Shown: one piece after another, positions 1-64,000 of the stretch
How the letters are laid out: each line of letters begins with the position of its first letter
How positions within the stretch are numbered: position 1 is the first letter of the stretch
Assembly (NCBI RefSeq): GCF_023276355.1
Contig: NZ_JALLPL010000001.1
Coordinates: 2,294,001-2,358,000 of the forward strand
Direction: 5' to 3'
DNA: 64,000 nucleotides
Source: Haloplanus sp. XH21
Lineage (GTDB): Archaea; Halobacteriota; Halobacteria; Halobacteriales; Haloferacaceae
Notes under the pieces: generated by a model
Databases searched by the model: none
Seen by the model: the letters and a program-made list of their open reading frames with translations, nothing else
What the model was told of the DNA's origin: nothing
Translations under genes and position numbers: made by a program

Positions 1-31
1 GAAGATCTACGAAGATCTGGCCGAAGAATAA
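1..31 (+). CDS. 3' end of an unidentified gene
   Basis: Only the last nine codons and a TAA stop (29-31) are inside the window. They read KIYEDLAEE, an acidic haloarchaeal-style C-terminus. Too little is visible to name the product. The reading frame is chosen because it ends cleanly in a stop followed by a T-rich stretch (32-41) that may help termination. Confidence 0.5.
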   Translation, partial: KIYEDLAEE

Positions 32-271
32 TTTCTTTATTTCGTCACTGACGGTGTAGCGTGAGTGGTTCTTGCCGTTCCCAGGGCACGTCTATAACCA
101 ACCTGCCTTTCTTTGTCCCCATTCCTGTACCTCGTTCGAAAACATCCCTCCAGTTCGGATAAGTTTCTAGCTCCTTCAGGAGAAACGTGCAAGCGTCGGA
201 CGCTCCAGCACGTTCGACCACCGACAATGCCCCACAGCCGGACCGTCCGAAACCCACCGCGTGGTGGGTCG

Positions 272-623
272 CTACTCGGCGCGGTTGAGCGGGCTCGATG
301 TGCGTCTCCTCGTCGCGAGCACGTGGCACGACGTGGACGTCTCGAAGTCGTCGGGAAGGTTGAGGTCGAGAAGCCACCGACGCGCTCGGTGCTCACCGCC
401 CCCGTTGCAGTCAGGACAGGTCCGGCGAGGGATGCCACCGCGGGAGGTGGTCGTGACGAGACGGGCACCGCAGGTCGAGCAGTGCCGTCCCACGGGCGAT
501 ATACTCCTCGTTCCGCGCGGGACAGTCGTCGCGACTGTCGCGAGGACTCGGCAAGCCACAGAAATAGCAGACTACGAGCGGGTAGGAGTCTGAGGGCGTT
601 CGCTCCGACTCACAGCCGCTCAC
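272..623 (-). pseudogene. probable frameshifted zinc-ribbon protein remnant
   Basis: Two overlapping minus-strand frames together look like one small zinc-finger protein. The first frame (from 623) gives a CxxC pair (CYFCG) followed by DDCPARNEEYIARGTALLD. A second frame then gives CSTCGARLVTTTSRGG and CPDCNGGGE. Joined near position 480 they make a plausible multi-CxxC protein, but no single frame holds both halves, so I read this as a decayed gene. Some of the expected Cys positions are also replaced (for example CPAR where CPxC would be usual). A third frame reaching 45 continues with weakly protein-like sequence and may be the old C-terminus. The rest of 32-676 shows no convincing gene. 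The assignment rests on pattern only. Confidence 0.3.
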
Positions 624-676
624 CTTCCTGACTTAAGCGGGTTCTCGCCGTCTGGTATTTCGACCGTATAACGGAG

Positions 677-749
677 TGGGACCGCCCGGATTTGAACCGG
701 GGTCACGGGCACCCAAGGCCCGAAGTATACCAGGCTAACCCACGGTCCC
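677..749 (-). tRNA. tRNA-Pro (anticodon UGG)
   Basis: The 73-nt minus-strand sequence folds as a standard cloverleaf. The acceptor stem GGGACCG pairs with CGGUCCC, with discriminator A. The anticodon stem CGGGC/GCCCG encloses the loop CUUGGGU, giving anticodon UGG (Pro, codon CCA). The T arm is CCCGG-UUCAAAU-CCGGG. No intron is visible and CCA is not encoded. An AT-rich CATATAGA stretch (755-763) lies just upstream. Confidence 0.95.
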
Positions 750-803
750 GCATCTATATGTGTAGCGGCCCGGCGCTAAAGGATTTCGTTCCGTTCGTTC
801 GCT

Positions 804-1616
804 TCAGTCGGCGCTGATCCCACAGCCGTCGGTGTACTCGATCTCCGCGATGGAGTCGATGGGGTCCTCGCCACAGACCGGGCAGTCCGGGTCCTCGGCG
901 TAGGGCACGGGGTCGAAACTCATGTCCATCGCGTCGTAGAAGAGCATCCGCCCGACGAGGGGGTCGCCGGCGTCGAGGAGGACCTTCACGGCCTCGGTGG
1001 CCTGAATACAGCCGACGGTGCCAGGCAGCACGCCGAGGACGCCCGTCGTCGCGCAGTCGGGGACGGTGCCGGGTTCGGGCGCCTCGCGGAACAGGCAGCG
1101 GTAACAGGGGCCGTCGGGGTGGAGCGTTGTGACCTGCCCCTCGAACTTGTAGATAGCGCCGTGGCAGACGGGGATACCGGCGAGGCGACAGGTGTCGTTG
1201 ACCAGATAGCGCGTCGGGAAGTTGTCCGAGGCGTCGACGACGACGTCGTAGTCCTCGAGCAGGTCGGCGTTGGTCCGGTCGAGTCGCGTCTCGTAGGTCT
1301 CGACGTCGACGTCGGGGTTGAGCGTCGCCACGAAGTCCTTCGCGCTCTCGACTTTGGGGCGGCCGACATCCGCGTCGCCGTGGATCACCTGGCGCTGGAG
1401 GTTCGACCGCTCGACCACGTCGTCGTCGACGACGCCGATGCGGCCGACGCCCGCGGCCGCGAGATACTGGATGACGGGGGCGCCCAGACCGCCGGCACCG
1501 ACGACGAGGGCGCTCGAATCGAGGAGGCGTTTCTGCCCTTCCGGCCCGACCTCGTCCATGATGATGTGTCGCGAGTAGCGGTCCAGTTGCGTGGCGTCGA
1601 GCGAGAGCCCACTCAT
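804..1616 (-). CDS. ubaA: UbaA, E1-like SAMP-activating enzyme (ThiF/MoeB/HesA family)
   Basis: This 270-aa protein adenylates the C-terminus of ubiquitin-like SAMPs, for protein conjugation and for sulfur transfer to molybdopterin and to thiolated tRNA. Visible features are the nucleotide-binding loop GAGGLGAP (about residues 40-47), the aspartate-rich ATP region, zinc-binding CxxC pairs at 171/174 and 245/248, and the catalytic Cys at 188 in PDCATTGV. The longer open frame upstream was rejected because MSGLSLDATQLDRYSRH is the usual family start. NcsA, which uses SAMP2 and UbaA in tRNA 2-thiolation, is encoded at 28468. A membrane protein gene starts divergently at 1717. Confidence 0.93.
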   Translation of the reverse strand: MSGLSLDATQLDRYSRHIIMDEVGPEGQKRLLDSSALVVGAGGLGAPVIQYLAAAGVGRIGVVDDDVVERSNLQRQVIHGDADVGRPKVESAKDFVATLNPDVDVETYETRLDRTNADLLEDYDVVVDASDNFPTRYLVNDTCRLAGIPVCHGAIYKFEGQVTTLHPDGPCYRCLFREAPEPGTVPDCATTGVLGVLPGTVGCIQATEAVKVLLDAGDPLVGRMLFYDAMDMSFDPVPYAEDPDCPVCGEDPIDSIAEIEYTDGCGISAD

Positions 1617-1716
1617 ACCAGCATCTCCGTGGTCGAGGAGGATAAATCCGTGCCGTCTCGGTGCGCGAAGCGCGAGGGCGCCACGTTCTTGGGGGGCCGA
1701 CGCGAGAGCGTGACAC

Positions 1717-2121
1717 ATGGCCCTCCGTGACCGTCTCCGACCGTGGCACGCCCTGATGCTCGCCGTCTTCGTCGCCGGAACCATCGTCTCGCTCCTGCGT
1801 GCGGATGCGCTGACGGTCGCAACCGGCTTCCGAGCCGTCCTATCCGGCCTCCTCGGCCTCGTCGTCTTCCAGTTTACCGTCGGCAATATCTGGGGCTACG
1901 CCGTCGAATACCGCAACGCTGGCGGCCGGTGGTCCGACTGGCCCTTTCTCGCGCCCTTCATCGTCGCGGGCGTGGCTGGTGTGGCTATCGGCGTCTACAC
2001 CGGCAGCGTCGGCGCGGGAGCGTGGGCCGCGTTTTGGGTGTTCGTCGTCGTCGCCGCCCTCGTCGCCATCGGAACGTGGCTCGTCGTCGGCTACCGCACC
2101 GGGGCGAGTGCCAATCAGTAG
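1717..2121 (+). CDS. small integral membrane protein, unknown function
   Basis: The 134-aa protein has about four hydrophobic segments (roughly residues 12-28, 38-58, 78-98 and 100-124) and short polar loops, with no catalytic motif I recognise. It begins MALRDRLRPWHALMLAVF and ends YRTGASANQ. The gene is divergent from ubaA. Its 3' end overlaps the convergent membrane protein gene at 2115 by 7 nt. It is probably a conserved haloarchaeal hypothetical; nothing in the context fixes a role. Confidence 0.75.
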   Translation: MALRDRLRPWHALMLAVFVAGTIVSLLRADALTVATGFRAVLSGLLGLVVFQFTVGNIWGYAVEYRNAGGRWSDWPFLAPFIVAGVAGVAIGVYTGSVGAGAWAAFWVFVVVAALVAIGTWLVVGYRTGASANQ

Positions 2122-3656
2122 ACGAGCACCCGCCAGACGAGTTCACCCGGCCACGGCGTACCGAGGGCCAGCGGGCGCTTCACGTCGACGCCAACGGTGA
2201 ACTCGTGGCGGACGCGCGAGGCAATACGAGTCGGGTCCCCGTTCGACGTGACCGTCCCGTCGAACCGAACGTCGATTCGTTCGAGCGTCGCGCTCTCGCG
2301 GTCGATAACGGCGCGGATGCGCGCGGCGCTCACGTTCGAGAGCCGGTCCGGCGCGTTCGGCTGTGTGGCCGCGAACACCGCCTCGGAGTCGGTGAGTTCG
2401 AGGACGAGTCGGTCGTCACCGCGCTCGACGACGCGCCACCCGTCGACACCGGATACCGGCGGCTGGAGTCCGCCGCCGGGAGCCCAGTCGTAGCGGTCAG
2501 CCCACGAGACGTAGTCCGGCGCCGCCCGGACGGGGCGTTCGTCCGACCCCACGGTACGCGACCCGAGAGCGACGGCGTCGAGACCGCGAGTCGGCGGCGA
2601 CCCCGTGCCCGCCGACGCGTACACGGCGGGCCCGTGCGCCCGACCGGCAGTCGACTGTCGGTACTGGCGGTCCGTCCGGTCGATCCGATGCTCGACGACG
2701 AACGGGTCGGCGTCGGGGGCGAGTACGGCGACACGGTAGCGGTGGTCGGCGCGGAGCGTGTTCTCGTGTGCCGTCGCGTAGGCGGTGTCGGGGTCGTCGG
2801 GGAGCGACGCCGAGTGAGTCGCGGTCGGACGGAGCTCCGCCGCCCGCACGCCACCGACCGCCGTGCCAGCGGCGACGAGGAGGACGACCACCAGCACGAC
2901 ACGACGCCAGTCGGGCGACGACGCGTCGGCGGGTGCGGCCGCGATCGCCCGGGCAGCGAGAAGCGCGAGCGCGAACGCCGAGACGAGAACGGCGATGGCG
3001 CCACCGAGTACGAGGCCGACGAGGCGTCCAGAGCGAATCGCCGTCGCGACGGCGACCGCGAGCAAGCCCGCGAAGGCGAGATGGACCGCGAGCAGCCTCG
3101 CGACGGTTCGGGGCGACGCGTCGGCGCCCGCCAGCGCCGCGCCGAGGGCACGACTTGGTGACTCGCCAGCGACGACGCGACCGACGGCGGGGGCGACGAC
3201 GACCCAGCCGAGGAGGGTGCCGACCGCGACACCGATGATGGCCCCACCGACCTGTACCGAGAGCGTCGTGAGCGCGTCGCCGTAGCCCAGCCAGTACAGC
3301 GCCACCCGGACGGGAGTGTCGAGAAGCAGGAAGGCGGTCGTACCGACGGCGAGGGCGAGCGCGTGGCCGCCCACGGCGACGGCGAGAAGCACCGGAAGCG
3401 CCGGGCGCCCGACATCGTCGGGGCGGACTGCCGGCGGGAGTGCAGCCCGAACGTTCGGTGCAACGAGACCGAGGACGACGACGCTGATCGGCGGCCAGAG
3501 GATAGCGAGCGGAATCGATTCGGCCAGCGTGGCCCCTATCCGAATCGCCGTCTCGGCGATAGCAGCGAGCGCGGCGAGTGCGAGCAGACGGGGGCTGTTC
3601 AGCGTGGCACGGGCTGCCGAGCGGAGAGCGGACACGTTCGAAGCCTCCGAGTTCAC
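2115..3656 (-). CDS. multi-pass membrane protein coupled to the AOR gene
   Basis: The 513-aa protein has an N-terminal membrane half with about six or seven hydrophobic segments (residues about 20-280). It then has an extracytoplasmic-looking half rich in acidic residues, with alternating beta-strand-like stretches ending in WRVLVY. No transporter or enzyme motif was recognised. The start is a GTG (3654-3656) overlapping the TGA of the upstream oxidoreductase gene (GTGA, 3653-3656). This implies translational coupling and perhaps a functional link such as anchoring, but that is inference. The 3' end runs 7 nt into the convergent gene. Confidence 0.7.
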   Translation of the reverse strand: MNSEASNVSALRSAARATLNSPRLLALAALAAIAETAIRIGATLAESIPLAILWPPISVVVLGLVAPNVRAALPPAVRPDDVGRPALPVLLAVAVGGHALALAVGTTAFLLLDTPVRVALYWLGYGDALTTLSVQVGGAIIGVAVGTLLGWVVVAPAVGRVVAGESPSRALGAALAGADASPRTVARLLAVHLAFAGLLAVAVATAIRSGRLVGLVLGGAIAVLVSAFALALLAARAIAAAPADASSPDWRRVVLVVVLLVAAGTAVGGVRAAELRPTATHSASLPDDPDTAYATAHENTLRADHRYRVAVLAPDADPFVVEHRIDRTDRQYRQSTAGRAHGPAVYASAGTGSPPTRGLDAVALGSRTVGSDERPVRAAPDYVSWADRYDWAPGGGLQPPVSGVDGWRVVERGDDRLVLELTDSEAVFAATQPNAPDRLSNVSAARIRAVIDRESATLERIDVRFDGTVTSNGDPTRIASRVRHEFTVGVDVKRPLALGTPWPGELVWRVLVY

Positions 3657-5509
3657 TCCGCGAGCGCGCCCAGATCAAGGTCCGCGAGGCGTTCGGCCGT
3701 CGGCACGCCGTCGTCGTCCCAACCGCGGAAGTCATAGTACTCGTCGAGCATCCGGTCGAGTTCCTCGGGTGGGCAGTACATCCCCTCGGCCGGCCCCTCG
3801 GGAATCGGTTCGTGTAGCACGCGATGCGAGAGGGTGTCGGTCTCGCGGCTGGCGACGCCGCGCTCGACGTTGATGAGGCGTTCGAGGTTGTAGACCCGCT
3901 CGCCGATGCGTTCGACCTCGTCGGTCGAGAGGTCCCAGCCGGTCGCCGCATTGATGGCGTCGCGGTAGCGGTCGGTGACGCGCTTGCCCCAGCCGGCCTC
4001 GCTGACGAACCGGCACTGCGTGAGCGAGTCGCCGAGCGCGGTGAAATGCTGGGTTCGCGCGGCGAACGCGGGGGTTCCCTCGGTCGTCTCGCTGTGTTCG
4101 CCCTCGTACTGGAGCGTGGGCCGGGTGTCGTGATGGGAGCCACCGCGCGTCGCGGTGGCGTAGCCGATGCTCATCCCCTTGAGGCCGCGGGGGGAGTGGG
4201 CGGCGAACTCCAGGCCCTTGACGCCGTGGAGGTACCGCTCGGCCTCGTCGGCGAGGTCGCTCGCGAGGCGGAACGACCCCTCGGCGAGGCGGTCGCCGAA
4301 CCCCTCGCGGTGGGCGGTCCGCCGGGCGAGTTCCACGAGACCGTCGGCATCGCCGAAGGCGAGGTGTGGCGAGTCGTCATCGGTGAGAAGGCCCTCGTCG
4401 TAACACTCACGGGCGAAGGCGACGGAGACGCCCCAGGAGATGGTGTCCATCCCCAGACGATCACAGAGGTCGTTGGCCTTCATCACACGCTCGATGTCGA
4501 ACACGTCGGTCATGGTCGCGGTACCGAACAGGCTCTCGAACTCCGGAATCTTCGCCTCGGTGATGCCCTCGCTCTCGACGGCGACGTGTTTCCCACACGC
4601 CACGGCGCAGTTGGCACACGTCGTGTCCTCGGTGACGTACTCCGCGCGCAGGCGCTCGCCGCTGATGGCCTCGGCTTTCTCGTCGGGCGCCTGTTCGACC
4701 CGGTTGTTCCGCCGGCCGAGTTTCCCCATCTCGTTGATCGGATTGACCAGGCCGCTGGTGCCGTAGTTCTGGAGCATCTCGGTTTCGGCCATCAACGGGC
4801 CCATCCGCTCACCGACCAGGTCGCGCAGGTCGCCGTCCGCAGCGGGATCGGGATCGAACTCGCCCTCCTCGATCGCCACCGCCTTCACGTTTTTCGACCC
4901 GAGGACGGCGCCGGCACCGCCGCGGCCGGCCACCCCTTCGCGCATCTCGGAGTCGTGAAGCAGGCAGGCAAAGCGCACCTGGTTCTCGCCCGCGGGGCCG
5001 GTGGCGATGACGTGGACATCGTTGTCGGCGTCGTCGGCCGCCAGCGACTCGACTTCCGCGCACGCCTCGTAGGTGTCGAGTCCCGCCGTGTCGGGCGCGC
5101 TCTCGACGCGCGCGCCGTCTTCGTCGACGTGGACGTAGGAGAGGTCGGCGGCGGCGCCGTGGAGGACGACCATCTCGAAGCCCGTCGTCTTCTGGGCGCG
5201 GGGGAAAGTGCCCCCGAAGGTGCTGTCGAAGAAGCCGTTCGTCTGCGGGCTGACGAAGCCGACGACGCCCCGACTCGTCGACTGGAACGGCGTCCCGTTC
5301 ATCGGGCCGACGGCGAACGCGACGACGTTTTCGGGGTCGAACGGGCCCGCGTCGGCGGGCACGTGGTCGTGGACCGCTTTCGCCGCGAACCCGTTGCCGC
5401 CGAGGAAGCGCCGGGCGTCTTCGGGGGCTATCTCCTCGATCTCGCTCTCCCCCTCGTCGAGGTGGACGTGGAGAATCCGGCCGCCGTAGACGGGTGGCAG
5501 GTCTGACAT
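3653..5509 (-). CDS. aldehyde:ferredoxin oxidoreductase family protein (tungstopterin enzyme)
   Basis: At 618 aa this matches the length of the AOR family, which oxidises aldehydes to acids with ferredoxin through a tungsten bis-pterin and a [4Fe-4S] cluster. The start MSDLPPVYGGRILHVHLDEG gives the typical N-terminal AOR domain. The cluster ligands are visible as CANCAVAC (CxxCxxxC) about residue 290, with a later Cys in SLTQCRFVSEAG near residue 500. The DLCDRLGMDTIS segment matches the pterin-binding region. I discarded an in-frame upstream extension (to 5593) as untypical. It is co-transcribed with the membrane protein gene that begins in its stop codon. The exact aldehyde substrate cannot be read from sequence. 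Confidence 0.92.
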   Translation of the reverse strand: MSDLPPVYGGRILHVHLDEGESEIEEIAPEDARRFLGGNGFAAKAVHDHVPADAGPFDPENVVAFAVGPMNGTPFQSTSRGVVGFVSPQTNGFFDSTFGGTFPRAQKTTGFEMVVLHGAAADLSYVHVDEDGARVESAPDTAGLDTYEACAEVESLAADDADNDVHVIATGPAGENQVRFACLLHDSEMREGVAGRGGAGAVLGSKNVKAVAIEEGEFDPDPAADGDLRDLVGERMGPLMAETEMLQNYGTSGLVNPINEMGKLGRRNNRVEQAPDEKAEAISGERLRAEYVTEDTTCANCAVACGKHVAVESEGITEAKIPEFESLFGTATMTDVFDIERVMKANDLCDRLGMDTISWGVSVAFARECYDEGLLTDDDSPHLAFGDADGLVELARRTAHREGFGDRLAEGSFRLASDLADEAERYLHGVKGLEFAAHSPRGLKGMSIGYATATRGGSHHDTRPTLQYEGEHSETTEGTPAFAARTQHFTALGDSLTQCRFVSEAGWGKRVTDRYRDAINAATGWDLSTDEVERIGERVYNLERLINVERGVASRETDTLSHRVLHEPIPEGPAEGMYCPPEELDRMLDEYYDFRGWDDDGVPTAERLADLDLGALAE

Positions 5510-5633
5510 ACGCGACGTTCGACGCTCCGGGCACAAATCGTTTGTCGGTCGGAATATCGTCACGAACCAGCCGCCCATTCGATATCGCGACATGCGATTT
5601 ATTCGATCACACGAGAGCCACGACTAACCGCCG

Positions 5634-5653
5634 AGAAAAAGCGAAAAAGAACG
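5634..5653 (-). terminator. oligo-T terminator after rpl15e
   Basis: On the minus strand the bases directly after the rpl15e stop codon contain two T5 runs separated by a few bases (plus-strand A runs at 5636-5640 and 5644-5648). This is the usual archaeal intrinsic terminator form, without a required hairpin. Confidence 0.55.
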
Positions 5654-6244
5654 TTACTTGCCGCGGCGCCGGTCGCCGCCGATGCTGGGCCGGGTGTGCT
5701 CCGTGCCCTTGCCACGTTTCTGCTGACCGCGGCCCTTCTGCCCGGCACTGGTCTTGCCACGGAACGCACGGCCACGGTGCGAATCGTCGCAGATCCAGTT
5801 CAGGTCGTCGTCGGCCTCGATGGCCGGGTGGTGCGGGTCGACGAGGATCACTTCGTGCCACTTCTGGGAGCCGTCTTCACCGACCCAGTAGGAGTTGAGC
5901 ACGCGGAGGTTGGGGTATTTCCGCGAGGTGCGCTCCTCGGCGATGCGCTGGATGCTCTTGCGGCGGCCGATGCGGTTGACGCCCTGCCGCTTCGAGCGTC
6001 GACCGGCCTTGAACCGCCGCTTGCGGGCGCCGCCCTTCCGGACGGAGGTCCGCGTCACGACGATGCCCTGTTTGGCCTTGTAGCCCAGGTTGCGGGCCTT
6101 ATCGAGGCGAGTGGGGCGCTCGATGCGTTCGATGGCGCCCTGTTCGCGCCAGTCCTGTTTTCGTTGCCACTGCAGTTCGGCGAGGTCCCCGTCACCGGGG
6201 TCCTGCCACGCGTCTCGGATGTGCGAGTAGAAGCTTCGTGCCAT
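5654..6244 (-). CDS. rpl15e: large ribosomal subunit protein L15e
   Basis: This 196-aa basic protein belongs to the archaeal/eukaryotic L15e family. It opens with [17 protein letters not shown], carries the Arg/Lys-rich rRNA-binding core ([20 protein letters not shown]) and the conserved [20 protein letters not shown] block, and ends in a Lys/Arg/Gly tail typical of haloarchaeal copies. It lies downstream of rio2 on the same strand, separated by a 129-bp GC-rich spacer (6245-6373) with several short inverted repeats. Confidence 0.97.
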
Positions 6245-6373
6245 GGTTTACCCACGGGCGCTTGCGATTCAGCCGCGCCGGCGAGGCCGGCGGGCCACAT
6301 GTCGTCCCGACGAGTCGGGTGCCCGCTGGGGCCCGTCTACCAGCGAGTTGTCGACAGTACCCCGTTGTTGGGG

Positions 6374-7294
6374 TTAAGCACTTCGACTCGCGGCGAACTC
6401 GCGGACCGTCTCGAACTCGCCGCTCTCGACGGCGCGGGCGACCTTCGTCGTCTCCACGTCGGGGACGATCTGCGGGTGTTTCCGGGCGAAAAAGCCCACG
6501 AGGTTCGAGATGTCGCGCTCGAGCAGCTCGCCGGCGTTCTCGTGCTCGGTCGACACCGACTGCGGCCAGTCGAAGATGGTGATTCCCGACTCCGCGACGG
6601 CGACGTTGTGTTCGCTGAGGTCGGCGTGAACCAGGCCGGCGTCGTAGGCGTCGGCCGCTTCACGGAGCGCCAGATCGAGGACGGCGACCACCTGCTCGTC
6701 GTCGAGTTTCGCCCGCTCGAGTTCCACGCCGTCGAACTTCGTCATCACGATGGCGTGGCGGTTGTGGTCGATGGGACGCGGCACCGACACGTCGGGGTAG
6801 AGCGTTTCGAGCGCGTCGTACTCCCGTTCGGCGGCCTTGCGAGCGGTGTAGAGCCAGGAGACGTGGTGGTGGTCGGCGGTGTACTCGCGTTCCTTGTTCA
6901 CCTCGCGGAAGTTGGTGTAGCCCTCGCGGTGGAACTTCAGCGCCAGCGGCCGGTAGGACTGGGCCTCGTACACGTCGCTCTCCTTGCCGACGCCGAGGGG
7001 GGCGCCCACGCCCTCGACGGTGTCTCGCTCGGCAAATGTGTGAAGAGCGAGCACGTCGTACCCCTCGAAGGTGAGCTGGTAGCCCTCGTACTGCATGGTC
7101 CGGCGCTGGATCAGATCCCGTTTCATACACCGATCCAACCGGTAGTCCACCTCCTCGGACGTCAGGTTGGCGTAGTCGGGCAGCTTCGAGCGGTTGACCC
7201 ACTCGCTGAACCGCATCCCCTGCTCGACGCCGGAGAGGAGATAGAAGTCCTCGGCGTCGAGTTCGGCGACCACGCCGGCGACGTTCTTGACCAT
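6374..7294 (-). CDS. rio2: RIO2 serine/threonine protein kinase/ATPase
   Basis: The 306-aa protein has the RIO2 layout: an N-terminal winged helix (about residues 1-90), then a trimmed kinase fold. The ATP loop is GVGKESDVYEA (101-111), with a Lys near 120 in LALKFHRE, the catalytic loop HADLSEHN with Asp 225, and metal-binding Asp 242 in FDWPQ. In archaea and eukaryotes RIO2 works in late small-subunit ribosome maturation, which fits the neighbouring L15e gene. A TATA-like CGATTTATCT on the minus strand (7339-7348) may be the promoter. Confidence 0.95.
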   Translation of the reverse strand: MVKNVAGVVAELDAEDFYLLSGVEQGMRFSEWVNRSKLPDYANLTSEEVDYRLDRCMKRDLIQRRTMQYEGYQLTFEGYDVLALHTFAERDTVEGVGAPLGVGKESDVYEAQSYRPLALKFHREGYTNFREVNKEREYTADHHHVSWLYTARKAAEREYDALETLYPDVSVPRPIDHNRHAIVMTKFDGVELERAKLDDEQVVAVLDLALREAADAYDAGLVHADLSEHNVAVAESGITIFDWPQSVSTEHENAGELLERDISNLVGFFARKHPQIVPDVETTKVARAVESGEFETVREFAASRSA

Positions 7295-7400
7295 ACGACA
7301 CGTTGACGGGCGAGGGTCAAAAGCCCCCCGCGTCGGCGAGATAAATCGTATGTAGCGATAGAGAATTGGACGGTGGCACGCTGAAATCGATGTCGACGAC

Positions 7401-8078
7401 TCAGTAGACGAGCGTCGCGTCGCTCTCGACCGCGTAGAGCGTCCGTGCGGCGACGTTGACGGCGTGGTCGCCGACGCGTTCGAGGTCCCGGACGGTGAGC
7501 AGGAGTCGGGAGATGTCGTCCAGGGACCGCTCGACCGCCCACGAGTCGCCGGTCTCGCGTTCGATCAAGTCGCGCATCACTTGCTCGCTGGCGCGCTGAC
7601 ACAGCGAGTCGAGCTCGTCGTCGCGGGCGGCGATTTCACGGCACAGCGCCGGGTCGTCCGTGCGGTACGCGGTCAGCGCGTCGGCGAACAGTTCACGGGC
7701 GAGATCGCCGATCGGCGCGATATCGACCGACTCGAACTGGGCGCGGTCGGACTCTACCGCGAGGGCGTACTTGGCGAGATTGGTGGCGAGGTCGCCGACG
7801 CGTTCGATATCGGTGAGGATCTTGAAGGACGCGGCGACGAACCGCAGGTCGCTCGCGACGGGTTGTTGGCGGGCGAACAGGCCGATACACACCGATTCGA
7901 GGTCGAGATACGTCTCGTTGATCGCGTCGTCGCCGTCGATCACGTCGTGAGCAGTCGCCTCGTCGCCCGTCTCGAGCGCGTCGAGCGCGCAGTCGAGGCG
8001 CTGAGCGACGCGGTCGCCCATGGACAGTACGTCGGACCGCAAGTCCGCCAGCGACTGCTGGAAGTCGTCTCGGGGCAC
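7401..8078 (-). CDS. phoU: PhoU phosphate uptake regulator
   Basis: The 225-aa all-helical protein has two PhoU repeats (about residues 8-100 and 115-215). Each contains the acidic metal-binding pattern seen in this family (for example RVGDLATNLAKYA and RVGDHAVNVAARTLYA). It is the last gene of the pst operon, two bases after pstB, and is expected to modulate the PstSCAB importer. It ends at 7401, next to the divergent upstream region of rio2. Confidence 0.93.
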   Translation of the reverse strand: MPRDDFQQSLADLRSDVLSMGDRVAQRLDCALDALETGDEATAHDVIDGDDAINETYLDLESVCIGLFARQQPVASDLRFVAASFKILTDIERVGDLATNLAKYALAVESDRAQFESVDIAPIGDLARELFADALTAYRTDDPALCREIAARDDELDSLCQRASEQVMRDLIERETGDSWAVERSLDDISRLLLTVRDLERVGDHAVNVAARTLYAVESDATLVY

Positions 8079-8080
8079 GG

Positions 8081-8989
8081 TTATCCGAACTTACCCGTGA
8101 TGTAGTCCTCGACGCGCTGGCTCCGCGGATTCTCGAAGATGCGGTCGGTGTCGCCGTATTCGACGAGTTCGCCGCCGGTCAGGAAGACGGCGGTCTGATC
8201 CGAGATGCGCGCCGCCTGCTGCATGTTGTGTGTGACGATGACGACGGTGTAGTCCTCGGCCAGGTCGGCGATGAGGTCCTCTATTTTCGCCGTCGCGATG
8301 GGGTCAAGCGCGCTCGCGGGTTCGTCCATCAGGATGACGTCGGGATCGGTCGCGAGACAGCGGGCGATACAGAGCCGTTGTTGCTGGCCGCCGGAGAGAC
8401 CGAGCGCGTTGTCGTCGAGGCGGTCCTCGACCTCTTCCCAGAGCGCGGCGTCCCGGAGCGACTGCTCGACGAGTTCCGCCTCAGTCTCCCGGTCGTCGCG
8501 ACCGAGGAGGCGGGCGAGGAATCCCTTGTCGATGTCGCCGTGTTTCCGCGGGCCGTAGGAGACGTTGTCGCGAATCGACTTCGGGAACGGGTTGGGCGCC
8601 TGAAACACCATCCCGACGCGTTTGCGGAGTTCGACCAGGTCGACGCCGTCCTGGTAGATCTCCTCGCCGTCGAGTTCGACGGACCCCTCGACGCGGGCGG
8701 CCGCGATCCGGTCGTTCATCCGGTTGAGCGAGCGGAGAAACGTCGACTTCCCACAGCCCGACGGACCGATGAGCGCCGTGACACTCTCGGCTGGGATGTC
8801 GAGCGAGACGCCCGTGAGCGCGTGATCGTCGCCGTAATACACGTCGAGGTCGGTCGTCGAGAGTTTCGTCTCGCCCGCGAACGAATACGTCAGCCAGTCG
8901 TCGCGGATCTCCTCGTCGGTTTCGCCGGTTGTCGTGCGGTCGGCGGCCTGTGCGTTGGTACCGGTGCGGTCGAGTTGTGCGTTACTCAT
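8081..8989 (-). CDS. pstB: phosphate ABC transporter ATP-binding protein PstB
   Basis: This 302-aa ABC ATPase powers phosphate import. Walker A is GPSGCGKST, the signature is LSGGQQQRL, Walker B is [13 protein letters not shown] and the switch His is in THNMQQA. The PstB-specific Q-loop region reads [11 protein letters not shown]. An acidic N-terminal extension of about 40 residues precedes the domain. The ATG at 8989 was preferred over a longer frame, and it overlaps the pstA stop by 8 nt. Confidence 0.96.
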
Positions 8990-10583
8990 GGTGTATCTTC
9001 CTCCGGAAGTAGCGGCGGCTCCCGACGCCGACGGCGTAGAGACCGATGACGACGAGGAGCAAGACGAGCGCCGTCCCCCAGCCGTACTCCGTACTGGAGA
9101 AGGCGGAATGGTCGAAGACGCCGGCGGTAATCGAGGAGTAGAGCTGATAGGGGAGGGCGCTGGCGGGGGAGAGCAGGGCGTCGTTGATGACGAACGGCGG
9201 CCGCGTGCTGAACCGGAACGACTGGAGCACCTGTGGTCCCGAACTCGGGAAGGGCGCGCCGCCGAACACGAGGAGCAAGGGTGCCGTCTCACCGGCGATG
9301 CGGCCGACGCCGAGGATGACGCCGGTGATGACGCCGGGCATCGCCGACGGGATGACGACGCTCCGAATCGTCTCCCACTTGCTCACGCCGAGCGCGGCGC
9401 TCGCGTCGCGGTGTTCGTCGGGGACGGCCTTGATCGCCTCGCGGCTGGTGATCAGGACGAGCGGCAGGAGCATGAACCCCAGCACCAACTGGCCGACGAA
9501 GATGGAGTTGCCGCCGCTGATGCGGGGGACGAGGAAGGCCAGCCCGAACAGGCCGAAGACGATACTCGGCGTGCTCCAGAGGCCGTTGGTCGCTACCTCG
9601 ACGAGTTGGGTGAACCGGCCCTGTTCGGCGTACTCGGTGAGGAAGACGGCGGCGCCGACGCCGAGCGGGACGGCGAACGCGACGGCGCCGAAGACCAGCC
9701 AGAGCGTGCCGACGATAGCCGGCATGACGCCCGGCACCTCGACGAACAGGCCGCCGGGAACGCTCGTGACAAAGGGCGCTTCGATCCAAGGGAGCGACAC
9801 GCCGAACAGGGACAGCGCGCCACCCGTGAGACTCGCTCCCGTCAGCACGACATCTACCCCCTGGACGACGATGAACGCGATGAGGAGCGCGAGCACGCCG
9901 AGTATCGAGAAGACGGCGATGCCGATGAGCGCGTACGCGCCGTACTGGCGCCCCTGCGCACCGTAGCCCCGCTTGGCCTTCGCGGCACACCAGATGCCGA
10001 GGAGCGCGCCGTGGACGACGAGGATGGGAACGAGTTCCGAGCCGGGGAACTCGGCGTCGGTCCAGCCGGGCGTCCAGATCCAGCCCACGTTGATGTGCCC
10101 GGCGACGATGACGTAGCCGAGGACTGCGAGCAGGAGGGCAACGGGAAGCGTCGAGCCGAGGTCCTCGCGGGGGAAGAGGGCAGTGGCCGAGCCGAGGACG
10201 CCCAGTGCGAGCGCGCCCGAGAGCCACACGACCGGTTCGTTGCCGCCCCACTGCGCCGCGGCGAGGCCACCGACGACGGCCCAGAGCAGGCCGACGACGG
10301 CGGCCACGGTGAGCCCGGCGTCGTCGGAGGGTGTGCCATCCACGCCGCCGAACCGAGAGCCGAGCGCGAGCGCCAACAGCCCGGCCGAGAGGACGAACAG
10401 GGAGCCGCCGAGCAGGTCGAACAGCCGGACTCCGAGGTAGCGGCTCCCCACGTCGAGCCACTGGAAGATGGTCGCCCACGACGCGATGAAGACGAGGGCC
10501 GCGGTGGCGATCAGCGCGCTCGACAGCACGCCACTGATCGACGAGTCGCGGACGACGAGTCCGGTGCGTTCGACGTTGCTCAC
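8982..10583 (-). CDS. pstA: phosphate ABC transporter permease PstA, with long N-terminal membrane region
   Basis: The 533-aa protein is a permease. The C-terminal half (about residues 245-520) is the PstA permease domain with the EAA-type loop [20 protein letters not shown]. The N-terminal half adds roughly 240 residues with five or more hydrophobic segments that bacterial PstA (near 290 aa) lacks. The start [11 protein letters not shown] lies four bases inside the pstC end. It should pair with PstC in the membrane. The function of the extra region is unknown. Confidence 0.93.
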
Positions 10584-11680
10584 GCGTTCTCACCCTCGAG
10601 CGTTCGGTGCATCCGCCACTCGATCCACTGGGAGGTGATGCTCAGAAGCATCACCATACCGAAGAGGACGACGCCGGCCGCGAACAGCGCGCTCATGTGG
10701 GTTCCGCTCGCGTTACCACCTTCGAAGGCGATGACCGTCGTCAGCGTCTCGCCGTAGTTGGTGAACACGTCGAAGACGGGCGTCGGGAACCCTTTGGTGT
10801 GTGAGAGCATCACCGTCGCGGCCATCGTCTCGCCCATCGCCCGGCCGACGCCGAGCAGGACGCCAGCGGAGACGCCGGACATCGCCGCCGGGATGGTGAC
10901 GCTTTTCGTGGTCTGCCAGTCGGTCGATCCCATCGCCAGCGACCCGCGTTTCATCGACTCCGGGACGGTCGAGAGGGCGTCCTCCGCGACGCTGACGACC
11001 GTCGGAAGCGCCATGATGCCGATCATGACACCGGCGGCGAAGTAGGAGCCGATCGTCGGCGTCCGGAACTCCGTGTAGAGATACTGGTTGACGATGGTGA
11101 GTCCGATGAAGCCGTACGTGATGGAGGGAATCCCGGCCATGAGTTCGATGCCGGGTTTGACCACCTCTCGGAGGCGGGCGGGCGCTATCTCGCTGACGAA
11201 GACGGCGCCGGCGACGCCGAGGGGGGCCGCGATGGCCGTCGCGATGACCGTCGTGACCGCCGTGCCGACCATCATCGGCGTCAGCGCGTACACCCCGTTC
11301 TGTCCCCAGAGAGGCTGGCTCGTTCGCGTCAGCAGGGAGAGCCCCATCTCGCGGACGATGGGAGCCGACCGCAGCAGGAGGAAGACGACGATGAGCGACA
11401 GGACCGACACCGTCGCGACGGTCGTGAGGAAGGTCAGTCCCTTCACCAGTTCGGCCTGATAGCGCGTCCAGCCGACGACGACGGTCGCCAGAAAGGCGAG
11501 CATCGGGACGGCAGTCCACTGAGATCCCTGGAGGAACAGGCCGAACGCGGCGGCCGTCGACAGGCCACCGACGAGATACATCAGGAGCGCCCCGTCCTCG
11601 GTTCGCTGACGGGAGTTGCGAGCGAGCGTGGCGGCTGCTGAGAGTTCGTGCGTCGCGCGTGTGTGGATCGAGCGTAACAT
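10580..11680 (-). CDS. pstC: phosphate ABC transporter permease PstC
   Basis: The 366-aa membrane protein has about eight hydrophobic segments, including two near the N-terminus before the six-helix permease core. The coupling loop contains ALSTVPESMKRGSLAMGSTDWQ, which fits PstC. It is followed by pstA with a 4-nt overlap and preceded by pstS at a 39-nt gap, in line with one transcript. Confidence 0.94.
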   Translation of the reverse strand: MLRSIHTRATHELSAAATLARNSRQRTEDGALLMYLVGGLSTAAAFGLFLQGSQWTAVPMLAFLATVVVGWTRYQAELVKGLTFLTTVATVSVLSLIVVFLLLRSAPIVREMGLSLLTRTSQPLWGQNGVYALTPMMVGTAVTTVIATAIAAPLGVAGAVFVSEIAPARLREVVKPGIELMAGIPSITYGFIGLTIVNQYLYTEFRTPTIGSYFAAGVMIGIMALPTVVSVAEDALSTVPESMKRGSLAMGSTDWQTTKSVTIPAAMSGVSAGVLLGVGRAMGETMAATVMLSHTKGFPTPVFDVFTNYGETLTTVIAFEGGNASGTHMSALFAAGVVLFGMVMLLSITSQWIEWRMHRTLEGENA

Positions 11681-11719
11681 GCGAAATTGAGATCGATGGC
11701 CGGTGGATGCGCCGGCGGG

Positions 11720-12877
11720 TTACGAGAAGTTCGACGGCGCGACTTTCTCGCGCTCGGCTTCGAGACGGTCCTGCGGGAGCGCGAAGTAGTTGTTCGACTG
11801 GACGAAGTTCTCCTGCCCGAAGTCGCTCAGGACGAAGTTGAGGAAGGCCGCTTCCTTCCGTGAGGTACCCTCCCAGGTGTAGGCGTGGAGGTCACGCGAG
11901 AGCGGGTAGTCCTGCGCCCCGAGGTTATCGCCGTAGGAGTACGTCGTTCCGTCGATGACCAGGTCGACAGGTGGCGTCGCACCGTCGGGTTCGACGAACG
12001 CCAGGGCGATGTACGCGATGGCGTTGTCGGCCTGGGCGATGGCCTGCTGGAGCTGCTGGTTCTGCCCGAAGCGCTGGTCGGGACTTATGGGGGCGTTCGG
12101 ATCGCCGAAGACGTTGGCCCGGAACGAAGTGTCAGTACCGGAGCCTTCGGCGCGACCGAGGGCGAGGATGTCGCGGTCCGGACCACCGACCTCGGACCAG
12201 TTGGTGATCTCCTGGCGATACATCGCGCGGAGTTCCTCGATGGTGATGCTCTCGACCCCGGCGTCGGCGATTTCGCGACTGACGACGATGGGCTGGCCGT
12301 CGACGCCGACGACGTGGTCGGTGAAGCTGTTCAGCGTCTCCTCGCTCGGATTCGAGCCAGCGAGTTCGGCCGCGGCGGGTGCGGATGAGTCACCGATGTC
12401 GACGCGACCCTCCATGACACCCTCGACGCCCGTCCCGGAGTGTGAGAGCGCGATACTCACGCGGAACGGCGGCACCGAACGCTGCCCCGTCGCCTCGTAG
12501 CCGTAGTCCTGGGCGAAGAAGTCAGCGAGCCGCATATCCGTGCCATACTCGTCCTGGGCCCAGGACTGCGGCCAGTAGTCTCCGTCGCCCGCCTCGGGGT
12601 TGGAGTTCCAGTAACTCGCCGCCGTGTTCGTGATGGGGAACACCGTCGAGGAGCCGTCACCGGTCAGGACGCTCGTGTCCAGACTACCCGACGACCCACC
12701 GCTCGTGCTCTGTGAGCCGGTCGAGCCACCGCTCCCACCGCTATCCATCGACTGTCCACTGTTGTCACCGGACTGGCTGCCACAGCCGGCGAGGCCCGTC
12801 ACCGCACCCATACCGGCCACCGCCAGGAATTTGCGCCGCGATGCGCCATCGAGCATCCGTTTCGGGTCGGCTGGCAT
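11720..12877 (-). CDS. pstS: phosphate-binding lipoprotein PstS (Tat-exported)
   Basis: The 385-aa substrate-binding protein captures phosphate outside the cell. The N-terminus has a twin-arginine motif (SRRKFLAV) followed by a lipobox LAGC near residue 34. A Ser/Gly-rich linker follows, then the phosphate-binding fold, including GDGSSTVFP and GRAEGSGTDTSFR, which carry the phosphate-contacting Ser/Thr/Arg residues. MPADPKRMLDGASRRKF was chosen as the start because it places the Tat signal at the N-terminus. It is the first gene of pstSCAB-phoU. Confidence 0.94.
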   Translation of the reverse strand: MPADPKRMLDGASRRKFLAVAGMGAVTGLAGCGSQSGDNSGQSMDSGGSGGSTGSQSTSGGSSGSLDTSVLTGDGSSTVFPITNTAASYWNSNPEAGDGDYWPQSWAQDEYGTDMRLADFFAQDYGYEATGQRSVPPFRVSIALSHSGTGVEGVMEGRVDIGDSSAPAAAELAGSNPSEETLNSFTDHVVGVDGQPIVVSREIADAGVESITIEELRAMYRQEITNWSEVGGPDRDILALGRAEGSGTDTSFRANVFGDPNAPISPDQRFGQNQQLQQAIAQADNAIAYIALAFVEPDGATPPVDLVIDGTTYSYGDNLGAQDYPLSRDLHAYTWEGTSRKEAAFLNFVLSDFGQENFVQSNNYFALPQDRLEAEREKVAPSNFS

Positions 12878-12910
12878 CACGAGAAACACTCCGGGAGGAC
12901 ACAAAGGGGC

Positions 12911-12917
12911 TTTATAT
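12911..12917 (-). promoter_or_regulatory. TATA box of the pst operon
   Basis: Reading the minus strand, CATATAAAG lies 34-40 nt before the pstS start codon, so transcription should start around 12888 with a very short leader. A 10-bp perfect palindrome ACTATATAGT (12991-13000) lies further upstream and could be a second promoter or an operator. Confidence 0.5.
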
Positions 12918-13034
12918 GAGGTGTCCGGACCGGTACGGACGACAACGTGCCACACCGAGCGCTCGTGGGCCGTTGGGAGGCCTATGGAAGACTATATAGT
13001 TCCCCGTTGCCAGCGACGACGGAGCGGGGCCGCC

Positions 13035-14276
13035 TCACTCACCGACGGCGTCGGCGAGGTCGAGGGCGGCGTTCGCCAGCACGTTCGCCGACCGGTAGCA
13101 GTCGGCCCAGCTCGTGAACTCGTCTTCCGTGTGGCTCTTGCCGTCCTCGCTGACGGCAAACACCATCGCGGCGTCGCAGACTGACGCTGCGTGTGTCGCG
13201 TCGTGTCCCGCGCCGCTGACCATGCGCCGGCCGTCGTAGCCGAGGTCCGCCGTGGCGTCGGCGACGGCTTCGACCGGCCGGTCCGGGAAGTCGACGCTCG
13301 GTGCGTGCATCGTCCCCTCGACCTCGTAGTCGATCCCCTCGCGGTCGGCCGCGGCGGCCACCTCCGCCTCCATCCGCGCGACGGCCGTTTCGAGGACGCC
13401 CTCGCTGGGGTCGCGGAGATCGGTCGTGAACGTCACCGTCTCGGGGATGACGTTGACGGAGTCCGGCTGGACGTCGAGGGAACCCACCGTGGCGACGGTC
13501 CGCTCGCCGAGCGTTCCCGGAAGCCGTCTGATCGCGGTGACGACATCAGCGGCCGCGACCAGCGCGTCGGACCGGTGCTGCATCGGCGTCGTCCCCGAGT
13601 GGTTGGCCTGGCCGTGGAGGGTGATTTCGGCCCATCGAAGGCCGACGATACCGGTGACGATCCCCACGTCCGCGCCCGTCTCCTCCAAGTGCGGTCCTTG
13701 TTCGGGGTGAAGTTCGAGGTATGCGTGGTAGGGTTCGCGCGGTTCCGCCGGGTGGTCACCACGATACCCGATTCGCTCGAGTTCGTCGCCCAGTCGGGTC
13801 CCGTCGGCGTCCGTCTTCGCGTACTCCTCCTCGATGTCGTGAGCCCCCGCCCAGACGCCGCTGCCCTGCATCGCCGGCGGGAAGCGCGACCCCTCCTCGT
13901 TGGTCCAGTTGACGAGTTCGATGGGCCGTCGCGTCTCGATACCGCGATCGTCCAGCGTCCGGACGAGTTCGAGTGCCGCCACGACACCGAGCGCGCCGTC
14001 GTAGATCCCGCCGTCGGGCTGGGAGTCGAGGTGCGACCCCGCGAGCACCGGCGCGGCGTCGGGGTCGGTGCCCTCGCGACGCGCGAACGTGTTGCCGAAA
14101 GCGTCGATCCGGGTGTCGAGGCCGGCCGCCGTCGCGCAGTCGACGAACCAGTCGCGGGCCTCCCGGTCGGCGTCGGAGAGCGCCAGGCGGTGGAGGCCGC
14201 CTCCCTCGGTACCGCCGATCGCCGCCTGTTCCCGCATCGTCCCGACGAGTCGGTCGCGGTCGATATCGATCCTCAT
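13035..14276 (-). CDS. M20-family hydrolase (N-carbamoyl-L-amino-acid hydrolase / allantoate amidohydrolase type)
   Basis: The 413-aa zinc peptidase-fold enzyme hydrolyses ureido or amide bonds. Metal-site motifs are GSHLDSQPDGGIYDG and NEEGSRFPPAMQGSG. The ELHPEQGPHLE segment and the dimerisation-domain motif HSGTTPMQHRSDAL are typical of the AllC/HyuC branch, not of peptidase M20. An in-frame ATG three codons upstream (14285) is an alternative start. It is the last gene of the cluster with amidase and peptide-type ABC importer, which suggests breakdown of an imported amide or carbamoyl compound. The precise substrate is not determinable. Confidence 0.88.
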   Translation of the reverse strand: MRIDIDRDRLVGTMREQAAIGGTEGGGLHRLALSDADREARDWFVDCATAAGLDTRIDAFGNTFARREGTDPDAAPVLAGSHLDSQPDGGIYDGALGVVAALELVRTLDDRGIETRRPIELVNWTNEEGSRFPPAMQGSGVWAGAHDIEEEYAKTDADGTRLGDELERIGYRGDHPAEPREPYHAYLELHPEQGPHLEETGADVGIVTGIVGLRWAEITLHGQANHSGTTPMQHRSDALVAAADVVTAIRRLPGTLGERTVATVGSLDVQPDSVNVIPETVTFTTDLRDPSEGVLETAVARMEAEVAAAADREGIDYEVEGTMHAPSVDFPDRPVEAVADATADLGYDGRRMVSGAGHDATHAASVCDAAMVFAVSEDGKSHTEDEFTSWADCYRSANVLANAALDLADAVGE

Positions 14277-14334
14277 GTGACGCATCTATTCGAGCGGTGA
14301 GGGCTTCCGTGTGGCGGCGCATCCGGATCGCGGG

Positions 14335-15054
14335 TCATCGCTCCGACGGGAGCGTCCGCTCGCGGAGCGTCTCTACCTCCGCGCGAAGCCCCGCGGTGGT
14401 CGGCGCTCCGACGAACCGGGAGTCGACGCGCCCCTCCAGCGTGAACAGGATGGTCGGGGCGCCCGTCACGTCGAACTCGCGATCCAGCAGGCGCGGGCAG
14501 TCCGGACCGTAGACGGCGAGCGGGAGCAGGTCGTCGGGCGGGCCGTCGGCGAACAAGTCGTCGAAGTCCCCGCGCACCGCGTCGCAGGGCGTGCAGTCCT
14601 CCCGCCACGCGTAGACGACACACCGGTCGTAGAGGCCGACGAGTCGCTGGAGATCCGCGCCGTCGACGGGGAGAAACGCCTCGGGCGCGCCCTCGGCCGG
14701 CGGTCGCTCTTTGTCGGTCTGACCGATCACGGCCGCGAGCGCGAGCGCCCGGGCCGGCGACAGGTCGGGATCACGCTCCCGGAGAGCGAGATACCGGGCG
14801 AGGAAGTCGGGATCCGTCACCTGGCCCGCCGAGAGCGCGGTCGCCGTCTCCGGGTCGTCGGTCAACGAAGCAACCACCGTCCGTCGGTCGTCGGCGTCGG
14901 TGAGCGTCTGTCGGTAGCGTTCGACCGCGTCGTCGAACGCCGCCGTGGGGCGCACCTCGTCCCCGAGGGGCGCCTCGAACACGCCGCGCTCGACGAGTCG
15001 ATCGATCGTCGCCTCTGTACTCTTCGTGTCGTGAGTGTCGTTGGTTGATGACAT
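14335..15054 (-). CDS. thioredoxin-like protein with N-terminal helical domain
   Basis: The 239-aa protein has two parts. Residues 1-130 are a charged, helical region resembling DNA-binding or protein-interaction repeats but not recognised. Residues about 135-235 form a thioredoxin fold with the redox pair CTPC (REDCTPCDAV) and the cis-Pro segment TGAPTILF. It is probably a cytoplasmic disulfide reductase or thiol sensor, since no signal peptide is seen. It lies between the amidase and the M20 hydrolase on the same strand with short gaps, so it may keep one of these enzymes reduced. Confidence 0.75.
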   Translation of the reverse strand: MSSTNDTHDTKSTEATIDRLVERGVFEAPLGDEVRPTAAFDDAVERYRQTLTDADDRRTVVASLTDDPETATALSAGQVTDPDFLARYLALRERDPDLSPARALALAAVIGQTDKERPPAEGAPEAFLPVDGADLQRLVGLYDRCVVYAWREDCTPCDAVRGDFDDLFADGPPDDLLPLAVYGPDCPRLLDREFDVTGAPTILFTLEGRVDSRFVGAPTTAGLRAEVETLRERTLPSER

Positions 15055-15089
15055 CGTGGAAGGGCTCGGGGCGTGGCCCGAGCGTGAAC

Positions 15090-16601
15090 TCAGGTTCGCT
15101 CTCCGATCACCGACGCGACGCGCGCGGCGACGGAGAGGAGTCGAGCGTCGTCGAACGCCGACCCGACCAGTTGCAGGCCGACGGGGAGTTCCGCGGCCGT
15201 CCCGTTCGGAAGCGTCACCGCCGGGAGTCGGGTGACGTTCGCCGCCCGCGTGTTGCGGGCGTAGTCGAACTCCCAGTCGGCGGCGGCGTCGACCGGCGGG
15301 GCGATGTCGGGCATCGTCGGCAGGAGGAGGGCGTCGACGCCGGCGAGCGCCGCCTCGAAGTTCTCGCGGAGCCGTTCGCGGGCCGCCTGTGCGCGGACGT
15401 ACGGGCGGCCATCGTGAGCCTCGACGACGCGCGCACCGGCAAGCAGTTTGCTGGCGTAGAAGTCGCCCAACTCGCCGCCCGCGCCGGCTCGCGCCCGCGC
15501 AAAGCCGGTCTGGAGCGTCTCGTCGACGCCACCACGGCGGTACGGCGCCGCCCCGTCCCGCCAGTGAGTCGCGAGTTCGACGAAGCTCAGCACGTTCTTG
15601 ATCGGGCGGGCGTCGTGGAACGAGTCGACCGAGACGGAGCGGACATCGACGCCAGCGTCGGCGAGGGCGTCGATAGCGGCCATCGTGCGCTCCGCCACAC
15701 GGTCGGCGACGCCCTCGCCCGTTCCCTCGTCGAGAACGCCGATCCGGATGCCCGCTGGTTCGGACGGGGCGGCGACCGCCTCGCGGTAGCCGCCGACGCG
15801 GTAGCCCGCGCGGCCCGCCGCTGCCAGGCTCGCCGGGTCCGCGTCGTCCGCCCCCGCCAGCGCCCCGAGGAGGGCCGCCGCGTCGGCGACGGTGTCGGTG
15901 AACGTCCCGACGTGATCCTGGGTGTAGGTGTTCTCGACGACGCCGGTCAGCGGAACTAGCCCGTAGGTCGGTTTGTAACCGACGACACCGCAGAAGGCGG
16001 CGGGGATCCGCACCGATCCGCCGGTGTCAGTGCCGAGGGCGGCGTCGACCCGATCGGTCGCCACTGCCACCGCGCTCCCGCCGGAGGAGCCACCGGCCGT
16101 TCGGTCGTCGTCGTAGGGGTTCGTGATCGGGGGGCCGTAGCCGGTCGTCCCCCGGGCGCTCCCCGCGAACTCGTCACAGGCTGTCTTGGCGGCTATCGTC
16201 GCTCCGGCGCCCCGGAGTCGGTCGACCACCGTCGCGTCCCGCGCAGGGACGAACCCCCGCATCGTCGCCGACCCACAGCGCATGGGAATGCCCGCGACGG
16301 CGACGACGTCCTTGACGCCGACGTCGACGCCGGCGAGGTGACCGTCCGCCGACGGCGGCACCGTGCAGTCGACCGCGACGGCGCTGTGGGGATCGTCGAC
16401 GGGGTCCGCCCACGTTCGTTCCCCTGGAGGAGCGCCGGTCGGCGACGGCGCGTCGTCGACCAGCGGGCTGTGCGCGAGCGCGTCGAGACCGTCGAGCAGC
16501 TCGTTCACCGTCCGGGTGAGGTCGGCCGCGCGTTCGTCGTCGACCGGGATACCGAACCGATCGCCGAGGGCCACCAGTTCCGCCTCCGAGAGCGTGCGCA
16601 T
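15090..16601 (-). CDS. amidase (amidase signature family)
   Basis: The 503-aa enzyme has the Ser-cisSer-Lys triad of the amidase signature family: Lys in GVKDVVAVAG, the Ser of GSSGGSAVAVA, and the nucleophile region TDTGGSVRIPAAFCG. This family includes GatA and diverse amide hydrolases. No gatB/gatC/gatD neighbour is present, and the gene lies in a transporter cluster, so a catabolic amidase is more likely than a tRNA amidotransferase subunit. ATG 16601 was preferred to the GTG two codons earlier. Confidence 0.9.
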   Translation of the reverse strand: MRTLSEAELVALGDRFGIPVDDERAADLTRTVNELLDGLDALAHSPLVDDAPSPTGAPPGERTWADPVDDPHSAVAVDCTVPPSADGHLAGVDVGVKDVVAVAGIPMRCGSATMRGFVPARDATVVDRLRGAGATIAAKTACDEFAGSARGTTGYGPPITNPYDDDRTAGGSSGGSAVAVATDRVDAALGTDTGGSVRIPAAFCGVVGYKPTYGLVPLTGVVENTYTQDHVGTFTDTVADAAALLGALAGADDADPASLAAAGRAGYRVGGYREAVAAPSEPAGIRIGVLDEGTGEGVADRVAERTMAAIDALADAGVDVRSVSVDSFHDARPIKNVLSFVELATHWRDGAAPYRRGGVDETLQTGFARARAGAGGELGDFYASKLLAGARVVEAHDGRPYVRAQAARERLRENFEAALAGVDALLLPTMPDIAPPVDAAADWEFDYARNTRAANVTRLPAVTLPNGTAAELPVGLQLVGSAFDDARLLSVAARVASVIGERT

Positions 16602-16671
16602 GGTCACGGTCGGTACGCGGCCAGCGGCCGACGCGACGTTGATGAGCGAGGGATCGTCGCGTGGGTCATGG

Positions 16672-18480
16672 TTACGGATCCAGACCCAGATCCTCGATGC
16701 ACGGGAAGTCCTCGGCCGACGGCGTCTCGCCCTCGGGCCACAGCGGATCGAGGTCGGCGTCCGGCGGGTAGTGGAGATTGCCGTCGCCGTCCCAGCCCCA
16801 GCCGGCGTCTTCGAGCATCTGGCGAGCCATCTCCGGGTTCCCGGTCGGATCCTCGGCCTGCTTGTAGAGCATGTCCTCCGGGGGGAACATGGGGTGATTC
16901 TGCGAAATGTACGTCGGGTACATCTCGGGATCGACTTCGCCAGCCATCGCCACGTCGATCATCTGCTGGCGGTTCACCGTCGCCGCGACCGCCTTGCGGA
17001 ACTCGGTGAACTTGCACGGCGCGGTGTGACAGGCGTACTGCAGGTTGAAGGCCGTGTGGGTGGCCGCGAACTCGGCCTGAGCGTTGTCGATTTCGTTGTT
17101 GACGCGTTCGGCGTTGGGCGGCGATATCTCCGGGGAGATCATACACTCGCCGGCTTCCAGCGCGGTGATCATGGTCTCCTCGTTGCGGTAGGCCTCGAAG
17201 ATGATCGGCTGGGACGCCTCGTAGGTCGGGTGGCCGTCGTGTGGTTCCGTGACGACGCGCTGGCCTCGCTGGAGTTCGGTCACCTCCAGCGGTCCCGACG
17301 AGACGATGGGCGTCTCGAACTGGGCGTCGCCGGGGTTCTCGACCGCGCCCGCCGCCTCGAACGACTCCTTGTGAAGGATCCCCCACCGCATCAGCGTCGT
17401 GCGGGAGAAGGGGATGTACGGCTCCGTGAACGTAAACCGGACCGTCCGCTCGTCGGGCGTCTCGATGGCGTCGTAAGGGACCGGAGCAGCGCCGGGGTAG
17501 GCGCCGGTCTCGCCGCCGCGCTGGATCTGCTCGAACGTGAACTTCACGTCCTCTGCGGTGATCGGATCGCCGTTGGTGAACGTGGCGTCCTCGAACAGTT
17601 CGACGACGACCTCCTGTGAACTGACCACGTCGACCGAGCCGAGCAGTTCGGTCAGTTCGAAGTTCTCGTTGTACTTGTGGATCGGCGAGTGGATCATATG
17701 CTGCCACATCGCCTCCGGCATCGCGGCGGAGTGGGTCATCCAGTTCGAGGTTTCGGTCGCGATGGGGTTGATCGACACCACCATGTCCTCGCCATTGGTG
17801 GTGCTTGACTTGAACGCCCACTCGGCGTTCGAGCGGGCGATCCCGCCGTTGCCGATCCCGCCCATTTCGACCATGTCCGTCCGCCACGCACCGATGTTGG
17901 CGACTGGCGCGAGATTGCCGATCGCACAGTCTTCCGCCATGCGGGCGATCGTCTCGTAGATGCCCTGCTCGCGCTCCTCCTGTGTCTCGGCGGTAGTCTG
18001 TTCCAAAAGCAGACGCGTGTACTCGCAGTCGGCGTAGTTGGAGTAGTTGCTCTGTCCGTTAGCGCCGGCCCAGTCCAGCCGCATGTTGTTCAGCAGTTCC
18101 TGCGGATCGAGCCGGTCGGCCGCCGGAACCCACCACGTGAAGGAGATGTTGTTCGCCCGGTTGGCGTCGTTGGCCATCTGTGAGAGTTGGGTGGTGATAC
18201 TCACCGGAACGACCTCCATCCCGACGCCGAGTTCGTTGACGCCCTGGCTGATGATCGGCGACATCTGTTCCTGGGTCGTCGTGAAGCCGCCGTAGTCAGA
18301 CCAGTACTCCATCTGGAGGGACTGCACCCGCTCGCCCAAGTCGCCGCCGCTGGAGCCGCCACCACCGGAGCCGTCGCCGCCCGAACAGCCGGCGATGCTC
18401 GCGGCGCCCGCCGCACCGATGGCCCGCAGTACTGACCGTCTATCGATCGACTCATGCACAGTTCCGCTATCGTGTGCCAT
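16672..18480 (-). CDS. ABC transporter substrate-binding lipoprotein, family 5 (peptide type), apparently circularly permuted
   Basis: The 602-aa exported protein has a twin-arginine pair (DRRSVLRA) and a lipobox IAGC with Cys 32, then a Gly/Ser linker. The family-5 (DppA/OppA) blocks are present but in unusual order. Residues about 55-215 resemble the usual C-terminal third (the VNELGVGMEVVPVS strand, the SFTWWVPAADRLDP region, and the EEREQGIYETIARMAEDCA helix). Residues about 230-330 resemble the usual N-terminal part (FTNGDPITAEDVKFTFEQI). The protein ends just after FRKAVAATVNRQQMI and MLEDAGWGWDGDG, which normally precede the final third. The fold is probably intact because the natural termini can be close. 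The likely ligand is a peptide or amide compound. Confidence 0.88.
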   Translation of the reverse strand: MAHDSGTVHESIDRRSVLRAIGAAGAASIAGCSGGDGSGGGGSSGGDLGERVQSLQMEYWSDYGGFTTTQEQMSPIISQGVNELGVGMEVVPVSITTQLSQMANDANRANNISFTWWVPAADRLDPQELLNNMRLDWAGANGQSNYSNYADCEYTRLLLEQTTAETQEEREQGIYETIARMAEDCAIGNLAPVANIGAWRTDMVEMGGIGNGGIARSNAEWAFKSSTTNGEDMVVSINPIATETSNWMTHSAAMPEAMWQHMIHSPIHKYNENFELTELLGSVDVVSSQEVVVELFEDATFTNGDPITAEDVKFTFEQIQRGGETGAYPGAAPVPYDAIETPDERTVRFTFTEPYIPFSRTTLMRWGILHKESFEAAGAVENPGDAQFETPIVSSGPLEVTELQRGQRVVTEPHDGHPTYEASQPIIFEAYRNEETMITALEAGECMISPEISPPNAERVNNEIDNAQAEFAATHTAFNLQYACHTAPCKFTEFRKAVAATVNRQQMIDVAMAGEVDPEMYPTYISQNHPMFPPEDMLYKQAEDPTGNPEMARQMLEDAGWGWDGDGNLHYPPDADLDPLWPEGETPSAEDFPCIEDLGLDP

Positions 18481-18506
18481 ACACCGGACAACCAGACCGT
18501 ACGTAC

Positions 18507-18515
18507 ATAAATTTA
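18507..18515 (-). promoter_or_regulatory. TATA-like box before the substrate-binding protein gene
   Basis: The minus strand reads TAAATTTATG, centred about 31 nt before the start codon, so the gene could be transcribed on its own in addition to read-through from the permease gene. A second AT-rich stretch (CATAAATTAAAG, 18555-18566) lies further upstream in the 109-bp spacer. Confidence 0.45.
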
Positions 18516-18589
18516 CCGAGAAAGTGAATATTCATGTTGCCTGATCCGGCATTCTTTAATTTATGTTCAGAGGAATAGAGTGTTCGGCG

Positions 18590-19573
18590 TCAGTTGTCGA
18601 CCCGGATGCGAGGGTCGATGACGCCGTACAGCAGGTCGATCAGGAAGTTCGAGATGATGACGAAGGCGGCGACGACAAAGAAGACGAACTGGACGACCGG
18701 GTAGTCGCGCCCGAGTACCGCCTCAACGAGCGTGAAACCGATCCCGGGCCAGTTGAACACCGTTTCGATCAGGACGAGGCCGCCGAGCGCCCGCGCCAGG
18801 GACACGGGGTAGATGGTGATCACGGGGAGGCTGGCGTGTTTGGCGACGTGGCGGAGGCGCTTGCCGACCGGCAGGCCGGTCAGCCGGTGGTACTCCGTGT
18901 AGTCCTGTCCCATCACCTCGACGACGCTGGTTCGCATGATGAGCGAAGGGATGAACAGGTACCGGCAGACGACCGCCACGAAGGGCAGGACGTAGTGGAT
19001 GCCGAAGTCCGCCGAGGTGTAGGGCTTCCACCACGCTACCGCGTCGCTTCCGCCCGCGGACAGCATCCCGGATGTCGGAAACAGGTTGAGCCAGCTAGCG
19101 AACACCACGATCAGGATGATGGAGATGAAAAACGCGGGGAACGATCCGACGCCGATGACGGGGACGAGACCCAGTTTTTCGAGGCGACTCCCGCGTTTGC
19201 TCCCCGCTATCGTACCGATGAGGGCGCCAAGGAGGTACGTGAACGTCATCGCGGGCGCGACGAGGATGAACGTGTTGAAGATGCGCATCTTCACGAACTC
19301 CCAGACTGGGACGCGGTAGACCGGCGACTCGCCGAGGTTCCCCTGTGCGAGGTTCGTGATGTACCGCCAGTACTGGACGTGAAGCGGTTGATCGAGCCCC
19401 CACTGGGCACGGAGCGCGGCGAGTGACTCCTCGCTCGCGCCCGAGACGGCCATCTGTGAGGTGAAGTCACCGGGCATCGACCGGAACATGACGAACAGTG
19501 CGGTCAGGACCAGCCACAGCGTGAACAGCGTCTGGAGCCCCCGGACGGCGACGTAGCGTTTCATCGACGACAT
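18590..19573 (-). CDS. peptide-type ABC transporter permease (DppB/OppB family)
   Basis: The 327-aa protein begins with a first membrane helix and the conserved DppB-type periplasmic region (FRSMPGDFTSQMA, LRAQWGLDQPLHVQYWRYI). Five more hydrophobic segments follow, with a coupling loop around VMGQDYTEYHRLTGLPVGKRL. The C-terminus NFLIDLLYGVIDPRIRVDN is typical of the family. An alternative ATG lies three codons downstream. It pairs with the DppC-type permease encoded at 22037-22990. Confidence 0.92.
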   Translation of the reverse strand: MSSMKRYVAVRGLQTLFTLWLVLTALFVMFRSMPGDFTSQMAVSGASEESLAALRAQWGLDQPLHVQYWRYITNLAQGNLGESPVYRVPVWEFVKMRIFNTFILVAPAMTFTYLLGALIGTIAGSKRGSRLEKLGLVPVIGVGSFPAFFISIILIVVFASWLNLFPTSGMLSAGGSDAVAWWKPYTSADFGIHYVLPFVAVVCRYLFIPSLIMRTSVVEVMGQDYTEYHRLTGLPVGKRLRHVAKHASLPVITIYPVSLARALGGLVLIETVFNWPGIGFTLVEAVLGRDYPVVQFVFFVVAAFVIISNFLIDLLYGVIDPRIRVDN

Positions 19574-19681
19574 CGCTCGCGCACCCCCGTTGGCCGTCTC
19601 TTACCGCGGGGTCCGGTAGTCATCCCGTCCGATACGTCTCCGTCGTGGCTCCGACCGCCCCGCTCCGGGACGGGTCGGAAC

Positions 19682-20977
19682 TCAGTCGGTCGTGATTGCA
19701 TGAGTCTCCGAGGATGTCTGGTCGTGTTCGTAGTACTGGTGGCAGGCGACGTACCACTCGTCGTCCTCCTGGGTCCGGCGAGGCGTTCGCTCGCAGACGC
19801 TCTCGAACCGCGCCGCGAGTCGGTCGACGGCGGCTTCACGGTCGCCACGGGCGACCGATCTGAGCGCCGCTCGGAGCGTCGCCTCGTTCTCGCCGTCCAG
19901 TTCGGCCGAGAAGTACTCGGACTCGAGGGCCGCCGCGAGCGCGTCGGTGTCGGGAGCCCCGTCGAGTTGGTTTCGGATGCGGTCCATGGCGATGTCGTCC
20001 CGTTCGAGCGCCTCGCGGAACGCCATCACCTCCCGGAAGGCGGCCTGCTCCACGTCGATGTCGTCCGGTGGGATCACCTTCGGACACCGGTCACGGAACC
20101 GACAGCCGTCCCCGATATCGATCGGATCTCGCGGCGCTCCGGACATGTCCGTCCGCGGGCGGTCGTAGTGGGGGTCCGGGACCGGAATCGCCGAGACGAG
20201 CGCCTCCGTGTACGGATGCTTGGGATCGTCGAGGAGACGGTCGGTTGGCGCCGACTCGACGAACCGACCCAGATACATCACGTTCACCGTCTCGGCGATG
20301 TACGACACCGTCGAGAGGTCGTGTGAGATGTAGATCATCGAGGTGTCGTACTCGTCGATGAGGCCCTTCAGCATCCGCAAGACGGAGGCCTGCGTCGACA
20401 CGTCGAGCATCGACACCGGTTCGTCGGCGAGAATCACGTCCGGTTCCAACACCAGCGCCCGGCCGATGGCGACCCGCTGCTTCTCGCCGCCGCTGAGGTT
20501 CGCCGGCTTGCGCTTCAGATACGCCTCCGGCGGGCGGAGTTCCACGTCTTCGAGGATCTGCCTGACTCGCTCGTCGCGGTTGCCGATCCCGTGGATCTTC
20601 AGAGGCTCTTTCAGCGACTCCTCGACGGTCATCTTGGGGTCCAACGAGTTGAACGGATCCTGGAAGATCACCTGCACGTTGCTCCGGTAGTCCTTCCAGT
20701 CCGCGTCGTCGAACGAAGACATGGGCGTCCCCTTGTACACCACGTCCCCGCCGGTGATGTCGTGGAGACCGATGAGCGTCAGCAGGAGCGTCGTCTTTCC
20801 GCACCCGCTCTCCCCGATGACGGCGACCGAGTCGTTGGCATCGAGCGTGAAGGAGACGCCGTCGACGGCCTGAATCTTCGAGGGCTCGCGCCGCAGGAGC
20901 GTATCGACGACGTTGGTGCTTTCTTCGAAGTATTTCTGCAGGTTGTCGATCTCGAGTAGCGGTGTATCGGTAGCCAT
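19682..20977 (-). CDS. peptide-type ABC transporter ATP-binding protein (DppF/OppF type)
   Basis: The 431-aa ATPase has Walker A GESGCGKTT, signature LSGGEKQRV and Walker B DVILADEPVSMLD. The C-terminal oligopeptide-transporter region starts with CRFRDRCPKVIPPDD, but the usual closing VACH motif (WYVACHQY) comes only about 105 residues later. The insertion between them is charged and helical. I take ATG 20977, which lies one base after the previous gene's TGA. It is the second ATPase of the importer. Confidence 0.92.
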   Translation of the reverse strand: MATDTPLLEIDNLQKYFEESTNVVDTLLRREPSKIQAVDGVSFTLDANDSVAVIGESGCGKTTLLLTLIGLHDITGGDVVYKGTPMSSFDDADWKDYRSNVQVIFQDPFNSLDPKMTVEESLKEPLKIHGIGNRDERVRQILEDVELRPPEAYLKRKPANLSGGEKQRVAIGRALVLEPDVILADEPVSMLDVSTQASVLRMLKGLIDEYDTSMIYISHDLSTVSYIAETVNVMYLGRFVESAPTDRLLDDPKHPYTEALVSAIPVPDPHYDRPRTDMSGAPRDPIDIGDGCRFRDRCPKVIPPDDIDVEQAAFREVMAFREALERDDIAMDRIRNQLDGAPDTDALAAALESEYFSAELDGENEATLRAALRSVARGDREAAVDRLAARFESVCERTPRRTQEDDEWYVACHQYYEHDQTSSETHAITTD

Positions 20978-20978
20978 C

Positions 20979-22034
20979 TCAGTCACTCTCCTCGACGGGT
21001 GTGGCGCTCCGATCATCGAGGTCGCTCGGATCGGTCGCGCCGTATCGTTCGTACAGTTCGTACGCCTCGTCGGCCCGGAAACAGGCCGCGGCGTGGGTGG
21101 CGTCGTCGCCGACGGGATCGAGCGACGGGGCGCTGTCACGACACTCCTCGACGGCCCATGGGCAGCGGTCGGCGAAGCTACACGCCGACACCGCGCCGAA
21201 CTGCTCCGGGGGGTAGCCCTCGATCACCTCTAGCTCCCGATCCGGCTCGCGGATGTCCGGAAACGCCTCCTTGAACATGAACGCGTACGGGTGGCGAGGG
21301 TTGTCGTGAACCGCGGTCGTCGATCCACGCTCGGCGACCTGGCTGGCGTGCATGATCGCCACGCTGTCGCACGACTCGAAGATAACGCTGATGTCGTGGG
21401 TGATCAACAGGAGGCTCGTCTCGGCGTCGTCTTTCATCCGGTCGAGATACTTGAAGATCTGATCCTGCATGATCACGTCTAGCGCCGTCGTCGGTTCGTC
21501 GGCGATGACGAGGCTGGGTTCGAGAAACAGCGCGAGCGCGATGATCGCCCGCTGTTGCATCCCGCCCGAGAACTGGTGTGGGTAGTCGTCGATCCGACTC
21601 TCCTGGAGTCCGACCACGGCGAACATCTCCTTGAGCTTCTGGCGGATCTCCTCGTTCGAGAGGTCAGTGTGTACGCGACCGATCTCCCGGGCCTGCTCGC
21701 TCACCCGCTGGAGCGGATCGAGGCTGTTCATCGAACTCTGAGGGATCCACGAAATCTCCTTCCAGCGCAGTTTCTCGTTGAGTTGCGCGTCGGTGAACGA
21801 CTGGATCTCCTCGCCGCGGTAGCGGATCGTGCCGGAGTCGATCCGTCCGTTGTCGTCGAGGCCGCCGATGATCGCCTTGGCGGTCGTGCTCTTGCCGGAT
21901 CCCGACTCGCCGGCGAGCCCGAAGAACTCCCCCTCGTCGATACTGAACGAGGCGTCGGAGACGGCGGTGAGATCACCGGAGTCGGTCTCGTACTGGATCG
22001 TGAGATCTTCGACCTCGAGCAGTGGCTCGGACAT
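20979..22034 (-). CDS. peptide-type ABC transporter ATP-binding protein (DppD/OppD type)
   Basis: The 351-aa ATPase has Walker A GESGSGKST, signature FSGGMQQRA, Walker B LVIADEPTTALD, and a C-terminal oligopeptide-transporter domain with CSFADRCPWAVEECRDSAP and HAAACF, a possible Fe-S or disulfide Cys set known in this family. It starts with MSEPLLEVEDL at 22034, three bases after the permease gene ends, so the ATPases and DppC-type permease form one operon. Confidence 0.93.
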   Translation of the reverse strand: MSEPLLEVEDLTIQYETDSGDLTAVSDASFSIDEGEFFGLAGESGSGKSTTAKAIIGGLDDNGRIDSGTIRYRGEEIQSFTDAQLNEKLRWKEISWIPQSSMNSLDPLQRVSEQAREIGRVHTDLSNEEIRQKLKEMFAVVGLQESRIDDYPHQFSGGMQQRAIIALALFLEPSLVIADEPTTALDVIMQDQIFKYLDRMKDDAETSLLLITHDISVIFESCDSVAIMHASQVAERGSTTAVHDNPRHPYAFMFKEAFPDIREPDRELEVIEGYPPEQFGAVSACSFADRCPWAVEECRDSAPSLDPVGDDATHAAACFRADEAYELYERYGATDPSDLDDRSATPVEESD

Positions 22035-22036
22035 GG

Positions 22037-22990
22037 TTACGCGGCCACCGTGTCGGCTTCGACCGACTCCCCGTCGGCCGTGATGAGATCCTCGTAGCCC
22101 CGTCCGAACATGAACGTCGACAGCACCGTGATACCGATCAGGAGCCCCGGTGTCAGCGACCACCACCACGCTTCGGTCATGTAGCCGGAGTTGAACGCGT
22201 TCCGGATCATCACCCCCCACGAGGGAGTGAACGGGGAGGCGACGCCGAGGAAGGTCAGACTCGCCTGGAGCATGATGGCGTAGCCGACGCCGAGCGCCAA
22301 GAAGAAAATCGCCATCGGCGCCACGTTCGGCAGGACGTGTTTGAGGATGATCCGCGGCGTGCTCGCGCCGGTCGCCCGAGCGACTTGCACGAACGGATAC
22401 TGCTTGATCTGCAACGTCTGGGCCCGGATCACCCTCGCGCCGCCGCGCCAGAGGATCAATCCGATGACGAGGATCGAAGAGAGGAATCCGACCCCGAGGA
22501 ACGTGATCATGACGATTCCGAACGGGATGAGCGGGACGCCGTAGGCGAAGTCGGTAAAGCGCATCAGCAACGTTTCGGTCCGCCCGCCGACGTATCCGGC
22601 GGTGATACCGATCGTCGTTCCGATCGTGAGTATCAGCCCACCCCCGAGGATGCCCGTGATCACGGTCGGACGGGCACCCACCAGCAGTCGCGAGAGGACG
22701 TCGTAGCCGGCGAACGTCGTTCCGAGCGGGTGATCGAGCGAAGGCGGTGCCGCACTCAGCACTTCGCCCGTCTCGTCGTCGTACTGCGTCTCTTCGATGT
22801 CGTACGGTGCGAGGGCCGGGCCGACGACCCCAAGGAGGGTGATCGACACGAGAATCCAGAAATACACCGCAGTCGTGCGGTCCTGGAGCATCAGCCGCAC
22901 CCCACCGGTGAAATTCCTGACTATATGATTGTTTCGTATATTATCGAATGTTTGTTTTCTATTTTCTGCCTTTAGTCCACGTAGTACCAT
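22037..22990 (-). CDS. peptide-type ABC transporter permease (DppC/OppC family)
   Basis: The 317-aa protein has an N-terminal cytoplasmic stretch, the first membrane helix near residue 40, the family's ALAPYDIEET and HPLGTTFAGYDVLSRLL blocks, then five membrane segments with the loop QIKQYPFVQVARATGAS. The start MVLRGLK at 22990 is an ATG after an unusually AT-rich leader. It is the first gene of the eight-gene minus-strand cluster that ends with the M20 hydrolase. Confidence 0.92.
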   Translation of the reverse strand: MVLRGLKAENRKQTFDNIRNNHIVRNFTGGVRLMLQDRTTAVYFWILVSITLLGVVGPALAPYDIEETQYDDETGEVLSAAPPSLDHPLGTTFAGYDVLSRLLVGARPTVITGILGGGLILTIGTTIGITAGYVGGRTETLLMRFTDFAYGVPLIPFGIVMITFLGVGFLSSILVIGLILWRGGARVIRAQTLQIKQYPFVQVARATGASTPRIILKHVLPNVAPMAIFFLALGVGYAIMLQASLTFLGVASPFTPSWGVMIRNAFNSGYMTEAWWWSLTPGLLIGITVLSTFMFGRGYEDLITADGESVEADTVAA

Positions 22991-23096
22991 ACAAATCCCC
23001 ATACACAACGGAGATGAAAAGTCTTGTCCTCGGAGTGATCTCGGATGGTCGACCGGGGGAGAAAACCCCTTTGCCGTCCGACGCCGATCCCTCGAT

Positions 23097-23921
23097 ATGA
23101 ACGCGAGCGTCGGCCCCTACGCCGGCCACGAGTGGCGGCTGATCCGCGAGGAACGCTGGTCGGGTCCGATGAACATGGCGCTCGACGAGATCGCGGCGGA
23201 GACGGCCGCCGAAGGCGGGCCGCGGACCCTCCGCGTCTACCGCTGGGATCCGAGTACCCTCTCGCTGGGCTACCATCAGGAGCCCGCCACCGTCGACTGG
23301 GACCACTGCGAGCGGGCGGGAATCGGCGTCACACGCCGCCCGACCGGGGGCGGCGGCATCTACCACGACGCTTACGGCGACATCTCCTACACCATCACGG
23401 CCCCGGCCGACGAACTCCCGGGGGATCTGATGGCGTCGTATCACCAGCTCTGTGCGCCGATCCTCGACGCCTTCGACCGGATGGGGGTCCCGGCGACGTT
23501 CGCCGAGACGGGCCGGCCCGCGCTGTACCCGCCCGCGTGCTACCTGCGCGAACTCCACTCCGCTCACGACGTGGTCGTGGGGGAGCGGAAGGTGAGCGGC
23601 AACGCCCAGCACCGACGGACCGACGCCGTCGTCCAGCACGGCTCGCTCACCTACTCGATGCGGCCCGAGCGCCACCTGTCCGTGTTCGCCGATCCCGACG
23701 CCGACGCCGCGACGTTTCGCGACCGGGTCACCGCGATCGACGAACACACCGACTGGAGCCGCTCGGAAGCGGTGACGGCCCTCGAGCGGGCGCTTCGGGC
23801 GTGGGCCGACGCCGAGGAAGGATCCTGGACCGACGGCGAACTCGAACGGGCGCGGACGCGCGCGGCGGAGAAGTACGCGAGCGACGAGTGGACGCGACGC
23901 CGGCCGGGCGAGCGCTACTGA
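23097..23921 (+). CDS. lipoate-protein ligase A family protein (LplA/BPL fold)
   Basis: The 274-aa protein has the LplA fold. RRPTGGGGIYHD corresponds to the RRxxGGGxVxHD lipoyl-AMP binding loop, and GERKVSGNAQHRR carries the catalytic Lys. It probably transfers lipoate (or octanoate) to 2-oxoacid dehydrogenase or glycine cleavage H proteins. It could also be only one of two ligase components, since archaeal LplA often needs LplB, and I see no separate C-terminal accessory domain. The last 7 nt overlap the convergent peroxiredoxin gene. Confidence 0.88.
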   Translation: MNASVGPYAGHEWRLIREERWSGPMNMALDEIAAETAAEGGPRTLRVYRWDPSTLSLGYHQEPATVDWDHCERAGIGVTRRPTGGGGIYHDAYGDISYTITAPADELPGDLMASYHQLCAPILDAFDRMGVPATFAETGRPALYPPACYLRELHSAHDVVVGERKVSGNAQHRRTDAVVQHGSLTYSMRPERHLSVFADPDADAATFRDRVTAIDEHTDWSRSEAVTALERALRAWADAEEGSWTDGELERARTRAAEKYASDEWTRRRPGERY

Positions 23922-24451
23922 AAGCCGAACGTCTCCGGTTCGGTGACGTCGAGCCGCTCCGTGATCGCCTCGTGAATTTCGTCGACGGGCGGCGTGTCAC
24001 GCGTCGGATCGAGCCAGTGTTCGCCGACCCACCGATACTGGATCGTGAGGTCCTCGTCGACGAGGAAACACGAACGTCGGGAACGACGCGAGAGCCCGAG
24101 CGCGCGGTACGTGACGCCGAACGCGTCGGAGAGTTCGAGGTCCGTATCGGCAAAGAGCGGGAAGTTGAGTCCGAGGTAGTCGATGAACCGGCGGTGGAGG
24201 TTCGCGCTCGATTTGCTCGATCCGACGACCTGGACGTGTTCGCCGCTGGAGAACCAGTCGAAATCGCGGAACGAACACCACTCGTCGATGCAGTCGGGAC
24301 TGAAATCCACCGTGTAGAAACTGAGCAACACCGGCCGGTCGGCAGCCAGCTCACTCAGCGCCGTCTCCTCGACGGTGCCGTCCGGACGCACGAGCGTCGT
24401 CGTGACATCCGCCACCTTCTCACCGACCGCGATCGGTTCATCCCGCGTCAT
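23915..24451 (-). CDS. peroxiredoxin-like (AhpC/TSA family) protein
   Basis: The 178-aa thioredoxin-fold protein has the peroxidatic-type segment FYTVDFSPDCIDEWCSFRD. The first Cys occupies the position of the peroxidatic Cys and a second follows four residues later. The C-terminal part (SCFLVDEDLTIQYRWVGEHW) matches the AhpC/TSA strand and helix. The usual TxxC before the active Cys is SPDC here, so activity is likely but not certain. No signal peptide is present. It is divergent from endonuclease IV. Confidence 0.82.
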   Translation of the reverse strand: MTRDEPIAVGEKVADVTTTLVRPDGTVEETALSELAADRPVLLSFYTVDFSPDCIDEWCSFRDFDWFSSGEHVQVVGSSKSSANLHRRFIDYLGLNFPLFADTDLELSDAFGVTYRALGLSRRSRRSCFLVDEDLTIQYRWVGEHWLDPTRDTPPVDEIHEAITERLDVTEPETFGFQ

Positions 24452-24600
24452 ACCGCGGCTTCGAGCGGCAAGGACAAAAACCGTTGCCTGACGGCGGCCA
24501 CGCGGACGCTGGAACCCATGAATAAACCACATGCCGCGATATAGAATACAGCCGCCCGCCGAGTCGAAGCGCCTTTGCGCACCTGCCCCTTGTCGATAGT

Positions 24601-25428
24601 ATGCGAGTCGGAGCACACGTCTCGGTCGCCGGCGGCGTCGACAACGCGATCGATAACCAGCGCGACGTCGGCGGAAACTGTGGCCAGATATTCACGCACT
24701 CCCCCCAGGTCTGGCAGAACCCGAACGTCGGTGACGGCGAAGCCGCCGCGTTCCGGGAAGGTACCGCCGCCCATCTCGACGGCCCCTGGGTGATTCACTC
24801 CTCGTATCTCGTCAACCTCTGTACGCCGAAGGCGGATCTGCGGGCGAACTCCGTCGACAGCATGCAGCGAGAAGTCGACGCCGCCGCGAAACTCGGCATC
24901 GACTACGTGAACGTCCACCTCGGCGCGCATACGGGCGCCGGGACGGCCGCGGGCCTCGACAACGCCGTCAGCGCGCTCGACGAACTCGATGTCCCCGAAG
25001 GGGTGACCGTCCTCATCGAAACCGACGCCGGTAGCGGCACGAAACTCGGCGGCGAGTTCGAACACCTCGCGACGGTGCTGGAGGAGAGCAGCCACGACCT
25101 GGGCGTCTGCCTCGATACGGCTCACGTCTTCGCCGCAGGCTACGACCTCTCGACACGGGCGGGCGTCGACGAGACGGTCGCCGAATTCGACGACGTGGTC
25201 GGTCTCGACAACCTCCACTGTCTCCACCTCAACGATTCGAAACACGGCTGCGGGACGAACAAGGACGAACACGCCCACATCGGCGAGGGGCTGATCGGCG
25301 TCGAGGGGATGCGCCGCATCGTCACGCATCCCGACCTCTGGGACTGCCCGTTCGTCCTGGAGACACCGACCGAGAACGGCAAAAGCTTCGCCTGGAACAT
25401 CGACCGCGTCCGCGAACTTCGGGGATGA
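24601..25428 (+). CDS. nfo: deoxyribonuclease IV (AP endonuclease, EndoIV)
   Basis: The 275-aa TIM-barrel enzyme cuts DNA at abasic sites in base-excision repair. The zinc ligands appear in order: [81 protein letters not shown], and the final ETPTENGKS. The start ATG is preceded by a short AT-containing promoter region (24535-24550). Its stop overlaps the next gene by an ATGA. Confidence 0.96.
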
Positions 25429-26705
25429 AGCAGTCGAAGAACCGTTCCGGACGGCACGGCGAGCAGCCCACCCGGCACACACGGCGTGACCTTCTCGCCG
25501 CCGGTGTAGGCGTCCTCGGGGCTGGAGCGTTTAGCCCGGCAGTCGCCGGCCGAGCGCATGGCGCATCGACCGTGACCGTCGCCACGCGCAACTGCTATCT
25601 CGGCGCCGATCTGTTTCGACTGCTGACGGCGGTGGCGACGGATGAGACGACGCTTCAGGAGGCGGTCGGCAACCTCGTGACGACGGTCGACCGCAGTCAC
25701 GTCAGCCGTCGCCTCGATGCCATCGCGGCCGAACTCGAACGGACAGCTCCCGATCTGGTCGGGCTACAGGAAGTCGCTCTGGTTCGCACCGACGAACCAG
25801 ACGATGCGTCGACGCCGACGGCGACGAACGTCCGCTACGACTTTCGGACGACGTTACTGGCGGCCATCGAGGAGCGGAATCTGCCGTATCGGCCCGTTGC
25901 GGCCACGAAAACGGCTGATTTTCAACTTCCGGCGGTGGTCGACGGAGACAGAATGGGCGTTCGCCTGACCGACCACGACGTGATACTCGCGCGGGATGGA
26001 GTGACGACGGGCGACCCGACTACCGGGACGTTCGACGCCGCGTTCTCAATGACTCGAAGCGGGCAGACAGTCACGATACGACGCGGATACGGCATCGTCG
26101 CTGCGACGGTTGGTGGGACGCGTCTTACGTTCTGTAACACGCATCTCGAATCGGTGTCGGCCGAAGCGAGACGGGCGCAGGCGGCCGAACTACAGGGACT
26201 CCTCGACGACCACGAGAATCCGACCGTCCTCGTCGGCGATCTGAACAGCGGGCCGGGCGCAACGACGGACGTGTACGACGCCCTCGCCGGGGCGTTCACC
26301 GACGCCGCGCCCGAGGTCGGGAACACCTGTTGTCACGCGTCGACCCTGCGGAACGCAACCCCGTCGCTCGATTCACGCGTCGACCACACGCTCGTCCGGG
26401 GCGATCTGCGAGCGACTGAGGCGACCCGGGTCGGTGCCGATCCGGCGACGCGGATCGCCGTCGACGATGAGCGCCTCTGGCCGTCCGACCATGCTGGGGT
26501 GGTGACGACGCTGACGCCGGCGTCAGCCGTCACAACGGCGACACCGACCGAGACACCCACCACATCTCCGACACCAGATATCACGGTGACGCCGACTGCG
26601 ACGCCGGAACTCTCGGCCGCGTCCGGGCCCGGATTCGGCGTGGCGGCCGGCGCGCTCTCCGTGTTAGCAGCCCTTGCGGCCCGCGGGCAGCACGACGACG
26701 ACTGA
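25425..26705 (+). CDS. secreted endonuclease/exonuclease/phosphatase-fold protein with PGF-CTERM
   Basis: The 426-aa protein starts with a Tat signal ([18 protein letters not shown]). It contains an EEP domain (about residues 45-360) with the acidic metal site GLQEVAL, the [12 protein letters not shown] motif and the terminal [13 protein letters not shown] Thr/Pro-rich linker and [18 protein letters not shown] plus Arg follow, which is the archaeosortase PGF-CTERM signal, so the protein should be cell-surface anchored. It could be a nuclease, phosphodiesterase or lipase-like phosphatase. Its ATG overlaps the nfo stop, which suggests coupling. Confidence 0.85.
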
Positions 26706-26734
26706 CTTTTGAGGATGGACGAAGTACAGCCGGC

Positions 26735-27535
26735 GTGCGCAGATTCTCGGCCGATTACCTCCGCCGAACACGTGAGGGACTCTGGTCCTCACGGGCGGCG
26801 CTCGCCCCCCTCGACCTGCCGACCCGGCACCGCCTCCTCGACGTCGGCTGCGGGAGCGGCGAGTTGACGCGGGTGCTCGCCGAAGAGAGCGGCGGCGAGG
26901 TGGTGGGTGTCGACGCCGATCCGTCGCTCCTGGCCGTCGCCCGCGAGGAACTCGGCTGTCCGGTGGTCGCGGGCGACGCCAACCGCCTCCCGTTTCCCGA
27001 CGCGACGTTCGACCTCGTGGCGTGTCAGGCGCTGCTCGTCAACCTCCCGGACCCGTTCGAGACGATCCGCGAGTTCCGACGCGTCACCGACGACTGTGTA
27101 GCCGCCATCGAACCCGACAACGCAGACGTGAGCGTCGATTCGACCGTCGACCGCGAGGCGGCGCTCGAACAGCGGGTCCGCGAGGCGTATCTCGAAGGCG
27201 TGGGGACCGACGTCGCTCTCGGCGACCGGGTGGCGGAGTGGTTCGAACAGACCGGCCTCACCGGGGTGACGACGCGTCGCCACTACCACCGAAAAGTCAT
27301 CGAACCGCCGTACGACGAGGCTGATCTCCGCGACGCTACGCGGAAGGCGACGGGCGCGGGACTGGCCGATCACGAAGACGAACTCCGCCGAGCGGTCGGC
27401 GCGGAGTACGACGAACTCCGGGCGGCCTGGCGGGAGATGGGCCGCGAGGTGGTCAACGCGATGCGTGAGGGAACGTATCGCCGGGCCGAAGTGGTGCCGT
27501 TCGACGTGACCGTCGGACACGTCCCCGAGGCGTGA
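26735..27535 (+). CDS. class I SAM-dependent methyltransferase
   Basis: The 266-aa protein has the Rossmann SAM-binding motif LLDVGCGSGELTRVL (about residues 31-45), the acidic VVGVDADPSLL, then GDANRLPFPDATFDLV and LVNLPDPFETIREF, as in UbiE-like enzymes. The substrate is not known. The start is a GTG at 26735; no in-frame ATG fits. It lies 29 nt after the nuclease gene on the same strand. Confidence 0.85.
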   Translation: MRRFSADYLRRTREGLWSSRAALAPLDLPTRHRLLDVGCGSGELTRVLAEESGGEVVGVDADPSLLAVAREELGCPVVAGDANRLPFPDATFDLVACQALLVNLPDPFETIREFRRVTDDCVAAIEPDNADVSVDSTVDREAALEQRVREAYLEGVGTDVALGDRVAEWFEQTGLTGVTTRRHYHRKVIEPPYDEADLRDATRKATGAGLADHEDELRRAVGAEYDELRAAWREMGREVVNAMREGTYRRAEVVPFDVTVGHVPEA

Positions 27536-27643
27536 GTTGAAATAGGAGGGGGCGACCACCGTCGCCATGCGCTGACCCCCGCCGCGAAGCGGTCCGCGCC
27601 AGCGTGACACGCCGCTTCGCGATACGCCGGTGTCACCAGTTCG

Positions 27644-28303
27644 CTACACCACGTCACCGCGGACGGTCCGACCCGTTCGCTCGGCGCGGCGTTCGCGCAT
27701 CGCCGCAGCGGCCTCCGCGGCCGTCCCTTCGTCGAGTCCGAGCATCTCCAGCGCCTCGGAAAGCGTCGGAAAGGCGAGTTCGCCACCGCGGAGTTTCGCC
27801 ATCGCGTCGGCGTCACGCTGGCCGTCGACCCACAGACAGACGCCGCGGGGATCGAGGCTCTGTTCGGGCGCGTCGCGGGCCATCGCCCCGCGCAGGCGTT
27901 GGGTGACGTTGTCCGTAAACGACGCGTTGCACACCTCCAGGTGAATCGGCTCGTCGGCGCCGGTGAGGTGCGCGGCGAGACAGCGCTCCGGCGCCGCGTG
28001 TCCGTTGTCGTTGGCGCGGAGGTGTTCGGGATGGGCGGCCGCCCAGTCCGCGTCGACGGTCTTCCCGACGCCGGCGACGCCGTACTGCTCTCGGAACTCG
28101 GCCTCACGGTCGGCGTCGCCGCGCATGTGCAGATCCTTCGTGAGATAGACATCGAGACGGTCGATCGGATCGAGACCGAGCGCCACGTCGCCGTACACCC
28201 ACACCTCCCGAACGGGAACGGGCAGGTGAGCGTCGCCGTTGGCGGCTCGCTCCACGATGTCGACGATCTCCGCCACGCGGTCGAGTGCCGCATCTCGCTC
28301 CAT
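27644..28303 (-). CDS. conserved haloarchaeal hypothetical protein
   Basis: The 219-aa acidic protein shows no membrane segment or signal peptide. Its opening part (REVWVYGDVALGLDPIDRLDVYLTKDL) resembles a nucleotidyltransferase-like strand-turn with acidic residues, and the middle has an EVCNASFTDNVTQRL block. I do not recognise a named family beyond a haloarchaeal conserved protein. MERDAALDRVAEI at 28303 was preferred over the ATG 27 nt upstream. It is divergent from ncsA, with a palindromic repeat between them. Confidence 0.7.
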   Translation of the reverse strand: MERDAALDRVAEIVDIVERAANGDAHLPVPVREVWVYGDVALGLDPIDRLDVYLTKDLHMRGDADREAEFREQYGVAGVGKTVDADWAAAHPEHLRANDNGHAAPERCLAAHLTGADEPIHLEVCNASFTDNVTQRLRGAMARDAPEQSLDPRGVCLWVDGQRDADAMAKLRGGELAFPTLSEALEMLGLDEGTAAEAAAAMRERRAERTGRTVRGDVV

Positions 28304-28336
28304 CGGCCGCCCTTTCGTCCGGGCGGCCAAAACGGT

Positions 28337-28437
28337 TTCTCATACTGCTGGCTGTAAGTCGATCAAGGACTCCGTCACCCCGGAGTGATGGAGCTCTTGA
28401 AACAGTTACAGCCGACAGTATCACCGAGACGAAACGG
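28337..28437. repeat. imperfect palindromic element (repeat family copy A)
   Basis: An approximately 100-bp imperfect inverted repeat lies between divergent genes. The outer arms contain CATACTGCTGGCTGTAAGTC and, in inverse, GATACTGTCGGCTGTAACTG. The inner arms TCAAGGACTCCGTCAC and TCAAGAGCTCCATC also pair around CACCCCGGAGTGA. The CTGTAAGTC/ CTGTAACTGTTT edges match copies at 40.8 and 43.6-43.8 kb. Confidence 0.6.
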
Positions 28438-28467
28438 TGATACGGACCGGCCGGCAAGGGTGCGGCG

Positions 28468-29436
28468 ATGGAGTGTGACAAGTGCGGCCGCGACGCGGTG
28501 ATGCATGCGGCGTACTCCGGCGCCCACCTCTGTGACAAGCATCTCCGCGCCTCGGTCGAGAAACGAGTGCGCCGGCGCGTCCGCGAGGACGACCTCCTCT
28601 CGGCCGACGCCTCGCCCGAGGACCCCCAGACGTGGGTCATCGGTCTCTCCGGCGGCAAGGACAGCGTCGTCCTCACACAGATCCTCCACGACACGTTCGG
28701 CCGCGACCCGCGGGTCGAACTCGTCGCGCTCTCGATCCACGAGGGTATCGAGGGGTATCGCGACGAGAGTCTGGATGCCTGCGAGACGCTGACAGAGGAA
28801 CTGGACCTCCGACACGAAGTGGTGTCGTACGCCGAGGAGTTCGGCGTCCGGATGGACGATGTCGTGGAAAAAGACCCCGAAAACATGGCGGCCTGTGCGT
28901 ACTGCGGCGTGTTCCGCCGCGACCTGCTGGAGGAGTACGCCGAGGCCCTCGACGCGGACAAACTGCTCACGGGCCACAATCTCGACGACGAGGCCCAGAC
29001 GGCGCTCATGAACTTCTTCGAGGGCGACCTGAAACAGATCGCCAAACATTTCGACGCGAGCCTCGGCCCCTTCGACCGCCGGACCGACAGCGTCCACTTC
29101 GTCCCCCGAGCCAAGCCGCTCAGGGACATTCCCGAGAAGGAGGTAGCGCTGTACGCTCACCTGGCCGATCTGCCGGCCCACATCACGGAGTGCCCCCACG
29201 CCAGCGAGGCCTACCGGGGCGAGATCCAGGACCTCCTCCTGAAGATGGAGGAGAACCACCCCGGGACGCGGCACTCGATCATGGCCGGCTACGAGGAACT
29301 CGCCGAACTGGCCGCTCAACGATACCGCGGCGGCGACGGCAGCCGCGATCTGGGCGAGTGTGAGCGCTGCGGATCGAGCACGAGCGGTCGAATCTGCCGA
29401 AAATGCCGACTCGTCGAATCGATCGAAGCGGTGTAA
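28468..29436 (+). CDS. ncsA: NcsA, tRNA 2-thiolation protein (TtcA/Ctu1/Ncs6 family)
   Basis: The 322-aa PP-loop ATPase adenylates wobble U34 of tRNA-Lys/Glu/Gln types for sulfur insertion, using SAMP2 and UbaA as sulfur relay in haloarchaea. Visible are the N-terminal zinc knuckle (CDKCGRDA and CDKH), the PP-loop SGGKDSVVLTQ, the central CAYCGVFRR, HNLDDEAQTALMNF, and a C-terminal CERCGSSTSGRICRKC zinc ribbon. UbaA is encoded in this window at 804-1616. It converges on ftsZ2. Confidence 0.93.
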   Translation: MECDKCGRDAVMHAAYSGAHLCDKHLRASVEKRVRRRVREDDLLSADASPEDPQTWVIGLSGGKDSVVLTQILHDTFGRDPRVELVALSIHEGIEGYRDESLDACETLTEELDLRHEVVSYAEEFGVRMDDVVEKDPENMAACAYCGVFRRDLLEEYAEALDADKLLTGHNLDDEAQTALMNFFEGDLKQIAKHFDASLGPFDRRTDSVHFVPRAKPLRDIPEKEVALYAHLADLPAHITECPHASEAYRGEIQDLLLKMEENHPGTRHSIMAGYEELAELAAQRYRGGDGSRDLGECERCGSSTSGRICRKCRLVESIEAV

Positions 29437-29464
29437 GACGCGAGAAGAAAAGTCGTCGGGGTCG

Positions 29465-30637
29465 TTACCGGATGACGTCGACGCCGTTGCGCTTGTCGGT
29501 CTCTTCGCGACCACCGTCGGACCAGGACGCCTGATCCTGGCCGGCGTTCTCGCTCGCGTCGAATTCCGAAACGTCCTCGCCGTTGAGGCTCTTGCGGGAC
29601 TTCTCCGCCTGGCGCTGGGTCGACGGCCCGAGTACCTGGGCGCTCTGCACGCCGGTCATGATCGCCATGACGCGGACCTTGCCCTTGTACTCCTCCTGGA
29701 TCCGAGCGCCCCAGATGACGTTGGCGCTCGCTTCCAGTCGTTCGGTGATGTTGTTGGCGATGCCCTCGGCCTCTTTCAGCGTGAGGTCGGGACCGCCGGT
29801 GATGTGGACGAGTCCGCCGGACGCGCCGCGGTAGTCCACGTCGAGCAGGGGGTGGTTCATCGCGTCGCTCACCACTTCCTGGGTCTTGTTCTTGTCTTGG
29901 GTTTCACCGACGAGCATCACTGCGACGCCGCCCTGGTTCATGATCGTGGACATGTCCGCGTAGTCCAGGTTGATGAGCGAGGGCTGCGTGATAGTCTCGC
30001 TGATGCCCTTGACCGTCTCGGCGATGATCTGGTCCATCACCGAGAACGCCTTGCCGATGGGCAGGTTGGGCACGTAGTCCAGCAGGCGGTTGTTGTCGAG
30101 GACGATGATGGAGTCGGCTTCGCCGCGAAGCTTCTCGAGTCCCTCTTCGGCCTTGACCGTGCGGGCGCGCTCGACGTTGAACGGCGTCGACACCATGCCG
30201 ACGACGATGGCGCCCTGTTCTTTGGCGATCTTGGAAACGACGGGCGCGGCCCCGGTCCCGGTCCCGCCACCCATGCCGGCGGTCACGAAGACGAGGTCGG
30301 CCTCGCCGAGGACTTCCTTGATCGTTCCCTGGGCCATCTCGGTGGCGCGCTCCCCCATCGAGGGGTCGCCACCGGCACCGAGTCCCTGCGTCAGCGACTT
30401 GCCGACGAGGATCTTGGTGTCGGCCTCGATCATCTGCAGGTGCTGTTTGTCGGTGTTGATCGCGACGGTCTCCGCACCGTCGACACCGATGTTGTAGAGA
30501 CGATTGACCGTGTTGTTACCGGCCCCACCGGCGCCGACGATGACGATACGCGGGTCGCCAAAGTCGTCGCCGTCTTCGTCTGCGTCGCGCTGTTCGGCCT
30601 CCTCGCGTTCGATGGCGTCCTGGACGAATCCCTGCAT
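29465..30637 (-). CDS. ftsZ2: tubulin-like cell division protein FtsZ2
   Basis: The 390-aa GTPase has an N-terminal acidic leader, the GTP-binding loop [13 protein letters not shown], tubulin signature [11 protein letters not shown], the NLDYADM T7-loop region, and an acidic C-terminal tail ending NGVDVIR. FtsZ2 controls constriction in haloarchaea, with FtsZ1 acting in ring assembly. The FtsZ2 assignment rests mainly on synteny: the RHH gene cdrS lies 2 nt upstream and cdrL beyond, as described in Haloferax and Halobacterium. A T-rich minus-strand stretch (29447-29453) after the stop may terminate transcription. Confidence 0.93.
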
Positions 30638-30639
30638 CG

Positions 30640-30822
30640 TTACACCTTCGCCCAGCTGCGGCCGCTGTTGCGCTTGTCGTCACGGGACTCGCTCTGTTCG
30701 TTGAGCATCTCGCGGACGGCCGATCGGATGGCTTCGCTGCGGTTCGGGTACTCTCCCGTCTCCACCATCTGTTCGACCTCCTCGATCTGCTGCTTCGGAA
30801 TTCGTAGTGTCACACGCTCCAT
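30640..30822 (-). CDS. cdrS: CdrS, short ribbon-helix-helix cell division regulator
   Basis: The 60-aa RHH protein has the strand [17 protein letters not shown] and helices [19 protein letters not shown]. In haloarchaea CdrS is co-transcribed with ftsZ2 and controls division genes. Here the two are 2 nt apart. The C-terminal tail is basic ([14 protein letters not shown]). The 204-bp upstream spacer has five GTAAGAC half-sites, the most obvious candidate operators for CdrS or CdrL. Confidence 0.92.
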
Positions 30823-30837
30823 GTTTACATTCCCCCG

Positions 30838-30994
30838 GTAAGACGGACGGAGCCACGCTCCGTGTGTGTCTTACACGTTTGAGCCGGATGATGGGGCCTG
30901 TTGCGCCCCAAAGCCGGCGTCCCTGTAAGACGGCCGTCTTACGCAAACGTACCAACAAACCAATACCTTATAAAACTAACGGCAGTTGTAAGAC
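30838..30994. promoter_or_regulatory. cluster of five GTAAGAC half-sites upstream of cdrS
   Basis: GTAAGAC occurs at 30838-30844, in inverse at 30868-30874, as a perfect 18-bp palindrome GTAAGACGGCCGTCTTAC at 30925-30942 (two sites) and at 30988-30994. The palindrome lies just downstream of the transcription start predicted from the TATA box at 30966-30976, and the last site sits right upstream of that box. This layout fits binding by an RHH dimer, but which protein binds is inference. Confidence 0.6.
30966..30976 (-). promoter_or_regulatory. TATA box of cdrS-ftsZ2
   Basis: The minus strand reads GTTTTATAAGG in an AT-rich patch of the spacer. A start about 25 nt downstream (near 30945) would give a leader of roughly 120 nt before cdrS. 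The leader contains an inverted repeat (CGGAGCGTGGCTCCG) and three GTAAGAC sites. Confidence 0.5.
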
Positions 30995-31026
30995 AACCAC
31001 CCCGGTTTTCGTAAACGTCCGATTGG

Positions 31027-31536
31027 TTATGCCCGATCGAGCACGTCCGCAGCGGGGGTCCGTCGACCGCAGCTCGGGCAGAACGCCCAGTCCGACCGCA
31101 GCTCGTCGCCGCAGTCACAGAACACGCGGTGTGCCGATTTCTCCCCGCAGTTCGGACAGTAGACGTGCCCGGCAGACATCTCCTCGCCACACTGGGAACA
31201 CGTGCTCTGTCGGTCCGTCGCGTCGTCGTCGGTGTGGTCCGGTTGCGTCTTACGCGTCGTCGCCTCGGCGTCCCGTTCGACCGACACGTCCGAGGGGTCG
31301 GTCGCGTCGCCGTCGAGCGTGACGTTTACGTGAATCTCCGGCGGGTCCCGCGGGGCAAACGCCGACTCGGTGAGCAGCGTTTCGATCAGCTCCGTGGAGA
31401 CGCCCGCCGGTCGGTCACGTTCCGTGCCGTCGAGGTAGGTGCGCAACGCTTCGCGCATCACCTCGCTTTTGGAGGCGTCGAACTCCTCCAACTGCTTGAC
31501 GAGGTCATCGTCGGCACGGAACGTGATCTTGCTCAT
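31027..31536 (-). CDS. cdrL: CdrL, RHH-zinc ribbon transcription regulator
   Basis: The 169-aa protein has an N-terminal RHH domain (MSKITFRADDDLVKQLEEFD, then KSEVMREALRTYL), an acidic linker, and C-terminal zinc ribbons with CSQCGEEM, CPNCGEK, CDCGDEL and CPSCGRR. This matches the long RHH protein encoded upstream of cdrS in other haloarchaea, where it regulates the cdrS-ftsZ2 unit. The gene stops 204 bp before cdrS, so the two have separate promoters. Confidence 0.88.
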   Translation of the reverse strand: MSKITFRADDDLVKQLEEFDASKSEVMREALRTYLDGTERDRPAGVSTELIETLLTESAFAPRDPPEIHVNVTLDGDATDPSDVSVERDAEATTRKTQPDHTDDDATDRQSTCSQCGEEMSAGHVYCPNCGEKSAHRVFCDCGDELRSDWAFCPSCGRRTPAADVLDRA

Positions 31537-31557
31537 CGTTCACAGCCACACACCCCT

Positions 31558-31569
31558 ATTATTTAAAAT
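31558..31569 (-). promoter_or_regulatory. TATA box of cdrL
   Basis: The minus strand reads ATTTTAAATAAT centred 27 nt before the cdrL ATG. Transcription would start at or very near the start codon, which implies a leaderless mRNA. Confidence 0.6.
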
Positions 31570-31671
31570 CTTCCAGGTGTCTGACGCCTGTCTGTCGCGT
31601 GTCAGCCGTTCCCCGTTTCGGTCCACCGACCGCGACGGTCAAGTACCTCCGCACCGACCGTTCGCAGGACT

Positions 31672-32307
31672 GTGCCCCTCGTCTCGTTCGACCTCTTCGG
31701 GACGCTCGTGACGGCGACGACGCCCGACGACCCCGCGGTCGCCGTCGCCCGCGAGCTTCGCGACCGGGGTGTCGCCGTTCCTGGCGACTGGGGCGACGCT
31801 TACCGCACGCCCCACCTCGAAACGCCGGAGAACGCGGAGGTTCCCCTCCCCGCACACGTCGCCGCCGCGCTCCGGAGCCGGAGCGTCAGGATGTCGGACA
31901 GCGTCATCCGACGCGCCGTCGTCGCCGCGTTCGACCCCGACGTGCGGCGCCGCGCGGGCGTCGAGGACGCCCTCGACGCTGCCCGCTCCCACGGCCCCGT
32001 CGGCCTCTGTTCCAACTGCAGCGTCCCCGAACTCGTCTCCCGGACGCTCGTTCGCGCCGACCTCCGTGATGCGTTCGACGCCGTCGTCACGAGCGCCGCC
32101 TGTGGCTTCCGCAAACCACATCCGCGCCCGTTCGAGACGGTGGCCGCCGAACTCGGCGGTGACGCGTCGGCACTCGTCCACGTCGGCGACGACCCCCAGG
32201 CCGACGGCGGGGTCGAGCATCTCGACGGCATCTTCGTCGACGTGTGCCAGACGCCGCTTTCCGCCCTCCACGACCGACTGGACGGGGGGACCGGCCTATG
32301 CCGCTGA
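31672..32307 (+). CDS. HAD-family hydrolase, first gene of the cobalamin operon
   Basis: The 211-aa HAD phosphatase has motif I FDLFGTLVT with the nucleophile Asp, motif II SNCSVPEL, motif III Lys in CGFRKPHPRPFE and motif IV VGDDPQAD. It starts at GTG 31672. Its end overlaps cbiB by 10 nt, so it belongs to the cobalamin unit. The late pathway made by this operon needs a phosphatase to convert adenosylcobalamin-5'-phosphate (or alpha-ribazole phosphate) and no cobC/cobZ is visible here. This gene is a candidate, but that is inference. Confidence 0.82.
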   Translation: MPLVSFDLFGTLVTATTPDDPAVAVARELRDRGVAVPGDWGDAYRTPHLETPENAEVPLPAHVAAALRSRSVRMSDSVIRRAVVAAFDPDVRRRAGVEDALDAARSHGPVGLCSNCSVPELVSRTLVRADLRDAFDAVVTSAACGFRKPHPRPFETVAAELGGDASALVHVGDDPQADGGVEHLDGIFVDVCQTPLSALHDRLDGGTGLCR

Positions 32308-33221
32308 TCGCCGCCGGGAGCGTCGCGATGGCCGCAGGACTGGACCGGCTCGTCGCCGAACCGCCCGCCGCGCTCCATCCGATTGCCCTCCTCGGCCGGG
32401 GCATCGACCACCTGGATCGCGCGTGGACACACCCCCGAGCGGCGGGCGTCGGGGTAGCTCTCGTCGTTCCGCTTCTCGCGGCCGCCGTCGCGGCCGGCAG
32501 CGTCGCCGTCGGCGCCCAGTGGCACGCGCTTCTCGGTGCCGCCGTCGCCGGTCTCGTCTGTTTCGTCGCGACCAGTCGCCGGATGCTCCTCGACGAAGCG
32601 CGGGCCGTCGTCGCCGCGAGCGAGACGGACCTCCCGGCCGCGCGGGAGCGCCTGCGCTCGCTCGCCGGCCGCGACGCAACCCCGCTCTCGGCCCGGCAGG
32701 TTCGCAGCGCGGCCGTCGAGAGCGCGGCCGAGAACCTCGCGGACGGACTCGTCGCCCCGCTCGCCGGCTTCGCCCTCCTCGCGCCGTTCTCCCTTTCGGC
32801 CGCCGCCGGCGCCGCCGCGTGGATCAAGGCCGTCAACACGCTGGATTCGATCCTCGGCTACCGGACGAAGCCGATGGGGTGGGCGCCGGCTCGCCTCGAC
32901 GACCTCGTCATGTGGGTGCCCGCCCGCGTGAGCGCCGGACTCCTCGCCGTCGCCGCCGGGAAGCCCCAGGCTGTCCGCGGAGCGCGCTCGCTCGCGCGAC
33001 GACCCGCGTCGCCCAACTCCGGATGGCCGATGGCGACGCTCGCCGTCCTGCTCGGCGTGCGACTGGAGAAACCGGGCGCGTACGCGCTCGACGGCGGGGC
33101 GTCGGGAGTGCAGGCGGACGACGCGCTCCCCACCCGCGCCGACGCCGACCGCGGCGTCGCCCTCGTCGCCCGAGCGGGATGGCTGGCGTTCGGCCTCGCG
33201 GGGGTGATCGCCCTGTGCTGA
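32298..33221 (+). CDS. cbiB: adenosylcobinamide-phosphate synthase CbiB/CobD
   Basis: The 307-aa membrane protein attaches the aminopropanol phosphate side chain to adenosylcobyric acid. It shows four to five hydrophobic segments, the N-terminal DRLVAEPPAALHPIALLGRGI block, the VESAAENLADGLVAPL motif and INT/NTLDSILGYRTKP-type region (KAVNTLDSILGYRTKPMG). ATG 32298 is the start of the family pattern. It overlaps the HAD gene by 10 nt and cobS by 7 nt. Confidence 0.92.
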   Translation: MPLIAAGSVAMAAGLDRLVAEPPAALHPIALLGRGIDHLDRAWTHPRAAGVGVALVVPLLAAAVAAGSVAVGAQWHALLGAAVAGLVCFVATSRRMLLDEARAVVAASETDLPAARERLRSLAGRDATPLSARQVRSAAVESAAENLADGLVAPLAGFALLAPFSLSAAAGAAAWIKAVNTLDSILGYRTKPMGWAPARLDDLVMWVPARVSAGLLAVAAGKPQAVRGARSLARRPASPNSGWPMATLAVLLGVRLEKPGAYALDGGASGVQADDALPTRADADRGVALVARAGWLAFGLAGVIALC

Positions 33222-33964
33222 CCGCCGTACGCGGCGCGCTCGCCTTTCTGACGCGCCTGCCCGTCGGTGGCGGCGAAGACGCGTGGAACGCCTTCCGCGC
33301 GACGCCCGTCGCGTTCGTCGTCGCCGGCTACGTCGTCGGCGGGATCGCTGCGCTCCCACATCTCCTCCCCATTCCCATCCCGACCACCGTCGCGCTGTAT
33401 CTCGGCACGCTCTACCTCGTCACGGGCGTCACGCACGTCGACGGCCTGGCCGACCTAGGCGACGCCGCCGCCGTCCACGGCACCGCCGACGAGCGCCGCG
33501 CGGTGCTGAAAGACTCACAGACCGGCGTCGGCGGCGCGCTCGCCATCGGCCTGGCGCTCCTCGCACTCGCCCTCGGCGGCCTCGGCGTCGCCGGCGCCGG
33601 CCCGCGGGTGGCCGTTCGTCTCGTCGTCGCGGCCGAAGTGAGCGCCAAGGTCGGCATGGCGGCGCTCGTGGCCCTCGGCTCCACCGGCCACGAGGGCCTC
33701 GGCTCGGCCGTCGTCGGGGCGGCGAAGGGGCGATCACTGTTGCCGGTCGTCGTCGCCGCGGTCCCTGCCGCCCTCGCCGCCCCCGTCGGAACCGGCCCGA
33801 CGCTGGTCGCGGCACTGCTCGCCGGCCCGGCCGTCGCGCTCCTCGTTGGCCGGTGGGCGACGACCCGTCTCGGCGGCGTCACGGGCGACGCGCTCGGCGC
33901 CGCGAACGAATGCGGCCGGATCGCCGCGCTCCACGCGGGGGTGATCGTATGGACGCTCTGGTGA
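33215..33964 (+). CDS. cobS: adenosylcobinamide-GDP ribazoletransferase CobS
   Basis: The 249-aa membrane enzyme joins activated cobinamide and alpha-ribazole phosphate to make adenosylcobalamin-5'-phosphate. The start is GTG 33215 ([16 protein letters not shown]), inside the end of cbiB. The longer open frame that extends upstream is an artefact of high G+C. Diagnostic blocks are [35 protein letters not shown] and the terminal [13 protein letters not shown]. About six hydrophobic segments are visible. Confidence 0.92.
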
Positions 33965-34503
33965 TGTGTGGCGGGCGCGGGACGCGCCTCGACGCCGCAG
34001 GGGAGAAGCCACTCGTCGAGGTGGGCGGCGTTCCCATGATCGACCGCGTGCGCGACGCGCTCGCCGCGAGCCGCGTCGAGACCGTCCACTGCGTCGTCTC
34101 GTCGCACGCGCCCGCGACGCGAGACCATCTCGAATCGATGGGCGCGTCGGTCATCGACGGCTCCGGCGACGGCTACGTCGCCGACCTCGACACCGGACTG
34201 GCGGCGGTGGAGCGGCCGGTGCTGACGGTCGCCGCCGACCTCCCGCTGCTCGCCGCGGAGCCCGTGAATCGGGTGCTGGACCGCGCCGAGGGGTCACTGG
34301 CGGTCATGGTGCCCGTTGCGCTGAAGCGTCGCCTCGGCGTGAGCGTCGACACGACGGTCGAACACGAGGGGAAGCGTCTCACACCCACCGGCGTCAACGT
34401 CGTGGCCGGAACCGACGACGACATATACGTCAGCGACGACCGACGACTCGCCGTGAACGTGAACCACGACGCGGATCGACAGGTCGCGGAGGCGCTCGCG
34501 TGA
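33949..34503 (+). CDS. cobY: adenosylcobinamide-phosphate guanylyltransferase CobY
   Basis: The 184-aa archaeal enzyme (non-orthologous to bacterial CobU) forms adenosylcobinamide-GDP. It has the nucleotidyltransferase opening [15 protein letters not shown] with EKPLVEVGG, and the AADLPLL segment with catalytic Asp. The ATG at 33949 lies 16 nt inside cobS. Its stop overlaps the next gene's GTG (GTGA). The true start is again hidden inside a longer shadow frame. Confidence 0.92.
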
Positions 34504-35489
34504 CGCGGTTCGTCCTCGTCGCGGGCACGACGAAGACGGCCCGCATCGACGGCATCAGCGCCGCCGGCGCCGACCCGGACGTGATGGCACACACGCCGAG
34601 CGCGGACGCCGAACTCGTCGAATACGGCCACCTGGTCCGGTCGCCGGTCGTCCCCGTGAGTCCGACGGGGTGTCCGACGCCCGCCGCCGTCACCCGCGCG
34701 GTCCGCGAGCGCGTCGGGTTCGAGACGACCGTCGTCGACGCCGGCCTCGCCCAACCGACCGGGGCGCCGACGGTCGATGTCGGCGCGAAGCCCGGACGGG
34801 ACGTGCGCGAGGCTGACCCGGTGCCCACCGCGCCGGGGGCGTGGGTGGCCGCCCGCGAACTCGGGCGGGCGTTTCCCGACGACGAACTCGTCATCGGTGA
34901 AACCATCCCCGGCGGCACCACCACCGCCCTCGGCGTCTGTCGCGCCCTCGGCGTCGACGCCGCCGTCTCCTCGTCGCTCCCCGAGAACCCGCTGGACCTG
35001 AAGGGGGATGTCGTCGACGCCGCTTTCGAGGCGAGCGACGTCGACCCCGGCGGCGCGGCCTACCGGCCCGAACTCGCCGTCCGATTCCTCGGCGATCCGG
35101 TACTCGCCGTCGTCGCCGGCCTCACCGCGGGCGCGCTGGAGTCCGGGACCGAGGTCGTGCTCGGGGGCGGGAGCCAGATGCTCGCCGCGGCGGCGCTGGT
35201 TCGGCACGCGGGCGTCGCCGAACCGCTGACCGTCGCGTCGACGACGTACGTCGCCGCCGACGTGGATCTGGACGGAGTGAGCCGTGACCTCGACTGCGAA
35301 CTCGTCGTCACGGATCCCGGCTTCGACGGGCGTGACGACGCCCTCGCGCGCTACGCCGACGGCGAGGCCAAGGAGGGCGCGGGTATGGGTGGCGCGCTCC
35401 TCCTCGCGAATCGAGCGGGCGTCCTCGATACTGTCGCGGACGGAACGCTTGAGGTAGTGGAGCGTATTGGCCATCCACATGAACCCTGA
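34500..35489 (+). CDS. cobT: nicotinate-nucleotide:DMB phosphoribosyltransferase-like protein (archaeal CobT type, UPF0284)
   Basis: The 329-aa protein matches the UPF0284/archaeal CobT group, which activates the lower-ligand base as alpha-ribazole phosphate. It starts at GTG 34500 ([20 protein letters not shown]). Family blocks include [44 protein letters not shown] and [15 protein letters not shown]. It is embedded in the cobalamin operon between cobY and cobD, with 4- and 11-nt overlaps. Archaeal function is less tested than bacterial CobT. Confidence 0.85.
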
Positions 35490-36489
35490 CGCCGTGGCCG
35501 ACGTCTCGCGAGTACATCACGGCGGGTCGTCGGACACGTCGCTGCTGGATTTCAGCGCGAACACGAATCCGGAGCGACCACGCGGCGTCGCCGGCGTCTA
35601 CGAGTCGGCGTACGCCGCCTCGGCGAACTATCCGGGCGACGACTACTGCGACTACCGGACCGCCGCCGGCGAGTATCTCGGCTGTGAACCGTTACACGTC
35701 GTACCGGCCGCCGGGGGAATCGCCGCGCTCCGTCTCGCGTTCGAGGTGACACTCGACGCCGACGACGAGGCGCTGTTGCCCGCGCCGAGTTTCGGCGAAT
35801 ACGCACGCGAAGTGCGGCTCCAGGGGGTCGATCCGACGTTCGTCGCCCACGACGACCTGTTGACGACGGATCCCGCGGGGTACGATGTCGTCGTCGCGTG
35901 CAACCCCAACAACCCGACTGGGGACGCCTCCCCCCACGACGACCTTCTGGCGTACGCCGAACGGTGTCGGGCGGCGGGGACGGTGCTGATCGTCGACGAA
36001 GCGTTTCTCGACTTCACCGACCAGCCGACGCTCGCGGGCGAACCCGGCGTCGTCGTCGTGCGGTCGCTCACCAAGATTTTCGGGCTTCCGGGGCTCCGGG
36101 CCGGCCTGGCCGTCGCGACGGGGGACCTCCGCGAGCGGCTCGACACCGCGCGGCCGGCGTGGGGGCTGTCGACGCCCGCCGCCGCCGTCGGGGCGTACTG
36201 CCTCCGGCAGACCACGTTCGTCGCCGAGACGCGTGACCGGGTTCGCTCCGAACGCCAGCGCATGCGCGAGGCGCTCACCCCGGCGTTCGACATCCATCCC
36301 TCCGAGGCGCCGTTTCTCTTGCTCGACGTGGGTGACCGAGACGTGGACCGCGTGATCGACCGCGCCCGCCGAGCGGAGATCGTCCTCCGCGACGCGACCA
36401 CGTTCCGCCGCCTCGACTCCCACGTCCGCGTCGCGGTCCGCCGTCCCCACGAGAACGACCGACTGATCGACGCGCTCCTGCAGGCGTGA
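35479..36489 (+). CDS. cobD: PLP-dependent L-threonine-O-3-phosphate decarboxylase-like protein (CobD/HisC family)
   Basis: The 336-aa fold-type I aminotransferase-like enzyme starts [16 protein letters not shown] at 35479. It has the N-terminal [11 protein letters not shown], the [11 protein letters not shown] loop, the [10 protein letters not shown] block, VDEAFLDFT and the PLP-Lys segment [15 protein letters not shown]. In Salmonella CobD produces aminopropanol phosphate for CbiB. Context strongly favours this over histidinol-phosphate aminotransferase. It is joined to cbiZ by a TGATG overlap. Confidence 0.9.
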
Positions 36490-37235
36490 TGTTCGACGCC
36501 ACCGTCCGCGACGGCGTCTGCCGACTGCACCGACCGGGGACGCGGTGGCTCTCGACCGGACACGACGGCGGGCAGACCGTCGCGTCCGCGGCCTACAACT
36601 GCACCGTCCCGGAGGGGTGGTCCCGGACCGACCTCGACGACTATCTGGAGGATCGTCTCGCCGCCGCTGGCTTCGATGCCGACGCCGACAGTCCGGCGCT
36701 GTTGACCGGCGTCTCCCAGCGCCACGCGAGGCGTGCGCGCCTGGGGTGTGTCGAAGCCGTCGCCACGGCGGGCGTCTCGAATCCTGCCGCGCTTCCCGTC
36801 GGCGGCGTGGACGACGCGGCCGATGACTCTCTCCCCGTCGACGCCCGTCTCGACGGCGCGGCGACGCGGACGGACACCGACACCCACCACGCCGGTACCG
36901 TGAACGTCGTCGTGGGGACGACACGAGCGCTCGCCCCGGGCGCGCTGGCGAACCTGCTCACCGTCGCGAGCGAGGCGAAGGCGGCGACGCTGCTCGCGCG
37001 GGTGGGGATTCCCGGCACGACGACCGACGCGGTGATCGCGGCCTGCGACCCCGAGGGCGAGCGGGCGGCGTTCTCCGGGAGCGCGACGGCCGTCGGCTCG
37101 GCGGCGCGGGCCTGCGTCCGGGACGCCGTCGCCGCGAGTCTGTCGTCGCGGTACCCCGACGGCGACTACGACATCGAGACGGGCGTCGTCACCGACGAGC
37201 GGGCGTCGGTGTCGCCGGTCCGATCGGACGATTGA
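36489..37235 (+). CDS. cbiZ: adenosylcobinamide amidohydrolase CbiZ
   Basis: The 248-aa archaeal salvage enzyme removes aminopropanol from adenosylcobinamide to give adenosylcobyric acid, which then re-enters through CbiB. The family blocks TRWLSTGHDGG, ASAAYNCTVPEGW, LLTGVSQRHARRA and HAGTVNVVVGTTRAL are present. ATG 36489 is preferred over the GTG one codon earlier. Its presence shows that scavenged corrinoids are used. Confidence 0.9.
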   Translation: MFDATVRDGVCRLHRPGTRWLSTGHDGGQTVASAAYNCTVPEGWSRTDLDDYLEDRLAAAGFDADADSPALLTGVSQRHARRARLGCVEAVATAGVSNPAALPVGGVDDAADDSLPVDARLDGAATRTDTDTHHAGTVNVVVGTTRALAPGALANLLTVASEAKAATLLARVGIPGTTTDAVIAACDPEGERAAFSGSATAVGSAARACVRDAVAASLSSRYPDGDYDIETGVVTDERASVSPVRSDD

Positions 37236-37263
37236 AGGCCGCGCCGGGTCGATTCGAGCCACG

Positions 37264-37905
37264 ATGCGCGACGACATCCGAGAGCGACGGACGGAACCAC
37301 GCGCCCCCGAGTCGTTCGGCTTGGTCCAGGCCTGGTGGGGCGACGGCAAGGGCAAGACCACTGCCGCCCTCGGCATGGGCGTTCGCGCCGCCGGGCACGG
37401 CTACCGGGTCCACCTCCTCCAGTTCATGAAAGGCGGCGCCGAGAGCGTCGAGGACGTGCGCGGCGAGTACGCCGCCATCGAGCAGATCGACGGCTTCAGT
37501 TACGAGCACACGGGCCACTACGGCTGGCACGGGTTCCGCGACGGCACCGCCGACGACGACCACGCGGCGAAGGCCCGCGGCGGCCTCGAACGCGCCCGTG
37601 ACCTGCTCGACGCTGCGGGCGACGCCGACCTCTCCGCGCCGCTCTCGCTGGACGGCGACCCCGACGACGGCGTCCACATGCTGCTCCTGGACGAAATTCT
37701 CTACGCGGCCAACCGGGGACTGGTCGACCCCGACGACGTCGTCGACCTGGTGGAGCGGAAGCCCGACGGCCTGGAACTCGTCTGTACCGGTGGTCACGAA
37801 CGCCCGGACTACCTCGCCGACATCGCGGACCTGGTGAGCGAGGTACGCAAGGAGCGCCACCCCATCGACGCGGGCCAGCGCGCCCGGAAGGGGACGGAGT
37901 TCTGA
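37264..37905 (+). CDS. cobA: cob(I)yrinic acid a,c-diamide/corrinoid adenosyltransferase CobA (BtuR/CobO)
   Basis: The 213-aa P-loop enzyme transfers the adenosyl group from ATP to the cobalt. The Walker A motif is GDGKGKTTAALG (about residues 26-37), with LLLDEILYAANRGLVDPDDV as Walker B-like region and LVCTGGHERPDYLADIADLV typical for CobO/BtuR. It lies 28 nt after cbiZ and 3 nt before cbiP. Confidence 0.94.
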   Translation: MRDDIRERRTEPRAPESFGLVQAWWGDGKGKTTAALGMGVRAAGHGYRVHLLQFMKGGAESVEDVRGEYAAIEQIDGFSYEHTGHYGWHGFRDGTADDDHAAKARGGLERARDLLDAAGDADLSAPLSLDGDPDDGVHMLLLDEILYAANRGLVDPDDVVDLVERKPDGLELVCTGGHERPDYLADIADLVSEVRKERHPIDAGQRARKGTEF

Positions 37906-37908
37906 GGC

Positions 37909-39447
37909 GTGACCCGGACCCTGCTCGTCGCCGGCACCGCGAGCCACGTCGGGAAGTCGACGGTGGCGGCAGGGCTCTGTCGGCGTCTGACCGACGCCGA
38001 CTACGACGTGGCGCCGTTCAAGGCCCAGAACATGTCCAACAACGCCCGGGCCGTGCCGCGGGCCGATGGCACCGGCTTCGGCGAAATCGGCGTCTCGCAG
38101 TACGCCCAGGCCCGCGCCGCCCGCGTCCGTCCCACCACGGCCCACAACCCCGTCCTCCTCAAGCCACGCGGCGACGGCGAATCCCAGCTCGTCGTCGACG
38201 GCGAGGCGGTCGCCACCGTCGCCGCCGACGCGTATTACGACGAGTGGTGGGACCGCGCCCGCGAAGCGGTCGTCACGGCGCACGACCGCCTGGCCGCCGC
38301 CCACGACGTCGTCGTCGCGGAGGGCGCGGGCTCCATCGCGGAGATCAACCTCCACCACCGCGACCTCTCGAACGTCGAAACCGCGCGGCGAACGGACGCC
38401 GACATCATCCTCGTCGCGGACATCGAACGCGGCGGCGTCTTCGCCGCCATCGTCGGGACGCTCGACCTCGTGCCCGACGACCTCCGCGAGCAGGTGGCCG
38501 GCGTCGTCATCACGAAGTTCCGGGGCGACCGGGCGCTGCTCGAAGACGGCGTGCAGGCCGTCGAAGAGCGGACCGGCGTGCCCGTCCTCGACGTTCTGCC
38601 GTACGACGATCCGGGGCTCCCCGAAGAGGACAGCGTCGCCCTCCCGGCGCGGGGCGAGCGTGGCGTCGTCGGCGACGACGACGGCGTCGCCCCGGAGCGA
38701 ACCATCACCGTCGCCGTCCCGCGTCTCCCCCACGTCTCGAACGTCACCGACCTCGAACCGTTGGCGCGGACACCGGGCGTCCGGGTGGCGTACACGCCGC
38801 TCGACGCCGACCTCGGAACCGCGGGACTGGGCGGTCGGCCGGCCGACGCCGTCGTCCTCCCGGGGACCAAGAACACGGTCGACGACCTGCTGGCCGCTCG
38901 GGAGGCAGGGCTGGGCGACCGCCTCCGCGCCGTCAACGGGCCGATCGTCGGCCTCTGTGGCGGCTACCAGTTCCTCGGCGAGCGCATCGAGGGTGCCGAT
39001 ATCGAAGGAACGGGCGACGACGACGCGGTTCCGGGACTCGGCCTGCTGCCCGTCGTGACGCAGTTCTCGCCCAATAAACGGGTCCGTCCGGCGACGTGGC
39101 AGCTCACGGGGGACGGCCCGCTCGCCGGCGTCTCGGGGTCGGTCGATGGTTACGAGATTCACGCGGGCGAGACGGTGGCCACGGACGGAACGGTGACGAC
39201 GCCGTTCACCGCGCCCGACGGCCGTGACGGGGGCGAACTCGGGGCGGCGTCGGGACTCGTGCTCGGCACCTACCTCCACGGCCTGTTCGCCAACGACGCG
39301 GTCCGGGAGGCGTTCGTCGACGCAACGTACGCCAGCGCGGGGCGGGATCGTCCGGCCGCCGCGGCGGACCGCGACTCGCCGTACGACCGCGCCGCGGAAC
39401 TCGTCGCGGACGTGGATCTGAGCGTCGTCGGGTTGGACGATACTTGA
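37909..39447 (+). CDS. cbiP: adenosylcobyric acid synthase CbiP/CobQ
   Basis: The 512-aa glutamine-dependent amidase amidates four carboxyl groups of the corrin. The N-terminal DTB-synthetase-like ATP domain has [18 protein letters not shown] and NMSNNARAV. The C-terminal type 1 glutamine amidotransferase has the nucleophile Cys in [11 protein letters not shown] and the His of YLHGLFAND. It starts with GTG 37909. It is the last cobalamin gene in the row. Confidence 0.94.
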
Positions 39448-39495
39448 GCGCCGGCGGCCGAACGTTTAACCCGGGTGGCGCGCAACGCGTTGCCG

Positions 39496-40269
39496 ATGGT
39501 CGAGGCGTTCGCCGTGGCGAGCGGCAAAGGCGGGACTGGAAAGACGACGAGTACGCTCGCGCTCGGCATGGCGCTCGCCGACCGATACGACGTGACCGTC
39601 GTGGACGCCGACACGGGGATGGCGAACCTGCTCTTTCACACCGGCCTCGACGACGCGGCGGTGACGCTCCACGACCTGCTGATCGAGGGCGAAGGGACGG
39701 CCGTCGACGACGCCGTCTACGACCGCTTCGGAATGAAGGTCGTCCCCTGCGGAACGAGTCTGGCCGCGTTTCGGGAGGCCGACCCCGAGCGTCTCCGCGA
39801 CGTGGTGGCGACGCTCGCCGCCGACACCGACGTGCTCCTGCTGGACTCGCCGGCGGCGCTCGGCTCGAAAAGCGCCGTCCTCCCCGTCGTCCTCGCGGAC
39901 CGGACGGTGATCGTACTCCAGCCCACCGTCCCGTCGCTCTCGGACGGCCTGAAAGTCCAGGAGTACGCCCGCTCGTACGGCACCGAGACGGCGGGGACGC
40001 TGTTCAATCGCGTCCGTGACGACGACGGCATCGACCGCGTGACCGACCGGGCCGACCGCTACTTCGGCGGCGAGACGCTGGGCGTGATTCCGGAGAGCGA
40101 CGCCGCGCGAGCGGCCCGGCAGGCGGGCGAACCGCTACTCGCCCACGCGCCCGACGACCCCGCGTCGCGGGCGTTTCGCGAGGCGGCGAACCGACTCGAC
40201 GTGCGCGACGGGGCGAGCGAGGCCGTCGCCGACCGCTTCCGGAGCGCGGTCGTCCCGGACGAGGTATGA
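39496..40269 (+). CDS. MinD/ParA-family ATPase
   Basis: The 257-aa deviant Walker A ATPase has AVASGKGGTGKTT with the signature Lys, VTVVDADTGMANLL, and DVLLLDSPAALGSKSAVL. I start at ATG 39496 (MVEAFAVASGKGG). Haloarchaea have several MinD paralogues that position surface appendages and chemotaxis arrays, and which one this is cannot be told. No obvious C-terminal amphipathic helix is seen. The next gene starts inside its stop codon (ATGA), so the two probably work together. Confidence 0.85.
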   Translation: MVEAFAVASGKGGTGKTTSTLALGMALADRYDVTVVDADTGMANLLFHTGLDDAAVTLHDLLIEGEGTAVDDAVYDRFGMKVVPCGTSLAAFREADPERLRDVVATLAADTDVLLLDSPAALGSKSAVLPVVLADRTVIVLQPTVPSLSDGLKVQEYARSYGTETAGTLFNRVRDDDGIDRVTDRADRYFGGETLGVIPESDAARAARQAGEPLLAHAPDDPASRAFREAANRLDVRDGASEAVADRFRSAVVPDEV

Positions 40270-40802
40270 GGATCCCACGCGGCCGACTGCGCCGATCCCG
40301 AGTCGTCGACGATCCGGGGACGGCGCTGGCGACGGCGCTCGATCGGGAGCTGACCGGCTACGCCGTGTTCGAACCGCAGGACGCCGTCTTGCTCGACGAC
40401 GAAACGCGGGGCGTCGTCACCTTCGAGGACGGCGTACCCGTCCTGGCGTACTGTACCGACACCGACCGCGGCGGCGCCGACGCGTTGGCCGATATGTCGG
40501 GACCGGGACCCTACAACGTCGACCTCTACGAACTCGACCGCTCGGCGCTGGCCGACGCCCACGACGCCGACGACCTTCGGGTGTCGCCCAGTCTCCCCGC
40601 CGAACGGCTCACCGACGACCGCGAACTGGTGACGCGGACGCGGGACCGCGCGCCGGCCGAGCGTCTCGGCCACGACGACACCGCCGCCGTCGAGGCGTTT
40701 CTGGACGACGAATCACAGATCGAAGCCATCCGCGAACGCGCCCGCGAGGAGGCCCAGACCCGGGCCGAGGAGTGGGGGCTGACGGACGCGCTCGACGACT
40801 GA
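40266..40802 (+). CDS. hypothetical protein coupled to the MinD-like ATPase
   Basis: The 178-aa protein has an N-terminal globular part (residues about 18-85, with GYAVFEPQDAVLLDDETRG and VVTFEDGVPVLAYC, resembling the small beta domain of DUF4388/PATAN-like proteins) and a highly charged helical C-terminus (AVEAFLDDESQIEAIRERAREEA). ATGA overlap with the upstream ATPase suggests a partner or adaptor. I cannot name a family with confidence. Confidence 0.7.
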   Translation: MRIPRGRLRRSRVVDDPGTALATALDRELTGYAVFEPQDAVLLDDETRGVVTFEDGVPVLAYCTDTDRGGADALADMSGPGPYNVDLYELDRSALADAHDADDLRVSPSLPAERLTDDRELVTRTRDRAPAERLGHDDTAAVEAFLDDESQIEAIRERAREEAQTRAEEWGLTDALDD

Positions 40803-40882
40803 TACGGATTGCTGTAACTGTGTCCCGGTGAATTCTACGAAACAGTCCGGCGAATCCACCGTACTGACTTCGTCTGAGACGG
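40803..40882. repeat. degenerate palindromic element (repeat family copy C)
   Basis: Read on the minus strand the segment contains GTCAGTACGGTGGATTCGCC and ACAGTTACAGCAATCCGTATC. These match, with small changes, GTCAGTACCGGTGATTCGCT and ACAGTTACAATAAACCGT of the element at 43.7 kb, in the same order and spacing. One outer arm seems lost. It lies between the ends of two convergent genes. Confidence 0.55.
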
Positions 40883-40885
40883 CGG

Positions 40886-41140
40886 TTAGTCGCCAGTGGC
40901 CGCATCCTCCAACGGCGTTCCGTCTCGCGGGCAGTAGTCGAAGGCGGGGTCGCGAGTGCGGAATCCGCAGTCCGGACAGGTCCGAACCGTCGGCATCTCG
41001 CGTTCCCGCCGGAAGAGGATGGGGACGAACGGCAGGAGGAGGAAGGCAACGATGGTATCGAAGTAGTACCAGGCAGCGACGCTCACGGCGACGCTCGCGA
41101 GGAGGCCGACGGCGGCCGTCGCGGTTCGCGACCCAACCAT
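40886..41140 (-). CDS. small membrane protein with zinc ribbon
   Basis: The 84-aa protein has two hydrophobic segments (about residues 5-22 and 25-42), a basic FRRERE turn, and a C-terminal zinc ribbon CPDCGFRTRDPAFDYCPRDG (last pair CPRD, missing one Cys). No specific function is known. ATG 41140 was preferred to a GTG five codons upstream. Confidence 0.65.
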   Translation of the reverse strand: MVGSRTATAAVGLLASVAVSVAAWYYFDTIVAFLLLPFVPILFRREREMPTVRTCPDCGFRTRDPAFDYCPRDGTPLEDAATGD

Positions 41141-41182
41141 ACCGGCCGCTGGCACGGCGGGGAGAAGTGCGTGACGGTGTCC

Positions 41183-41656
41183 CTACTCGCCGAGGGCCAG
41201 CTCGCGCGCCGTGTCGGCGTCGCCGGGCGGGTGTTCGAGGACGTCGATCCGCGAGACCCGTTTGACGCGCTCCCAGCAGTCGGCGTCGGGCGGGATCAGC
41301 CGGACGGGGCCGCCCCGATCAGCGGGGATGGGGTCGCCGTCGACGCAGACGGCGAGGAGGGCATCGCGCAGGCGGTCGAGGGCGAACCCGCAGGCGAACT
41401 CGGGGTCGGCCGAGCGGACCAGGGCGTGCCCGGCGCCGGACCGCGGGCTCGCGCGGTCGAGAATCGTCCCGACGGGGACGCCGCTCCACCGGGACGTCGG
41501 GGCCTCGCCGTCGCAGGCCGTCGAGTCCTCGACGGCGACAGAGCGCATGGCCATCAGATCGGTGACGCGCACCGATCGCGGACTGGAGACGGCGCCGACG
41601 ACGGTCACCGTCGGGCGGGTCGAATCGGGGGCCGCTGACGGATCGAAGTCAACCAT
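41183..41656 (-). CDS. molybdopterin-binding oxidoreductase-domain protein (short sulfite oxidase-like)
   Basis: The 157-aa protein carries the compact oxidoreductase molybdopterin-binding fold: VTVVGAVSSPRSVRVTDLM, SRWSGVPVGTILD, then DPIPADRGGPVRLIPPDADCWERVKRVSRIDVLE. It is far shorter than a full sulfite oxidase and has no separate dimer domain or heme. It has two or three Cys (for example TACDGE) but the exact Moco-ligand is uncertain. No signal peptide is seen, so it is cytoplasmic or a cofactor-carrier type. It is divergent from the DUF2249 gene with a shared palindromic site between. Confidence 0.75.
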   Translation of the reverse strand: MVDFDPSAAPDSTRPTVTVVGAVSSPRSVRVTDLMAMRSVAVEDSTACDGEAPTSRWSGVPVGTILDRASPRSGAGHALVRSADPEFACGFALDRLRDALLAVCVDGDPIPADRGGPVRLIPPDADCWERVKRVSRIDVLEHPPGDADTARELALGE

Positions 41657-41717
41657 CGGTGGAAGCAAGCCACGGACCGCCTTAGCCCTTCGGCCGACCA
41701 CGTTCGTGCGCCGCCGG

Positions 41718-41731
41718 GTCGAACATATTCG
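41718..41731. promoter_or_regulatory. palindromic site GTCGAACATATTCG before the DUF2249 gene
   Basis: The 14-mer contains the inverted repeat CGAA-CATA-TTCG. The same 14-mer occurs in front of the halocyanin gene (43577-43590, opposite strand). It ends 37 nt before the DUF2249 ATG, and the CATATT core could serve as or overlap the TATA box. It also lies 62 nt upstream of the divergent molybdopterin-domain gene. Confidence 0.5.
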
Positions 41732-41768
41732 GGTGAAACGTCTCGTGGCTGGGTGGTGTTGACCGACT

Positions 41769-41999
41769 ATGGGCAAACGACTCGACCTGCGCGACGTGCC
41801 GCCGAGCGACCGTCATCCGAAGATCCACGACGCCTTCGACGCCCTGGAATCGGGCGAGGCGCTCACCATCGTCAACGACCACGATCCGAAGCCGCTGTTC
41901 TACGAGTTCCAGGCCGAACGCGACGCGTTCGACGCCGATAACTACCGCTCCGAACGACAGGGCCCGAACGAGTTCGTGGCGAAACTCCCGAAGCAGTAG
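41769..41999 (+). CDS. DUF2249 domain protein
   Basis: The 76-aa protein is a single DUF2249 domain: LDLRDVPPSDRHPKIHDAFDALESG, LTIVNDHDPKPLFYEF, and EFVAKLPKQ. The domain is TusA-like in fold and haloarchaeal members often sit among denitrification or copper-protein genes. The specific partner is not known. It is preceded by the palindromic 14-mer shared with the halocyanin promoter. Confidence 0.88.
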   Translation: MGKRLDLRDVPPSDRHPKIHDAFDALESGEALTIVNDHDPKPLFYEFQAERDAFDADNYRSERQGPNEFVAKLPKQ

Positions 42000-42051
42000 C
42001 GTCGGCGAGACGAAAGATATTCCTGGGTCTAATTAGATGTAATTACCACGA

Positions 42052-42249
42052 ATGAGCGACTCGACCGTGCGACCGACTCCCGCGGTGCCGAGAAGCGTCG
42101 ACTATCTGCTCGCCGCGATGGGCATCGTCCTCTTCGGCGGGGTTGCGGCGGGCGTCGTCGCCCCCGTCCCGTTACCGCTCGCGGCCGGCGTCGGCTCGGT
42201 CCTGTCGGCGTGTCTCCTCGCTATCGGGCTGCTTCGCTACCCGCAGTGA
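42052..42249 (+). CDS. small two-helix membrane protein
   Basis: The 65-aa protein has two hydrophobic segments (about residues 17-37 and 41-60) and a short polar N-terminus MSDSTVRPTPAVPRS. AT-rich bases TCTAATTAGATGTAATT (42028-42044) just upstream fit a promoter and a short leader. The function is unknown. It precedes the DsbA-like gene by 50 nt. Confidence 0.65.
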   Translation: MSDSTVRPTPAVPRSVDYLLAAMGIVLFGGVAAGVVAPVPLPLAAGVGSVLSACLLAIGLLRYPQ

Positions 42250-42298
42250 GCCATCTCGGCTCGGCGACCTTTTCCGTCGGCAGCGCGTATCTCGGCGT

Positions 42299-42928
42299 AT
42301 GAGTTCGGCACCCGACGAGATCGCGATCTACTCGGACTACGTCTGCCCGTTCTGCTATCTGGGGCGGCAGTCGCTCGCACGGTACCAGGAAACCCGCGAG
42401 GAGCCGCTGCGAATCGACTGGCGGCCGTTCGACCTGCGAAGCGAGAAACGCAACCCCGACGGGACGATCGACCACTCGGTCGACGACGGGAAAGACGAGT
42501 CGTACTACGACCAGGCCAAGGAGAACGTCCGCCGTCTCCAGGAGAAATACGGCGTCGACATGGCTCAGGAGATCGCGACCGACACCGACTCGCTGCCCGC
42601 GCAGATCGTCTCCTTCTACCTGAAAGAGCACGCGCCCTACGAGACGTGGCTGGATTTCGACGAGGCCGTCTTCGAGGCGCTCTGGGAGGACGGGAGGGAC
42701 ATCGCTGACACCGACGTACTGGTTGACCTGGCCGAAGACGCGGGCGCGGACGCCGCCGCCGTGCGCTCGGCGCTCGCCGACGAGGCGCTACGCGCGGAGG
42801 TGCGCCAGCGGTTCAGCGACGCCCAGCGCGAGGGCGTCACGGGCGTGCCGACGTTCGCCTACGACGGACACGCGGCCCGCGGCGCGGTGCCGCCGGAGCA
42901 GCTAGAGCGCCTCGTCGACGGCGCCTGA
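42299..42928 (+). CDS. DsbA-family oxidoreductase (FrnE-like)
   Basis: The 209-aa protein has a thioredoxin fold with helical insertion. The redox motif is CPFC (SDYVCPFCYLGRQSL), the cis-Pro loop is VTGVPTF, and the N-terminal strand is EIAIYSDY. There is no signal peptide, so it acts in the cytoplasm like FrnE, a thiol-disulfide oxidoreductase or isomerase. ATG 42299 begins the family pattern. Confidence 0.88.
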   Translation: MSSAPDEIAIYSDYVCPFCYLGRQSLARYQETREEPLRIDWRPFDLRSEKRNPDGTIDHSVDDGKDESYYDQAKENVRRLQEKYGVDMAQEIATDTDSLPAQIVSFYLKEHAPYETWLDFDEAVFEALWEDGRDIADTDVLVDLAEDAGADAAAVRSALADEALRAEVRQRFSDAQREGVTGVPTFAYDGHAARGAVPPEQLERLVDGA

Positions 42929-43013
42929 TCGGCGACTCAGGTTCGAGAGGGGGTACGAAACGGCAGAAAACCGACCGCACTCAGGGGACCGCATCGACCA
43001 GCAACATCTGGGG

Positions 43014-43532
43014 CTACTCGACGACTACGACCCCCTTCATCCCCATCGTCTCGTGGGGCGTGCAGGCGTATCGGTACGTGCCGGCCGAGGAGAACGTGTG
43101 TTCGAAGGTGAACCCCTCCTCGGCCGAGAGGTCGCTCTCGAAGGAGCCGTCCTCGGCGACGACGTTGTGCTGGGCGCCCTGCCCGGTCCACGCCCAAACG
43201 ACGGTCGTGCCCGCCGAGACGCGGATCGCGGGCGGATCGAACGCGAAGTTCCCGCCGTTGCCCTGCGCACCGACGGCGACGGTGACGCTATCGCTGCCCG
43301 TCTCGTCGGCGACGGACTCGTAGTTCCCCACGTTCTCCATCCACCCGCCGAAACTGGCGGCGCTGTCGCCGCCGTCGCTCCCGCCATCTCCGCCACCGCT
43401 GTCGCCGCCACTCCCGCTTCCGCTGCCCCCGCCACCGGAACCGCTCGAACCGCTACAGCCGGCCAGTGCGGTGAGCGCGAGTGCACTCGTCGACGTTACG
43501 ACCGCCCGTCGTGACATCTCTGATTCGAACAT
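43014..43532 (-). CDS. halocyanin (type 1 copper protein, lipoprotein)
   Basis: The 172-aa protein has a twin-arginine-like start (SRRAVVTSTSALALTALAGC) with lipobox LAGC, then a Gly/Ser/Asp linker. The plastocyanin fold carries the copper ligands His in GQGAQHNVV, Cys in YACTPHETMGM, and the His and Met of the same loop. It is a membrane-attached electron carrier, typical for haloarchaeal respiration or denitrification. The start MFESEMSRR was chosen because it gives a complete signal peptide. The promoter region carries the 14-mer shared with the DUF2249 gene. Confidence 0.92.
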   Translation of the reverse strand: MFESEMSRRAVVTSTSALALTALAGCSGSSGSGGGGSGSGSGGDSGGGDGGSDGGDSAASFGGWMENVGNYESVADETGSDSVTVAVGAQGNGGNFAFDPPAIRVSAGTTVVWAWTGQGAQHNVVAEDGSFESDLSAEEGFTFEHTFSSAGTYRYACTPHETMGMKGVVVVE

Positions 43533-43576
43533 CTTCACATCTCGTGTCTCGACCCGCAGGCAAGCGAGGGTTTGCA

Positions 43577-43590
43577 CGAATATGTTCGAC
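43577..43590. promoter_or_regulatory. palindromic site GTCGAACATATTCG before halocyanin
   Basis: On the minus strand the sequence reads GTCGAACATATTCG, identical to the 14-mer at 41718-41731. It ends 44 nt before the halocyanin ATG. CGAA/TTCG half-sites with a 4-nt core fit a small dimeric regulator. Confidence 0.5.
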
Positions 43591-43610
43591 GCGCCGCGGC
43601 GGCGGACGAT

Positions 43611-43782
43611 CGTCTCGTACGGACCGTTGTAAGTCATGCGCGGCGGTCGTCGACCACGGGACGGCGATCGCCGGTAACCAGTCACAGCGATACGTCTCAT
43701 ACGGTTTATTGTAAGTCAGTACCGGTGATTCGCTGGACCGTCTCAGCGAACCGCCGGTAAACAGTTACAATAAACCGTCTCA
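43611..43782. repeat. tandem pair of palindromic elements (repeat family copies B1 and B2)
   Basis: B2 is a strong inverted repeat: left arm 43701-43735 (ACGGTTTATTGTAA...TTCGCTG) pairs with right arm 43744-43778 at about 29 of 35 positions with an 8-nt loop. B1 (about 43611-43698) has the same order of GTCTC, GTTGTAAGTC, CGCCGGTAA, CAGTCACAG, GTCTC blocks but is more diverged. The two share a GTCTC boundary. No ORF is inside, so they resemble MITEs or palindromic REP-like units. Confidence 0.7.
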
Positions 43783-43989
43783 GTCGGGGCCGTCGAGAAG
43801 CCCCAGGTCGTCGGCCACGAGGTCGGCCAGCCGGTCGGCGACCGCCGGGTCGACTTCGGCGATGGGCTCGCCGTCGTGGAACTGCTCGTTGTGGCGTTCG
43901 ACCGCGTCGGCCACGTCCGGCAGTGGCACTCGCGTCGTCGTCGCACACTCCGTACAGGTTATCGGAACGGTCGGCCCGTCGTCGCTCAT
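43780..43989 (-). CDS. small zinc-ribbon-like protein
   Basis: The 69-aa acidic protein begins MSDDGPTVPITCTECATTTRV with one CxxC pair and contains RHNEQFHDGE, where His residues may complete the metal site. It resembles the many small haloarchaeal zinc-finger proteins. Its TGA stop (43780-43782) falls in the terminal GTCTCAG of the palindromic repeat, so the repeat may have supplied the end of the gene. Confidence 0.7.
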   Translation of the reverse strand: MSDDGPTVPITCTECATTTRVPLPDVADAVERHNEQFHDGEPIAEVDPAVADRLADLVADDLGLLDGPD

Positions 43990-44079
43990 GGGCGAAGCCT
44001 CACGCCGTGTCATAAAAAACGCGCGGGACCGCGGACGAAGCGGAACCTCTACTATCGGGCGGCCGACACCTTGGACTAC

Positions 44080-44799
44080 ATGGACGCGACGGAGTCGGAC
44101 GACTCGACGACCGACGACCTGTCGTTCTCGATCGAGGGCGTGTGGGACGGACTGGTCACGTGCCTTCCGGTCGCGCTGGGCGTGGCCGGATACGGCGTCG
44201 TCTTCGGCGTCCTCGCGCACCGCGCGGGGTTGAGCGTCGCCGAGGCGGCGCTGATGAGCGGGACGGTCCTGGCCGGCGCGGCCCAACTCGTCGCTATCGA
44301 ACTCTGGGACACGCCGGTCCCGATCGCCGCGGTGGTTCTCACCACACTGGTCGTCAACCTCCGCTACGTCCTGATGGGCGCGGCGCTCCGCCCCTGGTTC
44401 AGGCAGCTCTCCGCGCGACAGGCGTACGCGAGCGTCTTCTTCATCACCGACGAGAACTGGGCGCTGACGGTGCGAGAGCTCCGAAACGGGAGTCGGCACG
44501 GCGCCTTCCTCTTGGGCAGTGGGCTGACCATCTGGGTGGTCTGGGTCGGCGCCACCGTCACGGGCGTCGTCGCGGGCGACGCCATCGGCGACCCGGCGCG
44601 CTACGGCCTCGATTTCGTCCTGACAGCGGTGTTTCTGACGATCGCGGTCGGTCTCTGGGAGGGGCAGTCGTCGCTCGCCCCCTGGGGCGTCGCCGCCGCC
44701 GTCGCCGTCGCGGGCGCGCACTGGCTCCCGGGTCGGTGGTATATCCTGCTCGGCGGCCTCGCGGCCTGTCTGGCGGAGGTGGGACAGCGTGGCCGTTGA
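44080..44799 (+). CDS. azlC: AzlC-family branched-chain amino acid exporter, large subunit
   Basis: The 239-aa membrane protein starts MDATESDDSTTDDLSFS. The AzlC pattern includes PVALGVAGYGVVFGVLAHRAGLS, SGTVLAGAAQLVAIELW, TTLVVNLRYVLMGAALRPW and FFITDENWAL, with six or seven hydrophobic segments. It forms an exporter with the overlapping AzlD gene. The substrate could be branched-chain or other hydrophobic amino acids. Confidence 0.9.
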   Translation: MDATESDDSTTDDLSFSIEGVWDGLVTCLPVALGVAGYGVVFGVLAHRAGLSVAEAALMSGTVLAGAAQLVAIELWDTPVPIAAVVLTTLVVNLRYVLMGAALRPWFRQLSARQAYASVFFITDENWALTVRELRNGSRHGAFLLGSGLTIWVVWVGATVTGVVAGDAIGDPARYGLDFVLTAVFLTIAVGLWEGQSSLAPWGVAAAVAVAGAHWLPGRWYILLGGLAACLAEVGQRGR

Positions 44800-45106
44800 T
44801 CTCTCGACCACGACGCTGCTGGTCATCGCCGTGATGTGTCTCGTCACCTACGCGACCAAGGCGAGCGGCCTCTGGCTGCTGGCGCGTCTCGACCTCTCCG
44901 ACCGGGCGCAGGCGGGGCTCAGCGCCCTCCCCGGCGGCATCATCATCGCTATCCTCGCACCGCGACTGGCGACCGGCGGGCCGCCGGAGTGGGCCGCGGG
45001 CGGCGTGGTCGTGCTCATCGCCCACCGGACCGACAGCGTCCTCCTGGCTCTGGTCGTCGGCGTCGTCGCCCTCCTGCTGTTCCGCGGGCAGGCCCCCGTC
45101 GGTTAG
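44789..45106 (+). CDS. azlD: AzlD-family transport protein, small subunit
   Basis: The 105-aa protein has three to four hydrophobic helices. The pattern VMCLVTYATKASGLWLLARL and GLSALPGGIIIAILAPRL is characteristic of AzlD. It starts at GTG 44789, overlapping azlC by 11 nt. Its stop overlaps the convergent photolyase gene by 4 nt. Confidence 0.9.
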   Translation: MAVDLSTTTLLVIAVMCLVTYATKASGLWLLARLDLSDRAQAGLSALPGGIIIAILAPRLATGGPPEWAAGGVVVLIAHRTDSVLLALVVGVVALLLFRGQAPVG

Positions 45107-46506
45107 TCCGCCTCGCCACGCGCGCGTTCGAACATCGCCAGCGCCTGCTCGCGGCGCTCACTATGGTCGACGATGGGGGCGGGGTAGTCGGGGGCCGCCG
45201 CCACGCGTTCGTCGGGCGAGAGTTCGTGCCACCCGTGGATGGTGTCGGAGTCGACGCCCCTGAGTTCGGGGACGTACTCGCGGATGTATTCGGCGTCGGG
45301 ATCGTGGCGTTCGCCCTGCGTCATCGGGTTGAAGATGCGGAAGTAGGGCTGGGCGTCCGTCCCCGTCGAGGCCGCCCACTGCCACCCGCCGTTGTCGTTC
45401 GCGGGGTTGTGGTCGACGAGTGTGCGCCGGAACCAGTCGTACCCCTCGCGCCAGTCGAGCAGGAGGTCCTTCGTGAGAAAGGAGGCGACGATCATCCGCA
45501 CGCGGTTGTGCATGAACGCCTCGCGGCGCAACTGGCGCATCCCAGCATCGACGATGGGGTACCCGGTCTCGCCCGCTTTCCAGGCCGCGAGCGCCTCGTC
45601 GTCATCGCGCCACTCGATGTCGTTCTCGTACTCGCGGTAGTTCTCGGTAACGACCTCGGGGTTGAAATAGAGGACGTGGTGGTAGAACTCCCGCCAGGCG
45701 AGTTGGCTCCGGAACGTCTCGACGGACTCGCGCGCCTCGTCGTCGGGCGCCGCCTCGCGGGCGCGCATGACGTGGTCGTGGACTGTCCGGACGCCGAGGG
45801 TCCCGTGCGCCAGGTGCGGGGAGAGACGGGACGTGCCGTCGGCCGCGGGGCAGTCGCGCGTTTCCGCGTACCGATAGATCGGCGCCGAACAGAACTCGTT
45901 GAGGCGGTGGCGCGCCGCCTCGTATCCGCCCGCGGGGGTGGAGGCCTCGGGGTCGTCGAACCCCAGGTCGTCGAGGGTGGGGAGTGGCGTCTCGGTCGAT
46001 GGGTTCGCCAGTCGGTCCGCCCCGGGCGCGGCGAGGGAGTCGGCTTTCTCCCGGTCCCGCCATTTCTTCCAGAAGTAGCTGTAGACTGAGTAGGGCTCGT
46101 CCTCGTTCGTCGTGATAGAACCCGGTTCGTGGTGAAGGTGGTCGTGGACGACGCGCGTTTCGACGCCGTCGTCGGCCAGCCGTTCGGTCACGCGCGCGTC
46201 GCGCTGGCGACCCAACTCGGAGTAGGCCTGCGCCCACGAGACGGTGTCCGCGTCGTGGGCGTCGGCGAGGCGGGCGAGCTCGGTCGGTGCTTCGCCCCGA
46301 ACAACCAGCAGGTCGCTCTCGCGGGCGCGATACCACTCGCGGAGCGCGGCGAGGCTCTCGCGAATGAAGGCTAGCCGAGGCGGCGCGGCGTGAGCCAGAA
46401 CATTGGGATCGAACACGTACACCGGCAGGATGGGGTCGTCGCCGACCGTCACGAGCGGTCGGTTGTCGAACGGCCGAAGGTCCGTCCGGTGCCAGTGGAG
46501 GCGCAT
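45103..46506 (-). CDS. phr: deoxyribodipyrimidine photolyase (cryptochrome/photolyase family)
   Basis: The 467-aa enzyme uses light to repair pyrimidine dimers. The N-terminal antenna domain begins MRLHWHRTDLRPFDNRPL. The C-terminal FAD domain contains YSVYSYFWKKW, SRLSPHLAHGTLGVR, QLAWREFYHHVL, GYPIVDAGMRQL and NDNGGWQWAASTGTDAQPYFRIFNP (shown here in part), with the Trp and Asn positions typical of FAD binding and CPD photolyase. It is a class I-type repair enzyme. Confidence 0.94.
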   Translation of the reverse strand: MRLHWHRTDLRPFDNRPLVTVGDDPILPVYVFDPNVLAHAAPPRLAFIRESLAALREWYRARESDLLVVRGEAPTELARLADAHDADTVSWAQAYSELGRQRDARVTERLADDGVETRVVHDHLHHEPGSITTNEDEPYSVYSYFWKKWRDREKADSLAAPGADRLANPSTETPLPTLDDLGFDDPEASTPAGGYEAARHRLNEFCSAPIYRYAETRDCPAADGTSRLSPHLAHGTLGVRTVHDHVMRAREAAPDDEARESVETFRSQLAWREFYHHVLYFNPEVVTENYREYENDIEWRDDDEALAAWKAGETGYPIVDAGMRQLRREAFMHNRVRMIVASFLTKDLLLDWREGYDWFRRTLVDHNPANDNGGWQWAASTGTDAQPYFRIFNPMTQGERHDPDAEYIREYVPELRGVDSDTIHGWHELSPDERVAAAPDYPAPIVDHSERREQALAMFERARGEAD

Positions 46507-46529
46507 ACGAGGACGTGGGAGCGGACCGG

Positions 46530-46537
46530 CATATACT
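46530..46537 (-). promoter_or_regulatory. TATA box of the photolyase gene
   Basis: The minus strand reads AGTATATG centred about 28 nt before the ATG at 46506, so the mRNA would be leaderless or nearly so. Confidence 0.5.
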
Positions 46538-47193
46538 GTGGGCCGCGGCGCTATCAGTTTGGATACCTGATCGCGCGCAGTCCAGGAGTCAGGTGTGCAC
46601 TGACAGCACTGTTGAAACCTATTGATCAGACACGATTCTCGGTGAAATAGCCGTTACGTAGGGCTGCGAAGGTGTCGATAGCAGTTCTATCGGATTCCTT
46701 TGATATTAACGCGACTTGCTGCATACACAGCGCACATTCATCGCTCGGAGGGAGTCGGCGGTCTGGGTGATAGCCAGCGACTAGGGCCCCGGGAGCCGGC
46801 GACAGTCCGTCAGAGTTGCCCCACCGTAGATGGCGATCAACACGACAGCGACCAGAATGTTCTCCACAGTGAACACGGTCGCGGCCGGGTCTCGGGTCGG
46901 CATCGGGGCTACTAACACGTCAAATTTAATTAAATATCTGGTCCGAATACTGGTGTTCTCCGCGCAGTTCAGCGGGATACAGCTCCTACGGACTTCAAAG
47001 GGGATTCTAATTTCATAACAGCTCTGGCTCTGATGAGCTGTTGAACCCTCTGAGATTGATCGAAGTGGTGTGCTGAATATAGCGCCCCGATGTTCAGCGA
47101 TTCGATAGAAACATCCTTAACGGATTTGCGAGTTTAAACTTCCAACGTCACCCGAAACTGAGCGCTGACCCACAAGTGACGTCAGTGTTCGTG
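46538..47193. other. gene-free, AT-rich spacer
   Basis: No ORF here has protein-like composition. The left part contains a copy of the 36-bp repeat (46565-46599). The part from 46915 onward is AT-rich (CAAATTTAATTAAATATC near 46921). Short peptide-like stretches occur in conflicting frames, as in decayed coding sequence. No tRNA or clear hairpin RNA was found. It looks like scar sequence at one edge of the signalling patch. Confidence 0.5.
46565..46599. repeat. left copy of 36-bp direct repeat around the signalling patch
   Basis: ACCTGATCGCGCGCAGTCC (46565-46583) is identical to 51924-51942, and the next 17 bases match at 11 positions including GGTGTGCA. The copies are in the same orientation, 5.36 kb apart, and enclose the kinase, response regulator and KaiC-like genes. 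Confidence 0.6.
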
Positions 47194-47856
47194 TTAGCTA
47201 AACGAGTGCCACTCACGTGATGCATCAGCTAACCCTTTGAGGCGGATCTCCCGCTCACCTGTCTCTGCTTCCCTCAGCTCAAGAACGCCATCGAATTCAC
47301 TCGTGATCGTATTGAGTGTCTGTGGATCGTGCGACGCGCCATCTACGGTGAAAATCCCGAGGCCCTGGGTATCCGTGATGCGGGATGTGTAAATGTGGAG
47401 GAATTTAAACACGGTGTCGACATCGAGGTACTGAATGAGTGTTGATACAGAAACGAGACCGTGCCTGACTTCCGAGATGTCCTGGTTGGTGAACTTCTGG
47501 AAGAGCTTCGCCGTGCCGATACTAATTCCAGTCAGATCGCCCGGCGATGACACTCGCTCTGTTGCGATCTCTTTAATCACCTGTTGATGGTCGCTTCCCG
47601 TACAGTCGACGATTGCAACGCGTTCGCGATCCAACGTCGGTATCTGTGATTCTAGTTCGGTAAGGAGACTCGCGGCATTTTGGCTCGTCGTCACGCACAA
47701 AATTCCCTCACCTTCGTCATAGCCAGCAGTGAGTAGGCGAATCGCTAATTCTCGCTTCCCGATCATAGCTGGGCCGCTGATCATCAAGTTCGTCCCGTGG
47801 GGCAGCTCATCGAGCATCCCTTCCGGCAGGACCCCTTCAATCTCGTACACCGTCAT
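47194..47856 (-). CDS. KaiC/RAD55-like ATPase-fold protein (haloarchaeal signalling type)
   Basis: The 220-aa protein has a RecA-like fold. Its P-loop-like motif GPAMIGKRELAIRLL lacks the canonical Thr/Ser after Lys. Then come GEGILCVTTSQNAASLL and VAIVDCTGSDHQ (Walker B-like), and a strand-rich C-terminus with GVLELREAETGEREIRLKGL. Such proteins appear beside HalX regulators and PAS kinases in haloarchaea. ATP hydrolysis is doubtful because of the altered P-loop. The start overlaps the response-regulator stop (ATGA). Confidence 0.8.
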   Translation of the reverse strand: MTVYEIEGVLPEGMLDELPHGTNLMISGPAMIGKRELAIRLLTAGYDEGEGILCVTTSQNAASLLTELESQIPTLDRERVAIVDCTGSDHQQVIKEIATERVSSPGDLTGISIGTAKLFQKFTNQDISEVRHGLVSVSTLIQYLDVDTVFKFLHIYTSRITDTQGLGIFTVDGASHDPQTLNTITSEFDGVLELREAETGEREIRLKGLADASREWHSFS

Positions 47857-48473
47857 TCTCGTTCCTCCTCCATTGATGTTTCATCCTTGGGATACTCCTC
47901 ATCGGTCATAATTTCGCGAACGGCGCCGACGAACTCCGTTTCCGATGACATATCTCCGAGGTCAGCATCGACTGTCTCACGCGTTGCTTCGATCTGATCG
48001 ACGAGTTCAGAATACGCGTCATTCGCTTCAAGCTCGTCCGGGGTCTTTTCGGCCTGAAGCGCACTCCGTCGGGCGACCAATGAGTAATACTCTTGAAGTT
48101 CGTTATTGAGCGACGCGCGATCTAGCATCCGGTCGACCGTCGCGCGTAACTCGTCCCGTTCGGGTGGCTTGGAGACGTACTCGTCGAATCCCATCTCGAT
48201 GATGTCGAAGTCAGGATCAACTGCTGTTACCATCACCACACGACAGTCGAATCCCCGATCACGAATCTCGGTGAGAACCTCCCCACCGGACATTTTGGGC
48301 AACATCCGATCGAGCAACACCACGTCGACCGACTCGTCCATCTGTTCGAGTGCTTCTGAGCCGTTCGAAGCCACCTGGACATCATATGCTGACTGTAGCC
48401 ATCGTACATATGTTTCCGCGACATCAGGCTCGTCCTCGACAATGAGGATGCTCGGACGGTCCCCGCTGCTCAT
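47853..48473 (-). CDS. response regulator with receiver and HalX domains
   Basis: The 206-aa protein has a receiver domain with the acidic pocket VEDEPDVAET, the phosphoacceptor Asp in VVLLDRMLPKMSG, the Thr in VVMVTAVDPD and the Lys in EYVSKPPERDEL. From about residue 125 a coiled HalX domain follows (LNNELQEYYSLVARRSALQAEK, shown in part), common in haloarchaea. No DNA-binding domain is seen. It is presumably the output of the kinase encoded just upstream, and it is co-transcribed with the KaiC-like gene. Confidence 0.9.
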   Translation of the reverse strand: MSSGDRPSILIVEDEPDVAETYVRWLQSAYDVQVASNGSEALEQMDESVDVVLLDRMLPKMSGGEVLTEIRDRGFDCRVVMVTAVDPDFDIIEMGFDEYVSKPPERDELRATVDRMLDRASLNNELQEYYSLVARRSALQAEKTPDELEANDAYSELVDQIEATRETVDADLGDMSSETEFVGAVREIMTDEEYPKDETSMEEERE

Positions 48474-48559
48474 TATTGTCTGTGTTATTCGCTAGCATAA
48501 AGTACCTTCCCTCAGCGTGGACTGAGTTCGATGAGGTAGCAAGAAGTACGGCAAATGAC

Positions 48560-49498
48560 TTACGCAGTAATAGATTGTTCGGCCAGAGGTATCTGCACGA
48601 CAAAGGTTGCGCCTCCCTCCGCGTTATCTTCTACCCAGACGTCTCCGTTGAATTCCTTCACCATGACATCGACGAAAAAGAGGCCAAAGCCTGAACCGGT
48701 GGATTTCGCATGGCCTGTTTCGTCTCGCCGGAAAATCATCTCCTTGCGATCGGCGGAGACCCCCTGTCCGTTATCAGCGATTCGAACAACTGCGCAGTCG
48801 TCCTGTTTTTCAGCTGTGATTGAGACAGTGAGACCGTCTGTCTCATTGTGGTCAACAGCATTTGTAACGATGTTCCCGAGGACATCGCCGAGCAAGTCAT
48901 TTGCAATAACTACTACATCGTCTGGAATGGTGGTATTGAATATTACATCTGGATACGTCGATCGGACACGTTGGACTTCAGCGCGAAGTTCTGTTCCTAC
49001 TTCAACGGGATTGAGGTCTGGGTCGCCCTCTCCCGTTAGCGTTTCCAACACAGTCCGCACTTCTTGGACGATGTCCTTGACGTCAGTACACCATGTGACG
49101 ATGGTTTCGGCGTCACGGAGCTGCTCTCCCTCGAGGTCGTCCGTAAGGAATTCAGCACGCGATTTGATCACCGTGATCGCATTGAGGACGTCGTGCCGAA
49201 GGATCGAATTGAAGAACTCCATCTGATCGGTTTGTCGTTCGAGGGCACGCTCGCGTTCGGCACGACCGAGAGCCGCCTGGACGTTTGCTGCGAGGAGCTT
49301 TGCTAATAGGATATCGTCGTCGTCAAACTCGCTCGGATCCGTTGCACCCAAGTTCATCACCCCGTGAGCGCCGAGAGGAGTGATGAGTTCACTTCGAACC
49401 TCGGAATCAGGATTATACAATCCAGGTTCCTCCTGCAAATCATCAAAGACGAACGACTCACCCGAGGTGTATGCTTGCCAAGAGAGGCTGTTTTTCAT
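48560..49498 (-). pseudogene. C-terminal part of a frameshifted histidine kinase (GAF end, HisKA, HATPase)
   Basis: Reading from 49498 this frame gives 312 aa: the second half of a GAF domain (SLSWQAYTSGESFVFDD, ELITPLGAHGVMNLGA), a dimerisation H-box with phospho-His in FFNSILRHDVLNAI, and an HATPase domain with N-box NIVTNAVDHNE and G-boxes DNGQGVSADRKEMIF and GSGFGLFFVDVMV. The first half of the GAF domain lies in another frame upstream. The break is at an A5 run (minus strand; 49491-49495 as T5 on plus). It could be a real pseudogene, an assembly error, or slippage; the kinase core itself is intact. Confidence 0.85.
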
Positions 49499-51620
49499 CG
49501 GTATACACGGGATGATCGCCGAATAGCTCCCTGGATCTGGCCGTCGTTGCTGCCGGCTCAAGCCGGTCGCCGCTCTCGTCACACAACCATATCCCCGTGA
49601 GTGGGAAATCGAGGGTGTTTTCGGCCGCTCGTACGGCTATCTCACACACCTCCTGCTCTTCAGTTGCATGCACCATCTCCCGGGTAACGTCGTGTAAATC
49701 GGCAAGCTGTTGCTCGTGTTCCTTGCGGTCCGTGATGTCGCGACTATTGACCACGAACCCCTCTACGGCGGGATTCTCGAATTGATTATTCCCGCGTGAC
49801 TCCAACCAGCGCCAGGAACCATCGGCGTGCTGGAACCGATACTCTACTGTTGGGTTCGCGTCTGGATCGGCAAACGATTGTTCAAACTGCTCTCGTAGAC
49901 TCTCACGGTCATCCGGATGAACAAAGTCAAACGCGTTTTCTCCGATCATTTCCTCGGTCTCGTACCCCAAGATGCGCTCAGTTGCGGGGCTCTGATACTG
50001 GAACGTCCCATCCGGATTCAGGATAGCCAAAATATCGTTCGATCGTTCGACAAAGGCCTGAAACCGTTGCTCCTGCTTCTTGGACTCAGTGATATCCTGT
50101 ATAGTCCCAAAGTGGAACCACGTGTCGTTTATTTGTTTAAAAGTCGTCACGGTTTGGACAGGGACCTCTGTTTCGTCGAACTTGTGGACTGTTTCCGTGG
50201 TTCGTGTTTCGCCTTCTTCAAACGATGCCCAGTAGTCGTGAAAACGATCCGGATCGATCTCAGGATTGATCTCCCAAACCGCCTTGTTCTCGAGGGTCTC
50301 TTTGTCGGTCCCTAGTATCTCAGCGTACGCCTCATTCACATACTCGAAGCGTCCGCTTTCGTCATAAACGCCAACACCGACCCCGATGGTTTCGACCACT
50401 TCGCTGAAGAACTGAAGGTCACGCTCCTGTTCGTACTTTTTGTGTTCGGTAACGTCACGCATCGCTGCGACCACTCCGATAATTGACTCATCCTCGTCTC
50501 GCAACGGGTAGTAATGAACATTCAGTGTCCGGGGGTCGCCATCAGCCCCGGCCCGTTCCATCTCATATTTGACGGTGTCTCCGTCGAGGGCTTTGTCGAC
50601 GTACTCTTTGACCTCGGTCTCCCACCGTTCGCCCAACACCTCCGGTAATGCTCGTTGATCGATGTCGTTCACCGAAAGACCATGGTACCGTTTGTACTGT
50701 TCGTTAGCGAATATGAGGTTGTATTCAGAGTCGATAGCAGCTAGCAAATCGGTAGAGCCCTCCACCGCTCGTTCGTACATCTGGAGGTTGACCTGGTTCT
50801 CCCTCAATCGCTGCTCTCTCTCTCGCAGGTCTGCTTCCATTTGAGTGCGCTCTGAGATATCGCGCATGATTCCGAGGAACCGCTGATTTCCATTCAGATC
50901 GAATTCACCATATGATACCGAAATCGGGATTTCGGTCCCGTCCTTACGACGACCAGGAAATTCGACGTTCGACCAGTTCATCGTCCGTTCGCCAGTCTCG
51001 AGATACTGGCTCATGGCGGTGAGGTGCTGTTTATGATAACGGTCTGGTATAATCGTCGTCAGTGGCTTCCCTTGGAGTTCAGCAGGAGTGTATCCAAAAA
51101 GTTCCTCAACCGCCGGGTTCGCAAAGTGAATCCGACTGTCCGAATCAATGGTAACGATAGCGTCCGCAGAGTGTTCCGAGATGGCCTGGAGTTGTGTGCG
51201 CGTTTGGTTGGCTTCTCGCTCGAGACGATTACTTTCAACAGCGTTTGCGATTCGATTTGCTAAGATCGTGTACTGCTCGGTTCCAGATTCCTTCTGAAGG
51301 TAATCGGTAACTCCAGCCGAAATCGCGTCACTGGCGACTTCCTCGGAGCCTTTCCCAGTGAATAGAATAAACGGCAGATCAGGATACTCATCTCGGACGG
51401 ATTTGAGGAACTCGATGCCATTTGTTTTTGGCATGTCATAATCGGAAATCACACACTCGAAGTTGGTTTCGGAAAGTAATTCCAATCCATTTGCTGGATT
51501 TATCGCGGTTTCGATGTCGAATCTGTCATCTTCCCGCTCGACGAATGTCGCTGCCATCTCTGTAAATTCGGGCTCATCATCCACGTGAAGGATATGGATG
51601 GAGTCATCTGTTGGATACAT
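49458..51620 (-). pseudogene. N-terminal part of the frameshifted histidine kinase (REC, four PAS, GAF start)
   Basis: The 720-codon frame starts with a receiver domain (HVDDEPEFTEMA, phospho-Asp in VISDYDMPKTNG, FTGKG), followed by four PAS domains with PAC repeats (about residues 150-265, 280-400, 400-520 and 525-650; for example GIMRDISERTQ, VVAAMRDVTEHKK, GTIQDITESKK, VVNSRDITDRKE) and the start of a GAF domain (TGIWLCDESGDRLEP). It then runs out of frame at GDHPVYTDE and stops. Removing one A from the A5 run restores a single reading frame of about 1,020 codons. ATG 51620 was chosen; an ATG at 51641 is possible. The G+C is clearly lower than in neighbours. Confidence 0.85.
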
Positions 51621-52155
51621 TACTTTTGGATTCAGTGTCATAGAGTAACACACCACACCATTAAGTCCATTGGTGCTATCGAAGTTCCTTGGTGCACGCG
51701 GCCTCTTTATCCAGTAGGCGATTATTGACAGAATATTTTTATATTCGCCATCGTTATGTTACGTGAACTCTCTTGGCTTTCCAGTTCTTTAACTCGGATG
51801 TTTACTGCGTCTTCGGTTTGAATGTCAACGTCGAGAAAACCTTGAACGGCCCCATTGTGGCTGGTTCCGTGGTCTCTGTTACAGTACCCGATGGACTATA
51901 GTACCCTTTGTGAGTGAGAGCACACCTGATCGCGCGCAGTCCTGCGATCCGGTGTGCAAACAGTTCCAAACGCGACGATAGTATGCTGATCGGAGAAACG
52001 TGCACAACCAACAATCATGCATCTGAATTTCAGTACCAGCATTTGCTTCTCTTTTGGCTCATATTGCCGATCACATATCAGCCAGAAACGGTTCGCTGGT
52101 GGGGATTTCAACAGGGCCGCACTGACAACGGTCCCGATCGTCGAACCACCTTCGG
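51621..52155. other. gene-poor AT-rich spacer upstream of the kinase
   Basis: It contains an AT-rich stretch (51732-51745, ATATAAAAATATTC on the minus strand) that may be the kinase promoter, and the right copy of the 36-bp repeat. A 70-codon TTG-start minus-strand frame (51802-52014) is present, but its composition is not haloarchaeal and it has no family match I know. No RNA gene is evident. Confidence 0.5.
51920..51957. repeat. right copy of the flanking repeat, folding as a hairpin
   Basis: The segment includes ACCTGATCGCGCGCAGTCC (51924-51942), identical to 46565-46583. The whole segment is an inverted repeat: GCACACCTGATCGC and GCGATCCGGTGTGC pair at 13 of 14 positions around a 10-nt loop. 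It may be a transcription terminator, a mobile-element end or a recombination remnant. Confidence 0.6.
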
Positions 52156-52791
52156 TCAACAGACCGGTGCGGGATCGACGCCCATCCCGCGCAGCGTCTC
52201 GGCGTACTCCTCGTAGGCCGTCTCGACGGCGCGTTCCGCCGCGTCGACCGCGCGCTCCCACTCGGCCTCGCTCTCACAGCAGGCGTCGAGGAGGGTCGTC
52301 CCCTCGTCGACGAGCCCATCCGTCTCGGCGCGCAGGTCACGGAACACCGCGGCCGCCCGTTCGTCGGCCTCGTTGACGAAGAAGTTCACCACCTGCAACA
52401 GCGACCGCTCGCTCACGAGGGGGCGGGCGACGAGGCCCGCGGCCACGCGTTCCGGCGTCCCGTCCAAGCCGCGGAGATAGTCGTGGAGGGCGTCCGGATC
52501 CGTGTCGGCGTCGACGGCGCCATCTGCGAGCGACGCCACCCGCTCGGCGTGGGCGCGTTCCTGAGACGCCACCGCCTCGAAGGCGGCCCGCGCCTCGGGC
52601 TGTGATTCGTCGGCCGCCCACGTCTCGAACGTCTCGGCGGCGCGACGCTCCGCGCCGACGGCCGCCGAAAGCACGCGCTCCCGGTCGAGTCGGGCGTCAG
52701 TCGCCGCCACGAGCGCTTTCTCCGAGCCGAGTCGGTCGAGTTGCGTTGCCGTTCGATCCCGCACCATGTCGACCACCCAGTCCCCGTTCAT
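52156..52791 (-). CDS. ferritin-like / rubrerythrin-like helical protein
   Basis: The 211-aa protein appears to be a four-helix bundle. Helices contain AAVGAERRAAETFETWAAD, FEAVASQERAHAERVASL and VVNFFVNEADERAAAVFRDL with Glu/His residues at ferritin-like diiron positions (E-RAHAE, E-ADE). It begins MNGDWVVDMVRDRTATQL at 52791. It may handle oxygen or iron, but diiron binding is inferred. It is divergent from the rhodanese fusion gene. Confidence 0.65.
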   Translation of the reverse strand: MNGDWVVDMVRDRTATQLDRLGSEKALVAATDARLDRERVLSAAVGAERRAAETFETWAADESQPEARAAFEAVASQERAHAERVASLADGAVDADTDPDALHDYLRGLDGTPERVAAGLVARPLVSERSLLQVVNFFVNEADERAAAVFRDLRAETDGLVDEGTTLLDACCESEAEWERAVDAAERAVETAYEEYAETLRGMGVDPAPVC

Positions 52792-52875
52792 ACCTGCTGG
52801 TTGGGCGCCGGGGATGGTCATCCTGTCGGCGATAACGGCCGTACGCTTAACGCCGTCGGGGGCGTAGCTGGCGTG

Positions 52876-54015
52876 ATGACAGCCGACACCGCCGGGAGCG
52901 TCACGCCCCGCGAACTCCGTCACCGACTCGCCGCGGGGGAGGCGGTCACCCTCCTCGACGTGCGGAACCGCGACGAGGTCGACCGCTGGCGCATCGAGGC
53001 GCCGTCGGTCGACTTCCACAACGTCCCCTACATGACGTTCGTGGCGGCGAGGGTGACCGACAATATCACCGACCTCCTCCCCGCCGACCTGACGGAACCG
53101 GTAGTCGTGGTCTGTCCTCGGGGCGAGGCCAGCGCCGAGGTGGCCGACCAACTCGTGGCAGGGGGCGTCGCGGCCGAGAACCTCGACGGCGGGATGGCGG
53201 CGTGGGCGCGCCTGTACGACCGGATGGAGCTCGACGCCGGCGACGGCGCCACCGTGTTCCAGTACCACCGCCCCGCGAGTGGGTGTCTCGGCTACGCCGT
53301 CGTCTCGGCCGGCGAGATGGCCGTGATCGACCCGCTCCGAGCCTTTGCCGACCGGTATCGCTCGGCCGCCGCCGACCGGACGCTCGTCGCCGCCGTCGAC
53401 ACGCATATCCACGCTGACCACGTGAGCGGCGTTCGGACCCTCGCCGCGACGACGGACGCGACGCCGATACTGTCGGCCGCGGCGGCCGAACGCGGCGTCG
53501 CCGACGCGGCGCGGTTCACCACCGTCACCGACGGCGACGAACTGACGGTGGGGGAGACGACGCTCACCGCCGTGTCACTTCCGGGACACACGACCGGCAT
53601 GACCGGCGTTCGCGTCGGCGACGTGTTGCTGACGGGCGACAGCCTCTTTCTCGACGGCGTTGCCCGCCCGGATCTGCAGGAGGACGCCGACCCGGACGCC
53701 CAGGCCCGCACGCTGTACGCCACCTTGACCGAGCGACTGGAGACGTTCCCCGACCGGACTCTCGTCGCCCCGGGCCACACGGAGGCGAGCGTCGAGGAGC
53801 CGGGGCCGCGCGTCGCCAGCCTCGGTGACCTGCGGAGCCGACTGGCCGTGTTCGGGATGGACGAGGCGACGTTCGTCGACCACGTGACGCGGGTGGGTGC
53901 CGACCCCGCCAACGCCGCGCGCATCGTCGCCATCAACCGCGGCCAGGAGTCCGTCGACGACGAGACGGCGTTCGAACTCGAACTCGGACCGAACAACTGC
54001 GCAGTCGGGGCGTGA
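52876..54015 (+). CDS. rhodanese-metallo-beta-lactamase fusion protein
   Basis: The 379-aa protein has a rhodanese domain (about residues 8-115; VTLLDVRNRDEVDRWRI, active-site Cys in VVVCPRGEASAEVA) followed by a metallo-beta-lactamase domain (about 125-300). The latter has the metal motif THIHADHVSG, GHTTGMTGVRV, and GDSLFLDGVARPDLQ, as in ETHE1-type persulfide dioxygenases. A helical C-terminus ends ELGPNNCAVGA. It probably oxidises persulfides in sulfide detoxification, with rhodanese on the N-side. Confidence 0.88.
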   Translation: MTADTAGSVTPRELRHRLAAGEAVTLLDVRNRDEVDRWRIEAPSVDFHNVPYMTFVAARVTDNITDLLPADLTEPVVVVCPRGEASAEVADQLVAGGVAAENLDGGMAAWARLYDRMELDAGDGATVFQYHRPASGCLGYAVVSAGEMAVIDPLRAFADRYRSAAADRTLVAAVDTHIHADHVSGVRTLAATTDATPILSAAAAERGVADAARFTTVTDGDELTVGETTLTAVSLPGHTTGMTGVRVGDVLLTGDSLFLDGVARPDLQEDADPDAQARTLYATLTERLETFPDRTLVAPGHTEASVEEPGPRVASLGDLRSRLAVFGMDEATFVDHVTRVGADPANAARIVAINRGQESVDDETAFELELGPNNCAVGA

Positions 54016-54120
54016 GGCGGGTCGGTGTCCGGATTGCCTGTGGTCGACGACCACGGCGACCGCCGAAACTCACGGACGGGAGGCGGCCGGTGTTCCACGC
54101 CACGCGACCAGTCCCACCCC

Positions 54121-54127
54121 ATTTATC
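54121..54127 (+). promoter_or_regulatory. TATA box of the dehydrogenase gene
   Basis: CATTTATCACC sits about 24-30 nt before the ATG at 54151, the spacing of a leaderless haloarchaeal transcript. Confidence 0.5.
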
Positions 54128-54150
54128 ACCGTGTGCGGACACGCACCCCC

Positions 54151-55212
54151 ATGACGTACGACATCGCAGTCATCCCGGGCGACGGCATTGGCAACGGCGT
54201 CACGGAGGCGGTCGAACCGCTACTGATCGACGTCGCGGACACATATGGCGTCGACGTGACGACGACGTGGTTCGACTGGGGCAGCGAGCGATATCTCGAA
54301 GAGGGCGCGCTCATGCCCGACGACGGCCTGGACCAACTGGAGTCGTTCGACGCCATCCTGCTCGGCGCCGTCGGTCATCCCGAGGTGCCGGATCACGTCA
54401 CGCTGCGCGGCCTCCGACTACCCATCACGAAGGGGTTCAACCAGCACGTCTGTAAGCGCCCCTCCTATCTCTTCGAGGGCGTCGAGAGCCCGCTCCGGGG
54501 CTACGCGGGCGGCGACATCGACCTGGTAGTCTACCGCCAGAACACGGAAGGCGAGTACGCCGACGTGGGCGGGCGGGAACACCAAGGTTTCGCAAACGAG
54601 GTGGCGGTCCAGGCGTCGGTGTTCACCCGCGAGGCCACCGAGGCGGTCGTCCGCCCGGCGTTCGAGGCCGCACGCGAACGCGACGGGCACCTCACGAACG
54701 TCACCAAATCCAACGCCCAGGCCCACAGCATGGTCTTCTGGGACGAGATGGTCGAAGAAGTGAGCGAGGACTTCCCCGACGTGGAGGTCGAACGCCTGCT
54801 GGTCGACGCAGCGAGCATGGACTTCGTCCGCCGACCCGACGAGTTCGACGTGGTGGTCGCCTCGAACCTCTTCGGCGACATCCTCACCGACATCGGGGGC
54901 GGCATCATGGGGAGCCTCGGCCTCGCGCCGTCGACGAACATCAATCCCGACCGGACCTACCCTTCGATGTTCGAACCGGTCCACGGAAGCGCTTTCGACA
55001 TCATGGGCGAGGGCATCGCCAACCCGCTTGGGATGGTGCTCTCGGGGTCGCTCATGTTCGAACACCTGGGCGAAGACGCGGTGGCGACGGCGCTCTGGGA
55101 CGGCGTTGCCGACCAGTTGGCTGACGACGACGCCCCCCGAACGCCGGATATCGGCGGGGACGCGACGACGGCCGTCGTGGCGTCGGACCTCGCCGACCGG
55201 CTCGTGGAGTAG
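54151..55212 (+). CDS. isocitrate/isopropylmalate dehydrogenase family (likely 3-isopropylmalate or tartrate/D-malate type)
   Basis: The 353-aa beta-decarboxylating dehydrogenase has the IAVIPGDGIGNGVTEAVEP start, YRQNTEGEYADVGG, the catalytic Lys region NVTKSNAQAHSMVFWDE, the Asp site LLVDAASMDFV, and the NAD-binding SMFEPVHGSAFDIMG. In the substrate region it reads VTLRGLRLPITKGFNQHVCKRPSYLF, closer to tartrate/D-malate dehydrogenases than to classical LeuB, so substrate specificity is open. The last 256 bp overlap the antisense CBS reading frame. Confidence 0.88.
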   Translation: MTYDIAVIPGDGIGNGVTEAVEPLLIDVADTYGVDVTTTWFDWGSERYLEEGALMPDDGLDQLESFDAILLGAVGHPEVPDHVTLRGLRLPITKGFNQHVCKRPSYLFEGVESPLRGYAGGDIDLVVYRQNTEGEYADVGGREHQGFANEVAVQASVFTREATEAVVRPAFEAARERDGHLTNVTKSNAQAHSMVFWDEMVEEVSEDFPDVEVERLLVDAASMDFVRRPDEFDVVVASNLFGDILTDIGGGIMGSLGLAPSTNINPDRTYPSMFEPVHGSAFDIMGEGIANPLGMVLSGSLMFEHLGEDAVATALWDGVADQLADDDAPRTPDIGGDATTAVVASDLADRLVE

Positions 55213-55631
55213 TACGCCGGCGATTCGGCCGCGATGACCGCGGCGAGGTTCTGGCGCTCGCGGCTGAGCAGGCGGTCGAGGTCATCGAGCGTGACGATCC
55301 CGTAGAGGTCGCCGTCGTCGACGACGGGGACGCGGCGAATGCCGTTGTCCGACATGATTCGTGTGAGTTCCATGACGCCGGTGTCGCGGTCGACCGAGAC
55401 CGGCTCCGAGGTCATGACATCTTCGGCGGTCACCTCGAGTGGGTCCTCGGGTTCGGCCGCGACTTCGACGGCGATGTCGCGGTCCGTAACGATGCCGACG
55501 GGGCGGCCGTCGTCGACGACGACGACGACGCTCCCGACGTTCTCATCGCGCATGAGCATCGCCACCTCGGGGATCGGTGCACCGCGTGTCGCTGCGACCG
55601 GGTCCGTTCGAGCGAGATCGACTACTGTCAT
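54957..55631 (-). CDS. CBS-domain protein with C-terminal extension antisense to the dehydrogenase
   Basis: The 224-aa protein has two CBS domains in residues about 10-130 (GSVVVVVDDGRPVGIVTDRD, MTSEPVSVDRDTG, GIRRVPVVDDGDLYGIVTLDDL). These bind adenine nucleotides in related proteins. The normal end of the family would be near LAAVIAAESPAYYSTSR, about residue 145. The frame then runs 256 bp antisense through the dehydrogenase gene and becomes Ser/Pro-rich and non-acidic. This looks like a lost stop codon. Confidence 0.75.
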   Translation of the reverse strand: MTVVDLARTDPVAATRGAPIPEVAMLMRDENVGSVVVVVDDGRPVGIVTDRDIAVEVAAEPEDPLEVTAEDVMTSEPVSVDRDTGVMELTRIMSDNGIRRVPVVDDGDLYGIVTLDDLDRLLSRERQNLAAVIAAESPAYYSTSRSARSDATTAVVASPPISGVRGASSSANWSATPSQSAVATASSPRCSNMSDPESTIPSGLAMPSPMMSKALPWTGSNIEG

Positions 55632-55720
55632 CGGAAAGACACCACTAGCACATGCCGCCGAAAAACGACTAATAGACCGCGGCTAATTGTCAGGTTCTGA
55701 TGCGAACCGACCCGTTCAGA

Positions 55721-56275
55721 TCACACCGGCGGCGCGCGTTCGCCGGCCGGAACCGCCACGTCGAGCCAGTTCTCCTCGGGCGGCAGGGGACAGGAGAACG
55801 CCTCGCTGAACGCACAGAAGGGCGTGTACGCCAGGTTGAAATCGATCGGGATGCGGTCGCCATCGGCCAGCGATCCCTCGGGTTCGAGTTCCATGTATCG
55901 GCCGCCGTGGTAGCTCTGTTGCCCGGTCGTCTTGTCGCGGAACGGAACGAAAATCTCGCTCCCCGCTGCCCCCTCCTGTCGGTAGCCGTGGAGTTCGTGG
56001 CTGTCGCCCCGAAGGTCGAACCGCAACGTGACGACCCGGAGATACCGGACCGTGCGGTCGTCGCTCGTCTCCAGATCGATCGGCTCGGGGTCGTCGTGGG
56101 CCGTCACAGTTGCCTCGACGCGGTAGTCGGGATCGGGATCGAAGTAGTCGAGGCCGTCGAAGTCGTCGCGCTCCTCGGGCGGGAGCGGGGAGTGGCGCGC
56201 CTCGGCGAAGACGCGGTCTTTCTCGGCGCGGTTGTCGCGCAGGCGGTCGGCGTAGTCGTCGGGCGTCTCGCTCAT
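55721..56275 (-). CDS. DUF1684 domain protein
   Basis: The 184-aa acidic cytoplasmic protein starts MSETPDDYADRLRDNRAEKD. The DUF1684 pattern is RHSPLPPEERDDFDGLDYF, the FVPFRDKTTGQQSYHGGRYMELE region (shown here in part) and the C-terminal IDFNLAYTPFCAFSEAFSCP plus PPEENWLDV. Function of the family is not known. It is divergent from the abrB-vapC pair. Confidence 0.85.
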   Translation of the reverse strand: MSETPDDYADRLRDNRAEKDRVFAEARHSPLPPEERDDFDGLDYFDPDPDYRVEATVTAHDDPEPIDLETSDDRTVRYLRVVTLRFDLRGDSHELHGYRQEGAAGSEIFVPFRDKTTGQQSYHGGRYMELEPEGSLADGDRIPIDFNLAYTPFCAFSEAFSCPLPPEENWLDVAVPAGERAPPV

Positions 56276-56355
56276 ACCGATCGTAGCGGCGCGGGACGGT
56301 TGAACGCCTCGATTGCGCCGCCCACCACGGTGTGTGCATACCCACGTACCGATGG

Positions 56356-56373
56356 TAGTGTGACGGCACACTA
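56356..56373. promoter_or_regulatory. palindromic operator candidate upstream of the AbrB/PIN pair
   Basis: TAGTGTGACGGCACACTA is a perfect inverted repeat with 7-bp arms and a 4-nt spacer, lying 33-50 nt before the antitoxin ATG. A short T-rich GCTTTTCAT follows and may be the TATA region. Autoregulation by antitoxin-toxin complex is usual for such pairs. Confidence 0.5.
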
Positions 56374-56405
56374 GGCTTTTCATGGCGCGTCCCCTACCGG
56401 CGACC

Positions 56406-56657
56406 ATGAGCAGCGACGGCATCGACGCCGAAAGCACGGTGTCGGGGAATCAAGCGAACATCCCCGCCCGGATCCGGCGCGAACTCGACATCGACGACGG
56501 CGATCAGCTCCGGTGGCAGCTCGAAGACGACGGGAGCGTCCGCGTCCACGTCGTCCAACAGGAGGCGGGGACGTTCGCTGAGTTCGACGGCTACGGCGGC
56601 GCGGCGACGACCGACGTGACGAACGACCACGACGCCTGGGGCGTCGACACCGAGTGA
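56406..56657 (+). CDS. vapB: AbrB/VapB-type antitoxin
   Basis: The 83-aa protein has the swapped-hairpin AbrB fold: STVSGNQANIPARIRRELDIDDGDQLRWQLEDDGSVRV (strand-turn-strand pattern). A short acidic tail (HDAWGVDTE) may block the toxin. It begins MSSDGIDAES at 56406. The toxin gene starts directly after the stop, so it is the first gene of a toxin-antitoxin operon. Confidence 0.87.
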   Translation: MSSDGIDAESTVSGNQANIPARIRRELDIDDGDQLRWQLEDDGSVRVHVVQQEAGTFAEFDGYGGAATTDVTNDHDAWGVDTE

Positions 56658-57092
56658 ATGCCCCGCGCGCTCGTCGATACGACGGGTCTCTTTGCCGCCG
56701 CGTACCGGCCGGATAGCTCGCACGACGCCGCACTCCCCGTACTCCGCGGTATCGACGACGGGTCGCTCCCGGAAGCGGTCGTCCTCGACTACGTCCTGGC
56801 GGAAACGCTCAACGGCCTCGTCACGCACGCCAGCCACGACGCCGCCGTCGACCTCCTCGACCGCATCGAGGAGAACGCCCGCTTCCACATCGACTCGCTC
56901 AGTGCCGACGCCCGCACGGCAGGCAAGGCGCTCTTCCGCCGACACGAGCCACTCTCCTTCGTGGATGCCTGCGTCATCGCGTATATGCAAACCGAGGGGC
57001 TCGGCTACCTGTACGCGTTCGACGACGACTTCGACATCATCGAGGACGTGTCGCGACTCGACACGGCGACGGACCCCTACAGTCCGAACTGA
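56658..57092 (+). CDS. vapC: PIN-domain toxin VapC-like
   Basis: The 144-aa PIN nuclease has the acidic metal residues spread as in VapC: Asp in RALVDTTGLFA, Glu in VLAETLNGLV, Asp in LSFVDACVIAYM and FDDDFDII near the end. It likely cleaves RNA such as tRNA or rRNA when unbound. It directly abuts the AbrB-type gene (0-nt gap). The chosen GTG/ATG start MPRALVD fits PIN. Confidence 0.88.
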   Translation: MPRALVDTTGLFAAAYRPDSSHDAALPVLRGIDDGSLPEAVVLDYVLAETLNGLVTHASHDAAVDLLDRIEENARFHIDSLSADARTAGKALFRRHEPLSFVDACVIAYMQTEGLGYLYAFDDDFDIIEDVSRLDTATDPYSPN

Positions 57093-57112
57093 CGCGGGTG
57101 ACGACCGTCGCC

Positions 57113-57466
57113 TCAGACAAGCGCCGCGAGCCACCCCGCGACGACGATCGCCCCGAGCGCGCCGAGCAGATTGGCGAGGGCGTAACCGACGGCCGTCCGC
57201 CGCTCGCCCGCCTCCCACAGACGGACGACGTCGACGGCAAACGAGGAGAATGTGGTGAACGATCCACAGACGCCGATACCGATCAGTGCCGTCGCGTCCG
57301 GGCCAGGGTTCAGGGCCGTGAGCAGGCCGAGGGCGAAACTGCCGACGACGTTCACCGTCAGCGTCCCCGCGGGGAACGACTCGCGGTCGACGGCGACGCT
57401 CACGGCGTGTCGAAGGAGGGCGCCGACGACGCCGCCGATGGCGACCAGATGGACGGGATCAGTCAT
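57113..57466 (-). CDS. crcB: fluoride channel CrcB/FEX subunit 1
   Basis: The 117-aa protein has four hydrophobic helices and the CrcB motifs GGVVGALLRHAVS, NVVGSFALGLL and GVCGSFTTFSSFAVDV. Haloarchaea usually have a pair of CrcB proteins that form a heterodimer to export fluoride. The start MTDPVHLVAIGG at 57466 lies 8 nt inside the other crcB. Confidence 0.9.
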   Translation of the reverse strand: MTDPVHLVAIGGVVGALLRHAVSVAVDRESFPAGTLTVNVVGSFALGLLTALNPGPDATALIGIGVCGSFTTFSSFAVDVVRLWEAGERRTAVGYALANLLGALGAIVVAGWLAALV

Positions 57467-57869
57467 CGATCGTCCCTCCCCCGTCGCCGGCATCGGCGCC
57501 CATGACGGTCATCACGACCCGTCGACCGACGAGGACGGCCCCAATGCCGAGCGCGTAACTCCCGAGGACGTAGAGGAAACCAACCCAGAGCGGAGCGCCC
57601 GTCGTCTCGACGGCGAAGGTACTGTACGTCGTGTACGAGGAGAGAAACCCCGTGCCGAAGAGGACGCGCGTCCGTTCGGCGAGGGCGTCGGTGTAGAGCG
57701 CGTCGTAGAGGAGGACAGCGAGGAGGAAACTCCCCGTCACGTTCGCGAGGAGGGTGCCACCGAGGCCCGGCAGGGCGGTGCCGACGGCGTAGCGGAGCGC
57801 CGCCCCGCCGGCGCCGCCGACGGCGATGAGCAGGCCCGTCTGAAGTGGTCGAAGGAGGCGGGAGCGCAT
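57459..57869 (-). CDS. crcB: fluoride channel CrcB/FEX subunit 2
   Basis: The 136-aa protein has four hydrophobic segments and the CrcB pattern GGAGGAALRYAVG, NVTGSFLLAVLLYDAL and FLSSYTTYSTFAVETT. The start MRSRLLRPLQTG at 57869 is preferred to a longer frame. It is the upstream gene of the overlapping crcB pair. No fluoride riboswitch was recognised in the 60-bp upstream spacer. Confidence 0.9.
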   Translation of the reverse strand: MRSRLLRPLQTGLLIAVGGAGGAALRYAVGTALPGLGGTLLANVTGSFLLAVLLYDALYTDALAERTRVLFGTGFLSSYTTYSTFAVETTGAPLWVGFLYVLGSYALGIGAVLVGRRVVMTVMGADAGDGGGTIDD

Positions 57870-57933
57870 GCGGCGATACGAAACGTCGGTCACACCCCAG
57901 GGTGATACTGGTTCCGGATGGGGCGATGCAGTG

Positions 57934-58482
57934 TTACCCCGCCCGATCCGCCACCGCCCCGCGGACGCCGCGCACGACGAACGTCGCCCGCGCGGTGCCG
58001 TCGGGGCCCTGAATCCGGACGTCGACCGCGACGGCGACAAGGGCCGTCGAGTTCGCGCGCGTCTGCGTGACGACGCCGTCGGTGACGATGCAGTCGCCGA
58101 ACACGCGGTCAGGGCCGCGAGGACAGGCTGCCGTCACCCACTCCCGCGCCGCGGTCGCGTTGCGGTCGACAGCGACGGTCACGCCACGCGAAGTGCCGGT
58201 CGATTCGAGGCTATCGAGCGCGGGACGCAGATGTTCTCCCGTCGCCGTGGCCAGGGCGGCGTGCCGGCTGACCTCGGTCCCGTTCGACAGCGTCACGGCC
58301 GCGTCGCCGACGGATCGTTCGAGGGTTCGTTTGGCGTCGGTGAGCGTCGTGCGCTCGGCACTCACGTCGGCCGTCCCAGTGTAGGCACCGAGTTGGGCGT
58401 ACGCCAAGAGCATCGGCACCAGTGCGGTGACGACGATGGCGGCCGCGAGCAAGACGAGTTGGCCGCGGCGACGACGTGTCAT
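57934..58482 (-). CDS. pilin-like small secreted membrane protein 1 of the pilC cluster
   Basis: The 182-aa protein has a basic N-terminus (MTRRRRGQLVLLAAAIV), one hydrophobic helix and an outside domain with a Cys pair (ACPRGPDRVFGDCIV). Proteins of this kind sit downstream of haloarchaeal pilC genes and are thought to be pseudopilins or assembly partners. I do not assign a family number. It overlaps the next gene (58479) by 4 nt. Confidence 0.72.
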   Translation of the reverse strand: MTRRRRGQLVLLAAAIVVTALVPMLLAYAQLGAYTGTADVSAERTTLTDAKRTLERSVGDAAVTLSNGTEVSRHAALATATGEHLRPALDSLESTGTSRGVTVAVDRNATAAREWVTAACPRGPDRVFGDCIVTDGVVTQTRANSTALVAVAVDVRIQGPDGTARATFVVRGVRGAVADRAG

Positions 58483-58883
58483 CCGTACCACACCCGGACG
58501 GTGACCGGACCGTGTCGCGTCGGGATGGTCGTGGTGCCGACGGCGACGGTCGGCGGGCGCGGATAGCCGACGGTTCCGTGGGGCGTCCGAATTCGGAAGG
58601 CGACGTCACCGGGCAAGAGCTGCGCCGTCCGCTCGCGGACCGAATCGCGAACCCGCGCAAACGAGTCGTCGGAGTGGGTGAGGGCGATCACCCACGGCCC
58701 ACGACCGGTGTCGGCGGGATCGGTGGCGAGAACGGTCCCGGTGTCGCGCGCCAGCGAGTCGAGTTGGGGCTCCGCCGCTGGCGGCGGCGACACACCGATG
58801 GCGAATCCGGCGGCTACGCCGACTACGAGCAGGACGCCCACGGCGGCCTCGACGATGGAGAGCGAGAGCTGTCCTCTAGGCAT
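58479..58883 (-). CDS. pilin-like small membrane protein 2
   Basis: The 134-aa protein has a hydrophobic N-terminal helix (LSLSIVEAAVGVLLVVGV) preceded by MPRGQ, like a short class III signal, then an outside domain of about 100 residues ending TVRVWYG. Its start overlaps the end of the 58876 gene by 8 nt. It has no recognisable catalytic motif. Confidence 0.72.
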   Translation of the reverse strand: MPRGQLSLSIVEAAVGVLLVVGVAAGFAIGVSPPPAAEPQLDSLARDTGTVLATDPADTGRGPWVIALTHSDDSFARVRDSVRERTAQLLPGDVAFRIRTPHGTVGYPRPPTVAVGTTTIPTRHGPVTVRVWYG

Positions 58884-59544
58884 CGACGGTCACCACCAGC
58901 GTTCGCTCGTCGACACGGACCCGGCGGTAAGTCAGACGGACCTCGCCGGTCGCGTTCTGGCTCGCGTCGACTCGGATCGTCGTCGGTTCGTACCGAGACA
59001 GGTGGACAGCCGCGGTCGTGGCGAGACCGGCGTCGTCGTGGAGTACCACGCGGCCGTTCGCGTAGACGGTCCTGACAGTGGTGTTCGGTCCCGGATCGAT
59101 GGAGACCGCCACTCGATCGACGCGGGAGGGGACCTGCTCGGTCGCCCCCTGCGAGAGGTTCATCGTGGAGCCCGCCGACATCCGAGACGCGACGAGGACC
59201 CCGCGCCGGACGGTCGTGCCCGTGCCCGGTTCGCCGCGTTCGACGAGGGTCGTCCCATCGAGCGCCACCCGAAACGTACCGGCCGCGGCGCTCGGCACGA
59301 GAGCGACGAGACGGCTCGCGTTCAGTGTCTCGATGACGGCGGCGTCAAGCGTGTTCGCGCGCAGCGTCGTCGGGGCGTCCGCCGCGATCAGTCGGTCGGC
59401 GACCGCGTTCGCCGCGCGTTGCTCCGTCGGATCACGGTCGGCCGACGCCAGCGACGCGTCGGCGATGGTGACGCCGACGACCGTCGCCCCGGTCAGGAGC
59501 GTGAGCGCGACCACGAGCGCGGACAGGTTGGCCTGCCCTCTCAC
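58876..59544 (-). CDS. pilin-like membrane protein 3
   Basis: The 222-aa protein has N-terminal MRGQANLSALVVALTLLTG, one helix, then a beta-rich outer domain with many Thr/Arg/Val residues (ADRLIAADAPTTLRANTLD, VDRVAVSIDPGPNTTVRT). Its role is probably in the same pilus or secretion machine. It overlaps neighbours at both ends (59541 and 58883). Confidence 0.72.
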   Translation of the reverse strand: MRGQANLSALVVALTLLTGATVVGVTIADASLASADRDPTEQRAANAVADRLIAADAPTTLRANTLDAAVIETLNASRLVALVPSAAAGTFRVALDGTTLVERGEPGTGTTVRRGVLVASRMSAGSTMNLSQGATEQVPSRVDRVAVSIDPGPNTTVRTVYANGRVVLHDDAGLATTAAVHLSRYEPTTIRVDASQNATGEVRLTYRRVRVDERTLVVTVDA

Positions 59545-59978
59545 GCGAGAATCACCCGGATTCGGGTCGCAGTGCCCCGGATACGCAGGACGGTTCGGTC
59601 GTCACTCTCCCAGGTGCCGTCGACGGTGACGACGCGCGACGGCAGCGTCAGATCGAGACGCCCGGAGAGGTCGTCGTCGGGATGGTCGAGAACGAGTACG
59701 CCGTCGTCGGCCGTGATCCGATACGTCGCCCGATCGATCGTCGCGGGGAGGTCGACGCGGCGAGTCACGTCGACGGCGGTTCCCCGCGGCGGCAACGCGG
59801 TTTCGATCCGCTCGGCGGCCGAGGCGAGGGTGCGATCGCTCAGTTCCGACGCAGTCGCCGTCCGGTAGTCCGGCAGCACCCCGCCGTGGAGGGTCGTGAC
59901 CAGCGCCGCGACGTAGAGGAGGACGATCACGGCTTCGAGGCTCTTCCCGACGACGGGCGCGAGAGCGCGGTCCGTCAC
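59541..59978 (-). CDS. pilin-like membrane protein 4
   Basis: The 145-aa protein has MTDRALAPVVGKSLEAVI-type start, similar to haloarchaeal prepilin signals (polar DRA then a hydrophobic helix with Val-Gly), and a beta-rich outer domain. The start overlaps the gene at 59975 (ATGA). Its function is inferred only from the cluster. Confidence 0.72.
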   Translation of the reverse strand: MTDRALAPVVGKSLEAVIVLLYVAALVTTLHGGVLPDYRTATASELSDRTLASAAERIETALPPRGTAVDVTRRVDLPATIDRATYRITADDGVLVLDHPDDDLSGRLDLTLPSRVVTVDGTWESDDRTVLRIRGTATRIRVILA

Positions 59979-60676
59979 CGGCCCACCTCCAGTCGCAGGT
60001 CGTGGACGAAGACGTGGACGGTTCGAACCGACGGGAACCGGGCAACGACGCTGGCGACGCCATCGTCGTCGAACGAACGACGCGTCGTCGTCGCACCCAG
60101 CGCTTCGAAGTGGCGCTCCCAGACGCCGGGCGCCCGTGTTTCGACGGCGAGCGCGTAGCCACCGCCCGAGAACTGCTGACGGGTGTGGGTGAGGTTCGTC
60201 CGCAGCGTCACCGTCGTCTTCCCACCGACGGCGACGGCATCGGCACCGAGGCGAGGGAGGCCGACGAACAGGGTTCGGTCTCGGATCGAAATTGACGGCG
60301 CCGTGTGGAGACGCCCGCCGCCGCCGGTGTCGCTGACCGTCGCGCCGGCGACGGCGCGAACGCGATAGTTAGAGTCGGCGTACACGAGACCGCCGACCGA
60401 CTGCTCAACCACTGGCTCCGAACCCTGGAGGAGTCTGACCGTCCGGTCGACGGTGCGGAGTCGGCCACTGTGCAGGGCGAACTGGCGTTCGTGTGGCCCG
60501 CTCCGGTCGGTCGCGAGTGCGTCGTTCATCGACGTGGCGGCGGCCCGGGCCTCCGCCGTGTCGGCACTCCGGTCGACGAGAGAGCCGACCGTCACCGTCA
60601 GCGCCGCGACGCTCACGACCGTCACCGCAAGCAGGACGGCGACGCCGATCACCGCCGACTGCGCTCGGTCGCTCAT
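59975..60676 (-). CDS. pilin-like membrane protein 5
   Basis: The 233-aa protein begins MSDRAQSAVIGVAVLLAV, close to the prepilin pattern (RA-S-VIG then hydrophobic helix), which would be cut by the archaeal prepilin peptidase. The long outer domain has Thr/Ser-rich strands. It overlaps pilC (60673) by 4 nt, indicating translational coupling. Confidence 0.75.
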   Translation of the reverse strand: MSDRAQSAVIGVAVLLAVTVVSVAALTVTVGSLVDRSADTAEARAAATSMNDALATDRSGPHERQFALHSGRLRTVDRTVRLLQGSEPVVEQSVGGLVYADSNYRVRAVAGATVSDTGGGGRLHTAPSISIRDRTLFVGLPRLGADAVAVGGKTTVTLRTNLTHTRQQFSGGGYALAVETRAPGVWERHFEALGATTTRRSFDDDGVASVVARFPSVRTVHVFVHDLRLEVGR

Positions 60677-62634
60677 ATCATTCCCGCCCCCGCGAAGACG
60701 GCGTGGCAGATGGCGACGAGCGCGCCGGAGTGCAACAGCGCCTCGTATCGCCCGCGGCTAGCGGTGCCGGCGAACCACCCCGACGCCAGCATCGTCGCCT
60801 GCGTGACCACGTAGAGACGGTATCGGTCGCGGGCGAGATCGATCGCCGCTGCGTCGATGACGTAGCCGTCGGTGCCGCGAACCGTGGCGAGTTGTTCGAA
60901 GCCATCGAAGACGTGGATGCCGACGGCGACGGCGATACCGACCACGAGCAGCGCCGTCGTCCACCCGACGGCGACGTAGGCGAGGAGGTTCGCCCGAAGC
61001 TCCCGCTTCTCGTGGTAGAGCCGACCGATTTCGGTCTGGAGCGTCTCGAAGACCGTCCCCGCATCGCTCCCGGAGTCGAGGGCACCCGTCACCAGACCGA
61101 CGGTCTGTTCGGCCAGCGGCGTGCCCACACTGTCGACGAACCGTTCGAGCGCCGCGGTGCGGACGTTCTCGTCGGGACCGGTCTCGGGCGACGTGAAACT
61201 CAGGTTGAGCGCGAGGTCCGCGACATCGGGATCGAGTGGGCCGAAATCGACGTCTCGAGCGACGTGTTCGACTGCACGAGGAAAGGGACGACCCAGATTG
61301 ACGTGGCCGGAGACCGCGTGAACGAAGTCCTTGATCTCGCGGTCCTTGGCGTCGTCGAGGCGGGCACGGCGGATACCGACGACGCCGACCGGAAGCGCGT
61401 AGGCGACGTAGCCGAGGAGCGCGATGTCGGCCAGCGGATAGCCGAGGACCTGCAGCGCGACGACGGCAGCGAGCGCCGGAACGGTCGCGACCACGGCGGC
61501 GCTCGCCGGGTTCTGGGTGGCCGTCGCGAGCGTCGCGAGCGCGCCCTGGGGTCGCCGGTAGTGGACGGTCTGACCGGGCGGTCGGAGCCCGCTGACGACG
61601 ACGCTCGCACCGATGCCGAGGCCCACGACGAACGCGGCACTGGTGTAGACGACGATGGCGCGAGGCGTCGTCGCACCGAACGGCGTCACGACCGGCTGTG
61701 AGAGCGATGGCGAGATGATCGCGAGTACCGTCAGGACGATCACCAGAAGCGAGGGCAACACCAGCAACACCATGAACACCTCCGAGAGGAGTTCGAGGAG
61801 ACCGGCAGCGCGCTGTCGTGCCCGGTCTTGCCGGTGGGCGAGCATTCGGCTCTCCATGCGGAGGTAGTTCGCGAGTTCCGCCTCGCCTTGCTGGGCGTGT
61901 TCGCTGAACTTCAGGAGAAAGGGCGCAAGCAACTCCCGAGAGGGGGTATCACGGGCGATGCGCCGAAGTCCCTCGTGGAGACTGCCGGTGAGCGATGCGG
62001 TGTTCAGCGCCTTGCGCACCGATACCGCGGTCGCTCCATAGGCGTCGGTCGCCGCGACCTTCCGGAGCATCGTCCGGTGGTCGTCGCTCCCCGACGAGAG
62101 GACGTGCAGATACCGGGCCGCACCGGGAAGCGTGCGCTCGATGTCGGTCCGGCGAGCGTTCGCCAGCCAGCGCAGATACTGTCCGCCGACCCACACGGTC
62201 GTCGCCTTCGCGATCCCGGCGGTGACGATACCGATCACGGCGACGGCGACCACGATCGGTGGCACCGGGAGCCCGGTCCGTGCGATCGGGGCGAGAGAAG
62301 CACCAATATCGGCCGCCGTCGGAAGGGATTCGGCGACCGTCGCGAGGGCGGCGATCGGCAGTGCAACAGCGAACGCGACGAGCCAGGAAAGCCCATACAC
62401 GCGGGCGAGATAGACATCGAAGCTGAGCCTGAGATCGGTCCCACGGTAGCGTTTTCGGTCCCGGGCGTGAGACGGGTCGTCGGCGTGACGCGCAAACAGC
62501 GCGTACAGCACCCGGTCGAGGGTGGGCGCGTATTTCGCCGACCGGGAATATTCGGGAGATCCGACCGATTCCGTTCCGATCGAACTCCCGCCGTCGGCCG
62601 CTGCGCCGTCAGTGTCGGGGCGATCGTCGGTCAC
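60673..62634 (-). CDS. pilC: PilC/TadC-type type IV pilus platform protein
   Basis: The 653-aa protein has two T2SSF-type domains. The first is about residues 170-330 (LPGAARYLHVLSSGSDDHRTM region) followed by two or three membrane helices. The second is about 430-590 (DFVHAVSGHVNLGRPFPRAVEHVA and GSDAGTVFETL region), ending with more helices. GTG 62634 is chosen because GGGAGGG (62638-62645, minus strand) is a good ribosome site just before it; the longer ATG frame adds an odd Cys/His-rich start. It lacks an adjacent PilB ATPase gene, which is the usual partner. Confidence 0.88.
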   Translation of the reverse strand: MTDDRPDTDGAAADGGSSIGTESVGSPEYSRSAKYAPTLDRVLYALFARHADDPSHARDRKRYRGTDLRLSFDVYLARVYGLSWLVAFAVALPIAALATVAESLPTAADIGASLAPIARTGLPVPPIVVAVAVIGIVTAGIAKATTVWVGGQYLRWLANARRTDIERTLPGAARYLHVLSSGSDDHRTMLRKVAATDAYGATAVSVRKALNTASLTGSLHEGLRRIARDTPSRELLAPFLLKFSEHAQQGEAELANYLRMESRMLAHRQDRARQRAAGLLELLSEVFMVLLVLPSLLVIVLTVLAIISPSLSQPVVTPFGATTPRAIVVYTSAAFVVGLGIGASVVVSGLRPPGQTVHYRRPQGALATLATATQNPASAAVVATVPALAAVVALQVLGYPLADIALLGYVAYALPVGVVGIRRARLDDAKDREIKDFVHAVSGHVNLGRPFPRAVEHVARDVDFGPLDPDVADLALNLSFTSPETGPDENVRTAALERFVDSVGTPLAEQTVGLVTGALDSGSDAGTVFETLQTEIGRLYHEKRELRANLLAYVAVGWTTALLVVGIAVAVGIHVFDGFEQLATVRGTDGYVIDAAAIDLARDRYRLYVVTQATMLASGWFAGTASRGRYEALLHSGALVAICHAVFAGAGMI

Positions 62635-62680
62635 GTGCCCTCCCTCGCACGTCGAACATGATAGGGGGTGCCGCCCCATG

Positions 62681-62690
62681 GTATATAAAT
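62681..62690 (-). promoter_or_regulatory. TATA box of the pilC cluster
   Basis: The minus strand reads TATTTATATA about 50 nt before the GTG start, which gives a transcript start near 62660 and a leader of about 26 nt with the GGGAGGG ribosome site. The box lies between pilC and the IS element, so the IS has not cut it off. Confidence 0.55.
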
Positions 62691-62723
62691 ACTGGACGAC
62701 AGTTCTCGAAGCTGATACTGCAA

Positions 62724-63420
62724 GGTGCTGTTCAGATTAGCTGATTCCATGCGAAGGCGAAGGATCTGAGCCACTCGTTTGCAGTTTTTGCTTCGGCGTT
62801 GCTGAAACAGTTCGAGAAACTGGCAGTTCTGCGTTTTATCTCACGGAAGACACGTTCGACGCTGTTGCGGTTCCCGTGGCGTTCGTATCTGAAATCGAGG
62901 GCGTGCCGACGGCAAGCATTGCTGAGTGGTGCCGCGCCATCGACGAGAAACACGGCATCGTCAACGTCGTGTTTCTCCCGAAATTCGTGGAAAAATGAAT
63001 AAGCGATAGCGTTAGTTCTCGTCGGTTCAAGCTTTGTATGGTGTAATTCGTTCGTCTCTGGATCGACCGCGGCGTACAGCCAATACTGCTCGTCGTTGAG
63101 TCGGATCACGGTTTCATCGACCGCAACGTGATCCGGGCTTCGGCCTTCTTCGGGCTGTAGATCGGCCTTGTGAACCCAGTTGTGAACGGTGGATCGTGCC
63201 CGATCAACACCGAATATCTCAAGAATAGAGACAGTATTTGAAAGGAATAATCCAGCAAGATGGAGCTGAATACTGAGCTTCATCAACAGCCGCGGTGTTG
63301 CCTCTCGTTCCACAAAACCTAACTCGATCCGGTCGATACAACCGTTGAGGCTAGCGCTTTCTGGCATAGACACTTTGAAAACGCTACGCCTCACCTTTCA
63401 ATCCGTATCTGAACACTACC
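62724..63420 (-). mobile_element. complete IS6-family insertion sequence
   Basis: The 697-bp element is bounded by inverted repeats GGTGCTGTTCAGAT (left) and GGTAGTGTTCAGATAC (right end read inward), matching at 12 of 14 positions. It has a single transposase gene and an 8-bp direct duplication outside. The size and duplication fit the short ISH14/ISH15-like haloarchaeal IS6 group. The name of the exact IS was not determined. Confidence 0.87.
62732..63367 (-). CDS. IS6-family DDE transposase
   Basis: The 211-aa transposase has an N-terminal helix-turn-helix region (LEIFGVDRARSTVHNWVHKA) and the DDE triad: Asp in HVAVDETVIRL, Asp in AVFLVDGAAPL and Glu in NSVERVFREIKRRT. The start MPESASLNGCIDRIEL at 63367 was preferred to ATG 27 nt upstream. 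The frame is intact, so the element may be active. Confidence 0.92.
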   Translation of the reverse strand: MPESASLNGCIDRIELGFVEREATPRLLMKLSIQLHLAGLFLSNTVSILEIFGVDRARSTVHNWVHKADLQPEEGRSPDHVAVDETVIRLNDEQYWLYAAVDPETNELHHTKLEPTRTNAIAYSFFHEFREKHDVDDAVFLVDGAAPLSNACRRHALDFRYERHGNRNSVERVFREIKRRTASFSNCFSNAEAKTANEWLRSFAFAWNQLI

Positions 63421-63465
63421 TACTGCAACGCACAGGTATTTTAGCCAACAGGGCGGAGTTAACTT

Positions 63466-64000
63466 GTGGTGGGACTGTCGGCACGGACGAGCGGCTCGAT
63501 ACTGATGGGTATCGGCGCGATATTCGCCGCGGTACACCTGTCGACAGCCGTGCGTGTGTTATCGATGCCGGCGCTTCTGGTGGTCGAGGCTCTGGCGCCG
63601 CTTGGCTTCGCCCTCCTCATCGTCGGCATCGGCGCAGCGGTCTATCGCGGCGAAATCGTCCCCGAGCAGTTCGCGGAGCGGGCGCTGCTGTGGGCGGTCG
63701 GCGGCGCCGTGACGCTTGGCGTCGCCACGATACCGCTCTTCGCCGACGCGCTCCTTCGCGGGCAGTTGGCACGGGGAATGCCCCAAACCATCGCCAACGC
63801 GGGGACGCTCGGCGCGTTCGTCGGCCTCGTGGTCGGCGTCTACAACGCCCGCGAGCGACACCAGCGACTGCGGGCCGATCAGTTGAGCCGGATCAACGAC
63901 ACGCTACGCATCGCGACCCAGGAGGTCGTCGACGCGACGGAGCGATCCGAGCTCGAACAGGCGGTCTGCGCTCGTCTCACGCAGTCGCCGCTCTACGACA
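63466..64000 (+). CDS. membrane-anchored sensor/regulator, probably Bat-like, 5' part only
   Basis: The frame begins with GTG 63466 (VVGLSARTSGSILMGIGAIF), is preceded by a GGAG ribosome site at 63455-63458, and has no stop before the window end. It has four hydrophobic segments (about residues 10-30, 38-58, 72-92, 105-125), then a cytoplasmic linker RINDTLRIATQEVVDATERSELEQAV (shown here in part), which is the start of a GAF-like domain seen in bacterioopsin-activator-like proteins. The output domain is outside the window. It is divergent from the pil cluster with the IS between. Confidence 0.7.
   Translation, partial: MVGLSARTSGSILMGIGAIFAAVHLSTAVRVLSMPALLVVEALAPLGFALLIVGIGAAVYRGEIVPEQFAERALLWAVGGAVTLGVATIPLFADALLRGQLARGMPQTIANAGTLGAFVGLVVGVYNARERHQRLRADQLSRINDTLRIATQEVVDATERSELEQAVCARLTQSPLYD

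Follow-up and report, generated by a model that had tools for sequence, protein, structure and literature searches.

The locus and its substrate-binding protein

The window analysed here, a stretch of 64,000 nucleotides from Haloplanus sp. XH21, carries the minus-strand gene array dppC-dppD-dppF-dppB-SBP, in which the gene for a substrate-binding protein (SBP) comes last and all five components of an importer are present. The array comprises a permease of the DppC/OppC type (22037..22894; PF00528, E 2.2e-21; Opp4C-like), an ATPase of the DppD/OppD type (20979..22040; PF00005 and PF08352; OppD-like NCBIfam), an ATPase of the DppF/OppF type (19682..20980; PF00005 and PF08352; DppF-like NCBIfam) and a permease of the DppB/OppB type (18590..19573; PF00528, E 4.7e-31), the set of adjacent genes by which a Dpp/Opp-type importer is recognised. 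The SBP gene runs from an ATG at 18480 to 16672 and encodes 602 amino acids; the open reading frame named in the first-pass annotation, which gave no strand, is therefore real at 16672-18480. Long overlapping frames in wrong frames or on the wrong strand are also present in this high-GC window, for example a frame of 427 amino acids over the SBP gene (16604-17887, minus strand), and are probably GC-rich shadow frames.

Directly downstream of the SBP on the same strand lies an amidase gene (15090..16607; PF01425, E 7.8e-86), and at locus L031 an 81% identical amidase likewise follows the SBP directly. Next come genes for a thioredoxin-like protein (14335..15054, minus strand; PF00085, below cut-off), a neighbour kept in L031-L034 and L036 at 47-67% identity, and for an M20-type amidase of the hydantoinase/carbamoylase family (13035..14285, minus strand; NF006769, E 1.7e-143, and TIGR01879, both above their own cut-offs). 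This last enzyme belongs to the allantoate amidohydrolase/N-carbamoyl-amino-acid hydrolase group and has a 67-70% identical counterpart as a neighbour in L034-L036. The transporter genes and several of the downstream neighbours are thus kept in haloarchaeal relatives.

The SBP begins with a twin-arginine signal peptide and lipobox (residues 1-32, 18385..18480, read from the sequence as ...DRRSVLRAIGAAGAASIAGC), of which Cys32 is predicted to be lipidated. The RR and GC residues are invariant in an alignment of 17 permuted proteins (A2), and the Pfam TAT_signal model gives a weak match to residues 12-28, below its cut-off. A Gly/Ser-rich linker follows (residues 33-54, 18319..18384), which in relatives is poly-Gly and varies in length. 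The next block (residues 55-226, 17803..18318) is the one that is C-terminal in DppA/OppA and contains the second half of the C-lobe and the final N-lobe segment, as assigned by a block profile (A4), the SapA model and hhalign. The junction of the old C-terminus with the old N-terminus falls at about residues 221-232 (17785..17820), in the interval that separates the A4 match, which ends at DppA 502, from that of a second profile (A5). The block that is N-terminal in DppA/OppA comes last (residues 227-567, 16780..17802; PF00496 and A5) and holds most of the N-lobe and the first half of the C-lobe. The chain closes with a tail past the new end (residues 568-602, 16675..16779, ...HYPPDADLDPLWPEGETPSAEDFPCIEDLGLDP). 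This tail, '..WPeGE.PS.edFPC..', with a conserved Cys, is found in the nearest relatives only and is absent from distant permuted members; in other permuted proteins the chain stops soon after 'dGxLhYPxd'. The conserved Cys could form a disulfide or a new contact.

Evidence for a circular permutation

The first-pass annotation had described this protein as a rotation of the usual DppA/OppA chain with no block missing. The translation bears out the order of its blocks, with GVGMEVVPVS from residue 85, WWVPAADRLDP from 116 and REQGIYETIARMAEDCA from 170 preceding FTNGDPITAEDVKFTFEQI from 301, RKAVAATVNRQQMI from 495 and AGWGWDGDG from 559. Membership of family 5 (cluster C) follows from PF00496 (SBP_bac_5), which matches residues 293-569 over profile positions 21-286 of 368 (E 1.1e-38) with a score of 133.7 bits against a cut-off of 32.4. 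Pfam assigns this part alone and nothing in residues 48-226, a result also expected of a truncated protein of normal order whose first 200 or so residues formed an unrelated extra domain. When the window protein was rotated and searched singly against Pfam and the PDB, its match grew slightly (profile 21-361 as against 21-286), a gain so small that family profiles were needed for decisive evidence.

Permuted relatives were therefore split at the junction and a separate profile was built for each block, A4 from the N-terminal blocks of 23 sequences and A5 from the other block. Among solved structures, A4 matches residues 354-502 of the 507 of E. coli DppA (1dpp; E 1.3e-18) and the corresponding part of dozens of further family-5 proteins, while A5 matches DppA 23-339 (E 5e-62) and AppA (1xoc) 20-347 (E 9e-70). 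Both lobes are thus covered and nothing large is missing, the canonical order of the family-5 chain being replaced by one in which the two blocks are swapped. That the profiles match DppA 354-502 and 23-339 argues that this swapped order is not due to chance. Profile-profile alignment gave the same picture, the first block aligning by hhalign to columns 392-522 of a normal-order haloarchaeal alignment of 550 columns (E 4e-14) and the last block to columns 61-397 (E 7.5e-60). N-terminal-block profiles also match the C-terminal part of normal-order homologues from haloarchaea, other archaea and bacteria, typically at E 1e-5 to 1e-22, and that of the normal-order paralogue encoded in the same genome (L037) at E 6e-4. 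Residues 393-521 of the SapA model align to residues 70-204 of the window protein. In a single-sequence search the closest solved structure, Lmo0135, was recovered with both pieces in swapped order, query residues 282-539 aligning to chain residues 65-320 and query residues 67-187 to chain residues 350-461, the latter match being too weak alone.

Since the first block is homologous to the same part of many solved family-5 proteins, and since in DppA coordinates the other block stops where it begins, the combination of a truncation with an extra domain is refuted at the level of sequence and we regard it as highly improbable. The window protein is, by these comparisons, a family-5 member by homology and a variant by topology. 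The description of the leading blocks as the final segment of lobe I needs amendment: they do come first, but most of them belong to the second half of the DppA C-lobe and the lobe I label is right only for about the last 30 residues of the first block.

Distribution of the permuted order

Homologues were sorted by chain order with two block HMMs, which separated permuted from normal proteins cleanly. Relatives ranging in identity from 87% to about 20% have the permuted order. A hand count gave a minimum of 88 genomes, among a sample of 242 of Halobacteria, with a match whose E value is 1e-110 or below, a lower bound since five candidates were scored per genome and weaker permuted groups exist (L074-L080); the matches listed at this level span both blocks. 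Sharing of the order among haloarchaea, which had been proposed as a check, is therefore confirmed, and it extends beyond them. Plasmid-borne permuted proteins occur in Neorhizobium, Nitratireductor, Microvirga, Roseomonas, Ketogulonicigenium and Maritalea. Permuted proteins are also present at L081 and L105-L108, from another family of this archaeal phylum, and, as a more distant pair, in Salipiger (L100) and Neorhizobium (L110). The PF00496 match of the window protein stops at profile position 278-288, close to the C-terminus of the chain, as it does in three further permuted proteins, one per group. The permuted protein is thus common in haloarchaea and occurs in soil and marine bacteria; a viral-contig scan found no relatives in viral contigs.

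An assembly error, or a gene rearrangement confined to this strain, would also place the blocks in the wrong order, and no support was found for it. The same order is present in all close relatives with full-length genes, in many genomes and on complete plasmids, over the range of identity given above and with the operon conserved. The relatives refute this explanation, to which we attach practically no probability.

Several other loci deserve mention. Plasmid matches from Deinococcus, Fusobacterium and Paracoccus that seemed full-length proved to be normal-order proteins joined from two pieces. Tandem SBP matches about 1 kb apart were seen in several haloarchaeal genomes, at G041:C2:224165-228720, G057:C1:777970-782479, G075:C1:214340-218849 and G079:C88:7639-12199, and the tandem copies fetched as loci (L075, L077, L078 and L080) are permuted. 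In the metagenome-assembled genome A07HB70 (L035, 6845-10816) the SBP, a near relative, changes frame after about residue 350, apparently through a frameshift or sequencing error inside the gene.

Breakpoint, fold and membrane anchor

Because the blocks are complete and swapped, the new ends of the chain correspond to about residues 340-353 of DppA, which the alignment places in the loop between the helix 'A..LLe.AG' and the next strand. We take this position to lie inside the C-lobe and not at the lobe boundary. The old termini of DppA sit together in the N-lobe, which makes their fusion plausible. An AlphaFold model of the window protein reached a pLDDT of 32.7 from an input of five sequences only, with relatives 74-86% identical, and the native fold, which is likely to be the two-lobed Venus flytrap, therefore rests on homology.

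We hold with great confidence that, taken as a whole, the locus is best explained by a lipid-anchored SBP of a five-component Dpp/Opp-type importer with a permuted cluster-C chain. The old N- and C-termini would have been joined and new ends opened in the C-lobe loop, probably by tandem duplication followed by trimming, although none of the loci examined showed a duplicated intermediate. The chain would fold into the usual two lobes and, like normal-order relatives, capture its ligand between them and hand it on to the DppBC channel. One difference would be built in, namely that the N-terminal membrane anchor departs from the C-lobe and not from the N-lobe. Moving the lipid anchor is not a reason that holds for the permutation in general, since the sequence of the Neorhizobium member shows no lipobox. 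The permuted SBP of L081 (1315-3078, minus strand) has a C-terminal PGF-CTERM anchor motif (PF18204) and no N-terminal lipobox, which predicts anchoring from the same cut loop as in the haloarchaeal lipoproteins but by the opposite end.

Origins of the permuted proteins

For trees, permuted sequences were first rotated back and then aligned together with normal-order proteins; a later tree was made without L110, the permuted relative of L100. The main permuted group, which is haloarchaeal and alphaproteobacterial, forms one clade of 23 rows (support 100/98) that adjoins normal-order archaeal proteins, in trees whose rows are distant and include several long branches. The cut falls at the same loop in every permuted lineage. 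This identity of the breakpoint is what would be expected if a single permutation lay behind all permuted family-5 proteins, the intervening normal-order rows being tree errors or later reversals, and a common clade of the Salipiger row (L100) and the main group is compatible with the data (AU test, p 0.25). However, the AU test rejected a topology in which all permuted rows form one clade (p 1.8e-5) and the grouping of the main group with L081, L105 and L106 (p 0.0066), and the best plasmid matches of the L081 protein are normal-order glutathione/dipeptide types. A single origin consequently appears unlikely to us.

The AU rejections favour two independent permutations at one loop, and three are possible, the Salipiger/Neorhizobium pair being the candidate for the third. 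One would have occurred in the lineage that is now spread across Halobacteria and Alphaproteobacteria, and a separate event would have cut that loop in one or more further archaeal lineages. On balance we lean towards the view that this C-lobe loop has been the site of two or more independent permutations in family-5 SBPs, one of which gave rise to a large subfamily of Archaea and Alphaproteobacteria, and that the loop may be a natural permutation site which turns the anchored end round with respect to the transporter.

The ligand

In E. coli, R383 and D436 of DppA hold the dipeptide and are contacted by a scoop motif of DppB, which enters the space separating the two DppA lobes (PMC12136057). 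The window protein lacks this Arg/Asp pair as such, the Asp site being replaced and the Arg site having been judged by eye. The main permuted clade does not retain D436 (precursor numbering) as such; the region around this site has an insertion there, together with an Arg that hardly varies (R123 in the window protein). This replacement suggests that the ligand is probably no plain dipeptide and leaves the label 'peptide importer' uncertain; the DppA equivalog score is 28.5 bits against a cut-off of 1005. The adjoining amidase and carbamoylase-family hydrolase lead us to guess at an amide- or ureido-containing nitrogen compound. The protein nevertheless presumably performs the ordinary importer function of capture and delivery.

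Bacterial permuted members have as neighbours M28 peptidases, IclR regulators, an Asp/Glu-type racemase or hydantoinase/oxoprolinase genes. L100 and L110 adjoin flavin-dependent monooxygenase genes (annotated as LLM-class oxidoreductase and nitrilotriacetate monooxygenase), and L110 also a flavin reductase gene; from these neighbours the ligand of that lineage may be a chelator or a similar compound.

Comparison with known systems

No description of a natural permutation in family-5 SBPs was found in the open-access papers searched, and the permuted SBP is a genuine variant, so far overlooked, of a family already known. It has apparently escaped notice because domain searches show the larger block only and records use the normal name. 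Natural circular permutations are uncommon inside a single family of proteins, and the family concerned here is among the largest of the transport receptors. Receptors of normal and permuted order that serve similar transporters form a matched set, which could show how much the termini and the position of the anchor weigh in docking, and the cut loop may offer a permissive site for sensors built from peptide-binding proteins. Global alignments and trees of family 5 will misalign permuted members unless these are rotated.

The window protein is homologous over essentially the whole chain to the DppA/OppA/NikA proteins of family 5 (cluster C), such as DppA (1dpp) and AppA (1xoc). It has the same operon partners (DppB, DppC, DppD and DppF) as DppA/OppA-type systems, whose SBPs are exported, as it is predicted to be. 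It differs from all characterised relatives in the placement of its chain ends: compared with DppA, the chain begins at the equivalent of about residue 350 and ends at that of about 345, the old termini are fused and the predicted lipid anchor departs from the C-lobe. A natural reordering of the chain within the fold of binding proteins is known from type I and type II periplasmic binding proteins, which are related by a rearrangement of strands and domains; that rearrangement separates ancient classes, whereas the permuted SBPs differ within one family and at another place. A binding-protein fold has likewise been studied in permuted form with engineered permuted halves of the Thermotoga ribose-binding protein; these (PMC9815098) are laboratory constructs from another class, whereas the present permutants are natural and widespread.
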